Assembly: GCA_016210175.1 (NCBI GenBank) | Contig: JACQUQ010000203.1 | Span: 1-47,402 of the forward strand | Reading direction: 5' to 3' | DNA: 47,402 nt | From: Chloroflexota bacterium | GTDB taxonomy: Bacteria; Chloroflexota; Dehalococcoidia; SHYD01; JACQUQ01 | Shown: one piece after another, positions 1 through 47,402 of the stretch | How the letters are laid out: the number at the start of each line of letters is the position of its first letter | Numbering within the stretch: position 1 is the first letter of the stretch | Position numbers and translations under genes: made by a program | The notes under the pieces: model-generated | The model's input: the letters and a program-made list of their open reading frames with translations, nothing else | What the model was told of the DNA's origin: nothing | Database searches by the model: none

Positions 1-330
1 GCCGAGGCCCTGGACTACCTCTTTGGCACCGGGGAGTACGCCGGGCGTGACACCAGCAGAGAGCCCCAGGTGGTCCTGCTGGACCTGAAGCTGCCCAAGG
101 TGGACGGCCTGGAGGTCTTGCGGCGCTTGCGTGCCGACCCGCGCACCAGCCTCCTGCCCGTGGTGGTGCTGACCTCGTCGGACGAGGAGAAAGACATGGT
201 GGAGAGCTATCGCCTGGGCGCGAACAGCTACGTGCGCAAGCCGGTGGACTTCCTCCAGTTCACGGAAGCCACCCGGCAACTGGGCATGTACTGGCTGGTC
301 TTGAACGAGCCACCGCCGATGAGCCGATGA
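1..330 (+). CDS. Response regulator receiver protein, 5' truncated
   Basis: This is the C-terminal 109 residues of a CheY-like receiver; the gene begins before the window. It runs in frame from base 1 to a TGA at 328-330. The phospho-acceptor Asp is in [13 protein letters not shown], the conserved Ser/Thr is in VVVLTSS, and the conserved Lys is in YVRKPVDF. The tail after the Lys ([19 protein letters not shown]) is typical of Rcp1-type single-domain regulators that pair with phytochrome-like or GAF/PAS kinases. No output domain follows, so it probably acts by protein contact in a phosphorelay. It lies upstream of a REC-containing histidine kinase, which suggests a shared signalling group. The missing N-terminus should carry the acidic Asp pair. 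Confidence 0.9.
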
Positions 331-352
331 GCCGCTAAGGGGTGCCTGCAAA

Positions 353-383
353 CCCGTTCCTTGCGACCGGCTCAAGGGACGGG
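353..383. repeat. Palindromic interspersed repeat (CCTTG...CAAGG type)
   Basis: An 11-bp stem (353-363 with 373-383, one G-T pair) encloses a 9-nt loop reading cgaccggct. It lies 22 bases after the stop of the truncated response regulator and could serve as a factor-dependent terminator. Near-identical stem-loops occur at 16937-16967 and 27971-28013. Confidence 0.7.
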
Positions 384-420
384 CGTTGCCGTCGACCAGC
401 GTAGTGCAGAACTGGTGACG

Positions 421-500
421 TTTTCGGCATGGGCAACCGGTAGGGGCGCAGGGACCTGCGCCCCTACCACCGCCCGATCCCCGACGACTTCCCCTGATCG
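421..500. repeat. Hairpin repeat, left copy flanking the histidine kinase
   Basis: About 78 bp here match 2994-3075 almost base for base, from ttttcggcatgggcaacc to ccctgatc. The core is a near-palindrome, GGTAGGGGCGCAGG / CCTGCGCCCCTACC, with a 2-nt loop. The two copies lie in the same orientation and bracket the histidine kinase gene at 567-2945. Confidence 0.85.
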
Positions 501-566
501 TGCATGAGGCAACGCCAGGTGCCAACAGGCGTGCAGCGGCCAGACGAAGGTGGGTAAAGGGGTACG

Positions 567-2945
567 ATGGGAAAGCCCCTGCGGGTGCTGAACGTCGAAG
601 ACTCGGAAGATGACGCCCTGCTGCTGCGGCGCCACCTGGCGCGCGCCGGGTACGACCTGACCATCGAGCGGGTGGACACCGCCAACGCTCTGACGGCCGC
701 GCTCGACCGACAGGAGTGGGATATCGTCATCGCCGATTACGTCATGCCCCACTTCAGCGCGCCCGCGGCGCTGGCCCTGGTGCAGGAGCGCGGCATCGAC
801 CTCCCCTTCATCATCCTCTCCGGCGCCATCGGCGAGGAGACCGCGGTGGCCGCCATGCGCGCGGGCGCCCATGACTTCCTGGTGAAACAGAACCTGACCC
901 GCCTGGTGCCCGCCATCGAGCGGGAGTTGCGGGAGGCGGCGGTCCGGCGGGAGCGCCGGCGGGCCGAGGAGGCGCTGCGGGCCAGCGAGGCCCGGCTCCG
1001 GCTGCTGATGGAGCAGGTGCCCGCGATGGTGTGGACCACGGACACCGACCTCCGGGTGACGGCGACCTGGGGCACAGGGTTGGCCGGACTGCACCTGCGG
1101 TCCAACCAGACGGCCGGCATGACGCTGGCGGAGTACTTTCAGACCGATGCCCCGGACCTTGTGCCCATCGCGGCACACCGCCAGGCCCTCCGGGGCGAGC
1201 GTGCGGTCTTCGAAATGACGTGGCAGGGGCATGCCTACCAGTCTCACGTCGAGCCGCTGTACAGCGCCGCCGGCCGGCTGCTGGGCCGCATTGGCGTCGC
1301 GCTGGACATCACCGAGCGCAAGCGGGCGGAGGAGGCGCAGCGCTTCCTGGCCGAGGCGGGCAGTGTGCTCGCCGCCTCCCTCGATTACGAGACCACCCTC
1401 CAGAACGTGGCGCGCCTGGCGGTGCCATTCCTGGCCGATTGGTGCCTCGCCGATGTGGTCGAGGAGGACGGGGCCATTCGCCGGGTGGCCGCGGTCCATG
1501 CCGACCCGGCCAAGCAAGAACTGACCGAGGAGTTGCGCCGCTTCCCGCCCGACATGTGCAAGGCGGAGGGGGTGCCCAGCGTGTTGCGCACCGGCCAGGC
1601 GGTTCTCGTCTCCGAGGTGTCTGATGCCCAGATGGAGGCCGCGGCCCAGAGCGCCGAGCACCTCCGGATCTGGCGCGCGCTCGGCTCCCGGTCCTCCATG
1701 GTGGTGCCGCTGCGGGCCCGCGGCCGCGTGCTGGGCGCGCTCGCCTTCGTCTCGGCGCGGCCGGGCCGCTACGGACCGGCCGACCTGGCCCTGGCCGAGG
1801 AGTTGGCCCGCCGTGCGGCCCTGGCCGTGGACAACGCCCGGCTCTACCGCACCGCCGAGGCCCAGCGCCGCCGCCTGGAGACCGTGCTGGAGCAGATCCC
1901 GGAGGGTGTCCTCATCGGCGAAGCCCCCGACGGCCGGTTCGTCCTCTGGAACAGTGCCGCCCAGGGCTTCTGGGACCGTCCCATCGCCGGGGATAGCATG
2001 AAGCAGCGGTTCTATCGCGTCCGTCCCAGCTATGCCGGCGGGCAGCCCTACGCCTTTGAGGAGTTGCCCCTGATGCGGGCGCTGCGGGGCGAAACCGTCC
2101 TGGGTATGGAACTGGCCTGGTCGAACCCCGACCAGACCCGCACTATCGTCCTCATCAACGCGGCCCCCATCTACGACGAGCAGGACCGGATCATCGCGGC
2201 CGTGACCGTGTTCCAGGACATCACCCAGCGCAAGACCATGGAGCAGATGAAAGACGACTTCCTGTCCCTGGCCGCCCACGAGCTCAAGACGCCCCTCACC
2301 GCTATCAAAGGCCACAGCCAGCTGCTGCTGCGACAACTGGCCCGCGGACAGACGGTGCTGGACGAGGTGGAGGCCCGGATCCTGCGCACCATCGCCGAGC
2401 GGGCCGACTACATGGCCGGGCTGGTCAGCGAACTCCTGGACCTCTCGCGCATCGAGACCGACCGACTGGCGCTGCACCCCGAGCCCGTGGACCTGGCGCA
2501 GCTGCTGCGGGAGGTGGTGGCCCAGCAGCAGGGACTCCACGCCGATCATCCCTTCCTCCTGGAGGGGGCCGACCAGCCGGTGTGGGGCGTCTGGGACCGG
2601 GGACGGCTGGAGCAGGTGCTCACCAACCTCCTGGACAACGCCGCCAAGTATAGCCCGCCCGGCCGGCCGGTCACGGCGCGCCTGCGCGCGAGCCAGGGCC
2701 AGGCGCACGTGGCGGTGCAGGACCAGGGCATCGGCATCCCGGCGCGGGACCTGCCCCACCTGTTCGAGCGCCACTTCCGGGCTAGCAATGTGGGCATGGC
2801 GCCCTCCGGCCTGGGGGTAGGGCTGTACCTGTCCAGCCAGATGGTACGGCGGCACGGCGGGCGTCTCTGGGCCGAGAGTGTGGAAGGGGAAGGCTCGACC
2901 TTCCACGTGGAGCTGCCCCTGGACGGCGCGCCACCGCAGCGGTGA
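567..2945 (+). CDS. Hybrid-type sensor histidine kinase, REC-PAS-GAF-PAS-HisKA-HATPase
   Basis: A 792-residue soluble sensor kinase with no membrane segments. The receiver domain is at about residues 5-120, with acidic residues at VEDSEDD and phospho-Asp at D57 (IADYVMP). A short charged helix leads to a PAS domain (about 135-255), a GAF domain (about 265-425) and a second PAS domain (about 430-555). The H-box is AAHELKTPL with the phospho-accepting His at about 571. The ATPase domain follows, with N-box TNLLDNAAKYSP, G1 DQGIGIP and G2 GLGVGLYLS. The N-terminal receiver is an unusual order; it suggests the kinase is controlled by phosphotransfer as well as by ligand or redox sensing in GAF/PAS. 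The ATG at 567 was chosen because it gives an intact receiver; no strong ribosome site is visible (gggtaaaggggtacg upstream). The ligand is unknown. It is flanked by two copies of a hairpin repeat. Confidence 0.92.
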   Translation: MGKPLRVLNVEDSEDDALLLRRHLARAGYDLTIERVDTANALTAALDRQEWDIVIADYVMPHFSAPAALALVQERGIDLPFIILSGAIGEETAVAAMRAGAHDFLVKQNLTRLVPAIERELREAAVRRERRRAEEALRASEARLRLLMEQVPAMVWTTDTDLRVTATWGTGLAGLHLRSNQTAGMTLAEYFQTDAPDLVPIAAHRQALRGERAVFEMTWQGHAYQSHVEPLYSAAGRLLGRIGVALDITERKRAEEAQRFLAEAGSVLAASLDYETTLQNVARLAVPFLADWCLADVVEEDGAIRRVAAVHADPAKQELTEELRRFPPDMCKAEGVPSVLRTGQAVLVSEVSDAQMEAAAQSAEHLRIWRALGSRSSMVVPLRARGRVLGALAFVSARPGRYGPADLALAEELARRAALAVDNARLYRTAEAQRRRLETVLEQIPEGVLIGEAPDGRFVLWNSAAQGFWDRPIAGDSMKQRFYRVRPSYAGGQPYAFEELPLMRALRGETVLGMELAWSNPDQTRTIVLINAAPIYDEQDRIIAAVTVFQDITQRKTMEQMKDDFLSLAAHELKTPLTAIKGHSQLLLRQLARGQTVLDEVEARILRTIAERADYMAGLVSELLDLSRIETDRLALHPEPVDLAQLLREVVAQQQGLHADHPFLLEGADQPVWGVWDRGRLEQVLTNLLDNAAKYSPPGRPVTARLRASQGQAHVAVQDQGIGIPARDLPHLFERHFRASNVGMAPSGLGVGLYLSSQMVRRHGGRLWAESVEGEGSTFHVELPLDGAPPQR

Positions 2946-3670
2946 CGGTGTCGTGCCGGCAGCGCCGTGGCTCTGGGGCAGCATCAAGAGGCGTTTTCGG
3001 CATGGGCAACCGTGGTAGGGGCGCAGGGCCCTGCGCCCCTACCACCGCCCGATCCCCTACGACCTGCCCTGATCCTGCTCTGGGTGGCCGTTCCCCTGGC
3101 GCTGGTACCCACGAGCGGTAGCGCCCAACCTGCGCATGCCTGTCGCCCCGTCCGAGCGGGATGGGCCACGATCTCGCGGCTCCCGCGCCACGGTCGTTAT
3201 AAGAAGAAGACGCATGGCGAGCGTGCGCGCGGTGCCGCACCGGGGCGCTCGGACTATCGCGCAGGTGCATGGCAGCGCGACATTGGACCGCGTCTCCTTT
3301 CCGGCGAATTGCAACAGGGCGGGGCGTTGGTCGTTATGGACTTCAGGCGAATGCTCAGCAACCGTGTTCCCACAGCAGGTTCCCTAGAAGTTCGGGTCAC
3401 CCTCGTGCGCCTGCCCTGCCGCCGCAGCACCCCCATTGCCAGCGCCGGTTATCGCAGCAGTCCTGCTGTCCCTCCCCGCTTCCTCCGCGCTGGCACGAGC
3501 GTGTCCCCCAGTAGCGCGATGGCGCGTCCCCTGCGGGGGAGCGCGCCGGACACACCGCGCACGGGTGGCGGCTGGGCCGCGAGCCGGGTATACTACAGAG
3601 CGGGCTGCGGGTGCGCATCCACGGCGCACTTGGTTCGCTGGCTCTCACTACCCCGGAAAGGAGAAGCGCT
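2946..3670. other. Intergenic region with hairpin repeat and possible promoter
   Basis: About 725 bases without a convincing gene; the open frames are high-GC artefacts with odd composition. It holds the right copy of the hairpin repeat (2994-3075). There is also a TATACT box at 3589-3594, about 80 bases before the next start, which may be a -10 element, but no good -35 is seen. Confidence 0.6.
2994..3075. repeat. Hairpin repeat, right copy, with perfect 30-bp palindrome
   Basis: Right-hand copy of the repeat at 421-500. Its core is a perfect palindrome, GGTAGGGGCGCAGGG followed by its exact complement. It begins about 50 bases after the kinase stop codon. Confidence 0.85.
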
Positions 3671-4081
3671 GTGAGCCTCAGGGCAGCACGCCAGCCACAA
3701 CGACAACGTCGCGTGCTCGTGGTGGAGGACGACCAGGCTATTACGCGCTTTGTCTCGCTGGCCCTCGAACAGGAAGGGTATCAGGTGCAGACGGCGGCCA
3801 ACGGCGCCGAGGCCATCGCTCAGGTGGAGCAGGAGTTGCCCGACGTCATCCTGCTGGACATGCTCATGCCCGTGATGGACGGCTGGGAGTTTGCCCGACG
3901 CTTTCGCGAGCGCTGGAACCGGAAGGTGCCTATCGTGGTGATGACCGCGGCGACCAATGCCCAGGAGCGCGCGGAACAGATCCAGGCGGAGGGCTTCCTG
4001 GGGAAGCCGTTTGACCTGGATGACCTGCTGGCAGTGGTGGAGCGCCGCACGCGCGGCCGCAACAGCACCCTGTCGCCCTAA
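3671..4081 (+). CDS. Single-domain response regulator (CheY-like)
   Basis: A 136-residue receiver-only protein. Acidic pocket residues are E19, D20 and D21 (VVEDDQ), phospho-Asp is D63 (ILLDMLMPVMDG), the switch Thr is in IVVMTAA, and the conserved Lys is in FLGKPFD. GTG at 3671 is preferred because AAAGGAG (3657-3663) sits 7 bases upstream; the longer frame from 3611 has no such site and would add 20 residues unlike any receiver. It lies downstream of the hybrid kinase and may receive phosphate from it or from the kinase's receiver; this is inferred from position. With no output domain, its target is unknown. Confidence 0.88.
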   Translation: MSLRAARQPQRQRRVLVVEDDQAITRFVSLALEQEGYQVQTAANGAEAIAQVEQELPDVILLDMLMPVMDGWEFARRFRERWNRKVPIVVMTAATNAQERAEQIQAEGFLGKPFDLDDLLAVVERRTRGRNSTLSP

Positions 4082-4226
4082 CCCAGACCGCACTGCGGGG
4101 TGACGGCCGGCCAGGGACCATGATGCTTCCCTGCGTTCGGCACGACCAGAACTACCTCGTGCGGCATGTGCGGAGGAGCCCCAGCCGACAGGCTCAGGGG
4201 AACCTCCATCGAAGGGAACCATGACC

Positions 4227-4274
4227 GGAGTTCCCGTTCGTCCTGAGCCTGGTCGAAGGACGAACGGGAACTCC
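4227..4274. repeat. Perfect 18-bp stem palindrome (TTCGTCCT...AGGACGAA family)
   Basis: The stem 4227-4244 pairs perfectly with 4257-4274, with a 12-nt loop gagcctggtcga. The motif belongs to a dispersed GTTCGTCCTGAGCC..TCGAAGGACGAAC type of element that I recognise from many bacterial genomes. A degraded relative lies at about 10685-10725. Confidence 0.8.
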
Positions 4275-4535
4275 TTGACCTGACCGGGAACGCAAAAGCC
4301 CGGTTCTCCCTCCGGCCCTGAAGGCAGGTGGGGGTGCGCGCGGGCTGTCCACGGGGTCGGCGGCTGCACCTCTCCCACCCGTGCGGCAAGGAGGCGCGCC
4401 CGGCCCAGCAGAGGGACACTTCTCTGTGCCCTCCGAAGACCTCCCCCCGGCCCAGCACCCGCAAGGCGAGCACTCACTACCAGCTCCCGCCCGTGGCAAT
4501 ACGGCAGGAAAAGGACCATTGGGCGCGGGACGCGC

Positions 4536-4564
4536 TTGACTTGTATCAAGACTTTTAGGATAGT
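4536..4564 (+). promoter_or_regulatory. Putative sigma-70 promoter for pntAA-AB-B
   Basis: TTGACT at 4536-4541, a 17-base spacer, then GATAGT at 4559-4564. Transcription would begin near 4571. It is the best promoter-like pair in the gap upstream of the operon. Confidence 0.5.
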
Positions 4565-4798
4565 GTTGGTCGTGAGGGCTTTCGCCTCGGCCACACGCCT
4601 TCTCTCCGTGTGATGCCCTCCGCGCCGGGAGAGTTCTATGCGTGGCCCACCAACCCTGCACACCGTTGCGCTTTTCTCCCTGCTCGCAGTAACATACACT
4701 ATCAGTTCGCACACCGATCGGCCGCCACCGGCCCGCTAGGGGAGTGTTGGGAGCGTGTGAACGTCAGCTTCGGAGCAGGCGGCGAGATCCAACGCGGT

Positions 4799-6001
4799 AT
4801 GGAGGACAGCATATTGAGTGATGTTCGTTCGGGTACACTGAAAGTTGGGGTTCCCAAAGAGATCGTCACCGGAGAGCGCCGCGTGGCGCTGGTCCCGGAT
4901 TCCGTCGGGCGCTTGCTGAAGGCTGGCTTTGCGGTGCTGGTCGAAGCCGGCGCCGGCGAGGGGGCCTTTTACGCTGATCGGCAGTACGAGGACGCGGGAG
5001 CGCGCATCGTCACCGGCGCGGCCGACCTCTTTGGGCAAGCGGATATCGTCTTGAAAGTCCAGAAGCCGACGGTGAACGACGCGCTGGGGGCGCATGAGGT
5101 CGAGCTGATGCCCGAAGGCGCGACGCTGATCACCTTCATTCAACCGCTGCTCAATCCCGACCTGGTCCGGCTGCTCGCCAAGCGGCGGATTACGAGCTTT
5201 AGCATGGACGCCATCCCGCGCATCGCTCGGGCGCAGGCCATGGATGCGCTCTCCTCGCAGAGCGCGGTCGCGGGGTATAAGGCGGTGCTCATCGCGGCCA
5301 ACGCGCTGGGCAAGTTCTTCCCCATGATGATGACCGCCGCCGGGACTATCGCGCCCACCAAGGTGCTGGTGATGGGCACCGGGGTGGCCGGGCTTCAGGC
5401 CATCGCCACCGCGCGCCGCCTGGGGGCGGTCGTGCAAGGCTATGACATTCGGCCGGCCACCAAAGAGCAGGTGGAAAGCCTGGGCGCTACCTTTATCTCC
5501 CCGCAACTCGCCGAGCAGACGGAGACCACCGGGGGGTATGCGCAGCAGCTTGCCGAGGACGCGCAGGAGCGAGAGCGCGCGCTCGTCCAGCGCGTGGTCA
5601 AGGGTGTGGACATCGTCGTGACCACCGCGCTGATCCCCGGCCGGCGCGCGCCGGTGCTGGTCACGGCGCCCATGGTCCAGGAGATGCAACCGGGGTCGGT
5701 GATTGTGGATATCGCCGCGGAGATGGGGGGCAACTGCGAGTTGACGGAGCCGGGCACCGTCGTGGTGCGGCACGGCGTGACCATTCATGGCCCGCTGAAC
5801 CTGCCCAGCGCCATGCCGGTCCACGCCAGCCAGATGTATGCGCGCAACATCTCGAACATGCTGCTCCACCTGACCCGCGAGGGCCAGCTCCACCTGGACT
5901 TTGAAGATAGCATCACCGGGGCGTGCTGCATCACGCACAACGGCCAGGTCCTCCACGAGGCCAGCCGTGCCCTCGTGAGCGCCAGCACCCCGGACGCATA
6001 G
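4799..6001 (+). CDS. pntAA: NAD(P) transhydrogenase subunit alpha part 1 (PntAA)
   Basis: NAD(H)-binding domain I of the proton-translocating transhydrogenase, which transfers hydride between NADH and NADP+ using the proton gradient. The signature start LKVGVPKEIVTGERRVALVPD follows a short leader. The central Rossmann fold reads VLVMGTGVAGLQAIATARRLGAVV (about residues 190-213), followed by the conserved VVTTALIPGRRAPVL and the glycine-rich MGGNCELT. At about 400 residues it matches split PntAA rather than fused E. coli PntA; the membrane part is encoded by the next gene. ATG 4799 gives MEDSILSDVRSG. A TTG at 4814 with GGAGG (4801-4805) 8 bases upstream is in frame and may be the true start. 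It is the first gene of a three-gene operon and the protein is cytoplasmic, bound to the membrane subunits. Confidence 0.95.
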   Translation: MEDSILSDVRSGTLKVGVPKEIVTGERRVALVPDSVGRLLKAGFAVLVEAGAGEGAFYADRQYEDAGARIVTGAADLFGQADIVLKVQKPTVNDALGAHEVELMPEGATLITFIQPLLNPDLVRLLAKRRITSFSMDAIPRIARAQAMDALSSQSAVAGYKAVLIAANALGKFFPMMMTAAGTIAPTKVLVMGTGVAGLQAIATARRLGAVVQGYDIRPATKEQVESLGATFISPQLAEQTETTGGYAQQLAEDAQERERALVQRVVKGVDIVVTTALIPGRRAPVLVTAPMVQEMQPGSVIVDIAAEMGGNCELTEPGTVVVRHGVTIHGPLNLPSAMPVHASQMYARNISNMLLHLTREGQLHLDFEDSITGACCITHNGQVLHEASRALVSASTPDA

Positions 6002-6018
6002 GTACGAGAGGATACGTT

Positions 6019-6305
<287 letters not shown>

Positions 6306-6309
<4 letters not shown>

Positions 6310-7718
6310 TCGACTTCACCGGCTCGCTTCCAACACTGATCCAGGTCAGCTACCTGGTCGCCGCGGGGCTGTTCATCTTCGGCCTCAAGCGGCTGGGGTC
6401 GGTCGCCACCGCCAAGTCGGGCAACCTGCTGGCCGCCACGGGCATGCTGCTGGCGGTGGTCGCCACCCTGGTGGACCGCAGCGTCATCAGCTACGGGATG
6501 ATCGCCGCGAGCATGGCCACTGGCGCGGTCATCGGGGCCGTCGTTGCCCGCACGGTCAAGATGACCGCCATGCCCCAGATGGTCGCGATCTTCAACGGAC
6601 TGGGCGGTGGCGCTTCGGCGCTGGTCGCGTCGGCGGAGTTCCTCCGCTTGAGTACCGGAGGCCCGGCGGCGTCGCTGGATGTGCGGATCAGTATCATACT
6701 GGGCGTCCTCATCGGGGCGGTGACGCTCACCGGCAGCATCGTTGCCTATCTGAAGCTCGAAGAGCGGATCAACACCCGCCCCATCACCTACCCGCTTCAG
6801 AACGCCCTGAACCTCGTGCTCTTCCTCGCCATCGTCGCGCTGTCCCTCTACCTCATCGGCGTGGAACCCATGCTTGCCGTCTTCCTCGCGGTGTTGGCAG
6901 GATCGCTCCTCCTCGGGGTGCTGCTGGTGATCCCCATCGGCGGGGCGGACATGCCGGTGGTGATCTCCCTGCTCAACTCCTACTCCGGCCTGGCTGCGGC
7001 CGCAGCAGGCTTTGTGCTGGGCAACGCGGTGCTCATCATTGCCGGGGCCCTGGTGGGCGCATCAGGCATTATCCTCACCCGCATCATGTCCAAAGCGATG
7101 AACCGCTCGCTGACGAACATTATCTTCGGGGCGTTCGGTACGCTTCAGGAGGGCGCCGCTGCGGGCGCGGGCGGACAGAACGACAAGGTGGTACGGGAGG
7201 TCACCCCCGAAGAGGCGGCGATGATCCTGGGCTACGCCCGTTCCGTCATCGTGGTGCCGGGGTACGGCCTGGCGGTGGCCCAGGCCCAGCACGTGGTGCG
7301 CGAGCTGGCCGACCTGCTGGAGAAGCGCGGCGCCGACGTGAAGTATGCCATCCACCCTGTCGCCGGGCGGATGCCCGGACACATGAACGTGCTGCTGGCA
7401 GAGGCGGACGTGCCCTATGACCGGCTCTACGACCTGGACCAGATCAACTCCGAGTTCGAGCGGGCGGATGTGGCCATCGTGGTCGGGGCCAACGATGTGA
7501 CCAATCCCGCGGCACGGAACTCCCCCGACAGCCCGCTCTACGGGATGCCCATCCTTAATGTGGACAAAGCCCGCAGCGTGCTGTTCTTGAAGCGGAGCAT
7601 GAATCCGGGGTTCGCGGGCATCGATAACGATCTCTTCTACCTGGAAAAGACCATGATGCTCTTCGGCGACGCCAAGCAGTCACTGACCAAGCTGGTCCAC
7701 GAGGTGGAAAGCGTGTAG
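6306..7718 (+). CDS. pntB: NAD(P) transhydrogenase subunit beta (PntB)
   Basis: A 470-residue subunit with about eight or nine membrane helices (residues 10-270) and a C-terminal NADP(H)-binding domain III. Domain III shows the signature VPGYGLAVAQAQH, then HPVAGRMPGHMNVLLAEADVP and VVGANDVTNPAAR, which bind NADP(H). The mid-membrane segment SGLAAAAAGFVLGN is typical. The length matches the family (about 460). It starts inside the pntAB stop and ends 20 bases before an 8-bp hairpin that may end the transcript. With PntAA and PntAB it completes the enzyme, whose usual task is to make NADPH. Confidence 0.96.
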
Positions 7719-8225
7719 CGTCCGCCGGCGGGAAGCACCGGCCAGACGGGATGTCCTGCTGGCCGGGACATACGGTGCCACGACAACGGGCGGCGTTGCC
7801 TGAGCAGGGTGCAGGCAGCGCCGCCTGCGCGTGGCGCACCCCTTCTCCTCCGGCTGCGGCGACCCACCGCCGCTCGCCGACCATACCCACCCCAGCGCCA
7901 CCCAAACCTCCCGTAGGCACGATGTGGTAGCGTTCTGTCAGGCCTCGTTTGCTGAGGTGCAGCGAAACCGCGCGAACGTATGCGTTGGCGACGCTTCACT
8001 TGACACTTACTTATCGTGTGGTGGTCTGGCACCCCTGATGAGCGCCCCGATACCAGAACACGCGACGCGCGGCGCCGCGCGACCTGCCTTCCGGATTGCA
8101 CCAATATTTTTCGCATCGCGAGTCATTCCAGAAAACCTCACCAGCCCGTCCCTTTTCCACCTCCGCTGCCGTTAAGAACCTCGTATCTGCCCGACCTGGG
8201 GAGAACTGGTAGAAGGAGGGACGGT
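7719..8225. other. Intergenic region between pntB and M23 peptidase
   Basis: About 500 bases without a supported gene. It holds a hairpin after pntB (7738-7766), a near-palindrome GCAGGC..GCCTGC at 7811-7828, an isolated TTGACA at 8000-8005 without a good -10, and an unusually AT-rich patch around 8105. Its last part may begin the structured leader of the peptidase gene. Confidence 0.5.
7738..7766 (+). terminator. Hairpin after pntB, possible terminator
   Basis: CCGGCCAG (7738-7745) pairs perfectly with CTGGCCGG (7759-7766) across a 13-nt loop, 20 bases after the pntB stop. There is no T-tract, so an intrinsic terminator is uncertain. Confidence 0.45.
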
Positions 8226-8350
8226 ATGCCAGCTAACTCGCCGCGTCGAGGGGGGAACCTCTGCATCGGCCGTCGGCATCCCATGACCGGCATGCACGCC
8301 GACCCAGCGCCGCACCGTGCGGCCCCGCCGGGCTACCCACAGCAAGGGAG
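8215..8350 (+). promoter_or_regulatory. Structured leader, possible ydaO-like (c-di-AMP) element
   Basis: The leader of the M23 gene has CAGCTAACTCG (8230-8240), a CTCG/CGAG hairpin (8237-8240 with 8247-8250), then GGGGGAACC and GCATCGG, and a GTCGGC/GCCGAC stem (8272-8277 with 8298-8303). These strings resemble parts of ydaO-type c-di-AMP riboswitches, which often precede cell-wall hydrolase genes. Not all conserved blocks could be placed in the expected order, so this is a weak call. A 45-codon ORF overlaps it. Confidence 0.25.
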
Positions 8351-8363
8351 GGCCGGGCGATGA
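8226..8363 (+). CDS. Possible 45-residue leader ORF
   Basis: ATG at 8226 is preceded by AAGGAGGG (8213-8220) at a 5-base gap, one of the best ribosome sites in the window. The frame encodes 45 residues rich in Pro, Arg, Gly and Ala with no recognisable domain. It stops at 8361-8363, overlapping the ATG of the peptidase gene by 4 bases. That arrangement would couple translation of the two. The composition is unlike that of a folded protein, and the same bases may instead form an RNA leader structure. Confidence 0.3.
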   Translation: MPANSPRRGGNLCIGRRHPMTGMHADPAPHRAAPPGYPQQGRAGR

Positions 8364-10498
8364 TGCCCCGCCAGGCCCGCATCCTGCTGGCGGGGGCGCT
8401 GGCGCTCTCTGGGATAGTAAGTGTCTTCCCCCATGCGGCACTCAGCGCCAGCCCCTACCGCCTGCCCTATCCCGGCGGCGTTACCTACCGGGTGAGCCAG
8501 GGGAACGGCCAGGGCAGCCACCTCGGCAAGATGTACTACGCCATCGACTTCGCCATGCCCTCCGGGAGCACCATCGTCGCTACCCGCGGCGGCCGGGTCA
8601 CGATGGTGAAGGAGAACGGGACGCTGGGCGGGTGCAGCAGCGCCTACTCCAGCCACGGCAACTACGTGGTGGTCAACCACGGCGACGGCACCCAGGCGCT
8701 CTACCTGCACCTCCAGTACAACGGCGCCCTGGTGAAGGTGGGCGACACGGTAGCCCAGGGCCAGCCCATCGCCAGGAGTGGCGCGACGGGCTGGGCCTGC
8801 GGCGCGCACCTCCACTATCAGCTGGAGCGGGCCGGGAGCTCGTGGTTTACGCAGTCGGTTCCCTCTCCCTTCGCGGAGGTGACGATCAACGGCGGGATCC
8901 CCGTCGCCGGGCGGTCGTATACCTCGGAGAACTACCGGGCCACGGCGACCGCAACCCCAGCGGCTCCGACCCCAACCGCCACACCCACCGAGACGGTACC
9001 CCCGCCATCCACCGAGACCGCGACCGTCACGGCCACCCCCACCGAGACCGCGCCGGCGACGACCACACCCACCGAGACCACGACCGCCACCGCCACAGCA
9101 ACCGCCACCGCCACAGCAACCGCCACGGCGACGGCCACCCCCACCGAAACCGCGACCGTCACGCCTGCGCCGTCCGCCCCGTCGTCATCCAGCGGCGGCG
9201 GAGGTGGGGGAGGTGGCGGCGGCTCATCGCCCAGCTTCGCCGCGCCCAGCCCGGAGCCGACGGCTCCCACCCCGGACGTGCAGCAGGCGGTGCGGGGGAC
9301 CGTCGCCGCCACGGGTGGCACGCTGGCGACCGACGATGGCAGCATCCAGGCGGTGTTCCCCGCGGGCGCCGTCACCGAGTCGGCAACCGTGACCCTGGAG
9401 CCGGTGCTGCTCGCTCCGGCGCCGTCCCTGGATGCGGCGAGCGTGCGCCTGGAGGACACCGGGGGCGCTCCCCGCATGACCATCCAGGCGGCCACGTTCC
9501 CGGCCCCTGCCCCGCCGCCGGGGTTCCGGCTGGGGGAGACCGCGGTCTGGCTGCGGGCGGTAGATGACCAGGGCCAGCCCATGGCCGGCTTCCTCCAACC
9601 TGTCACCCTCTCCCTGCGCTTCACCAGCGACGACCTGGGAGCGGACCAGCCCCCGGCCAGCCTGACGCTGCAACGCTGGATTGGACCGGCGTGGCAGGAC
9701 ATCACGCAGACGCGCGACCCGGAAGCCACGACCATCCGGGGGACCACGACGACGCCGGGGCTCTTCGCCCTGGCAGCAGAGCTGCCTCGGCCGACGCTGG
9801 CCGGGCCACAGGAGGGGGCAGTCATCGCGGACTTTGCGCCGGTGTTACGCTGGAGCAACCCACCGGGCGCCACCCAGTACCAGGTCCAGACGATGCCCTA
9901 CGGGGACGATGGACCGGCCCTCAACCTCATCATCGGCGCGCTCGACCTGGTGCGCCAGGCCCGCTTTGCGGTCCCGGTCCCCTGCCTGAGCCCCGCAGAT
10001 CCGAGCGCCTGCCCCGGTGGGCGGAGCGGGAACTTCATCCTGCTGCCCGATATGGGCTATGTGTGGCGGGTGCGTACCGCCAGCATTGCCGCGGCCCTGG
10101 ACGGGAGTGACCCGCGCTGGAGCGGATGGGTGACCTCCAGCTTCCGGACCCCGCCGCCCACCTCCAGCACGATCACGCCGCTGGCCCTGGCGGGGCACAG
10201 CCTGGCTTCCAGCCTGACCCCCACCGTGCGCTGGGCCAACGCCAACACCCGCATCTTCTACTACGAGGTGCAGCTCAGCCAGGACCCGGCCTTCGAGACG
10301 GACCCGGCCCGCGCCCGCGCCGCAGTGTACTGGGAACTGGTGCATGGCGGCGCCTCCGTGCCGGCGAACAGCTACACCGTCCCGGCTGACCGTCCGCTCC
10401 AGAGCGGGACCCGCTACTACTGGCGGGTGCGGCCGCGGGTCCAGGGCGACGGGGCGCCGGTGGCCTGGTCAGATACCTGGGACTTCTCCACGCCGTAA
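8360..10498 (+). CDS. Secreted M23-family metallopeptidase with Thr/Pro linker and C-terminal Fn3-like module
   Basis: A 712-residue exported protein. A signal peptide occupies about residues 1-30 (ILLAGALALSGIVSVFPHAALSA). The M23 domain (about 35-185) has probable zinc ligands H54 (SHLG), D63 (YAIDFAMPSG) and H152 in CGAHLHYQL, plus YLHL near 117; M23 enzymes cleave peptidoglycan cross-bridges. A linker of repeated Thr-Pro-Thr-Ala and a run of ten Gly (about 195-285) follows. A ZU5-like segment then appears (GTVAATGGTLATDDGSIQ..FPAGAV). The C-terminal 235 residues form two Fn3-like repeats (WSNPPGATQYQVQ; YYWRVRPRVQGDG) that are clearly homologous to the end of the protein at 28092-30539. 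AGGGAGG ends 7 bases before the ATG. It probably acts on the cell envelope. Confidence 0.9.
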   Translation: MMPRQARILLAGALALSGIVSVFPHAALSASPYRLPYPGGVTYRVSQGNGQGSHLGKMYYAIDFAMPSGSTIVATRGGRVTMVKENGTLGGCSSAYSSHGNYVVVNHGDGTQALYLHLQYNGALVKVGDTVAQGQPIARSGATGWACGAHLHYQLERAGSSWFTQSVPSPFAEVTINGGIPVAGRSYTSENYRATATATPAAPTPTATPTETVPPPSTETATVTATPTETAPATTTPTETTTATATATATATATATATATPTETATVTPAPSAPSSSSGGGGGGGGGGSSPSFAAPSPEPTAPTPDVQQAVRGTVAATGGTLATDDGSIQAVFPAGAVTESATVTLEPVLLAPAPSLDAASVRLEDTGGAPRMTIQAATFPAPAPPPGFRLGETAVWLRAVDDQGQPMAGFLQPVTLSLRFTSDDLGADQPPASLTLQRWIGPAWQDITQTRDPEATTIRGTTTTPGLFALAAELPRPTLAGPQEGAVIADFAPVLRWSNPPGATQYQVQTMPYGDDGPALNLIIGALDLVRQARFAVPVPCLSPADPSACPGGRSGNFILLPDMGYVWRVRTASIAAALDGSDPRWSGWVTSSFRTPPPTSSTITPLALAGHSLASSLTPTVRWANANTRIFYYEVQLSQDPAFETDPARARAAVYWELVHGGASVPANSYTVPADRPLQSGTRYYWRVRPRVQGDGAPVAWSDTWDFSTP
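9068..9146 (+). repeat. Low-complexity tandem repeat coding Thr-Ala linker
   Basis: The unit accgccaccgccacagca (18 bp) is repeated, then degrades into acggcgacggcc. It encodes the Thr-Ala tract of the M23 protein linker. A poly-Gly tract (9193-9222) follows. Confidence 0.75.
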
Positions 10499-10845
10499 TC
10501 CACGTAGCACCACCAGGTCAGGTCGGCTGACGCAGGCGACGGGCTCCTGAGAGCCCGTCGCCTGCGGTCGTTCCGCCCACCGGCTGCGCCCTGCGCCACC
10601 CGCAGGCACCGGGCTTCTGTGTTCTTGGAAGCCGCGGGAAATCCGTTCGTGGTGAGCCGGGTCGCACCATGGACGGGTTTCCCGCTCGCCCTTCGCCTGG
10701 GCTCAGGACGAACAGGAACTTCTGCGCTTGCCCGCGCGCAGCAGCCCTGCGGCCGCTTTCCCCTGGAGGGACACCTATGCTACACTCGCATCCGCGACGG
10801 TGTGGCACACTCCTTTATGCATGAGGACGGAACAGGAGGGTGACG
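10499..10845. other. Intergenic region: terminator hairpin and repeat remnant
   Basis: It contains a perfect hairpin directly after the M23 gene (10531-10566) and, at about 10685-10725, a decayed copy of the TTCG..CTCAGGACGAAC palindrome. A TGC-TACACT box near 10778-10786 could be an extended -10 for the zincin gene. No gene was seen. Confidence 0.55.
10531..10566 (+). terminator. Strong hairpin after the M23 peptidase gene
   Basis: A perfect 16-bp GC-rich stem (10531-10546 with 10551-10566) has a 4-nt loop CTGA and lies 33 bases after the stop codon. The tail GTCGTTCC is only weakly T-rich. Confidence 0.6.
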
Positions 10846-11214
10846 GTGCGCATCCGGCGACAGGAGTTCGAGTTTCTGGTGCGGCGGGCCATCAAGGAGC
10901 TCCCGCCGGCCTTCCGCGCCCGGCTGGTCGGCGTGGACGTGGTCATCGAGGACGCGCCGTCACCGGAGCTGCGGGTGGAGTTGGGGCTGGAGCCGGGGGA
11001 ACTCTTGTTCGGCCTGTACGACGGCGTACCCCTGACGCACCCCGACCGCTACGCCGCCCCCTGGCGTCTCCCAGACCGCATCCTGCTGTTCCAGCGCACC
11101 TTCGAGCGCACCTGCGCCACGCCTCAGGAGGTGCTCGACGAGGTACGGAGCACCATCATCCACGAAGTCGGGCATCACTTCGGGCTCTCAGAGGACCAGC
11201 TCGAGGAAGTGTAG
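10846..11214 (+). CDS. Small metallopeptidase-fold protein (Zincin_1 family)
   Basis: A 122-residue protein of the minimal zincin family (PF06262-like). The C-terminal zinc motif HEVGHHFGLSEDQL fits HExxHxxGxxxxxL, and the segment RIRRQEFEFLVRRAIKELPPAF is a typical N-terminal helix. GTG at 10846 is preferred over the GTG at 10840 because AGGAGG (10834-10839) would touch the earlier start but sits 6 bases before this one. No signal peptide is present, so the protein is cytoplasmic. Its substrate is unknown across the family. It stands alone, followed by about 360 bases of non-coding sequence. Confidence 0.85.
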   Translation: MRIRRQEFEFLVRRAIKELPPAFRARLVGVDVVIEDAPSPELRVELGLEPGELLFGLYDGVPLTHPDRYAAPWRLPDRILLFQRTFERTCATPQEVLDEVRSTIIHEVGHHFGLSEDQLEEV

Positions 11215-11573
11215 CGGTCCGTGGTGCGCCCTGAGCAACTCGGTGCGGCAACGAGAGCGCTCCCGGCATCCGTGCTGGGTTGCTGGTATAGCTGATATAC
11301 TGGTAATAGGTCTGGCAGACTGATGCCCCGACAAGCTCCATGCCGGGGCGCGGCGCCGGGCAGGAAGGGACCCGCTGGTTGCGGCGCGGGGAGCCGTTTC
11401 CCTTCCGGTGCCAGAGCATGCATGGCGCATGCCTCACGGCCAGCGGGTCCGCGCTCACCCGTCCCGGCCTCGGGACCGGGCTGAGCGGGAGGTCGTCACA
11501 CCATCGCCCAGGGGCTATCATGAAGGGATGGGGGAAGGCGTGCCTCCACCACTGCCACGGGAGGGACACGTTG
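11215..11573. other. Intergenic region upstream of the KaiC module
   Basis: About 360 bases without a supported gene. An extended -10 motif, TGA-TATACT (11293-11301), lies in an AT-rich island (ggtatagctgatatactggtaatag) and may drive the module; no clear -35 is visible. In-frame upstream extension of the next gene is possible, but its composition looks non-coding. Confidence 0.5.
11293..11301 (+). promoter_or_regulatory. Possible extended -10 promoter of the KaiC module
   Basis: TG at 11293-11294, one base, then TATACT at 11296-11301 in an otherwise GC-rich gap. It lies about 270 bases before the 124-residue protein gene, and the -35 position reads only TGCTGG. Confidence 0.35.
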
Positions 11574-11948
11574 ATGCAGCCAACAGAGAGCAAACTGGCT
11601 CCGTTCGAGGCCCAGTTGGTGGACCTCTGGGACCGCCTAGTTCGGACCATAGGCGTCCATACCGTCAACGTCCTCATGGAGCGCGCCATCTGGGAGGCCT
11701 CCCGTCGGCATCCGGAGTTAGCCCTGATCGAGCGTCAGGACGATCACCTTGATTTTGTCGCCCTGGAGAAAAGCCTGGCCGGCCGCCCCGAATCGGAGAT
11801 TGCGACGGCGTTCAACGACCTGTACACGGAGTTGCTGCTTATCCTGGCCCGGCTCCTGGGCAAGGAGATGGCCCTGCGGCTGGCCGAGGAGCTCCAGGTC
11901 AAGATGGAACAGGAGCGCAGGCCACGCAGCCGCAAAAGGGAGCGCTAA
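11574..11948 (+). CDS. Uncharacterised helical protein upstream of kaiC-like gene
   Basis: A 124-residue protein with no family I recognise. It is predicted to be almost wholly alpha-helical: an N-terminal helix (FEAQLVDLWDRLVRTIG), a middle segment rich in Glu and His (MERAIWEASRRHPELALIERQDD), a Leu-rich helix (DLYTELLLILARLLGKEMALRLAEEL) and a very basic tail (RRPRSRKRER). No signal or membrane segment is seen. ATG 11574 follows GGGAGGGA by 7 bases; a longer frame from 11340 lacks such support. The stop is 77 bases before the KaiC-like ATPase, so the two may be co-transcribed. It could be a partner or output protein of the ATPase, which is inference from position only. Confidence 0.75.
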   Translation: MQPTESKLAPFEAQLVDLWDRLVRTIGVHTVNVLMERAIWEASRRHPELALIERQDDHLDFVALEKSLAGRPESEIATAFNDLYTELLLILARLLGKEMALRLAEELQVKMEQERRPRSRKRER

Positions 11949-12025
11949 GCCCTTCCGCCCGTGCGTGCGGAGGGCCCGGTCGCTTGACCCGTGCGCGCGA
12001 TACTACTGAGAAAGGAAGCTCCCCC

Positions 12026-13474
12026 ATGGCGCCCGGTAACAGGAATAGGAAGAGGCGACAACTGAAGAGAATCTCGACCGGAAACGACCGGTTAGACGGG
12101 ATTCTCCAGGGGGGTATCCCGGAATACTCCGTGATCTTCATCGCCGGGCTGCCGGGCACGGGCAAAACGATCTTGAGTCAGCAGGCGCTCTTCGCCAACG
12201 CCAGGGCTAACCGGACCGGCTTGTATCTCAGCACCATCTCCGAGCCGGTCATCAAAGTGCTGCGCTTCCTGCAAGGGTTCACGTTCTTTCGCCAGACCGA
12301 CTTCGGGAAGCAGGTGATCTACGGCGACCTGGGGAGCGTCCTCCGCCGGGAAGGACCGGATGGGCTGCTGCGCCAACTGGAGGGGCTGGTGCGGGAGCAC
12401 CGTCCCAGCCTGCTGGTTATCGACAGTTTCAAGGTACTCCGTGAGTCCTTCGCGGACCCGCTGACCTTCCGCGCATTCACCTCGGACCTGGCCGTCCGCC
12501 TCTCGACCTGGGAGGTCACGACGCTGCTGGTGGGGGAATACTCCGACGCGGACATCCAGAGCGGGCCGGAATTCGCCATCGCCGACGGCATTGTGTACCT
12601 GTACGGGACCGAGGAGGCGGAGAAACAGAAGCGGTTCCTCCGGGTCATGAAGATGCGGGGCACCGCCTTCTTCGCCGGGGAACACTTCTTCGACCTCAGT
12701 GACCAGGGCATCGACGTCTTCCCCCGTATGAGCCCGGAAGTGGTGGGGGAGTACGCGGTGCCGGGCACGCGGACAGGCTCCGTCATTGCGGGGTTGAACG
12801 CGATGCTGAATGGCGGGGTCTACGAGTCCACCACGACCCTGATCAGCGGGGGCACGGGCAGCGGCAAGACCCTGATGGCCCTCAGCTTCCTGGCCGCAGG
12901 GGCCATGAGCGATCAGCCCGGGCTCATGGTGAGCTTCGAGGAGAGCTCCAAACAGATGACGCGTAACGCCCAGGCTTTCGGATGGGACCTGGAGGGCTGG
13001 CAACACCGGGGGATCCTGGACCTGTTCCACGTGTCCCCCTCGGAGCTGGATGTGGACCGGCACGCCTACGTGATCAAGGAACGGGCCGACCGGATGGGAG
13101 CGAAGCTGGTCGCCATTGACAGCATCAGCGCGTTCGAGGCCACGGTCCCCAACCTGTCCAAGTACCAGAGCTATCTGTGGGCGATTAGTGACTACTTCAA
13201 GCGCAAGGGCATTACGGCGTTTCTGACCACCGAAATACCCGTTCCCTTCGAGGCGCTCGCCATCAGCACCAGAAACGTCTCCTTTGTGGCCGATAACATC
13301 ATCTTCCTGCGGTATGTGGAGTTGGGCGGGGAGGTCAAGCGGGTCGTGGGGGTGCTCAAGATGCGGGGCAGCCGGCACGACGTCGCGCTGCGGGAGTATA
13401 TTATCGAAGCCCCGCGCATCGCGGTTGGCGCGCGCCTGGAGCAGACGGGCCTGCTGAGCATCGTCCGCGGCTGA
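12026..13474 (+). CDS. KaiC-like tandem RecA-fold ATPase
   Basis: A 482-residue protein with two KaiC/RadA-type domains. Domain 1 has Walker A GLPGTGKT (41-48) and Walker B LLVIDS (D133). Domain 2 has GGTGSGKT (275-282), the catalytic Glu pair VSFEES (305-306) and Walker B LVAIDS. The end reads LKMRGSRHD, matching the KMRGSWHD of cyanobacterial KaiC. At the KaiC autophosphorylation site the sequence is NVSFVAD: the Ser equivalent is kept but the neighbouring Thr is Phe. In domain 1 the first catalytic Glu is replaced (STISEP). ATG 12026 follows AAAGGAAG by 7 bases. No KaiA or KaiB gene is seen. KaiC homologues outside cyanobacteria act in timing or stress signalling, often with a histidine kinase such as the one downstream. 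Confidence 0.9.
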   Translation: MAPGNRNRKRRQLKRISTGNDRLDGILQGGIPEYSVIFIAGLPGTGKTILSQQALFANARANRTGLYLSTISEPVIKVLRFLQGFTFFRQTDFGKQVIYGDLGSVLRREGPDGLLRQLEGLVREHRPSLLVIDSFKVLRESFADPLTFRAFTSDLAVRLSTWEVTTLLVGEYSDADIQSGPEFAIADGIVYLYGTEEAEKQKRFLRVMKMRGTAFFAGEHFFDLSDQGIDVFPRMSPEVVGEYAVPGTRTGSVIAGLNAMLNGGVYESTTTLISGGTGSGKTLMALSFLAAGAMSDQPGLMVSFEESSKQMTRNAQAFGWDLEGWQHRGILDLFHVSPSELDVDRHAYVIKERADRMGAKLVAIDSISAFEATVPNLSKYQSYLWAISDYFKRKGITAFLTTEIPVPFEALAISTRNVSFVADNIIFLRYVELGGEVKRVVGVLKMRGSRHDVALREYIIEAPRIAVGARLEQTGLLSIVRG

Positions 13475-13725
13475 TCGGGTGCGGAGACCCGCTCCCCCCG
13501 CAAGGGAAAGAGGAAGCACGCGCCCCGCTTCGTCTGGGAAAAGGGGCAGGGGTACCGCACCGCTGCGGCAACGCGGCGCCCGTGTCCTTCCCCCGTGCAT
13601 CGGTCGCCTGCCTGCACGGCCTGGGGGCTAGCAGCGCGGCGCTCCCCTCCCGCTCCTGGGATGAGGACGGGGGAGGGAGAACACGGTTGGTTACAGTTGG
13701 TTGGTGTACGTAGAGGGGGTAGCAG

Positions 13726-15303
13726 ATGGCCGAGCGGAGTCTGCCGCAGCGGCACCGTGAAGAGCTCCAGTTGATGGCAGTGCGGGAAATCCTGCGTGCG
13801 ACCGCCGCCGCGCTCCCCCTGGACGAGATCCTCACGGTCATTGCGAACATGAGTATCATCGTCTTTGACGCCAGGGCCTCCTGGTTCATGCTGGCGGACG
13901 GCGAGCGCCTGCGCACCGTCGTCGCCCGCGGCGAGTCGGCGGAGGAGCTGAGCGCGACCAGGTGCGTGCTCGCCCAGGGCAAGGTGGGCAGCGCCGCCCT
14001 GGGCGGCCAGCCGGTCATCCTCCCACCCACGGCGGTCGAGCGGGCGGACCCCGTCCTGGGGGTCCTGGGCCGCGGCAGGCCGGTGGTCCTCCTGCCCCTG
14101 AGAACGCCGGATCGGATTCTGGGCCTGCTGGGTGCGGTGGTCACCTCGCGCGCCGCGCGGGATGTCTCCTTCCTGGTAACCCTCGCGGAACAGGCGTCGT
14201 CCGCCGTGGAGGCGGCGCGTCTGCGGGAAGAGACCGGTCTCTGGCGCGGGCGGCTGGATGCGGTCTTCGAGCACATGACCGAAGTGGTGCTGGTCTACGA
14301 CCGGGAGGGCAAGCTGGCCCTGATGAACGCGGCGGCCGAGCGAGTCCTGGGTCCGCGGGGCGTCCGGCTGGGGGATACCGTTGAAGGGGTCGCCAGCAAG
14401 GTTGCCCTGGGTGACAGCCACGGGCGACCACTCCCCTGGGAACGTGCAGCCTGCGCCAGAGCAGTGCAGGGGGAGCTGGTGGAGCACCAGGAAGAGAGCC
14501 TCTTGCTGCCCGGTGGCGAGCTGCGCTACTTTGTCGTCAGCGCGGTCCCCCTCACCGTCGCGGGCCGGGTCCAGGGTGCGGTGGTGGTCTGGCGGGATAT
14601 CACCCACATCAAGGAACTGGAGCACATGCGTGCCCAGTTCCTGGCGATGGTCAGCCACGAGCTCCGCACACCCCTGACCTCCATCATGGGCTACGCCCAG
14701 GTGCTCCGGCGGGATCTGGCCAGCGGCAGGCCCCCGGTGGACCCACAACACCGGCTGACGTCCATCGTAGACCAGGCCCAGCGGGCCAACACCTTAATCG
14801 CGGACCTCCTCGAAGTTGCCCGGGTCGAAACGGGGCATCTGAGCCTGAATCTCCAAGACGTGGCCCTGTCTGATCTCGTGCGCAAGACGGTGGAGGACAG
14901 CGCGGCCCTGGCCCCGGACCACCGTTTCACCCTGGAACTGCCCGATACGGCGCCTGTGGTCCGGGCGGACCCTGGCCGCATCGAGCAGGTCATGCGCAAC
15001 CTCCTGAGCAATGCCGTGAAATACTCGCCCCTGCACACCGCGATCCGGGTACGGGTGCGGCCCGAGCGGGAGTGGGTGGTCGTATCGGTCGCGGACCAGG
15101 GTCGGGGCATCGCCAAGGAAGACCTGCCGCTGGTGTTCCTGCCGTTCCGGCGCTTCCGCCAGGGCCAGGAGTGGGAGACGGTGGGCGTGGGCCTGGGCCT
15201 CTTCATTTGCCGCGGCATCGTGGCGGCCCACGGGGGCGAGATCTGGGTGGAAAGTGCGCCCGGCGCGGGCAGCACCTTCTCTTTCAGCCTTCCCCTCCGG
15301 TGA
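13726..15303 (+). CDS. Sensor histidine kinase, GAF-PAS-HisKA-HATPase
   Basis: A 525-residue soluble kinase. A GAF domain lies at about residues 20-165, a PAS domain at about 175-295 (FEHMTEVVLVYDREGKLALMN), and the H-box MVSHELRTPL has phospho-His H311. The ATPase domain shows MRNLLSNAVKYSP, ADQGRGIAKEDLP and GVGLGLFICRGIV. There is no receiver, no membrane segment and no KaiB-like N-terminus as in SasA. It lies 251 bases after the KaiC-like gene and may read its state, or be controlled independently through GAF. No cognate response regulator is adjacent; the single-domain regulators at 1-330 and 3671-4081 are the nearest candidates. A weak ribosome site (agagggggtag) precedes ATG 13726. Confidence 0.9.
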   Translation: MAERSLPQRHREELQLMAVREILRATAAALPLDEILTVIANMSIIVFDARASWFMLADGERLRTVVARGESAEELSATRCVLAQGKVGSAALGGQPVILPPTAVERADPVLGVLGRGRPVVLLPLRTPDRILGLLGAVVTSRAARDVSFLVTLAEQASSAVEAARLREETGLWRGRLDAVFEHMTEVVLVYDREGKLALMNAAAERVLGPRGVRLGDTVEGVASKVALGDSHGRPLPWERAACARAVQGELVEHQEESLLLPGGELRYFVVSAVPLTVAGRVQGAVVVWRDITHIKELEHMRAQFLAMVSHELRTPLTSIMGYAQVLRRDLASGRPPVDPQHRLTSIVDQAQRANTLIADLLEVARVETGHLSLNLQDVALSDLVRKTVEDSAALAPDHRFTLELPDTAPVVRADPGRIEQVMRNLLSNAVKYSPLHTAIRVRVRPEREWVVVSVADQGRGIAKEDLPLVFLPFRRFRQGQEWETVGVGLGLFICRGIVAAHGGEIWVESAPGAGSTFSFSLPLR

Positions 15304-15682
15304 TGGCACGCGCCCCCTCGGTCCGCCCGAACATGGTGGCACTCCTGTTCCCTGCACCTTGGCCGCGCACCGCTCTGACCCTCCACCAGGGGGGGAGAGG
15401 GGAGGTTGCCCAGCGCTCCGTGGCGCCCGCCGTGCCCACCGCGGCAGCAGCCCCTTCTGGGCGGGGTGACACGCCCCTGATGACCGGCACCGGCCAGGAA
15501 AGGCCAGCAAAGGCAGCCGCGGTCCCCTCAAGACCGGAGTTGGCAGGTACCGGCCAGCAAAAACCGGAAAATTTTCCCACACCCGGTTGTTGCCCGTCCC
15601 CTTTGGGGCGCGCCCGCCGTTATACACGGCGAACCGAGCAGCCAAGAGCAGTAGCGCCAGCCAGAGAAAGGGAGGGCTCTCG
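15304..15682. other. Intergenic region with short ACCGGCCAG repeats
   Basis: About 380 bases without a supported gene. ACCGGCCAG followed by an A-rich stretch occurs at 15489-15497 and 15549-15557, with a related GGCCAGCAAAGG between them. The AT-rich tract aaaattttccc near 15568 may be part of a promoter for the zinc-ribbon gene. Confidence 0.45.
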
Positions 15683-15865
15683 ATGGCATCCTCGCTCACT
15701 CTCGTGGATGAGACCACCCGAACCATGGTGTGCCCTCGCTGCGAAGAGCGGCAACCCATGCGGGATTACGTCACGTTGGGAATGAGTCCGCGCTATGCTC
15801 CCCAACTGAGTCCCATCTACCGTTGTCGCAAATGCCACCACCTATTTGCCATTCGAGAGCAGTGA
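15683..15865 (+). CDS. Small zinc-ribbon protein
   Basis: A 60-residue protein with two CxxC knuckles, CPRC (about residues 17-20) and CRKC (about 48-51), the pattern of a single treble-clef or ribbon zinc site. The intervening part (YVTLGMSPRYAPQLSPIYR) is not recognised. ATG 15683 follows GAAAGGGAGGG with a 6-base gap; the longer frame from 15587 has poor support. It sits between the KaiC-kinase module and the pilin genes, and a role as a small regulator or RNA/DNA-binding protein is possible but unproven. Confidence 0.75.
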   Translation: MASSLTLVDETTRTMVCPRCEERQPMRDYVTLGMSPRYAPQLSPIYRCRKCHHLFAIREQ

Positions 15866-15982
15866 CCACCAGGGCGGCAGCCTCCCAGGGGCGCCCCCGC
15901 TCGCAGCCAAGCGCATACTGAGACCGTAGCCTTCACCAGGGGACACAGCCCCACCCGTGAAGGTAATTTTTTCCCCCACAGC

Positions 15983-16000
15983 TTGATAGTTATGTCAAGT
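15983..16000. promoter_or_regulatory. Imperfect palindrome upstream of the first pilin gene
   Basis: CTTGATAGTTATGTCAAG is an inverted repeat with CTTGA/TCAAG arms about 120 bases upstream of the Flp pilin gene, in an AT-rich island. It could be an operator or an activator site. Confidence 0.3.
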
Positions 16001-16119
16001 GTGCGGGCTGGTCGGACGGACCGGGCAGGGTTGGCCCAGCTTCTCACCAGGACGGACGGTGCCGCCGGGGGCGACTGATGTGGCGGAGTAGGCCCGACAT
16101 CCACAAGGAGGAAACGGCA

Positions 16120-16311
16120 ATGCACCTGATTCGACGGTTTTGGCTGGAAGAGACCGGTGCCGACGCGACGGAGTATGCGCTGCTGGCCGCCCTCATCGCG
16201 GTCGCCATCATCGGCGGGGCCACCACGCTGGGCGATGCCATTGGCGACCTGTTCACCGGCATTGGCGGCACCGTTGACGGCGCCGGGTACGCCAACGACC
16301 CGACGGGCTAG
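16120..16311 (+). CDS. flp: Flp/Fap-type pilin
   Basis: A 63-residue pilin precursor. The prepilin signature is ATEYALLAALIAVAIIG, with the conserved Glu and Tyr at the start of the hydrophobic helix; the leader peptide would be cut before it by the prepilin peptidase encoded at 17119. The tail (GDLFTGIGGTVDGAGYANDPTG) is short and Gly-rich, as in Flp pilins. AAGGAGGAAA (16105-16114) precedes ATG 16120. It is the first gene of the Tad locus and likely the major pilus subunit, assembled by CpaF, TadB and TadC. Confidence 0.93.
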   Translation: MHLIRRFWLEETGADATEYALLAALIAVAIIGGATTLGDAIGDLFTGIGGTVDGAGYANDPTG

Positions 16312-16378
16312 CCCGCCCCGTCGCAGCGGGCTGGGGTAGGCCGTCAGCGGAGAACCCCGGCTGCACAGAGGTGACCCC

Positions 16379-16555
16379 GTGGTGCAGACCAGATGCTTAT
16401 GGACCGATGAGCACGCTGCTGCTGGCACGGACTTTGCCCTCGGCGCAGCCATCGCCGCGGTCGTCTTCCTAGCCATGACCGCACTGCTGGATATCCCGCT
16501 GAGCAGCCTGCTGGATGACCTGCTGCATCTGGTTGAGGCGATACTCCTCCCATAG
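16379..16555 (+). CDS. Divergent pilin-like small membrane protein
   Basis: A 58-residue product. After a short polar leader (TRCLWTDEHAAA) it reads GTDFALGAAIAAVVFLAMTALLDIPLSSLLDDLL. This aligns with the Flp pattern ATEYALLAALIAVAIIG with Asp-Phe replacing Glu-Tyr. GTG at 16379 follows AGAGG (16367-16371) by 7 bases; GTG at 16382 is an alternative. It lies between two clear Flp pilins and is probably a pilin paralogue or pseudopilin. Loss of the Glu at the cleavage site may change or block processing. Confidence 0.65.
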   Translation: MVQTRCLWTDEHAAAGTDFALGAAIAAVVFLAMTALLDIPLSSLLDDLLHLVEAILLP

Positions 16556-16558
16556 CAC

Positions 16559-16686
16559 CCGATGCCCTACGGTGCGCGCGCTCTGTCACCCGTGGTGTGC
16601 GGGATACCGCACGGTAGGGGTGGGTTTCAAACCCGCCCCTACCAGCTCCTGTGAGAGAGCGCGCGCAGCAGCCCGTAGGGCATCGG
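16559..16686. repeat. MITE-like element with terminal inverted repeats and nested hairpins
   Basis: The ends 16559-16589 and 16651-16686 are inverted repeats, identical except for one mismatch and a short insertion. Between them are a GTGCGG/CCGCAC hairpin and a GGTAGGGGTGGGTTT / AAACCCGCCCCTACC hairpin. The whole unit of about 128 bp could fold into a cruciform. It sits between pilin genes and holds no ORF. A related GGTAGGGGCG hairpin forms the core of the repeats at 421 and 2994. Confidence 0.8.
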
Positions 16687-16720
16687 TCGCAGCGCAACAG
16701 GGAAGGAGAGGAGCACCACC

Positions 16721-16897
16721 GTGGGCCTGGTACACCAGTTCTGCTCTGGCGAAGCGGGATCGGACGCCTCCGAGTACGCGCTGCTGGCGGCGCTCATTGC
16801 AACAGCAATCATCGGCGGGGCCTGGTCCTGGGGCACGGCCCTGGGCGCCTTCCTGGTCGCCCTGGGCAACACGGTGCGCAACCTGCCTGCACCATGA
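16721..16897 (+). CDS. flp: Second Flp-type pilin
   Basis: A 58-residue pilin precursor with GTG start at 16721 after GGAAGGAGAGGAG (16701-16713). The signature ASEYALLAALIATAIIG retains the conserved Glu-Tyr. The C-terminal part (TALGAFLVALGNTVRNLPAP) matches the amphipathic tail of Flp pilins. It shares the LLAALIA core with the pilin at 16120 but differs elsewhere, so it may be a minor subunit or an alternative pilin. It is separated from the preceding pilin-like gene by the MITE-like repeat. Confidence 0.88.
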   Translation: MGLVHQFCSGEAGSDASEYALLAALIATAIIGGAWSWGTALGAFLVALGNTVRNLPAP

Positions 16898-16936
16898 GCA
16901 CGAGCTAACCGGCGTCCCCCAAGGCGTGTCTGCAAA

Positions 16937-17012
16937 CCCGTTCCTTTCGACACGCTCAAGGAACGGGCGGCGTGCCCCTTCGGCAGAGTTTACCCTGAGC
17001 GCAGCCGAAGGG
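16937..17012. repeat. Cluster of palindromic interspersed repeats
   Basis: A perfect 10-bp stem CCCGTTCCTT/AAGGAACGGG (16937-16946 with 16958-16967) is followed by CCCTTCGGC/GCCGAAGGG (16976-16984 with 17004-17012). The first belongs to the family at 353-383 and 27971-28013. They fill the gap between the second pilin gene and the prepilin peptidase gene. Confidence 0.7.
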
Positions 17013-17118
17013 CTCAGGGCAGGCTTCGACCGGCTCAGGCAACGCCCTTTGCCAACAGGCCCTCGCGGCCGAGAGCCCGTTGGGGGCCGCCTCCTATCCA
17101 GATGAGAGTAGCAGCACG

Positions 17119-17613
17119 ATGGCCTACACGCTCTCCGGCATGATGATTGTGACCCTGCTCCTGGCAGTGATTACCGACCTCCGCACGCGACGCATTTCCA
17201 ACCGGCTCACCCTGCCGGTGGCCGCCCTGGGACTGGCCGTACACAGCGTCACGGCAGGATGGGAAGGGCTGGCGGCCAGCGGCGGCGGCTGGCTGCTGGC
17301 GGTGGGGTTACTGGCCGCCCCCTTTGCTCTGGGCTGGCTGGGCGCGGGCGATGTCAAGCTGGTGGCCGCGGTGGGCGCCCTCCAGGGACCCCAGTTCGTC
17401 CTGCTCACCTGCATCTTCACCGCCCTGTTCGGGGGCATCGTGGCGGTCATCGCCCTGGGACGGGAGCAGAAGCTGCGTCTGGCCCTGCGCCACCTGTTCC
17501 TCTCCTGGTGGCTCCCGGCCACCCCTGAGATGCAGGCGCTGGTGCGACACCGGACCCCCTATGCCCCGGCCATCGCCCTGGGGGCCCTGGCGACGCTCTT
17601 GCTGCTTGCCTGA
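17119..17613 (+). CDS. cpaA: Prepilin peptidase (A24A, CpaA/TadV type)
   Basis: A 164-residue polytopic membrane protease that removes the leader of Flp prepilins. The two catalytic Asp motifs of A24 peptidases are visible: TDLRTRRISN (after the first helix) and GAGDVKL in the middle. It lacks the long N-terminal methyltransferase domain of PilD, as expected for CpaA/TadV. Five or six hydrophobic segments are evident. ATG 17119 was chosen as the first Met before the first helix; the ribosome site is weak. It follows the pilin genes and precedes the TadE genes. Confidence 0.92.
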   Translation: MAYTLSGMMIVTLLLAVITDLRTRRISNRLTLPVAALGLAVHSVTAGWEGLAASGGGWLLAVGLLAAPFALGWLGAGDVKLVAAVGALQGPQFVLLTCIFTALFGGIVAVIALGREQKLRLALRHLFLSWWLPATPEMQALVRHRTPYAPAIALGALATLLLLA

Positions 17614-17627
17614 CTGCGAGGGTAGCG

Positions 17628-18188
17628 ATGGTACGCCGCAGATGGTCCCACACGCTGCGGGCCGTGCGGGGAGCATCGCTCCCCCGAGGAGACGTTGGCC
17701 CAACCCCTCCCCCGGCCCCGGCGCGCAGTGGGGAGTGGGGCGCCAGTTCCCTCTTCCCTCCTCAGGAGAGGAGCGGGAGGAGGTCTGCTGCGGGGGAGCG
17801 CGGCAACGCGCTGGTCGAAATGGCCTTGCTGGTCCAGGTGCTCGTGCTGCTGCTGGCAGGGGTGCTGGAAGTCGGCCGGGTGCTGGAGGTGTGGGTGGTG
17901 ACGACCAATGCCGCACGGGAAGGCGCGCGCCTCGCCGCCCTGGGCCAGCCCATCGGTGCAGTCCAGCAGCGGGCCTACGACTACCTGACGACCAGCCTGG
18001 CGGGCCGGACCGATGTGGTGCTGCCCGACCTCGCCAGCATCGCCGTCACCAACGCGGGCGGGCTCCCGGGGGACCCGGTGACCGTGGACCTGACCACCGG
18101 CGTCCTCATCATGACCCCCCTGATCCAGAACCTGTTTCCCACTCATCCCGTCCCGGTGCGCGGCGTATTGACCATGCGCCTGCAATAG
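17628..18188 (+). CDS. tadE: TadE-like pilus assembly protein with long leader
   Basis: A 186-residue protein. The TadE domain begins near residue 58 (RGNALVEMALLVQVLVLLLAGVLEVGR), with the conserved Glu of the pilin-like helix and the following TTNAAREGARLAALG. TadE proteins are pseudopilin-like and are processed by the same prepilin peptidase. The first 57 residues are unusual: they are rich in Pro, Arg, Gly and Ser and seem to be translated from a dispersed CCCTC-rich repeat (about 17690-17800). The start at 17628 is therefore uncertain. It lies 14 bases after the peptidase gene. Confidence 0.87.
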   Translation: MVRRRWSHTLRAVRGASLPRGDVGPTPPPAPARSGEWGASSLFPPQERSGRRSAAGERGNALVEMALLVQVLVLLLAGVLEVGRVLEVWVVTTNAAREGARLAALGQPIGAVQQRAYDYLTTSLAGRTDVVLPDLASIAVTNAGGLPGDPVTVDLTTGVLIMTPLIQNLFPTHPVPVRGVLTMRLQ

Positions 18189-18208
18189 GCAGGTGACGAG
18201 GAGGGGAC

Positions 18209-18613
18209 ATGCCGCGGGACCAGGAGGGGACGTCCGTCACCGAGTTCGCGCTGCTCACGCCGGTGCTGCTCCTGCTGCTCATGGGCATTATCGAAGGCGG
18301 TCGCATCTTTACCATCTGGCTCACGATGGAGCATCACGCACGCGAAGCCGCCCGCCTGGGCGCCGTCGCCGTAGGCGATCCGGCCCGCGAGCCGACCCTC
18401 GTGACCACCCTTGAGGATCAGGTGCGCACCGGCCTGCGCCGGGTGGCTATCGACCCGGACCGCCTCCAGGTAGCGATCGCCATCGGCGAGGAGCCGGCCG
18501 GCGTGGTGGACGTCCACCTGCGCTATACCGTTGACGTGATCACGCCCATGATCCAGCAGTTGGTCCCGCCGGGATTCACCCTGCGCGCCTATTCGGCGAT
18601 GCGGGTCGAATAG
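18209..18613 (+). CDS. tadE: TadE-like pilus assembly protein
   Basis: A 134-residue TadE-family pseudopilin. The N-terminus DQEGTSVTEFALLTPVLLLLLMGI has the conserved Glu-Phe before a single hydrophobic helix, then MEHHAREAARLGAVAVGD, the family's second signature. The rest is a compact periplasmic or extracellular domain. GAGGAGGGG sits just before ATG 18209. It is 20 bases after the first TadE-like gene, in the same operon. Confidence 0.92.
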   Translation: MPRDQEGTSVTEFALLTPVLLLLLMGIIEGGRIFTIWLTMEHHAREAARLGAVAVGDPAREPTLVTTLEDQVRTGLRRVAIDPDRLQVAIAIGEEPAGVVDVHLRYTVDVITPMIQQLVPPGFTLRAYSAMRVE

Positions 18614-18623
18614 GGGTTCGACG

Positions 18624-19727
18624 ATGGGACGTACCCCTGGCGCGTGCGCGAGCAACCCCGACCTCTCCCCCTGGCCCCCTCTTCGAGACGGAGCGGGGGA
18701 ACCTCCTTCCCCCTCCTCAGAAGGGAAGGGGGCTGGGGTCTTCGGTCGTTTCGCAGGACTGATCCAGCAGATCCTCCTGCACCTGCGGCACCTCTGGCAC
18801 AACCAGCGGGGCGTGACCGCCCCGGTCACGGCGCTGAGCATGATGGTGCTGCTGGGCTTCACGGCCCTGGCCCTGGACGGCGGCATCCTGTACCGCGAGC
18901 GGCGCGCCCTCCAGAATATCGCCGACGCGGCCGCACTGGCCGGGGCGCGCGAGCTGCCGGGGGATCCCATCCAGGCCCTGCTAGCGGCCGAGCAATACGT
19001 CCTGGAGAACGGCGGACGGCTAGCAGACATCGAGGAGATCGCCCTGACCACGCGCTTCAACCCGGAGGATGCGGTGCAGGTGCGCTTGCGACGCACGGTG
19101 CCGCTCTTCTTTGCTCCGGTGTTGGGCCACGTGCAGCAAGATGTCGCCGTGGCGGCCATGGGGTTGGTCACCCCCATCGAGCCGTACGATGTGTGGCCCT
19201 GGGGCGTCACCCAGGAGAGCCTGGTCTACGGGGTGGAGTTGACCCTCAAGGTCGGCTCCCGCAATAACATGACGGGGAACTTCATGGCCCTGGACTTCCC
19301 CGATAGCTCCGGAGCCTCGGACTACGAGGACTACATCAAATACGGTTGGAATGGTGACCTACCCGGCCCGGTCCCGCCCAACACCTGGACCATCGCCACC
19401 GAGACGGGCAACATCGCCGGTAAGACCCAGAAGGGGGTGGACGACCTCCTGAGCCAGCCGAACTGTACGCCACCCTGGGCCGATGTGCGCTGTCCCCGCG
19501 TGGGGATCGTTCCGGTGCTGGGCGCGTACACCTGGGACGAGGTGGCCGGGAAGTCCAGCGTGCAGGTGGTCGGCTTTGCGACCTTTCTGCTCACCGGCAT
19601 CACCAATGCGCCCGCCGGCCAGAAGGAAGTCCACGGCGTCTTTCTGGAGTACGCCTACGGGGTAGGCCGCCGAAGCTGGGTGGGCCTGCCGCTGGAAGGG
19701 CTGTTGGGCGTGCGTCTATGGCAGTGA
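18624..19727 (+). CDS. tadG: TadG-like pilus assembly protein
   Basis: A 367-residue protein with a Tad N-domain at about residues 60-115: GVTAPVTALSMMVLLGFTALALDGG, then YRERRALQNIADAAALAGARELPGD, the pattern of PF13400. The remainder is a large exported domain with several Trp and Cys residues (LSQPNCTPPWADVRCPRVG), which may form a disulphide. As in the first TadE gene, an N-terminal stretch (about residues 10-40, NPDLSPWPPLRDGAGEPPSPSS) seems to derive from a dispersed repeat. It starts 10 bases after the second tadE gene. Confidence 0.85.
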   Translation: MGRTPGACASNPDLSPWPPLRDGAGEPPSPSSEGKGAGVFGRFAGLIQQILLHLRHLWHNQRGVTAPVTALSMMVLLGFTALALDGGILYRERRALQNIADAAALAGARELPGDPIQALLAAEQYVLENGGRLADIEEIALTTRFNPEDAVQVRLRRTVPLFFAPVLGHVQQDVAVAAMGLVTPIEPYDVWPWGVTQESLVYGVELTLKVGSRNNMTGNFMALDFPDSSGASDYEDYIKYGWNGDLPGPVPPNTWTIATETGNIAGKTQKGVDDLLSQPNCTPPWADVRCPRVGIVPVLGAYTWDEVAGKSSVQVVGFATFLLTGITNAPAGQKEVHGVFLEYAYGVGRRSWVGLPLEGLLGVRLWQ

Positions 19728-19825
19728 TGCGGAATGGAGGCAGGACCGCTCTCCCATCCCCCGCAGGGAAGTGGACCGGAGGGTAGGTCTCGTGGGTAGC
19801 CCATGACCCAGGGAGGAGAAGACCC

Positions 19826-20668
19826 ATGCTCAGCGGCAAAGGGGTAGTAGCGCTCGCGGTGGTCCTGGGACTGACGACCTCGCTCATGGTGTGGTACTAC
19901 GTGGAACGCGCCACCGCCCAGGCCCAACCCGTCCGCACGGTGCCGGTGGTGGTGGCGACCCGGAATATCCCGTCCCGCACCCTGATTACCCAGGACATGG
20001 TTCAGGTGGCCCAGATACCGCAGGAGGCCCGCCACCCCGACGCCCTCAGCGACGTGGACTCCCCGGTGGGCAAGGTCACCAAGATCGCCCTCACCGCGCA
20101 GGAGCAGGTCCTGACCACCAAGCTCTTTGCCGAGCGCAAAGAGTCGGGGTTGGCCTTCCTCATCCCCCCCGGTCGCCGCGCCGTCTCCGTCGGCGTCAGT
20201 GAGCGCATCGGGTCGGGCGGGCTTATCGTCCCCGGCGACCGCGTGGATGTGGTGGTGATCTACGATGACCGCACCGTGGGCCAGACGATGGCGACGCTCG
20301 TCCTCCAGAATATCGAGGTGCTGGCGATTGCCCAACTGCTGGAAGGCGACGAGCGCAAGTCCACCACCGGCCGTTCCCTCTCCTCCCTGCAACTGGATAG
20401 CGGCCTGAACTCCGCCTCCAGCGCCATCGCCGGCGCGCAGAACGGGCGCACCATCGACCCAGCGCCCCAGCCCAACGCCAAGACGGCCACCCTGGCCGTG
20501 ACCCCTGAGGAAGCTGCCCAGTTGATCCTCGCCGAGGAGATGGGGACCATCCGGCTGGCCCTGCGTCCCTACGGTGATACCGAGATCGTGCCACCGCCCC
20601 AGGCGCTGCTGCCGGGGACGACGCTCCCGGTCGCGGCGGCCTCGACGTCGTCCCCGGCCGGACGATAA
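19826..20668 (+). CDS. cpaB: Flp pilus assembly protein CpaB (RcpC)
   Basis: A 280-residue protein with one N-terminal membrane helix (VVALAVVLGLTTSLMVWYYV) and then an SAF domain: VVVATRNIPSRTLITQDMV, followed by the RcpC/CpaB core (RRAVSVGVSERIGSGGLIVPGDRVDVVVIYDD). CpaB is a periplasmic component thought to link the secretin or envelope to the pilus machine. The region ATLAVTPEEAAQLILAEEMGTIRLALRP is the conserved C-terminal signature. GGGAGGAG precedes ATG 19826. It is followed 12 bases later by the cpaE-like gene. Confidence 0.93.
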   Translation: MLSGKGVVALAVVLGLTTSLMVWYYVERATAQAQPVRTVPVVVATRNIPSRTLITQDMVQVAQIPQEARHPDALSDVDSPVGKVTKIALTAQEQVLTTKLFAERKESGLAFLIPPGRRAVSVGVSERIGSGGLIVPGDRVDVVVIYDDRTVGQTMATLVLQNIEVLAIAQLLEGDERKSTTGRSLSSLQLDSGLNSASSAIAGAQNGRTIDPAPQPNAKTATLAVTPEEAAQLILAEEMGTIRLALRPYGDTEIVPPPQALLPGTTLPVAAASTSSPAGR

Positions 20669-20680
20669 GGAGGGCACGCT

Positions 20681-21865
20681 ATGGCCTCAAGTCTGCGGGT
20701 GCTGCTGGTGGCCGAACACCCTGAGAGCACGAGCTATCTGCGACGGCTGCTCAAGTCCGCGCAATATGGGGTGGTCGCCGAGGTGGGCATGGGCGCGGAG
20801 GCGGTGGTTGCAGCCCGAGAGCACCGGCCCGATGTCATCATCGTCGGGCTGGAAGAGCCGACGGCACGGGGCTTGCGGACCATCGAGAGCCTGAAGCTGG
20901 CGGCGGCGGAGTACCCGGTCATCGCGGTGTCCTCCCTGGGAGACCGGGAGGCGCTACGCCGCACCATGGTCGCCGGGGCACGGGACTACCTGGTGCGCCC
21001 CATCAGCGCAGACGACTTCCGGCAGGCGGTGACCAACGTCCTGGAGACGGAGCGCCGACGCTCCAGCGCGGAGGAGCGGACGGTGACCGGCAATCCGGGG
21101 GAGATCATCACCGTCTTCGGCGCCAAGGGCGGCGTGGGCCGCTCCACGCTGGCGGCGAACCTGGCGACGGCCCTGGCCCAGGAGACCCATCAGCGGGTGG
21201 TCCTGATCGATCTGGACACCAGCCTGGGCGATGTGGCCTTGCTGATGAGTGTCGCCCCGGAGCGTACCATGGCCGACCTGGTGCCCCACATCGACCGGCT
21301 GGACTCGGATCTGCTACGGGACTTTCTGACCGTCCACGAGTCGGGGGTCCGGGTGCTGCCCGCCCCCATGCGGCCGGAAGAAGGCGAAGCCATCGAGGGC
21401 GCCCACATCGCCAAGGTGCTGGATGTGATGGTGAAAACCTACGATTACGTGGTCGTGGACACGCCGCGGACCTTCAGTGAAGGCGTGCTGTCCGCCCTGG
21501 ACCAGGCGCACCTGGTGTTGCTGGTCGCCAGCCCCGACATCGCCTGCCTGAAGAGCACCAAGCTGTGCCTGGGCATGATGCGTCTGTGGCACTACTCCCA
21601 GGAGAAGCTCAAGCTGGTCATCAACTATCCCAGCAACAGCCGCGAGGTCGGCGGCCAGGAGATCGAAGAGGCGTTAGACTACCCCATCTTCTGGAAGGTA
21701 CCCTACAGTTCCGCGGTTGCGGCGGCAGCCCGGCGGGGCCGTCCGGTCGTGCTCAACGCCCCCGGCAACTCCTACGCCCGGAACGTGGCGCGGCTGGCGA
21801 AGGTCATGGCCGGAACCTACCGCCCGGCGCGCGGCCTGTTCGCCCGCCTCCTGGAGCGGGTGTGA
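20681..21865 (+). CDS. cpaE: CpaE-like pseudo-receiver and MinD-type ATPase
   Basis: A 394-residue protein. The N-terminal receiver-like domain (1-120) lacks the phospho-Asp: residue 56 is Gly in DVIIVGLEEP, and the acidic pocket is AEHPES, so it is a degenerate receiver. The ParA/MinD ATPase domain starts near residue 140, with a deviant Walker A FGAKGGVGRST (about 147-156), VVLIDLDTSLGDVALLM and VVVDTPRTFS. CpaE positions the pilus machine at a pole in Caulobacter. AAGGAGGG precedes ATG 20681. It is followed by a hairpin repeat and then the cpaF gene. Confidence 0.93.
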   Translation: MASSLRVLLVAEHPESTSYLRRLLKSAQYGVVAEVGMGAEAVVAAREHRPDVIIVGLEEPTARGLRTIESLKLAAAEYPVIAVSSLGDREALRRTMVAGARDYLVRPISADDFRQAVTNVLETERRRSSAEERTVTGNPGEIITVFGAKGGVGRSTLAANLATALAQETHQRVVLIDLDTSLGDVALLMSVAPERTMADLVPHIDRLDSDLLRDFLTVHESGVRVLPAPMRPEEGEAIEGAHIAKVLDVMVKTYDYVVVDTPRTFSEGVLSALDQAHLVLLVASPDIACLKSTKLCLGMMRLWHYSQEKLKLVINYPSNSREVGGQEIEEALDYPIFWKVPYSSAVAAAARRGRPVVLNAPGNSYARNVARLAKVMAGTYRPARGLFARLLERV

Positions 21866-21875
21866 GGAAGCGCGA

Positions 21876-21942
21876 CCCTCACCCCGACCCTCTCCCGCTG
21901 GGAGAGGGGGAAGCTCCGGCGCCCTCTCCCAGTGGGTGAGGG
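21876..21942. repeat. Nested CCCTCTCCC hairpin repeat between cpaE and cpaF
   Basis: CCCTCTCCC (21888-21896) pairs with GGGAGAGGG (21900-21908), enclosed by CCCTCACC (21876-21883) and GGTGAGGG (21935-21942). It is a member of a dispersed CCCTC-rich repeat family also seen near 17690, 18655, 24370 and 25410. Confidence 0.75.
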
Positions 21943-21990
21943 CGCCCTTCTTGCTCGCTGGTCACTGGTCGCTGGAAGAAGGGATGCGAT

Positions 21991-23382
21991 ATGTCGCTCT
22001 TGCGTGACCGCCGCAACCGCAACACCGCCGGGGGCGCGCCGTCCCCACTCCCAGAGGAGCCGCCGCCGCTGTCCGCCGGCCCGGCCGAGGACCTGCGCGC
22101 GCCCGCGGACCCCTTTATGGACCTCAAGTTCAAGGTCCATGAACGGCTTATCAAAGAGCTGGACCCTACCCGCATGGCCAGCCGTGAGCCTCGCGCCATG
22201 CGCGCCGAGGTCGAAGAGATCGCGCGCGCCCTGCTGGCCGAGGAGGACGTGCCCATGGCCCGCCAGGAGCGGGCGCGCCTGGTGGCGGAGATCGCCGATG
22301 AGGTGCTGGGATTCGGCCCCCTGGAGCCGCTGCTGGCCGACCCGACCATCTCCGAAGTGATGGTGAACAGCCCCAACCAGATCTTCTTCGAGCGGGCCGG
22401 AGTGCTCCACCTCAGCGACCGGGTGTTCCGGGATGCCGACCACATCATGCACATCATCGAGAAGATCGTGGCGCCCCTCAACCGGCGCATCGACGACAGC
22501 AGCCCTATGGTGGATGCCCGCCTGCCCGATGGCTCGCGGGTCAACGCCATCATCCCCCCCGTTGCCCTGGACAGTCCGTCCATCACCATCCGTAAGTTTG
22601 CCAAAGACCCCATCACCATCAACAACCTCGTGGCCTTCGGCAGCATCAGCGAGGAGATGGTGCAGTTCCTCGAAGCCGCGGTGCAAGTCCGCTTGAACAT
22701 CGTGGTCTCCGGGGGCACCGGCTCCGGGAAGACCACCCTGCTCAACGTGCTGTCCTCCTTCATCCCCAACACCGAGCGTATCGTCACCATTGAGGACCCG
22801 GCGGAACTGCAACTGCGGCAACGCAATGTGGTGCGCCTGGAAACCCGCCCGCCCAACATCGAAGGCCGCGGCCAGATCGTGCAGCGGGACCTGGTGCGCA
22901 ACGCCCTGCGCATGCGCCCCGACCGCATCATCGTGGGCGAGGTCCGCGCCGGCGAGGCCTTCGACATGCTCCAGGCCATGAACACCGGCCACGACGGGTC
23001 CCTCACCACGGTCCATGCCAACTCGCCCAGGGACGCGCTGGCCCGCATCGAGAACATGGTGCTCATGGCGGGGATGGAGCTGCCGGTGCGGGCCATCCGG
23101 GAGCAGGTGGCCTCGGCGGCCAACCTGATGGTCCACATCAGCCGCATGCGGGACGGGACGCGCAAGATCACCCACATCAGCGAACTGGTCGGCATGGAGG
23201 GCCAGGTCATTACGATGCAGGACCTGTTCACCTTCCAGCAGACGGGCGTGGACCTCCAGGGCCGGGTGCTGGGCCGCTTCCGGGCCGCCGGCATCCGCCC
23301 CAAGTGTACCGAGCGCTTCGAGCAGGCAGGGATCTTCCTGCCTCCCAGCGTGTTCGCTATCGAAGGGGCGGTGTGGGAATGA
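21991..23382 (+). CDS. cpaF: Type II/IV secretion ATPase CpaF (TadA)
   Basis: A 463-residue hexameric motor ATPase powering Tad pilus assembly. The N-terminal domain contains the conserved LGFGPLEPLLADPTISEVMV and RIDDSSPMVDARLPDGSRVN. Walker A is GGTGSGKTT (about 241-249), followed by the Asp box VTIEDPAEL and Walker B RIIVGEVRAGEAFDML; the His box is THDGS-like (NTGHDGSLTTVHAN). The length fits CpaF. It overlaps the tadB gene by 4 bases (ATGA). The first 40 residues are Pro- and Arg-rich and less conserved. Confidence 0.95.
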   Translation: MSLLRDRRNRNTAGGAPSPLPEEPPPLSAGPAEDLRAPADPFMDLKFKVHERLIKELDPTRMASREPRAMRAEVEEIARALLAEEDVPMARQERARLVAEIADEVLGFGPLEPLLADPTISEVMVNSPNQIFFERAGVLHLSDRVFRDADHIMHIIEKIVAPLNRRIDDSSPMVDARLPDGSRVNAIIPPVALDSPSITIRKFAKDPITINNLVAFGSISEEMVQFLEAAVQVRLNIVVSGGTGSGKTTLLNVLSSFIPNTERIVTIEDPAELQLRQRNVVRLETRPPNIEGRGQIVQRDLVRNALRMRPDRIIVGEVRAGEAFDMLQAMNTGHDGSLTTVHANSPRDALARIENMVLMAGMELPVRAIREQVASAANLMVHISRMRDGTRKITHISELVGMEGQVITMQDLFTFQQTGVDLQGRVLGRFRAAGIRPKCTERFEQAGIFLPPSVFAIEGAVWE

Positions 23383-24365
23383 GGTGGGACTGGCTGCTCC
23401 TGGCCCTCCTGGGGGTGGTGTGCGTCAGCACCACCGGCCTGACCCTGGCCCTGTACTCGGTCTTGACCCGAGAGCGCCGCCTGTTGCTCCGACGCCTGAA
23501 CCCCTATCACGCCCACGCGGCGGACGCGGCCGCGGTCCCGGAATCGGTCCCCCTCTCCGTGCTGCGGCACCGCCGCTTCAGCAACATCGCCGGGATCGAC
23601 CGGCTGCTGGCCCAGCGCGACTTCGCCGAGCGCATCGCCCTGGACCTCGCCCGCGCCGGGGTCCCCCTGCGGGTGGGAGAGTACCTGTTCCTGCTCTGGG
23701 CCTGCGGCCTGGGGATCTTCACGGCGGTCCTGGCCGTCACCGACAGCACCATCCTGGCCACACCCGCAGGCATCGCCGGGTTCTTCCTGCCCCGCTTCTA
23801 CGTGCGCCACCGGGAGCGCAGCCGGGTGTCTCGCTTCAACGAACAACTGGTGGATGCCATTGTCATGATCACCAACTCGCTCAAGTCGGGGTATGGCTTC
23901 CTCCAGGGCATCCGCGCCGTGACCCGGGAGCTGCCGGACCCCGCCGCGGCGGAGTTCTCCCAGTTGCTCCAGGAACTGACCATGGGCACCCCGGCGGAGG
24001 AAGCGCTCACCAACCTGACCCAGCGGGTACGCAGCAAGGACCTGGACATGGTGGTGACCGCCATGCTCATCCAACGGCAGGCGGGCGGCAACCTGGCCGA
24101 GATCCTGGATAACATCGCCTACACCATCCGTGAGCGCCTGCGTATCCAGCGGGAAGTGCGCACCCTGACGGCCCAGGAGCGGATGTCGGGCTACATTATT
24201 GGGGCCATGCCCGTGTTCCTCCTGGTGCTGCTCTCGTTCGCCAACCGCAGCTACGTTGACGTCCTGATCTCCACCCCGATCGGACACCTGATGCTGGTGG
24301 CTGCCGCCGTGCTGGAGGTCATTGGCTTTCTCATCATCAATCGCATCGTCGCCATCGACGTGTAA
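23379..24365 (+). CDS. tadB: Tad pilus inner-membrane protein TadB
   Basis: A 328-residue platform protein with a GspF-like (T2SSF) domain. A hydrophobic helix opens the protein (WLLLALLGVVCVSTTGLTLAL), two more lie near residues 105-140, and another pair is at the end (MPVFLLVLLSFANRSYV and LMLVAAAVLEVIGFLII). The cytoplasmic T2SSF core contains ITNSLKSGYGFLQGI and ERLRIQREVRTLTAQERMSGYI. ATG 23379 overlaps the cpaF stop, so the two are translationally coupled. It works with TadC to couple the ATPase to pilin extraction. Confidence 0.94.
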   Translation: MRWDWLLLALLGVVCVSTTGLTLALYSVLTRERRLLLRRLNPYHAHAADAAAVPESVPLSVLRHRRFSNIAGIDRLLAQRDFAERIALDLARAGVPLRVGEYLFLLWACGLGIFTAVLAVTDSTILATPAGIAGFFLPRFYVRHRERSRVSRFNEQLVDAIVMITNSLKSGYGFLQGIRAVTRELPDPAAAEFSQLLQELTMGTPAEEALTNLTQRVRSKDLDMVVTAMLIQRQAGGNLAEILDNIAYTIRERLRIQREVRTLTAQERMSGYIIGAMPVFLLVLLSFANRSYVDVLISTPIGHLMLVAAAVLEVIGFLIINRIVAIDV

Positions 24366-24486
24366 GGAGGGTGCGGCCCTCCGTCCCTCGCTCCCTTTCC
24401 CGTGCGGCCGGTCCAGGGCAGGCGCTGGGCGAGAGGGTACCCGCCGGGCAGGGGTGAGGGCCTGTACCACCGAGGGGAGGACGGCT

Positions 24487-25410
24487 ATGCCCGTGTCCCT
24501 GGCGCTGGCCGGAGCCAGCTTTGTGACAGTCTTCCTGCTGGTCCTGGCCCTGGCCCCGCCCCAGGCCCGCCGCGTGCGTGACCGCCTGGCGCCCTACGGC
24601 TATGATGCGCCCGCGGGCAGCGCGTCGGTGCTGGCCGAGCCCTTCTGGCGGCGGGTGCTGCTGCCCCTGATGGACCGCATGGCCGGGGTCTTCCAGCGGG
24701 TGGCCCCCGCGCGCATTCGAGAGCAGACCGAAGCCATGCTGGAGATGGCGGGCAACCCCATCGATCCCGGCGTCTTCCTGGCGCTGCGGCTCGCGGGCCT
24801 GGTGGTCCTTGCCGGCATTGGGGTATTCCCGCTGGTCAGCGGGGCGCGCGAGTTCACCGCCGGCAATCTGCTGCTGGCGATCGTGAGCGTGTACCTGGGC
24901 GCGCGGGCGCCCCTCATCTGGCTCAAGCTCAAGGTCAGCGCCCGTCGCGCCGTTATCGAGCGTGCCCTGCCTGATGCCATGGACCTCGTGGTCGTGTGCA
25001 TGGAAGCCGGCATGGCCTTCGATGCGGCGCTCCATAAAGTCGCCGAGAAGATCGACGGTCCCCTGCAAGCCGAGTTCGAGCGCACGCTCCAGGAGGTCCA
25101 CCTGGGCAAGCTGCGGCGGGAGGCGCTCCGGGACCTGGGCCGTCGCACCGGCGTGCCCGACCTGATTGCGGTCGTCAGCGCGCTGGTGCAGGCCGACCAG
25201 ATGGGCCTGAGCATTGCCCATGTGCTGCGCGCCCAGGCCGATGACCTGCGGATACGCCGCCGCCAGCGGGCCGAAGAGAAGGCCCAGCAGGCCCCGGTGA
25301 AGATGCTCTTTCCCCTGATCCTGTGTATCTTCCCGGCCATGATGATCGTGACCCTGGGTCCGGCCGTCATGGCTATCTACGAGAACATTATCCTCCGCTT
25401 GGCCGGGTAA
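24487..25410 (+). CDS. tadC: Tad pilus inner-membrane protein TadC
   Basis: A 307-residue second platform protein with a T2SSF domain. It has an N-terminal helix (LALAGASFVTVFLLVLALA), a central hairpin around residues 100-140, the conserved ALPDAMDLVVVCMEAGMAFDAAL, then LIAVVSALVQADQMGLSIAHVLRAQADDLR and a C-terminal helix. ATG 24487 follows GAGGGGAGG. About 120 bases separate it from tadB and contain a copy of the CCCTC-rich repeat. It is expected to form a heterodimer with TadB. Confidence 0.94.
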   Translation: MPVSLALAGASFVTVFLLVLALAPPQARRVRDRLAPYGYDAPAGSASVLAEPFWRRVLLPLMDRMAGVFQRVAPARIREQTEAMLEMAGNPIDPGVFLALRLAGLVVLAGIGVFPLVSGAREFTAGNLLLAIVSVYLGARAPLIWLKLKVSARRAVIERALPDAMDLVVVCMEAGMAFDAALHKVAEKIDGPLQAEFERTLQEVHLGKLRREALRDLGRRTGVPDLIAVVSALVQADQMGLSIAHVLRAQADDLRIRRRQRAEEKAQQAPVKMLFPLILCIFPAMMIVTLGPAVMAIYENIILRLAG

Positions 25411-25506
25411 TGGTGCGCCGCCCTCGCCCACCCCGCCCCCCTGCGCTCCCAGGGCAAACCGCGCAGCGCAACGAGGCGGAGGGTGGCGAGGGCCAAAGGA
25501 GGCGTC

Positions 25507-27561
25507 ATGCCCCACATCGATCTCTGGTCGCTGGTGCTCCCGGCCCTGGTGATGGGCCTGTTTGCCTTCACGGTGCTGCGTCAGCGTGGACCGTGGAGCC
25601 TGACCTTACGGGTGCTGGGTGGGGTGCGGCTGTCCCGGGGCGGGCCGAGCGCCTGTCCCCACCTGGGCATGACCGACGACCCCTTCGCGCACCGCGATGC
25701 CCCCTCCGAGGAGCACCGCTGCTACCTGTGGATGCAGCGCGACCGCATCGACCTCACCCATCAGAAAGGCTTCTGTCTCAGCCCGGCGCACACCTACTGC
25801 CCGTGGCTCTCTATCCGCCCGGCAGCCGCACCCACGCCGCTGTACCGGCGTCTCCCGGCGCTCGCGGGTCAGCACGCCCGGCGGGTGGCGGCAACCGCCG
25901 CCCCGGTGCTCCAGGCGTGGCTGCGGGCCGCGGCCGCGGCGCTGGCCCACGCCGTGGCCTGGGGCTGGCGCCAGGCCCGGACCGTCTGGCTCCCTGCCCT
26001 GACGGGGCGAATCCGCGCCGTGCTGCGCTGGGCGCTGCGGCAGGCAGCACGGGCCGAGGACACCCTCCGTACCTACGCCGCGGCCGTCGGCCCCAGCACT
26101 GCCCAGGCACGGGATGCGCTGGGGGGCCGCGTGCATCGCCTCGCCGGGGTCCTGGGCGCCGGCGTCGCCCGGTCCTGGGCGAGCCTGCGCCGGATCCTGG
26201 CGCATACGGCAGCCTGGCCGGGCCGCACCGCCGCACGGCTCCGCCCCCGCAGGGCACGCCCGGCCGCGCTCGCCCTGGAGCTGGCACGGCAGCACGGGCC
26301 TGAGCCGGGCGCAGCCGCACCCCACCCCGCTCCCGCGACGAGCCAGAGGCCGGCGTCTGCCGTCGCCGGCGCCGGGCAGCCGTTGACGCCGGGCGCGCCT
26401 GCGGCGACAGAGTCGCTTCAGCGCCTGCTGGAGCAGGCAAAGCTGGCAGGTATGGCCGGGAACCGACGCCAGGCCCACGCGCACTTCGTCTTCATCACCG
26501 AACTGGCCCCCGACCACGAGGAGGCCTGGCTGTGGCGCGCCGCGATGGCCAGCAATAACGACGAGAAGCGCACCTGCCTGGAGCGGGCCCTGGCGCTGAA
26601 TCCGGCCAGCACCCGTGCCCGCTCCGGCTTGGAGGACTTCCTGGACGCCCTCCAGCCCGCGCCCACGGCAGCGAGCGCCCCGCCGTCGTCCGCTGCCTCC
26701 CTCCCGGACGCTCCCCTGCGGCGCGCACCCGACCCGGCCGCCGCCGGGGCCAGCCCTCCTGACCTGGTGGCGCGGGGGCTGGCCGAGCTGGAGGCCGGGC
26801 GCGAAGATGCGGCCTACGGTTGGTTCGTGCAGGCCACCACCGCTTTCCCCCAGGATAGTCGGGCCTGGTTCTGGCGGGCCAAGACCGCCGCGGAGCTTAC
26901 GGAGGTCGTGACCTGCCTCGGCCACGCGCTGGCCGCCGACCCGGACAACGAGCAGGTCCAGGCCAACTTCGCCTGGGCCATGGAGCGCCTGGAGCGGGAG
27001 CAGCAGCGCGGGCGCTTCGGGCAGCCCTTCAGCCCGGAGGAGGGGCATGCCGCCCTGGCCCGCTCCCGCCAGCGCCCGGCTCCTCCCGCACGCTCGCCGG
27101 TTGCGCAGGTCCGCTCCGGCCTGTCGGAGGCGCTGCGCTGGGCCGCAGGGATGGCGTGCCTGGCCCTCGCGGGCTACTGGCTGCTGGCGGCGCTGGCGCC
27201 GGTGCTGCCCGCGGAGGCGCTGCCGCTCCCCGCAGCCGCCAGGGAGGTAGTGGGGTCCCTGCCGTCGGTCGAGCTCACCGGGCCGGAGCCATTGCAGGAC
27301 CTCCTGCCCGGATACCGGCTCCTGGCGGGCTTGCCGCCCACCTTAGCTTTCCTCGCGCTCTTCGCGGGCCTGGGCCTGCTCCAGCGGCAGGGGTGGTCGC
27401 CGCCCTGGGCCCTGGCCCTCGCGCTGATCACCGTCGGCCTGGCCTTGACGTCTGGCGCCCACACCCTGGCAGCGCCCCTGGCGACCCTGCTCTCGGGGCT
27501 GGTCGCCCTGGGCTGGCTGACCAACCGCCGTGCCTTCGCCCGCGCGTCGATGCTGCGATAG
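25507..27561 (+). CDS. Cys-motif and TPR membrane protein at the end of the Tad locus
   Basis: A 684-residue protein. An N-terminal helix (LVLPALVMGLFAFTVL) leads to a four-Cys motif: C50 in CPHLG, C72 in EEHRCYL, C90 in HQKGFCL and C98 in YCPW. I recognise this pattern from large membrane proteins of Chloroflexota, where it may bind a metal. A long Ala/Arg-rich stretch (about 110-300) has helical, possibly coiled, character. Two TPR-like units follow (about 305-375: MAGNRRQAHAHFVFITELAPDHEEAWLWRA; and about 420-500). The C-terminus has three or more membrane helices. ATG 25507 is chosen over GTG 25483 because AAAGGAGG (25495-25502) lies directly upstream. Its role in pilus function is unknown. 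Confidence 0.75.
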   Translation: MPHIDLWSLVLPALVMGLFAFTVLRQRGPWSLTLRVLGGVRLSRGGPSACPHLGMTDDPFAHRDAPSEEHRCYLWMQRDRIDLTHQKGFCLSPAHTYCPWLSIRPAAAPTPLYRRLPALAGQHARRVAATAAPVLQAWLRAAAAALAHAVAWGWRQARTVWLPALTGRIRAVLRWALRQAARAEDTLRTYAAAVGPSTAQARDALGGRVHRLAGVLGAGVARSWASLRRILAHTAAWPGRTAARLRPRRARPAALALELARQHGPEPGAAAPHPAPATSQRPASAVAGAGQPLTPGAPAATESLQRLLEQAKLAGMAGNRRQAHAHFVFITELAPDHEEAWLWRAAMASNNDEKRTCLERALALNPASTRARSGLEDFLDALQPAPTAASAPPSSAASLPDAPLRRAPDPAAAGASPPDLVARGLAELEAGREDAAYGWFVQATTAFPQDSRAWFWRAKTAAELTEVVTCLGHALAADPDNEQVQANFAWAMERLEREQQRGRFGQPFSPEEGHAALARSRQRPAPPARSPVAQVRSGLSEALRWAAGMACLALAGYWLLAALAPVLPAEALPLPAAAREVVGSLPSVELTGPEPLQDLLPGYRLLAGLPPTLAFLALFAGLGLLQRQGWSPPWALALALITVGLALTSGAHTLAAPLATLLSGLVALGWLTNRRAFARASMLR

Positions 27562-27584
27562 GCGAAACGCCCAGACCACGGTCC

Positions 27585-27605
27585 GGCCGGGTCCGGTGCC
27601 CGGCC
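27585..27605 (+). terminator. Hairpin after the Tad locus
   Basis: GGCCGGG (27585-27591) pairs perfectly with CCCGGCC (27599-27605), followed by TTCCC. It lies 24 bases after the stop of the TPR protein. Confidence 0.5.
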
Positions 27606-27751
27606 TTCCCGGTTGCGGGTGCCCGCAGGTTCCTGGACCGGAGAGATGGGATGGCCTCTCACTCCCAAGCTGCCAGCCGCGTCCGCGCCCGTGGGCCATG
27701 CCGCCATCGGGCGATACCGACCGCGGTCGTGCCGCGGTGTGCGGTTCCGCA

Positions 27752-27779
27752 TTGACAATGCCCCCACCCTCGCTATAAT
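27752..27779 (+). promoter_or_regulatory. Consensus sigma-70 promoter of a candidate small RNA
   Basis: A perfect TTGACA (27752-27757), a 16-base spacer and a perfect TATAAT (27774-27779). It is the only fully consensus promoter found in the window. Transcription should start near 27786. Confidence 0.8.
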
Positions 27780-27785
27780 CGTGCT

Positions 27786-27889
27786 ATCACGAGGCGAGCA
27801 CAGGACCAGGCTAGGACGAGGACCGACACCGGCGCGAGTACCGTAGCGTCTCGCAGTACCACGGCCCGCCTCCTCCCCAGGCGGGCTTT
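27786..27889 (+). ncRNA. Candidate small non-coding RNA
   Basis: A consensus promoter is followed after about 100 bases by a GC-rich hairpin and T-run, with no ORF bearing a ribosome site between them. An internal GCGAG/CTCGC hairpin (27834-27838 with 27850-27854) is visible. The sequence does not match SRP RNA, tmRNA, 6S or RNase P elements I know. A 21-codon GTG frame (27781-27846) without a ribosome site is possible but unconvincing. It may instead be an attenuated leader for the secreted peptidase gene that starts 200 bases on. Confidence 0.55.
27864..27889 (+). terminator. Intrinsic terminator of the candidate small RNA
   Basis: GCCCGCCT (27864-27871) pairs perfectly with AGGCGGGC (27879-27886) around a 7-nt loop and is followed by TTTCCC. 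Confidence 0.7.
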
Positions 27890-27970
27890 CCCATGTCCTG
27901 GAGCGCCAGGGTGTGTTGGCACAGGGCGCTACCCCTGCGACCCTGCTCAGGGCAGGCTGCGATAGGCTCC

Positions 27971-28013
27971 GGCACACGCGCTCCTTGCGACCGGCTCAAG
28001 GAACGCGTGTGCC
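27971..28013. repeat. Palindromic interspersed repeat before the M30-like peptidase gene
   Basis: The outer stem GGCACACGCG/CGCGTGTGCC is perfect, and inside it TCCTTG/CAAGGA continues after one mismatch; the loop is cgaccggct, exactly as in the repeat at 353-383. It lies about 80 bases before the start of the peptidase gene. Confidence 0.75.
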
Positions 28014-28091
28014 AACACGCTCCCGGGTGGGAGGAACGTGAAGCGGCCGGCGGGCGCGCGGGTCCGCGAATCCACAGTTCGGAGACTGGCA

Positions 28092-30539
28092 ATGCGCGTA
28101 CGCTCCGTCTTGGCCCTGGTCGCCGCCCTGCTCCTGGCCCTGGGATTGCTCCCGGCCGCTCCGACACCCACCCCTTCCCAGGCGCTGACGGTCCACGACC
28201 ACGGCCCGGCCGGCAGCCCGCCGGGGGCCGATCCCGCCGCCCTCGGAACCTTCCGCTGCGGGACCCCTACCTTCGCCGAAGCAAACCGCCTCCTGCACCA
28301 GCAGGTACCATTTCGACCCCTCACCATCACCGAGCTGCAAGCCCTGGGCCGGGCCAATGCCGCGGGCTTCGTCACGCAGGATACTCTGGGACAGCAACGG
28401 CAGTTCTGGGCGCACCGGATGACGACGGGCCAGCCCTATCTGGTCACGGCCACCCTCAAACGGGTCACGACCTACGGCTACCTCTACGTGGATAACCTGC
28501 GCCCGGTCCCCGAGAGCGCCCTGGATACCCTGGCTGCCGAGTGGGACAAACTGTTCGCCACCGTGACGAGCATCTTCGGCGATATCCCCGACGTGGACGG
28601 GGACGCACGGGCTACCGTGCTCATTCTGGACATCATCGATGGCGCCAGCGGGTCCAGCGGCTATGTCGCGGGCTACTTCAACTCTGCCAATGAGGTTCCG
28701 GGGATCAACAGCAACCTCCGGGAGATGATCTACCTCGATGCCAACCCCGGCACGCCGGGCGACCAGACCTCCCTCTTTACCCTGGCCCACGAACTCCAGC
28801 ACATGATCAACTGGAACGCGCACCAGCGGGACAGCGGCCAGGACACCTGGCTGAACGAGGGCCTGGCTGACCTGGCCGGCTTCCTGGCGGGCTACGGCCA
28901 CGATGATAACCTGGTGCTCTACCTGCGGGACCCCAACGACAGCCTCACCAACTGGGACAACGACGCCAAGGACTACGGGTCGGTGTACCTCTTTATGCTC
29001 TACCTCTGGGAGCGCTACGGCGGCAACGGCACCATCCGCACCATCGTCCAGCATCCGGGCCTGGGGAAAGATGCGGTGGACGCCGGCCTGGCCAGCCAGG
29101 GGACGCCCGACCGCTTCCGGCAGGTGTTCACGCGCTGGGCCATCGCCAACTACCTGGGCGACCGCCTCAGCGCCGGGGGGACCTACGGATACCGCAGCCT
29201 GGCGCTGGTGGACAGCGGCGAGGACAACCAGACCAGCTTCCGGCGCGCCGCGCTCAGCGCTACCTTCACCACCTTCCCCGCCAGTCAGGCGACCACCATC
29301 CAGCGCTGGGGCGTGCGTTATTTCGTCTTCCGCGACGCGACCGGCACCCTGAGCCTCTCCCTGAACGGCCCGGATGTCAGCCCCTTCGGCGCCAGCATCG
29401 CCAGCAGCACCACGCCCAGCTTTACCCAGGGCACCAATACGGCGAACGACCTGCCGCTCAACACCACCCAGGATGGCAGCACGGTCGTCCCGGGGTTCGG
29501 GAGCGCCAGCCCGGCCGTGCTGCTCGTCGCCAGCAGCCAGGACGACGGCCAGAGCACCGTGGGGTTCAGCGTCAGCGCGCAGGTCACCGCGGGTCCCCCT
29601 ACGACGCCTACGGGCACTGCGGGCACGGCCACGCCCACCGGCACTCCGGGTACCGCCACGCCTACCGGCACTGCGAGCACGGCCACGCCGACGCCGCCGT
29701 CGGGAACCCCCACGCCCACCAGGACCGCAGGCGCAGGTACCCCGACGGCCACGCCTACGTCCACGGTCACCAGCACGCCAACGGCCACCGCAACCGCGAC
29801 GCCGGGCAGCGGGAGCGCCGCCACACCGACCCCGACCGTGACCACGACCCCCACCGCGGCGCCCACGATCAGCGCCACCCCCGTCCTGTTGGGGCCGAGC
29901 GCGGGCACCGTCCTCCCCACGCTGTCGGTGAGCCTGAGTTGGTCCAACCCCGTCGGCGCCACCCAGTACCACCTCCAGGTCTTGCCCGCCAACAACGACG
30001 GCCCTGCGCTCAACCTCATCCGCAACACCGAGACCGGCTTCGTCCTGCCCGCGCCGGTGCTGGGCCAGGGACCGTACATCCTGCTGCCGGGCATGACCTA
30101 CACCTGGCGCGTGCGGGCCACCAGCAAGGGCACCTTTGCGCCGGAATCCGACCCGGCATGGGGCCCCTGGTCGCGCGTTATGGGCTTTACGACGCCCGCG
30201 CCCAGCAGCAGCGGTATCCTGGCCCTGGACCCGCCCAACGGGGCCATCGTCTCGACGACACCCCAGGACTTGCGCTGGGCCGATAGCGCCCCCGGCATCT
30301 TCTACTATGAGGTCCAGGTCAGCGGTGACACCCGTTTCGATGCCAACCCGGCTACCGCCACCAGCTTCGTATGGTGGAACCTGATCCACGGCGGCGTCAG
30401 CACGCCCCTGAATAGCTGGCGGACCCCGCCCCTGGCGCCCAACACGGTCTACTTCTGGCGGGTGCGCCCCCGCGTCCAGGGGGACGGCACGCCGGTAGCC
30501 TGGTCCCCGACCTTCTTCTTCAAGACCGGTCTCCAGTAG
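28092..30539 (+). CDS. Secreted HExxH metallopeptidase (M30/hyicolysin-like) with Fn3-like C-terminal module
   Basis: An 815-residue exported protease. The signal peptide is VRSVLALVAALLLALGLLPA. The catalytic motif TLAHELQHMINW gives H233, E234 and H237, and NEGLADLAG supplies the third ligand E256, 19 residues on, as in M30-like peptidases. A Thr/Gly/Pro linker (about residues 495-590) follows. The C-terminal 225 residues contain SLSWSNPVGATQYHLQV and VYFWRVRPRVQGDGTPVAW, homologous to the end of the M23 protein at 8360-10498. ATG 28092 is favoured: GGAG lies 7 bases upstream and a signal peptide begins at once. GTG 28038 would add 18 residues before it. It is probably anchored at or released from the cell surface. 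Confidence 0.88.
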   Translation: MRVRSVLALVAALLLALGLLPAAPTPTPSQALTVHDHGPAGSPPGADPAALGTFRCGTPTFAEANRLLHQQVPFRPLTITELQALGRANAAGFVTQDTLGQQRQFWAHRMTTGQPYLVTATLKRVTTYGYLYVDNLRPVPESALDTLAAEWDKLFATVTSIFGDIPDVDGDARATVLILDIIDGASGSSGYVAGYFNSANEVPGINSNLREMIYLDANPGTPGDQTSLFTLAHELQHMINWNAHQRDSGQDTWLNEGLADLAGFLAGYGHDDNLVLYLRDPNDSLTNWDNDAKDYGSVYLFMLYLWERYGGNGTIRTIVQHPGLGKDAVDAGLASQGTPDRFRQVFTRWAIANYLGDRLSAGGTYGYRSLALVDSGEDNQTSFRRAALSATFTTFPASQATTIQRWGVRYFVFRDATGTLSLSLNGPDVSPFGASIASSTTPSFTQGTNTANDLPLNTTQDGSTVVPGFGSASPAVLLVASSQDDGQSTVGFSVSAQVTAGPPTTPTGTAGTATPTGTPGTATPTGTASTATPTPPSGTPTPTRTAGAGTPTATPTSTVTSTPTATATATPGSGSAATPTPTVTTTPTAAPTISATPVLLGPSAGTVLPTLSVSLSWSNPVGATQYHLQVLPANNDGPALNLIRNTETGFVLPAPVLGQGPYILLPGMTYTWRVRATSKGTFAPESDPAWGPWSRVMGFTTPAPSSSGILALDPPNGAIVSTTPQDLRWADSAPGIFYYEVQVSGDTRFDANPATATSFVWWNLIHGGVSTPLNSWRTPPLAPNTVYFWRVRPRVQGDGTPVAWSPTFFFKTGLQ

Positions 30540-30640
30540 CAGTTGGCTGCCCCCCTGCTCCACCGGGGCGCGGCGGAGGGCGTGCGCCACTGGGACCTTG
30601 CTGGATGATGGCTCTCTGATACCTGGCCCAGGAGGAAGCT

Positions 30641-31597
30641 ATGACGATCTATCTCCGGGAAGAGCACGTGCGCGAGCTACTGACCATGCCCGAGACCATC
30701 GCAGCCCTGGAGCAGGCGTTCCGGGACCAGGCCACCGGGGCGGCGGCGGTGTATCCCCGCACCCGCCTGCGGGCCGGGGGCGCGGCGCTGCAACTCATGC
30801 CGGCGGTGGTGCCCGGCCTGGGCGGCATGGGCTACAAGACCTACGCCACCAGCGCCGGCACGCGGGCCAAAGCGCTCGTGACCTACTATGACACGACCAC
30901 CGGCCACCTGGGAGCCATCATTGAGGCCAACCGCCTGGGGCAGATGCGCACCGGAGCCGCCAGCGGCGTCGCCACCAAGTACCAGGCCCGGCCCGACGCC
31001 CAGACCGTCGGGATCATCGGCACCGGCTACCAGGCCCGCACCCAGTTGGCGGCGGTGTGCGCAGTCCGGGACATCCGGCGCGTGCAGGCCTTCAGCCGCA
31101 ACCCTGAGCATCGGACCTTCTTTGCGGAGCAGATGAGCAAAGAGCTCGGCGTCGAGGTGGTGCCGGTGAACTCCGCCCAGGAGGCGGTGCAGGGGAGCGC
31201 TATCGTGGTGGTCATCACCAATAGCAGCCAGCCCGTGCTCAGCGGCGAATGGCTGGCGCCGGGCCAGCACATCAATGCCGCAGGCGGCAACGCCCTGATA
31301 CGGCGCGAGCTGGACGAGGAGGCCGTGCGCCGGGCGAGCCTGATCACCGTGGACGACCGGGAGCAGGCCCGCCTGGAGTGCGCCGACCTGTGGCAGGCGG
31401 TGGAGCGGGGCCTGCTCAATTGGGAGCAGACCGTGGAACTGGCGGATGTCGTGGCGGGGCGGATACCGGGCCGGGCCAGCCCCCAGGACATCACCCTGTT
31501 CGAGTCCCAGGGCATTGGCCTGTGGGACATTGCAGCGGCAGCGGTGGTGTACCGGAAGGCCCTGGAGCGGGGCCTGGGCGACACCCTGCCCTTCTGA
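30641..31597 (+). CDS. Ornithine cyclodeaminase / mu-crystallin family protein
   Basis: A 318-residue NAD(P)-dependent enzyme of the OCD/mu-crystallin family, which includes ornithine cyclodeaminase, alanine dehydrogenase and ketimine reductases. The catalytic Lys is K66 in GMGYKTYAT, RTGAASGVAT is the usual substrate-binding loop, and the Rossmann motif is VGIIGTGYQARTQ. The length is typical. Sequence alone cannot separate the family's activities. AGGAGG precedes ATG 30641. It stands as a single gene, 150 bases from the IS element, and lies far from obvious amino-acid pathway genes. Confidence 0.9.
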   Translation: MTIYLREEHVRELLTMPETIAALEQAFRDQATGAAAVYPRTRLRAGGAALQLMPAVVPGLGGMGYKTYATSAGTRAKALVTYYDTTTGHLGAIIEANRLGQMRTGAASGVATKYQARPDAQTVGIIGTGYQARTQLAAVCAVRDIRRVQAFSRNPEHRTFFAEQMSKELGVEVVPVNSAQEAVQGSAIVVVITNSSQPVLSGEWLAPGQHINAAGGNALIRRELDEEAVRRASLITVDDREQARLECADLWQAVERGLLNWEQTVELADVVAGRIPGRASPQDITLFESQGIGLWDIAAAAVVYRKALERGLGDTLPF

Positions 31598-31747
31598 CAG
31601 CGCACCCGCCGGCCGGTCGCTCTCCTGGGCGAGGCACACGATGGGGCGGGTCGTCGCCCCCCGGCTCCCACAGCCGGGAGGGGTTCCCGAGGGTGAGGGC
31701 CGTGCAGCCCCCCAGGGGGGAGCGTGCAGCAGTACCGCGCGGGGTGC

Positions 31748-31772
31748 GGGTGCCCCCTACGATTGTGCAGGG
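31748..31772 (+). repeat. Left terminal inverted repeat of the IS
   Basis: It begins GGGTGCCCCCTACGATTGTG and ends GCAGG-G; the reverse complement of the right end differs at two positions only. Confidence 0.85.
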
Positions 31773-33191
31773 TTGGCGTGGGGCGGACGGGGCCGGTAGC
31801 ATGGGAGGAGCGGCATCTTCTGCGTGGGGTGGGGCCGATGGAACGGGAGCCGTTCGGTGCGCCTTGGGAGCGGATGATCGCGGAGGTGCTGACGGGGAGG
31901 TGCGACTGGCGCACCGCCCACCCGAACGCCACCTTCGCCGAACTCGCGGCCGCGGTCGACGAGCGTCTAGACCGCGTGCGGGCACGCCGGCGGGAAGAAG
32001 CGGCGCTGACCAGCCGCAGCACTGACCTGGCGGAGGCGTCCGTGGGGGAGCGTCCGGCCTGTCCGCACTGCGGGCGGCGGATGGTGGTACGGGGGCAGCA
32101 GGAGACCGCCCGCAGGCGGACCGAGGAAGCGGGAGCGGCGCCAGGTCGCATCCAGGAGGACGAGGTGGCGCCGCGGGAGCGGGAGGTGCCGGAGGGGCCG
32201 CACGGGCTGGCGGTGCCGCAGTTGAGCATGGCTGGGACCTTGGTGCCGCTGCTGCACCGCCAGTGGGCCGCGGTCAAGCGGTTGGCGGTGGGGACGGTGC
32301 GCTACGGGACCGACCGCGACCGACAGCCGGTGGTGCGTCCCGCAGAGCTTGCCTCTTGCCCGCGGCTGATGGATGCCCAGCCGTGCAGTGGGCTGGCGCT
32401 GGGGGAACGGCACCAGCCGGGCACTCCCACGGCTGGGGTCGTGTGCGCCGTAGGTGACGGGGCGGCGTGGCGGCACGGCGTGGTCGCTGAGCACCGACCG
32501 GATGCGGTGCGCATGCTCGACTTTGCCCCTGCAGCGGAGCACCTGGGACGGGCCGCCCGTGCGGTGTGGGGCGCGGGCAGCGCCGCCGGGCGCGAGTGGG
32601 TGGGGGTGCCGTGGCGCCACCGCAAGCACGGTGACCCCGAGACGGTGCTGGCAGCGCTGCGGACCTGGCCGGTGGCCCAGGCGCCCGCCCCCAGCGCGGC
32701 GGTGGCGGTGCGGGACGAGGTGGTGGCCTACTGCGAGCAACGGCGGGAGCAGATCGCGTACGCCCGCTTCATAGCGCAGGGGTACCCGATGGGCAGCGGC
32801 ATCGTGGAGAGCGCCAACCAACTGGTGGTGGCAGCGCGGCTCAAAGGCAGCGGGCGGTACTGGGCGCGGGCCAACGTCACCCCGCTGCTGGGGCTGCGCA
32901 GCGTGGCCTGCAATGACCGCTGGGGGCAGGCGTGGCCGCGGATCAGCGGTGCGGTGCGGCGACCGGCAGCACCGCAGCGGGGGGAGCAGCAGCGCCAGCG
33001 TCATGCGGCACGGCGGGCAGCCCGTCCTGCGCCCATGCCGGCCCCCATGCGCCTCCCTGCTGCGGAGCCACGGCCGGTCACCGCCGTGGGGCCCCCCAGC
33101 GAGCGACCGCAGCAGGGAGGCAACGGGGGGCCGACGGCCGAGCACCCCTGGAAGCGCACGGTCTCGTCCTCCCAGCGACGCCCCACCCCCT

Positions 33192-33216
33192 CCCTGCAAA
33201 ATCATAGGGGGCACCC
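33192..33216 (-). repeat. Right terminal inverted repeat of the IS
   Basis: Reverse complement of the left end with two mismatches. The repeat ends 131 bases before selC. Confidence 0.85.
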
Positions 33217-33230
33217 CAACGCGTGGGGGC

Positions 33231-33259
33231 TTTTAGCCCCCATCCCCATGTGCTATACT
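33231..33259 (+). promoter_or_regulatory. Putative selC promoter (extended -10)
   Basis: TG-C-TATACT (33251-33259) forms an extended -10, with a poor -35 (TTTTAG at 33231-33236, 17-base spacer). Transcription would start near 33266, about 80 bases before the mature tRNA. It lies just outside the right end of the IS. Confidence 0.45.
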
Positions 33260-33347
33260 GGCACCCGGTCCTCGGCTCGGCGCTCGTGGGCAAACCGTGG
33301 TCACGGGGCGTCGGATGAGCTAGGTGCTGGAGCAGGGATCGTTCCTG

Positions 33348-33445
33348 GGGAGTGGAGGGGTCCCGGTGGGCCTCGCGGTCTTCAAAACCGTTGCGGGGGC
33401 GCCCGCGCGTTCCCGGGTGAGTTCGACTCTCACGCACTCCCGCCA
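33348..33445 (+). tRNA. selC: Selenocysteine tRNA, tRNA-Sec(UCA)
   Basis: 98 nt including an encoded CCA. The acceptor GGGAGTGG (33348-33355) faces GCACTCCC (33434-33441): seven pairs and a terminal mismatch, in the 8-position acceptor arm typical of bacterial tRNA-Sec. A 2-nt linker AG is followed by a 6-bp D stem GGGTCC/GGGCCT with a 4-nt CGGT loop, a hallmark of Sec tRNA. The anticodon arm is GCGGT-CTTCAAA-ACCGT, with anticodon TCA at 33382-33384. A long extra arm of about 24 nt follows. The T arm is GTGAG-TTCGACT-CTCAC (33417-33433) and the discriminator is G33442. It lets the cell insert Sec at UGA with SelB and a SECIS element; none of selA, selB or selD is in the window. Confidence 0.95.
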
Positions 33446-33466
33446 ACCCTGACTACCAATAGCGCA

Positions 33467-33503
33467 CAAGGCCCGTCCCTGCTGGAGCGGGCCTTGGTGT
33501 TTT
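33467..33503 (+). terminator. Intrinsic terminator of selC
   Basis: CAAGGCCCG (33467-33475) pairs perfectly with CGGGCCTTG (33488-33496) around a 12-nt loop, then GTGTTTT. It lies 21 bases after the CCA end. Confidence 0.8.
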
Positions 33504-33569
33504 CCCCGCAACGCTTACCCCAACCCAGCTTTCGCTTTCACCCCGTTCAGCGCGTTGCAACACCGTGTG

Positions 33570-35540
33570 CTACGGCTCTGCGGTGAACACGTCCCACCGC
33601 AGGGCGGCCCGCTCCACGATAGGCTCTACGTCCTCCTCCAACAGGTAGCGCTGTGCCACCAACTCCAGGGCGGCCTGGCGCACGCGCTCCAGGTACGCTT
33701 CCTTGGAGGCATACCGCTCCGCAATGGCGCGACGCGGGTCGCCGGTCGCCTGGCGCTCCGCTGCCGTCCGGGGGAAGGGGAGCGTCGCGCCTGCCATCGG
33801 GACCCATTCACCGGGTGCGCCGACCTCAGGATGGCGCACGTTCCATCCAGTGTAGGTCGCCAACGGCACACTGAGGTCGGGCAGACGGGTGCCCGCCACC
33901 TCGTTGCCGTCCGGGTCCACCGCCGGCACGAACCCGGGATAGCGTGGACCCGCTGCGGGAGGTAACTGGTGCAGCACACCCTGGGCGGTCTCCGGTCCGA
34001 AGTCCAAGCGCCGGTTCTGCGGCAGATGGGCCGGGACCTGGACCCCCGGCAGCGTCTGGAAGAGAGCGAGGACCCCCTCAGGCGGAACGGCAGTCCCATT
34101 ATCCAGGCGGGGGTGCTGGCTGGGCGGCGGCTCCTGGCCGGTACGCACCCAGCGGTCCAGGTTGACGAGCGCCGCCCGCAGGAGGGGGCCGTAATCGACG
34201 CTATTGGCAGCATGGTAGAGCCGGACCCCGGACGGGTTGGTAGCCTCGGGCGGCAGCGTGCCGGCCACATGCTGGGTGCCTGCCAGCAGGTAGATGCGGG
34301 CCATCTCCATAGGCTCCAGGTCGCGGGTCCCCTCGATATCCGTGTGGAGGAGCGAGGCCTGGCCGCTGCCCCAGTACTCCGCCGCAGTGTTTACGGTGAA
34401 GATCCTGGGCAGCTTGCCGCGGGCAGCGAGCCGGGCCAGCAGCCCATCGGTCTGGCCGGTGACCGGGTCTGTCTGCACGGCATCACTGAAGGGGAACAGG
34501 GCGCCCACGGTCTGCCCATGGGCCTTCGAGGGCTGGCCGAAGCGCAGGTTGAACTCGCCCCGCCGCGCCCCGGCGATGTGGGGGATGAGGCCATCGAAGA
34601 CCATGCGCCCCTGCTCGTCTTCATTCAGGCCCAGGTAGAGGAACTGGCGCAGAAAGCGCCCACTTTGCGAGGCGCCGAAGCCGTAGGCGTAGCGGACGGT
34701 CCCTGCGCACGGATTGCCCGCCGTCGCGTCCCCATACTTGAGCCAGGCCACCACGTCCCGCACGGCTAGGAGCCCGGCGCCCACCACCGGGGCGCCCTGG
34801 GCCGTATAGACCAGCTCATAGAGCTTGCCCGGCTCGAAGCCGGTGGCAAGGGAGATGTGCGCAGGGTCAGGGACAGGCCGGCCGTCCTCAAACCGGGCGA
34901 ACTGCCACTGGTTGCGGGCGATCACCTGCCGCGGGGCGTCCAGGTGCTCCCGGACGGTGAGGACGGCGGTCGGCTCATTGAGGTCCTGGGCAGGGTAGGG
35001 GCGATGGTCCCGGTCGGAGAGCAGTAGCACCCGCACCGGCCGGTCGGGTTGGAACTCGCAGAGGATGGGACCGGTGACCGGCACGCCGTCCCGGAGCGCT
35101 TCCGGTGCCTGGAAGGCCATCAGCCCCGGTTGGGACGGCACGTCGTGCTGCCAGCCACACCAGGCGACGGTGTAGCCCTGGCGCAGGAGGAAGCCGTTGC
35201 CCAGGTCAGGGTCCATTGCTGTGGCGGAACTGGCCGCGGCCGCATTGAACTGGCGCAGCGCCAACTTGCGCCCCCGGTTCAGGACGTCAAAGAGCAAACG
35301 ACCGGCGCCGCGCCCAGGATCGACCGGCCGCATGAGCGCGAAGTCGGCGGTGACGTGTACCCGGCCGTCCTCCCCGCGCGGGGCAAGCTTCAGGTCGGTT
35401 ATGGCGGTGTTCGCCGGGTGGTCCGGGTCTACCGCCAGGCCGACCGTGCCCACCAGATACTCGTAGGGACCAGCGGCACCAAAGGCTTGACCGTTCGCGA
35501 GCATGGCCCGGCGGGTGACCTCCAGGTGCGTGATAGCCAT
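33570..35540 (-). CDS. Alpha/beta hydrolase-domain protein (Abhydrolase_10-like)
   Basis: A 656-residue protein of the large alpha/beta-hydrolase domain family (PF20091-like). The nucleophile elbow is YGFGASQSGRFLRQFLYLGLN, with Ser in GASQSG; GARRGEFNLRFGQPS and TNTAAEYWGSGQASLLHT-like segments are family features. The N-terminal MAITHLEVTRRAMLANGQAFGAAGPYEYL is typical, and there is no signal peptide. Substrates of the family are poorly known; esterase or lactonase action is plausible. AAAGGGGGAG lies just upstream of the start on the minus strand. It converges on selC from the other side and is not obviously linked to the CoA cluster. Confidence 0.85.
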   Translation of the reverse strand: MAITHLEVTRRAMLANGQAFGAAGPYEYLVGTVGLAVDPDHPANTAITDLKLAPRGEDGRVHVTADFALMRPVDPGRGAGRLLFDVLNRGRKLALRQFNAAAASSATAMDPDLGNGFLLRQGYTVAWCGWQHDVPSQPGLMAFQAPEALRDGVPVTGPILCEFQPDRPVRVLLLSDRDHRPYPAQDLNEPTAVLTVREHLDAPRQVIARNQWQFARFEDGRPVPDPAHISLATGFEPGKLYELVYTAQGAPVVGAGLLAVRDVVAWLKYGDATAGNPCAGTVRYAYGFGASQSGRFLRQFLYLGLNEDEQGRMVFDGLIPHIAGARRGEFNLRFGQPSKAHGQTVGALFPFSDAVQTDPVTGQTDGLLARLAARGKLPRIFTVNTAAEYWGSGQASLLHTDIEGTRDLEPMEMARIYLLAGTQHVAGTLPPEATNPSGVRLYHAANSVDYGPLLRAALVNLDRWVRTGQEPPPSQHPRLDNGTAVPPEGVLALFQTLPGVQVPAHLPQNRRLDFGPETAQGVLHQLPPAAGPRYPGFVPAVDPDGNEVAGTRLPDLSVPLATYTGWNVRHPEVGAPGEWVPMAGATLPFPRTAAERQATGDPRRAIAERYASKEAYLERVRQAALELVAQRYLLEEDVEPIVERAALRWDVFTAEP

Positions 35541-35951
35541 GGCACTCCCCCTTTCCTTCGCAGCCGGCTACCTCCACGCGTGGTAGACCTCGTGGGACGG
35601 TCTGCCGCCGTGCGGCTGGCGGCGGCGTCGCCGCACGCCTGCCGTCGGTATACCGCATCGCGGCCCGCTTGGCAAGCGCATGGCAGGCATGAACACCGGG
35701 GCCAGGCGCTGCCAGCTTCCCCTTCTCTCTCCCTTGCTTGCTCCGGTCATGCGTGCCCCACCCGAGCGTGCGCCGTGGAGCTCACCGGGGTAGCCTCGAC
35801 GCCTTCCTCGCTCTTCGTTCAGCCCCGCGGGAAGGTCGCCCTTGACACTCGCCAGGCCACCCTCTACGCTGGAAGGCATCAGCGTGCCCATGGTTATGGT
35901 CCCTCGCGGGTCCGAGAACATACCCCGGCAGTGGAGAGGAGGGTTCCCGCA
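35541..35951. other. Divergent intergenic region
   Basis: About 410 bases between two divergent genes, with a probable promoter for the plus-strand gene (35842-35870) and a small CTACC/GGTAG hairpin near 35568-35586. No coding sequence is supported. Confidence 0.5.
35842..35870 (+). promoter_or_regulatory. Putative promoter of the DUF3303-like gene
   Basis: TTGACA (35842-35847), a 17-base spacer, then TACGCT (35865-35870). The -35 is perfect, the -10 weak. Start of transcription would be near 35877. Confidence 0.5.
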
Positions 35952-36245
35952 GTGCCTCTGTATCTGGTCGAGCACAAGCATACGGCGCAGACCTGTCCGA
36001 CCAATAACCCGGAGATGGTGCGTGCCCTGGCCGGTCACGTCAACCAGGCGACCGCCGACACCTACGGGGTCAAGATTCTGGCCGACTGGGTAGACGAACC
36101 CCAGCACACCGTCATCCTGGTGCTGGAGGCGGCCAGCCCAGACAAAGCAGCCAACTTCGCCCTGCCGTTCCTCACTATCGGGTCGATCACCATTCGGGCT
36201 GGTGCGACCTGTGAGGAGACGGCGCGGGCGTGCCTGGGCGGGTAG
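35952..36245 (+). CDS. DUF3303-like small protein
   Basis: A 97-residue protein. It reads MPLYLVEHKHTAQTCPTNNPEM at the start and later VKILADWVDEPQHTVILVLEA and FLTIGSITIRAGATCEE, which resemble small ferredoxin-like-fold proteins of the DUF3303 type. It has a conserved His-Thr-Cys stretch and a second Cys near the end. GTG 35952 follows GGAGAGGAGGG (35934-35944) by 7 bases; the long open frame upstream is non-coding. The function is unknown. It is a single gene between divergent and convergent neighbours and is followed by strong inverted repeats. Confidence 0.75.
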   Translation: MPLYLVEHKHTAQTCPTNNPEMVRALAGHVNQATADTYGVKILADWVDEPQHTVILVLEAASPDKAANFALPFLTIGSITIRAGATCEETARACLGG

Positions 36246-36299
36246 TCGGTCCCTGTTGCTATCATCAGCAGCGGGCAAGGGGTTCACGGGGAAGATCAG

Positions 36300-36362
36300 C
36301 TGTCCCGCTCCCGGTGGTGAACGCTTGCCGGGAGCTTTCTGCCACCACCGGGAGCGGGACAG
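36300..36362. terminator. Perfect 20-bp inverted repeat between convergent genes
   Basis: 36300-36319 and 36343-36362 are exact reverse complements separated by 23 nt. The pair lies between the DUF3303-like gene and the convergent binding-protein gene and may act as a two-way terminator. A competing pairing exists between 36274-36287 and 36317-36329. Confidence 0.55.
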
Positions 36363-36448
36363 GGAATAACCGGACCGCGCGCCAGCGACCGCGTTGGTCA
36401 CTCAGCGCTTGGTCTAGTGTGCTGTCAGCCGTGAACTGATGGGTGAGA

Positions 36449-36488
36449 CTGCCGCAGTGAACGGCGGGCCCGCCGTTCACTGCGGCAG
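36449..36488. repeat. Perfect 40-bp palindrome
   Basis: A 20-bp arm beginning CTGCCGCAGTGAACGGCGGG is followed directly by its exact complement with no spacer. It sits about 55 bases beyond the stop of the minus-strand binding-protein gene, so it may end that transcript or, in the other direction, the DUF3303 transcript. Confidence 0.8.
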
Positions 36489-36543
36489 CGCTCCATCCAA
36501 CCAACCCTTCTGGTAGGACCACGAGCGCCGCACGTCAACGCGC

Positions 36544-38217
36544 CTATTCTTTCACCCACAGGTAATCCGCCCGCAGGCCGAACTGGTTCGAGCGCGGCGT
36601 GACGAACCCGCCCACTTTTTGGGAGACCAGCGCACGGATGGCCGGGACCCCAAGGGGGACATGCGGCGGGTCCTCTGCCACGATCTTGGCCATTTGCCGG
36701 ATGATCGCCCAACGCTTGGCGGGGTCCGGCTCGACCGTTTCCTGTTGGAAGAGCCGCTCGAACTCCGCGTTGGTCCAGTTGCCATGGTTCTTGGCGCCAC
36801 CGGGCCGGTAAAACACCTCGATGAAGTCATCGGGGTCGTCGTACAGCACCGTGCCCCCTTCGAGCCCGATATCGAAGTCACCCTTCGCCATCAGCTCAGC
36901 GCCGGTCTGCGTGCGAAAGATGTCCAGGTCGATATAGATCTTTTTCAGTTGCTCCACGAGGAGCTGTGCGTCGAGCGGGCCGTAGCCTCCGGCGGGGGTC
37001 ACGTACCTGACCTTGACCCGGGTAGTCGGTCCGTAGCCCTGCTGCTCCATCAACCGCTTGGCTTCGGCCAGGTCCTCCTCACGCACGCCGCCCTTGTACG
37101 AGCGCAGCCCCGGCCAGGTGAGATACTCCTGCTCGGTGAACAGGTTGTCCCACCGGGACCAGAAGGGTGACGGCAGCCCGCTCAGGCCGTCGTACACCAG
37201 CCGGTTGTGCAGGTCCCTATCCGCCGCGAGGTAGACCGCCCGCCGGACCTCCGGGTTGTCGAACGGGGGCCGCTTGGGGTTGAAATGAGCCGAGTAGAAG
37301 CCGGGATACCCGATTTCAATGGGCCGGACCTTGCTGCCCATGGCCTGCTCGGTTTCCTCGAACTCGCCCTTGCGAAGGCTATTGCCGCTGGTCATCCCGG
37401 TGAACTGGATCTGCTCCGTCCGGAAGGCCGCGGCAATGGCCGTAGTATCCGCGAAGACGTAGGACGTCCAGCGATCCAGGTAGGGCCGCTGCGGATAGTC
37501 CCAGTAGTTGGGATTGGGCACCACCTCAAAGGAGACCCCACGCTCCCACCGCTCCAGCTTGAAGGGTCCCACCCCGACCAACTCCTCAGGCTTCACGTCC
37601 CGGCCCTTCTCGGCCGTGTCGATGGGCTCCAGGATGCGCTTGGGTTGGATCAGCGCATAGTGGTTTGCCAGGCAGGGCAGGAAGGAGGTTTTCGGCCCCT
37701 TCAGGCGCAGCTCCACCGTGTACTGGTCCTTGAGGACCGCCTCCTGGACCGACTGGCCGACACAGGCCAACCGCGGCAGCGGCATCTTGTTGGGCCGGGT
37801 CTGCCACCGCTTGATGTTATAGACCACGTCCTCGCCGTTGAACGGAACGCCCTCGGAGTCCTTCAGCCCCTGCCGGATGAAGAAGGTGTAGGTCTTACCG
37901 TCAGGGCTGATTTCCCAGCGTTGGGCGATGTCGGGGACGATGGTTTTCCAGTCCTCCGGGCTCATGGTGATGAGTCCGCGGTGGATCTGGCCCACGTTGG
38001 AAGGGCCACCGATACTCGCCTCTGTGTGGATGTCGGCTTTGGCGGGCTCCCCGAAGGGTCCCGCCAGGACGCCCCCGCGCTTGGGCTGCGCTGCTGTCGT
38101 CTCACCACCACCGGCGGGTGGCGGCTGCGGCTCCTGCTGCGCGCAGCCCACTGCTCCGGCCAGCAGAAGGGCCAGACTCCCCAGCACGACGATGGCCGTG
38201 AATCCGGTACGCCGCAT
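36544..38217 (-). CDS. Oligopeptide-type ABC transporter substrate-binding lipoprotein (copy 3)
   Basis: A 557-residue SBP_bac_5 family lipoprotein. The signal is MRRTGFTAIVVLGSLALLLAGAVGC, with lipid-modified Cys after AVG; ATG 38217 with GGGAGG upstream fits better than the longer frame from 38322. The family signature lies in the GVGPFKLERWERGVSFEVVP region, and many blocks, such as EYLTWPGLRSYKGG and IYIDLDIFRTQTGAELMAKGDF, match the protein at 43685-45355. It is therefore a paralogue. It is the last gene of the minus-strand run, 108 bases after the enoyl-CoA hydratase gene, with no permease next to it. The ligand is unknown; family members bind peptides, nickel complexes, opines or other solutes. 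Confidence 0.92.
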   Translation of the reverse strand: MRRTGFTAIVVLGSLALLLAGAVGCAQQEPQPPPAGGGETTAAQPKRGGVLAGPFGEPAKADIHTEASIGGPSNVGQIHRGLITMSPEDWKTIVPDIAQRWEISPDGKTYTFFIRQGLKDSEGVPFNGEDVVYNIKRWQTRPNKMPLPRLACVGQSVQEAVLKDQYTVELRLKGPKTSFLPCLANHYALIQPKRILEPIDTAEKGRDVKPEELVGVGPFKLERWERGVSFEVVPNPNYWDYPQRPYLDRWTSYVFADTTAIAAAFRTEQIQFTGMTSGNSLRKGEFEETEQAMGSKVRPIEIGYPGFYSAHFNPKRPPFDNPEVRRAVYLAADRDLHNRLVYDGLSGLPSPFWSRWDNLFTEQEYLTWPGLRSYKGGVREEDLAEAKRLMEQQGYGPTTRVKVRYVTPAGGYGPLDAQLLVEQLKKIYIDLDIFRTQTGAELMAKGDFDIGLEGGTVLYDDPDDFIEVFYRPGGAKNHGNWTNAEFERLFQQETVEPDPAKRWAIIRQMAKIVAEDPPHVPLGVPAIRALVSQKVGGFVTPRSNQFGLRADYLWVKE

Positions 38218-38325
38218 GAACTCAACCTCCCTCAACAGCTTGCGGTGACACGGGGGCGCGCGGTCCCACCCACCGCCCTGCCCGCTGCGGAGCACCACAG
38301 CGGGCAGGGCTGGCACACCCACCCG

Positions 38326-39111
38326 CTACCGTCCGGTCCAGACCGGTGCCCGCTTCTCCGCAAAGGCCCGCAGCCCCTCCTTGGCATCCTCGGACTGCAT
38401 GCAGCGCGTGTTCAGTTCCGTTGCCAGCTTGATGCGCTCCTCCATCGGCAGGTCCAGCCCGCGGATGGCCGCCTCCTTGATGGTGCGCAGCGAGGTGGGC
38501 GAGTTGGTGAGGATCTTCTCCGCGGCGGCCGTGGCTGCGGCCAGCAGTTCCTCATGGGGGACCACGGCATTAGCCAGGCCCAACTCCAGACACTTCGCAG
38601 CGCTCAGAAAGTCGGCGTAGAACTCAATTTCCATGGCCTTATTGATCGGGACCAGGTGGGCCAGCAGCACCGGCCCGCTGACAGAGCCGATGCCGCGCTT
38701 GGCATGGGGCCAGCCCAGTTGGGCGCGCTCCGAGAGGATGCGAATGTCCGACGAGAGGACGATGCCCGCCCCCGCAGCCAGCGCATAGCCGTTCACCGCG
38801 GCGATGATGGGCTTGTAGGTATGGCGGATGAACTGGTACAGGTTGTCCTGGTTGGCCGCCTCGCTGCGGCCCTGGGACGCGCTGTCCCCGGAGGTCCGCT
38901 CCTCCATGCGGATCAGGTCGGCGCCGGCGCAGAACGCCCGGTCCCCGGCGCCTGTGATGATGGCGGCCCATACCTCCGGGTCCTGCCGCACGTTGGTCAG
39001 GGCCTGGACCAGCCCCGACGAAAGCTCCGGGTTGATGGCGTTCATCTTCTCCGGACGGTTCAAGGTAATGTAGGCAATCCGGTTCCGTACCTCGTACAAC
39101 ACTGCGGGCAT
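38326..39111 (-). CDS. Enoyl-CoA hydratase/isomerase family protein
   Basis: A 261-residue crotonase-fold protein. The oxyanion hole segments are FCAGADL and the NGYALAAGAGIVLSSDI block; the C-terminal part AFAEKRAPVWTGR is the usual ending. In crotonases the two catalytic Glu residues lie near GIGSVSG- and PHE-like segments; here one position reads KRGIGSVSGPVLL, without the typical Glu, so the reaction is not certain to be hydration. AAAGGAG precedes the start. It lies 12 bases downstream of the CoA-transferase gene and is probably co-transcribed with it, so its substrate is likely the CoA ester formed by that pair. Confidence 0.9.
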   Translation of the reverse strand: MPAVLYEVRNRIAYITLNRPEKMNAINPELSSGLVQALTNVRQDPEVWAAIITGAGDRAFCAGADLIRMEERTSGDSASQGRSEAANQDNLYQFIRHTYKPIIAAVNGYALAAGAGIVLSSDIRILSERAQLGWPHAKRGIGSVSGPVLLAHLVPINKAMEIEFYADFLSAAKCLELGLANAVVPHEELLAAATAAAEKILTNSPTSLRTIKEAAIRGLDLPMEERIKLATELNTRCMQSEDAKEGLRAFAEKRAPVWTGR

Positions 39112-39123
39112 GACGGGCTCCTT

Positions 39124-40401
39124 TCAGCGGCCTGCCGGACTCATCCGGTACTCCTCCACCGGGGCCAGGGGGACGTTGCCAATGATCCCCTTCTGTTCCA
39201 GCTCTTGGACCTGCTCCTCCGAGAGCTTCAGCAACTCGTGCAACACATACGTGGTATGCTGCCCGAGCAGGGGGGCAGGCAGCCGCGTGGTGTTGGGTGT
39301 CTTGGTGAGCCGCACCGGGTGGCCCTGGTAGCGGTGCGTCCCCGCTTCGGGGTGGGTCACCGTCTCAAAGTACCCCCGTGCGGCCAGGTGCGGGTCCTCC
39401 AGCAACTCCTCTGCGTTCAGCACCGCCCCCGCGGGAATGCCCGCCCCCTGGAGCAGTGCCATCGCTTCATAGTGGCTGCGCTGGCTGGTCCAGGCCTCGA
39501 TGACCTCCTGCAACTCCGCGGCGTGCCGGTGGCGTGCCAGGCTGTCGGCAAACCGGGGGGCGTCCGCCAGGTCGGGACGCTCCAGCAGGCGACAGAGGGC
39601 GCGCCACTGCTGGTCGGTGCCCACGGCCAGCGTCACCCAGGCATCCTCACCCCGGCAGCGGTAGGCGCCGTGGGGCGCCATGGCAGGGTGGCGGTTCCCC
39701 TGGGGACCCCAGATGCGCCCGTTCATGGTGTAGTCCAGGATGGCCTCGCCCAGGAAGCTGGCCACCATCTGCCGCTGGGACACGTCGATATAGACTCCCT
39801 GGCCGGTGCGCTGGCGGGAGAACAGAGCGGTCAGCACCGCCCCGGCCCCAGTGAGCGCACCCATGGGGTCCGGGTAGCCGACGCTCAGGGAAGGCGGCTC
39901 GTCCGGGTAACCGCTGATGCCGGTTAGACCCCCCAGTTCGCCCACGATATTGGCTACGGACACGTAGTCGCGCTCCGGCCCTGTCATGCCCTGGCTGGCC
40001 AGGGAGATCATGATAAGCTGAGGGTTAACCTCCCGCAGCGCCTCGTACCCCAGCCCGAAGCCGTCCATGACCCGTGCGCTGAAGTTCTCCAGCACCACGT
40101 CGCTGACTTTGACCAGGTCTTTGAAGAGGGCAGCGCCTTCGGGGGCGGTGAGGTCCAGGGTGATACCCAGCTTATTGCGGTTGCGCTCGTTGATCATGCC
40201 GGAGCGGTTCCAGGGCCGCGCCCCGGGGTCCCGGTCGGGGAACAGGCCGCGAGGCAACACCCGCAGCGGGTCCGGGCGCCGGGCAGACTCGACCTTGATG
40301 ACTTCTGCGCCCAGGTCTCCCAGGAGGCGGCCGGCGTAGGGGCCGGCCCAGAACATCCCCAGGTCCACCACGCGCACACTGGTCAGCGGTAACGCTCCCA
40401 T
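39124..40401 (-). CDS. Class III CoA-transferase (CaiB/BaiF), catalytic-type subunit
   Basis: A 425-residue family III CoA-transferase. It shows VVDLGMFWAGPYAGRLLGDLGAEVIKVE, NRNKLGITLDL and DVVLENFSARVMDGFGL, all typical. The catalytic Asp, which forms acyl-aspartyl anhydrides in formyl-CoA transferase, aligns with D178 (GYPDPMGAL). GGGAGGAG precedes the ATG. It lies next to a second family III gene, 26 bases downstream of it, in the manner of heteromeric enzymes such as benzylsuccinate CoA-transferase (BbsEF). The acyl acceptor is unknown; the transporter genes upstream suggest an imported acid. Confidence 0.93.
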   Translation of the reverse strand: MGALPLTSVRVVDLGMFWAGPYAGRLLGDLGAEVIKVESARRPDPLRVLPRGLFPDRDPGARPWNRSGMINERNRNKLGITLDLTAPEGAALFKDLVKVSDVVLENFSARVMDGFGLGYEALREVNPQLIMISLASQGMTGPERDYVSVANIVGELGGLTGISGYPDEPPSLSVGYPDPMGALTGAGAVLTALFSRQRTGQGVYIDVSQRQMVASFLGEAILDYTMNGRIWGPQGNRHPAMAPHGAYRCRGEDAWVTLAVGTDQQWRALCRLLERPDLADAPRFADSLARHRHAAELQEVIEAWTSQRSHYEAMALLQGAGIPAGAVLNAEELLEDPHLAARGYFETVTHPEAGTHRYQGHPVRLTKTPNTTRLPAPLLGQHTTYVLHELLKLSEEQVQELEQKGIIGNVPLAPVEEYRMSPAGR

Positions 40402-40427
40402 CGCACTCCTCCCTTGGCCGGGCTCTG

Positions 40428-41609
40428 CTAGATGACGTTGCTCTGGCGCAGCCGCACCAGGTCAGCCTTGCTGTACCCCAGCCGGCCGCAGTATACCTCC
40501 ACATTGTGCTGCCCCAACTGCGGGGCAGGCCCCCACACCCAGGACAGCCCGCGCATCTCGTAGGCCGCACCAGGGTAGGTCACGGGGCCGGTAGCCGGAT
40601 GGTCGATCTCGATGAAGAACCCGCGGGCCTGCAACTGCGCCGACGCCAGCAGGTCGGCGGTGGAGGTGGGATACGAGGTGGGAATGCGCACCCCCTGCGC
40701 CAGGTGGTAGACCTCTTCTTTGGTGTGTTGGCGGGTCCACACACTCACCGCCTCCACCAACTCCTGGGCGTGCTCACGCCGGTCCGAGGCTGTCCGAAAG
40801 CGAGGGTCCTGGGCCAACTCCGGCTGGCCGATAAGCTCGGTGAAGCGCGCCCACTGCTGGGGCTGCTGGTCCACAATGTGGATAGGACCGTCCTGGCAGG
40901 GGAACTCCATACCCCCGCGGCTCCGGCGCGCCACCGTCCCGGTGTATTCGTACTGGATGAGGGCCTGCCCGTGGGCCGTGGTCAGGGCTTCCTGGATGGA
41001 GACGTCCACCTGCTGGCCCTCCCCGGTGCGGGCAGCGTGGAAGACGGCCGCCATCGTGGCGTAGTAGGCGTTCAGCCCCGCCATGTACTGGGAGGGCGCC
41101 CCGCCGTACTTGAGCGGCTCCCGCTGGGGGTCACCAAAGCTGTTCATATGGCCGCTCAAGGCAAACTCGGTGATGTCCGCTGCCTGGTAGTCCCGGTAGG
41201 GACCGGTCTGGCCGAAGTTGGAGATGGACACCAGCACGATGTGGGGGTTCAGTTCGGCCAGCGCCGGGTAGTCCAGCCCCAGGCTGGGCAGCACCCGCGG
41301 CGCGAAGTTCTCCACCACCACGTCGGCCTGCCGCACCAGCTCCCGGAAGAGCGTGCGCCCGGTGGCCGTCTTGAGGTTCAGGGTGATGCCCTTCTTGCTG
41401 GTGTTGAGGTAGAGGAACAGGGCGCTCTTTTCCGGGTGGGGGACATCACCGGGAAAGGGTCCCAGCCGGCGGGCGCCGTCGCCGCCGTCGGGCCGCTCGA
41501 TCTTGATGACCTCGGCGCCGTGGCCGGCCAGCAGCTTGGTGCAAAAGGGTCCGGCAATGTAGTGGGTCAGGTCGAGCACCCTCAGCCCGCTCAGGGCGTG
41601 TTCTGCCAT
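40428..41609 (-). CDS. Class III CoA-transferase (CaiB/BaiF) lacking catalytic Asp
   Basis: A 393-residue family III CoA-transferase with LRVLDLTHYIAGPFCTKLLAG, GAEVIKIERPDGGDG, KKGITLNLKTATG and VVVENFAPRVLPSLGLDY. At the catalytic position an ungapped alignment with the neighbouring protein gives Q174 (APSQYMAGLNA) where Asp is expected. ATG 41609 is preferred: GGAGGGG lies 5 bases upstream, while the start at 41648 overlaps the permease gene but lacks a ribosome site. It is probably the non-catalytic partner of the next gene's product. It follows the DppC-like gene on the minus strand. Confidence 0.9.
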   Translation of the reverse strand: MAEHALSGLRVLDLTHYIAGPFCTKLLAGHGAEVIKIERPDGGDGARRLGPFPGDVPHPEKSALFLYLNTSKKGITLNLKTATGRTLFRELVRQADVVVENFAPRVLPSLGLDYPALAELNPHIVLVSISNFGQTGPYRDYQAADITEFALSGHMNSFGDPQREPLKYGGAPSQYMAGLNAYYATMAAVFHAARTGEGQQVDVSIQEALTTAHGQALIQYEYTGTVARRSRGGMEFPCQDGPIHIVDQQPQQWARFTELIGQPELAQDPRFRTASDRREHAQELVEAVSVWTRQHTKEEVYHLAQGVRIPTSYPTSTADLLASAQLQARGFFIEIDHPATGPVTYPGAAYEMRGLSWVWGPAPQLGQHNVEVYCGRLGYSKADLVRLRQSNVI

Positions 41610-41644
41610 GCTGTCCCCTCCGCTCGCGTCCGCAACGTCTGCAT

Positions 41645-42547
41645 TCATTGGCTGCCCCGCAGCCGCGGATCCAGGATGTCCCGCAGCGCGTCACCCAGGA
41701 GGTTAATGCCATACACCGTCAGGCTCAGCGCGAACCCAGGGAAAATCGCCATCCAGGGCGCCTGTACCATGTAGCGGCGGTTGTCTCCCCCCAACATCCC
41801 TCCCCACGAGGGGATATTCCCCGGAGCGCCCACGCCCAGGAAGCTCAAGCTCGCCTCCGCCAGGATGGCGCTCCCCAGGCTGGCCGAAGCGACAATGATG
41901 AACGGCGGCACGCAGTTAATGGCCACGTGTTGCCACATAATCCGCCAAGGCGTCGCGCCCATGGCCCGCCCGGCCTCCACGTACTGCATCTCTTTCACGC
42001 TGAGCGCCACCGATCGGATGGTCCGGGAGGTTCCAGGGATCTGGGTGATCGCCAGCGCGATGATGACGTTAGCCAGGGATTGCCCCAGGGCGGACATGAT
42101 TGCCAGCGCCAGGAACAGTCCGGGGATCGCCATCATGCCGTCCACCACGCGCTGGATAACGAGGTCGGCTTTGCCGCCCAGGTAGGCGCTGACGATGCCC
42201 AGCGCCGCGCCCAGCAGCGACCCGCTGGCGACGACCGAAAACCCTACGAAGAGCGAAATACGTGAGCCGTAGACGATGCGGCTATAGATATCCCGCGCCA
42301 GGTTGTCCGTACCGAACCAGAACTCCGCACTGGGCGGGTGCAGGGGCGCCTGGCTGAACACCTGCTCGCTTGGGTAGCGGGCAAGCAGGTCCCCCAGCAG
42401 GACCACCGACACAGTTACCAGGAGCAAGCACGCGCCCAGGGCGCCCAGGGGTTTGCTCCGCGCGAACCGTACCAGCCGGACCCGCATGCGCGGCCGGGGT
42501 CTGGCTCCGAAATTGGGAGCGGACACCGGCCCACTCTGTGCTGCCAT
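41645..42547 (-). CDS. ABC transporter permease, DppC/OppC type
   Basis: A 300-residue inner-membrane permease. It has an N-terminal helix (LGALGACLLLVTVSVVLLGDLLARY), the OppC-type segment HPPSAEFWFGTDNLARDIYSRIVYGSRISL and the EAA loop EMQYVEAGRAMGATPWRIMWQHV. The end GINLLGDALRDILDPRLRGS is the family C-terminus. GGAAAGGAAA precedes the start. It pairs with the DppB-like permease 74 bases upstream. Downstream lie CoA-transferase genes rather than the expected ATPase genes. Confidence 0.94.
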   Translation of the reverse strand: MAAQSGPVSAPNFGARPRPRMRVRLVRFARSKPLGALGACLLLVTVSVVLLGDLLARYPSEQVFSQAPLHPPSAEFWFGTDNLARDIYSRIVYGSRISLFVGFSVVASGSLLGAALGIVSAYLGGKADLVIQRVVDGMMAIPGLFLALAIMSALGQSLANVIIALAITQIPGTSRTIRSVALSVKEMQYVEAGRAMGATPWRIMWQHVAINCVPPFIIVASASLGSAILAEASLSFLGVGAPGNIPSWGGMLGGDNRRYMVQAPWMAIFPGFALSLTVYGINLLGDALRDILDPRLRGSQ

Positions 42548-42621
42548 CTCAGGCTTTTCCTTTCCCTACGACACTGTGGCGCACTCACCCCGCGGCGTTG
42601 CGGCCTGCACGGCGCGGGCTT

Positions 42622-43581
42622 CTAGTGAAAGCGGATTCTCGGGTCCAGCACCCCATAGAAGATATCCACAATCAGGTTGATGCCCAGGAAGGTAAACGCG
42701 ATCATGGCCGTGAGGGCCTGGACCATCGGGTAGTCCCGGTTGAACACCGAGGTGACCATGGCCTGGCCCAGCCCCGGAATATTGAAGATGATCTCAATGA
42801 TCGCGGTGCCTCCCAGGAGGTGCCCAAACTGCGAGCCGGCGATGGTCAGCACCGGCAGCAGCGCATTCTTGAGCGCGTGGCGCAGCACCACCCGGCGTTC
42901 CGGGAGGCCCTTGGCCCAGGCGGTGCGCACATAGTCCTGGCGCAGCACCTCCAGCATCTGCGACCGGGTCATGCGGGCGACGATAGCACTCAGCAACACC
43001 CCCAGCACCACGGCCGGCAAGATGAGCTGTTGCAGGTTCTGCACCGGCGCCACCCAGATGGGCCGGACGCCGATGGGGGGGAACCAGTTGAACCACCGGA
43101 CCAGCACAATGATAACCAGGGTGGCCAGGAAGAAGCCCGGAATGGCCAGTCCCGCGATGGAAATGGCCCGGACGAGGTAATCCAGCCAGGTGTCCTGACG
43201 CAGGGCGGAGATGACCCCCACACTGATGCCCAGGGATAACGAGATGGCAAAGGTCAAGAGGGCCAGCTCGAAGGTGATGGCAAACCGGGTCTTGACCTCG
43301 TCGAGGACCGCGACCTCGGTGCGCAACGAGACACCGAAATCGAGGTGGAGCGCCCGCCAGAGCCAATCGAGGTACTGGATGTGCAGGGGTCGGTTGAGGC
43401 CCAATCGCTCGCGCAGCACCGCTACATCTTCCTGGGTGAAGCTCCCTTCGCCACCAAAGCCGGACAGGATGGCGACGGCGGGGTCGCCCGGAACGACGTG
43501 CAGCAGGATGAAAATGACCAGCGTAGTTATCAGGAGCGTCGGGATAGAGAGCAGCAGCCGGCGCAGGATATAGTGCTGCAT
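42622..43581 (-). CDS. ABC transporter permease, DppB/OppB type
   Basis: A 319-residue permease with the N-terminal YILRRLLLSIPTLLITTLVIFILLHVVPGDP, six membrane helices, the EAA loop DYVRTAWAKGLPERRVVLRHALKNALLPVL and the ending FLGINLIVDIFYGVLDPRIR. It forms the membrane pore with the DppC-like protein. It lies about 100 bases downstream of the second binding lipoprotein gene. No dppD or dppF ATPase is present in the window. Confidence 0.94.
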   Translation of the reverse strand: MQHYILRRLLLSIPTLLITTLVIFILLHVVPGDPAVAILSGFGGEGSFTQEDVAVLRERLGLNRPLHIQYLDWLWRALHLDFGVSLRTEVAVLDEVKTRFAITFELALLTFAISLSLGISVGVISALRQDTWLDYLVRAISIAGLAIPGFFLATLVIIVLVRWFNWFPPIGVRPIWVAPVQNLQQLILPAVVLGVLLSAIVARMTRSQMLEVLRQDYVRTAWAKGLPERRVVLRHALKNALLPVLTIAGSQFGHLLGGTAIIEIIFNIPGLGQAMVTSVFNRDYPMVQALTAMIAFTFLGINLIVDIFYGVLDPRIRFH

Positions 43582-43684
43582 GAAGGCCTTTCCCTCCGCA
43601 GGGTGCGCCGCCGGACCCGCCCGGCAGCACCCCCTGGACGACCCTCACCGGGAGGGGACCCTTCCCCTATCCTGATGGCCTGGG

Positions 43685-45355
43685 TTACTGATCCCGCCAC
43701 AGGTAATCGTGGCGCTGGTTGAACTGCATGGACGGAGGCGTTGCCCCAAAGCCCCGCACTTCGTGGGACACGACCATCTGGATCAGCGGCGGCGCGGTCG
43801 GCACCCACGGCGGATCATCGACCAGGATCTTCGCCATCTCCCGCAGGAGGCGCGCCCGCTGCCCCTGGTCCATCTCCTTGGTCTGCTGCTCATAGAGCGC
43901 GTACCATCGCGAGTTCTCCCACTTGCCGGGGTTCTTCCCACCCTGCGGTCCGTAAATCACCTCGTTGTAGTTGTCGGGGTCGAAGAACTCCAGGCTGACC
44001 GCGTGCGAGGCGATCTCGAAGTCCCCCTTCGCCAGGAGCTCGGCGCCGGTCTGGGTGCGGAAGACGTCCAGGTCGATATAGATCTTCTTCAACTCATCGA
44101 CCAGGAGCTGGGCATCGTTGTTGTAGTACCCGCTGGCGGAGGTCACGTGGCGTACCTTCAGGCGGTTATTCGGCCCGTAGCCCTGCTGCTCCATCAGCCG
44201 CCTGGCCTCCGCCAGGTCTTCCTCCCGCAGGCCGCCCTGGTAGGACCGCAGCCCCGGCCAGGTGAGGTACTCCTGCTCAGGGATCAGCCAGTCCCACTTG
44301 GAGTAATAGGGAGAGGGCACACCCCCGACGCCATCGTACACCAGCCGGTTATGGAGGTTGCGGTCGACGACCAGGTAGACCGCCCGCCGCAGGTCCCGCT
44401 GGTCAAAAGGCGGTCGCTTCGTATTGAAGTGGACTCCGTAAAAGCCTGGATACCCCATCTTGTGGACCACGGGCTGGTTGCCCATCGCCGCCACCAACTC
44501 CTCAACCTCTCCCTTCCGCAAGCCGCCGCTGGTGTTGGCGGCAAACTGGATCTGGCCCGTGCGGAAGGCAGCAGCCTGGGCGGTGGTATCCGAGAACACG
44601 TAGGAGATGAACTTGTCCAGGTAGGGGCGCTCCGGATACTCCCAGTAGTTGGGGTTGGGAACCACCTCGAAGGAGACGTCTCGCTCCCACCGCTCCAGCT
44701 TGAAGGGGCCTACCCCGATGATCTCGTTGGGCTTCAAGTCCCGCCCCTTCTCCGCGGTGTCGATAGGCTCCAGGGCGCGCTTGGGTTGGAGCAGCGCGTA
44801 GGAGCTGGAGAGACAGGCCAGGTAGCTGGCCTTGGGGTGCTTCAAGGTCACGGCGACCGTGTGCAGATCCTTGAGCTCTACCTTCTCCACCGGCTGGGTA
44901 ACGCACCCCAGGCGGGGCACCGGGAGCTTGTTGGGCCGGGTCTGCAAACGCTGAAAGTTGTAGACGACGTCCTCTCCGGTGAAGGGCTGGCCGCCGGAGT
45001 CCTTGATCCCCTTGCGGATGGAGAAGGTGTACGTCTTACCGTCCGGGCTGATGGCCCAGCGCTCCGCGATATCGGCGACGATACTCACCCGGTCCTGGGG
45101 GTCCGTTTGCAGCAGGCCCCGGTGGACATCGCTCAGGGTGTTGGGGCCGCCCACGCCGCTATCCCGATGGACGTCGCCAAAGGCAGGCTGGCCGAAAGCC
45201 CCGGCCAGCACGCCACCACGTTTCAACTGGGCGCTCGGCTGTCCACCCTGCTCCGCCGTGGGCTGCTGCGGCTGGGTACATCCCAGCAGCGTCAGCGCCA
45301 CCAGCAGCCCGGCGCCGACCCCTGCCACGCCCCCATGCCACCGACGTGTACGCAT
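43685..45355 (-). CDS. Oligopeptide-type ABC transporter substrate-binding lipoprotein (copy 2)
   Basis: A 556-residue SBP_bac_5 lipoprotein. The signal peptide GVGAGLLVALTLLGC ends in a lipobox (TLLGC). The conserved region IIGVGPFKLERWERDVSFEVVP and many other blocks match the protein at 36544-38217 along the whole length, so the two are recent paralogues. It lies between another binding protein gene and the permease pair, the usual place for the cognate binding protein. The ligand cannot be told from the sequence; similarity to the third copy suggests related ligands. Confidence 0.93.
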   Translation of the reverse strand: MRTRRWHGGVAGVGAGLLVALTLLGCTQPQQPTAEQGGQPSAQLKRGGVLAGAFGQPAFGDVHRDSGVGGPNTLSDVHRGLLQTDPQDRVSIVADIAERWAISPDGKTYTFSIRKGIKDSGGQPFTGEDVVYNFQRLQTRPNKLPVPRLGCVTQPVEKVELKDLHTVAVTLKHPKASYLACLSSSYALLQPKRALEPIDTAEKGRDLKPNEIIGVGPFKLERWERDVSFEVVPNPNYWEYPERPYLDKFISYVFSDTTAQAAAFRTGQIQFAANTSGGLRKGEVEELVAAMGNQPVVHKMGYPGFYGVHFNTKRPPFDQRDLRRAVYLVVDRNLHNRLVYDGVGGVPSPYYSKWDWLIPEQEYLTWPGLRSYQGGLREEDLAEARRLMEQQGYGPNNRLKVRHVTSASGYYNNDAQLLVDELKKIYIDLDVFRTQTGAELLAKGDFEIASHAVSLEFFDPDNYNEVIYGPQGGKNPGKWENSRWYALYEQQTKEMDQGQRARLLREMAKILVDDPPWVPTAPPLIQMVVSHEVRGFGATPPSMQFNQRHDYLWRDQ

Positions 45356-45388
45356 ATGCCGCCTGCCCTCCTCGTACGCTGCTCTTCC

Positions 45389-47023
45389 CTACTTGTCCAA
45401 CCAGATGTTGTAGTTGTACCGGAAGCGACTGGCGAGGCTCGGCTGGTAGCCCTGCACCCAGGGCTGGGCCAGGTCATAGTGGAAGGTCTCGGCGATGGGG
45501 ATCTCCGGAAGAAGCTCCACCAGCCGCCGTTGCACGTCGTGGATAAGCCGCTTCCGCTGCTCGGGATCCACCGTCACCCGCTGCTTGTCCAGCAGCTCAT
45601 CCAGCTGCGCGTCGCACAAGTTGTAGAAGTTCCGCCCGCCTTTGCAGTGGTAGCCGCTGTACAGCGGTTCCGGGTCGCCGTCGCCTCCCGGCCCGAACTT
45701 GGCGGGGCCGGAGGGCAAGATATCGAAGTCTTTGGCGACCTGCGCCGCAATCCAGGCGCCATGCTCCATCAGGCGCAGGTCAACCTCGATGCCGACCTCT
45801 GCCAACTGGGTCTTGAGCAGGGTGCCGGTGTCGGCCCAGGCGCTCCGCCCCGTCGAGGCTTTGGCGACGAGCCGCAAGCCGCTGGCATAGCCGGCCTGGG
45901 CCAACAGCTGCTTGGCTTTCACTACGTCGCGCTTGGGCAGCGTCAGGCCGGGCAGGAACCACTCTTGCAGCGACGGAGACACGTAGGAGGCCTGCTGCGC
46001 GTCCCCGTCGTAGATCTGCTGCATGATGGCGTCGTAGTCTACCGCCAGTTGCAGCGCCTGCCGCACGCGGAGGTCATCCAGCGGCGGCTTGGCCAGGTTG
46101 ATACGAAAGCCGGTATCCACCAGATCGCCGGCGCCGCCGGGGATACGCGTGACCACCACATTCGGATTGGTGCGCTTGACCGCAGCCTGGTCACGGAAGC
46201 CGACCTCCAGGAGGTCGATCTGACCCGCCCGGAAGGCGCTCAGGCGGGCTGCCGCCTCCGGGACGATCAGCAGGTTCACCTTTTCGACGTAGGGTCGTCC
46301 CGTCAGGTGATAGTTGGGGTTCTTCTCGAAGGTGGTGCCGGAGCCGCGGGTGTAGGACTTCCAGAGGAAGGGGCCGGTGCCGATCTGCACGGGTCCATTC
46401 AGATCGCCTTGCTGTTCGATCAGTTCCCGGGGGACGATACGCACCGCGCGGTTCGCGACGCGATTGAGAAAGTTGGCCGACGGCTCCGTCAGCACGAACT
46501 TGACGGAATACTTGTCCAGGACCTCTATCTGGGCGACGTCTGCAAAGCGCCACTGCTGGCCGAAGTCCTTGGACTTGGTGCGGATCCGCTCGATGCTGTA
46601 CTTGACATCGTCCGCCACGAACTCCCGGCCTTTCACTGGTGGCAGGTCATGCCAGCGGACACCCTGGCGCAAACGGAAAATGTAGGTGCGCGCATCGGGC
46701 TGCTCCCAGGAGGCCGCAAGATTGCCCTCGAACCGATAGTCCGTCAGGCTGGGGGCGAAGTTCAGCAGGGTATCGTAGGTGTGGTCCATCATGTCCCCGC
46801 CCGAAGTCGGCTGGGCGGTTCCCTTGTGGGGGTCCAGGTAGGAGGGATCGAAGTTGACCGCGAGAGTCAGGGTGCCGCCGGACTTTGGTTGCGCGGGTTG
46901 ACTCGTCGCCTGCCCTGGTCCGGATCCGGCCGGCGGCGCACTTTCCTGGGGCGCACAGGCCAGCGCAAAGAGCAGCCCGACTCCTATCACGGCCATCACC
47001 AGGCCCGTGCCCACCCGCTTCAT
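45389..47023 (-). CDS. Oligopeptide-type ABC transporter substrate-binding lipoprotein (copy 1)
   Basis: A 544-residue SBP_bac_5 lipoprotein, distinct from the other two. The signal MAVIGVGLLFALAC gives lipobox FALAC. The core has GTLTLAVNFDPSYLDPHKG, TYIFRLRQGVRWHDLPPVKGREFVADDVKYS and the GTGPFLWKSY region. The C-terminal DVQRRLVELLPEIPIAETFHYDLAQPWVQG is typical. AAAGGGG precedes the ATG. It lies 33 bases upstream of copy 2. Its own permease may be the truncated gene whose last codons lie at 47170-47267. Confidence 0.93.
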   Translation of the reverse strand: MKRVGTGLVMAVIGVGLLFALACAPQESAPPAGSGPGQATSQPAQPKSGGTLTLAVNFDPSYLDPHKGTAQPTSGGDMMDHTYDTLLNFAPSLTDYRFEGNLAASWEQPDARTYIFRLRQGVRWHDLPPVKGREFVADDVKYSIERIRTKSKDFGQQWRFADVAQIEVLDKYSVKFVLTEPSANFLNRVANRAVRIVPRELIEQQGDLNGPVQIGTGPFLWKSYTRGSGTTFEKNPNYHLTGRPYVEKVNLLIVPEAAARLSAFRAGQIDLLEVGFRDQAAVKRTNPNVVVTRIPGGAGDLVDTGFRINLAKPPLDDLRVRQALQLAVDYDAIMQQIYDGDAQQASYVSPSLQEWFLPGLTLPKRDVVKAKQLLAQAGYASGLRLVAKASTGRSAWADTGTLLKTQLAEVGIEVDLRLMEHGAWIAAQVAKDFDILPSGPAKFGPGGDGDPEPLYSGYHCKGGRNFYNLCDAQLDELLDKQRVTVDPEQRKRLIHDVQRRLVELLPEIPIAETFHYDLAQPWVQGYQPSLASRFRYNYNIWLDK

Positions 47024-47169
47024 AGGTATCCCCTTTCCTTTCTCGTCGGTGCCAGGGGAGGCGTTCCCCGACCATACGCCGTACCGGCGGCCCGTGGGTC
47101 CTCGCAGCGAGCGGTGCGCTCCCTTTCCGGGATGGATCCCCCGTCGCCGTCCTGCTATGGGGAGACAGG

Positions 47170-47267
47170 TTAGTGATAGCGAATGCGCGGGTCTAAGAAC
47201 GCATAGAGCACGTCAACCAGCAGGTTGATACCAACAAAAATGGCGGCGATGAACATGACGTGTGAGG
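47170..47267 (-). pseudogene. C-terminal fragment of a DppB-type permease
   Basis: The last 32 or so codons read VMFIAAIFVGINLLVDVLYAFLDPRIRYH, the standard DppB ending and similar to FLGINLIVDIFYGVLDPRIR in the protein at 42622-43581. Going further upstream on the minus strand, the similarity stops near 47260 at the sequence TGTACCCCG, which looks like an IS end. The gene is thus interrupted; the rest may lie beyond the element, outside the window. The stop TAA is at 47170-47172. Confidence 0.7.
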
Positions 47268-47402
47268 TGTACCCCGTTGTCTAGACAGCAAAACCAGGAG
47301 TTGAAGTTAAGACCTTCCCCCTGCTGCGGGGCTCCGCGAAGCGGCCCCCCGTTCCCCTTGCCGTCCTTCCCTTCAAGCTCGTCTCCGTCCTCCTCGTCTC
47401 AC
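47268..47402. mobile_element. Probable insertion-sequence terminus
   Basis: From TGTACCCCGTTGTCTAGACA (47268-47287) the sequence departs from the permease. Such TGTA-led ends are common at IS3-type elements. On the minus strand a frame ending LTSTPGFAV then a stop reaches toward this end, as a transposase tail would. Only about 135 bases are visible, so the family is uncertain. Confidence 0.45.

Follow-up and report, generated by a model that had tools for sequence, protein, structure and literature searches.

A selenocysteine tRNA gene with a G-G eighth acceptor pair, and selenocysteine-decoding genes on other contigs of the same Chloroflexota draft genome

Introduction

Does a selenocysteine tRNA gene with no other sel gene in view, and with a mismatched pair in its acceptor arm, serve a working selenocysteine (Sec) pathway? 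The stretch of DNA that raises this question, called the window here, comprises 47,402 nucleotides from a Chloroflexota bacterium. It forms contig 175 of a draft genome of 3.47 Mb, which consists of 274 contigs and is 91% complete with an estimated contamination of 6.6%. In the bacterial pathway, SerRS charges the tRNA with serine, SelA converts it with selenophosphate made by SelD, and SelB delivers the product to UGA codons with a SECIS element (PMC13188914). An initial annotation, made from the window alone, had identified the tRNA, concluded that the host decodes UGA as selenocysteine and called the G-G pair unusual.

Results

Identity and structure of the tRNA

ARAGORN called one tRNA in the window, a tRNA-SeC at 33346-33445 with the anticodon TCA. 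The Rfam model RF01852 matched positions 33348-33441 over 91 of its 91 model positions, with a score of 70.4 bits (E 1.7e-12). The gathering cut-off is 47 bits, and nothing else in the window reached an Rfam gathering score. The tRNA-Sec identity proposed in the initial annotation is therefore borne out by both programs, and the covariance score, which it had offered as a means of refutation, lies above the threshold.

The mature gene spans 98 nt on the forward strand (33348-33445), has its anticodon at 33382-33384 and ends in G73 and an encoded CCA. The 5' acceptor strand GGGAGTGG (33348-33355) faces GCACTCCC at 33434-33441. Reading of the sequence gave seven standard pairs (GGGAGTG/CACTCCC), with G8 opposite a G next to them, followed by a T stem of 5 bp (GTGAG/CTCAC). 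A two-base linker leads from the acceptor to a 6-bp D stem closed by the loop CGGT. The anticodon loop is CTTCAAA, and the long extra arm has 9 bp in the predicted fold. An unconstrained RNA fold returned the same layout. All structural features listed at the outset (anticodon TCA, eight-position acceptor, 6-bp D stem with a 4-nt loop, long extra arm, CCA), including the G-G at the eighth position, were found in the sequence; the C·U mismatch that forms the first pair of the six-position anticodon stem had not been mentioned. Read in this way, the acceptor/T arm is of the 8+5 type, its 13 layers consisting of 12 standard pairs and one G-G. The Rfam alignment places the same bases in an alternative register, with seven pairs and a bulged G, and G8 pairing into the T stem.

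The gene resembles E. coli selC and the 8/5 fold of RF01852 in its arm lengths, UCA anticodon, G73, encoded CCA and CGGT D loop. The eighth acceptor pair differs, being C-G in E. coli selC and G-G in the window and in most of the sampled relatives of its class. The 7/5 and bulged tRNA-Sec variants (PMC5330540) likewise form no more than 12 standard pairs along the acceptor and T-stem arm, but they reach this number through a missing nucleotide or a bulge, whereas the window tRNA has eight positions on both strands and one mismatch. The locus is an ordinary bacterial tRNA-Sec gene of an already known kind.

The eighth acceptor pair in related genes

We compared the eighth pair in 64 distinct tRNA-Sec genes from 38 families, namely that of the window and 63 more, which come from other genomes in the class. 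The sample is non-random, as the 30 top-scoring loci were taken first and the remainder were picked from the listed matches. The extraction rule called for standard pairing throughout acceptor positions 1-7 and for four or more such pairs in the T stem, and left position 8 free. Because the rule required it, the pairing seen at acceptor positions 1-7 and in the T stem is partly by construction. The rule would also miss tRNA-Sec genes of the 7/5 fold, which have been reported for one Dehalogenimonas species (PMC5330540).

Position 8 was G-G in 40 genes, G-A in four and A-G in one, so that all 45 mismatched pairs among the 64 genes belong to these three types. The other 19 genes carry a standard pair (G-C in eight, A-T in seven, C-G in two, and T-A and G-T in one each). 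The presence of several standard pair types in other families suggests that the eighth position is a genuine pair layer. Of the 38 families, 24 have members with G-G, and in the window's own order every one of the four tRNA-Sec genes examined carries it. A pattern scan in which G-G was fixed hit at least 117 contigs of named genomes, belonging mainly to Chloroflexota and Planctomycetota, with a few others among the matches listed. These counts of genes, families and contigs make the mismatch a common variant. Its description as unusual did not survive the comparison: judged from the sampled sequences, the lineage commonly carries G-G at this position, and an anomaly is ruled out by the frequency of the mismatch in genes and families and by its presence in Planctomycetota. 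We met no description of a G-G pair in tRNA-Sec in the literature searched, which does not prove novelty.

Selenocysteine machinery in the draft genome

No sel gene is apparent in the window, as the initial annotation had stated. Searches of the draft genome located selA on contig C126 (561.7 bits; curated cut-off 267.9), selB on C272 (356.5 bits; cut-off 242.25) and selD on C109 (381.6 bits; cut-off 125). The three genes that the Sec-decoding trait calls for are thus in the same genome, and their complete absence, which would have spoken against the tRNA, was not what the search returned. The sel genes are not adjacent to selC. Their location on other contigs means that the impression of a tRNA without other sel genes arose from the small size of the window, and the orphan status that it implied is ruled out. 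The G+C contents of the tRNA contig and the sel contigs agree (67–70%), and these contigs likely belong to one genome, within a draft bin whose estimated contamination was given above.

RF01852 was also run over the whole draft genome, where the window tRNA-Sec was the only match above the cut-off. Its closest relative, at 91% identity, comes from a sampled genome of the same order. Three of the four other genomes sampled from this order have a tRNA-Sec above the cut-off; the fourth is only about 57% complete.

Around the sel genes, Rfam searches at loose thresholds gave only low-complexity chance matches. Upstream of selD (L010:1362-1454) lies a palindromic stretch, rich in G+C, of the CCCTCTCC...GCAGGGGAGAGGGG type. 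Translations resembling it recur in frames of the window, which suggests a dispersed palindromic repeat.

Selenoprotein genes and SECIS hairpins

The initial annotation had warned that in-frame TGA codons in this genome should be checked before being read as stops, and had advised a search for a formate dehydrogenase gene with such a codon and a SECIS hairpin. The warning was warranted for two genes, and the search yielded one formate dehydrogenase. Within the selD frame there is one in-frame TGA, and it occupies the known position in the active site (RLTTLASCAG-U-AAKFSPADL). One TGA is also present in the gene of a formate dehydrogenase alpha subunit (FdhA) on contig C154 (NIDSCNRT-U-HAPSVVG), and three further formate-dehydrogenase-like genes of the genome have no internal stop. 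In both FdhA and E. coli FdhF (NNVDCCARV-U-HGPSVAG), the UGA is followed by His at the active site.

Each UGA is followed by a predicted hairpin. The one in selD lies 32 nt downstream and has an 8-bp stem and the loop CGUGC (−10.6 kcal/mol); the one in the FdhA gene lies 18 nt downstream, with a 6-bp stem and the loop GGUCU (−6.8 kcal/mol). Both the loop letters GGUCU and the 18-nt spacing recur in E. coli fdhF. In the published bSECIS model, a G is required within the first two positions of the loop, together with a spacing of 16–37 nt and an energy of −7.5 kcal/mol or lower (PMC13188914). Both genes thus combine an in-frame UGA at a known Sec position with a downstream SECIS-like hairpin, although the FdhA hairpin slightly misses the energy limit. 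As a control, all TGAs in the window were held against this limit, and 14% of them have a hairpin that passes it by chance, so the hairpins alone are weak evidence. The case for the two selenoproteins draws its weight from the residue positions and from the homologous families.

In the window itself, a composition-based scan for frames that continue through a TGA returned one site, at 39126 on the reverse strand. The translations identify it as a stop/start junction that separates two full-length genes, one CoA-transferase-like and the other enoyl-CoA-hydratase-like, the latter having its own ATG. This only candidate for a selenoprotein gene in the window was rejected, the TGA being an ordinary stop between two complete genes.

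A split formate dehydrogenase

The formate dehydrogenase on C154 is divided into two genes (L247:2456-8266). The catalytic part (634 aa) carries the Sec TGA and is devoid of the Fe4S4 N-terminal domain. Unlike in E. coli fdhF, this domain has a gene of its own, which contains NuoG-like ferredoxin domains and lies two genes downstream of the catalytic part, after a NuoEF fusion and ahead of fdhD. Genome G022 (L245:2462-7112) has the first three genes in the same order, with a catalytic part that is 78% identical, and genome G089 of the same order of bacteria has a fragment with the TGA at 74–76% identity. The shared gene order and the TGA-containing fragment make a misassembly unlikely. In many other members of the class, formate dehydrogenase is encoded in a single frame, roughly 900 aa long or longer. 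The split enzyme may merit separate study.

Neighbourhood of the tRNA

An insertion-sequence-like element on the forward strand (31748-33216) is bounded by 38-nt inverted repeats (31748-31785 and 33179-33216) that are 87% complementary. It ends 131 bp upstream of the tRNA and does not belong to the Sec system. A frameshift seems to interrupt its main frames. Partial copies are present on contigs C260, C151 and C22, the longest at 93% identity. A long frame at 31724-33586, which overlaps the element and the tRNA, had no Pfam match. Downstream of the tRNA, a forward-strand hairpin with a T-rich tail (33472-33499, scanner stem 33478-33491) resembles an intrinsic terminator by consensus match only; the scanned stretch held two such hairpins against 0.5 expected. 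No promoter passed the consensus scan. An alpha/beta-hydrolase gene (Pfam Abhydrolase_10) at 33570-35540 on the reverse strand converges on the tRNA, its stop being about 125 bp from the tRNA 3' end.

Discussion

The locus is almost certainly the single selC gene of this genome, served by SelA, SelD and SelB from other contigs in the decoding of UGA in at least two mRNAs, which supports the initial proposal that the host decodes this codon as selenocysteine. SerRS would charge the selC transcript with serine. SelA would convert the Ser-tRNA into Sec-tRNA with selenophosphate from SelD, and SelB would then bring it to UGA codons that are followed by a SECIS hairpin. The messages decoded would be at least those of selD itself and of the formate dehydrogenase alpha subunit. 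What the sequences show is the tRNA, the three genes and two in-frame UGAs that sit at known Sec positions and have hairpins; charging, conversion and decoding we infer from the pathway established in bacteria. In the tRNA, the G-G presumably fits between the seven acceptor pairs and the five T-stem pairs, so that the 13-layer arm is kept.

With the bin carrying some estimated contamination, the tRNA contig might come from another Sec-decoding bacterium through a binning error. This is very unlikely: the nearest tRNA-Sec relative belongs to the same order, no other tRNA-Sec in the bin scores above the cut-off, the G+C content of the contig agrees with that of the sel contigs, and the insertion element next to the tRNA has partial copies on other contigs of the bin.

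It is still less probable that the gene encodes a selenocysteine-like tRNA that serves a different function, for instance a selC* tRNA-Cys or an allo-tRNA, which would share the long arms and carry another amino acid. tRNAs of this sort are known, some of them with UCA anticodons, but those described adopt an 8/4 or 9/3 fold and the selC* tRNA-Cys group has U73 (PMC7609411). The window tRNA has a 5-bp T stem, G73 and a full-length match to the tRNA-Sec model, and its genome holds the complete sel set together with UGA-containing selenoprotein genes.

That the tRNA is a decaying orphan in a lineage that lost Sec decoding, as the G-G pair, the window empty of sel genes and the nearby insertion element might hint, is scarcely credible given selA, selB, selD and two UGA genes in the genome, a G-G shared by most sampled families, and remaining acceptor and T-stem pairs and a CCA that are all intact.

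The selC reading thus stands, and the tRNA-Sec at 33348-33445 is genuine and, in all likelihood, functional. A more speculative idea, which we consider possible but doubtful, is that this Chloroflexota class and, in parallel, Planctomycetota have as a rule a purine–purine mismatch, mostly G-G, at the eighth pair. The mismatch would then be a structural variant under selection within the 13-layer arm, and SelB or SelA may have changed to fit it. When tRNA-Sec genes are screened in Chloroflexota or Planctomycetota, a mismatched eighth pair should not be read as a sign of decay. For the uncultured lineage studied here, the findings indicate that UGA is decoded as selenocysteine, and gene callers will accordingly truncate its selD and one formate dehydrogenase.
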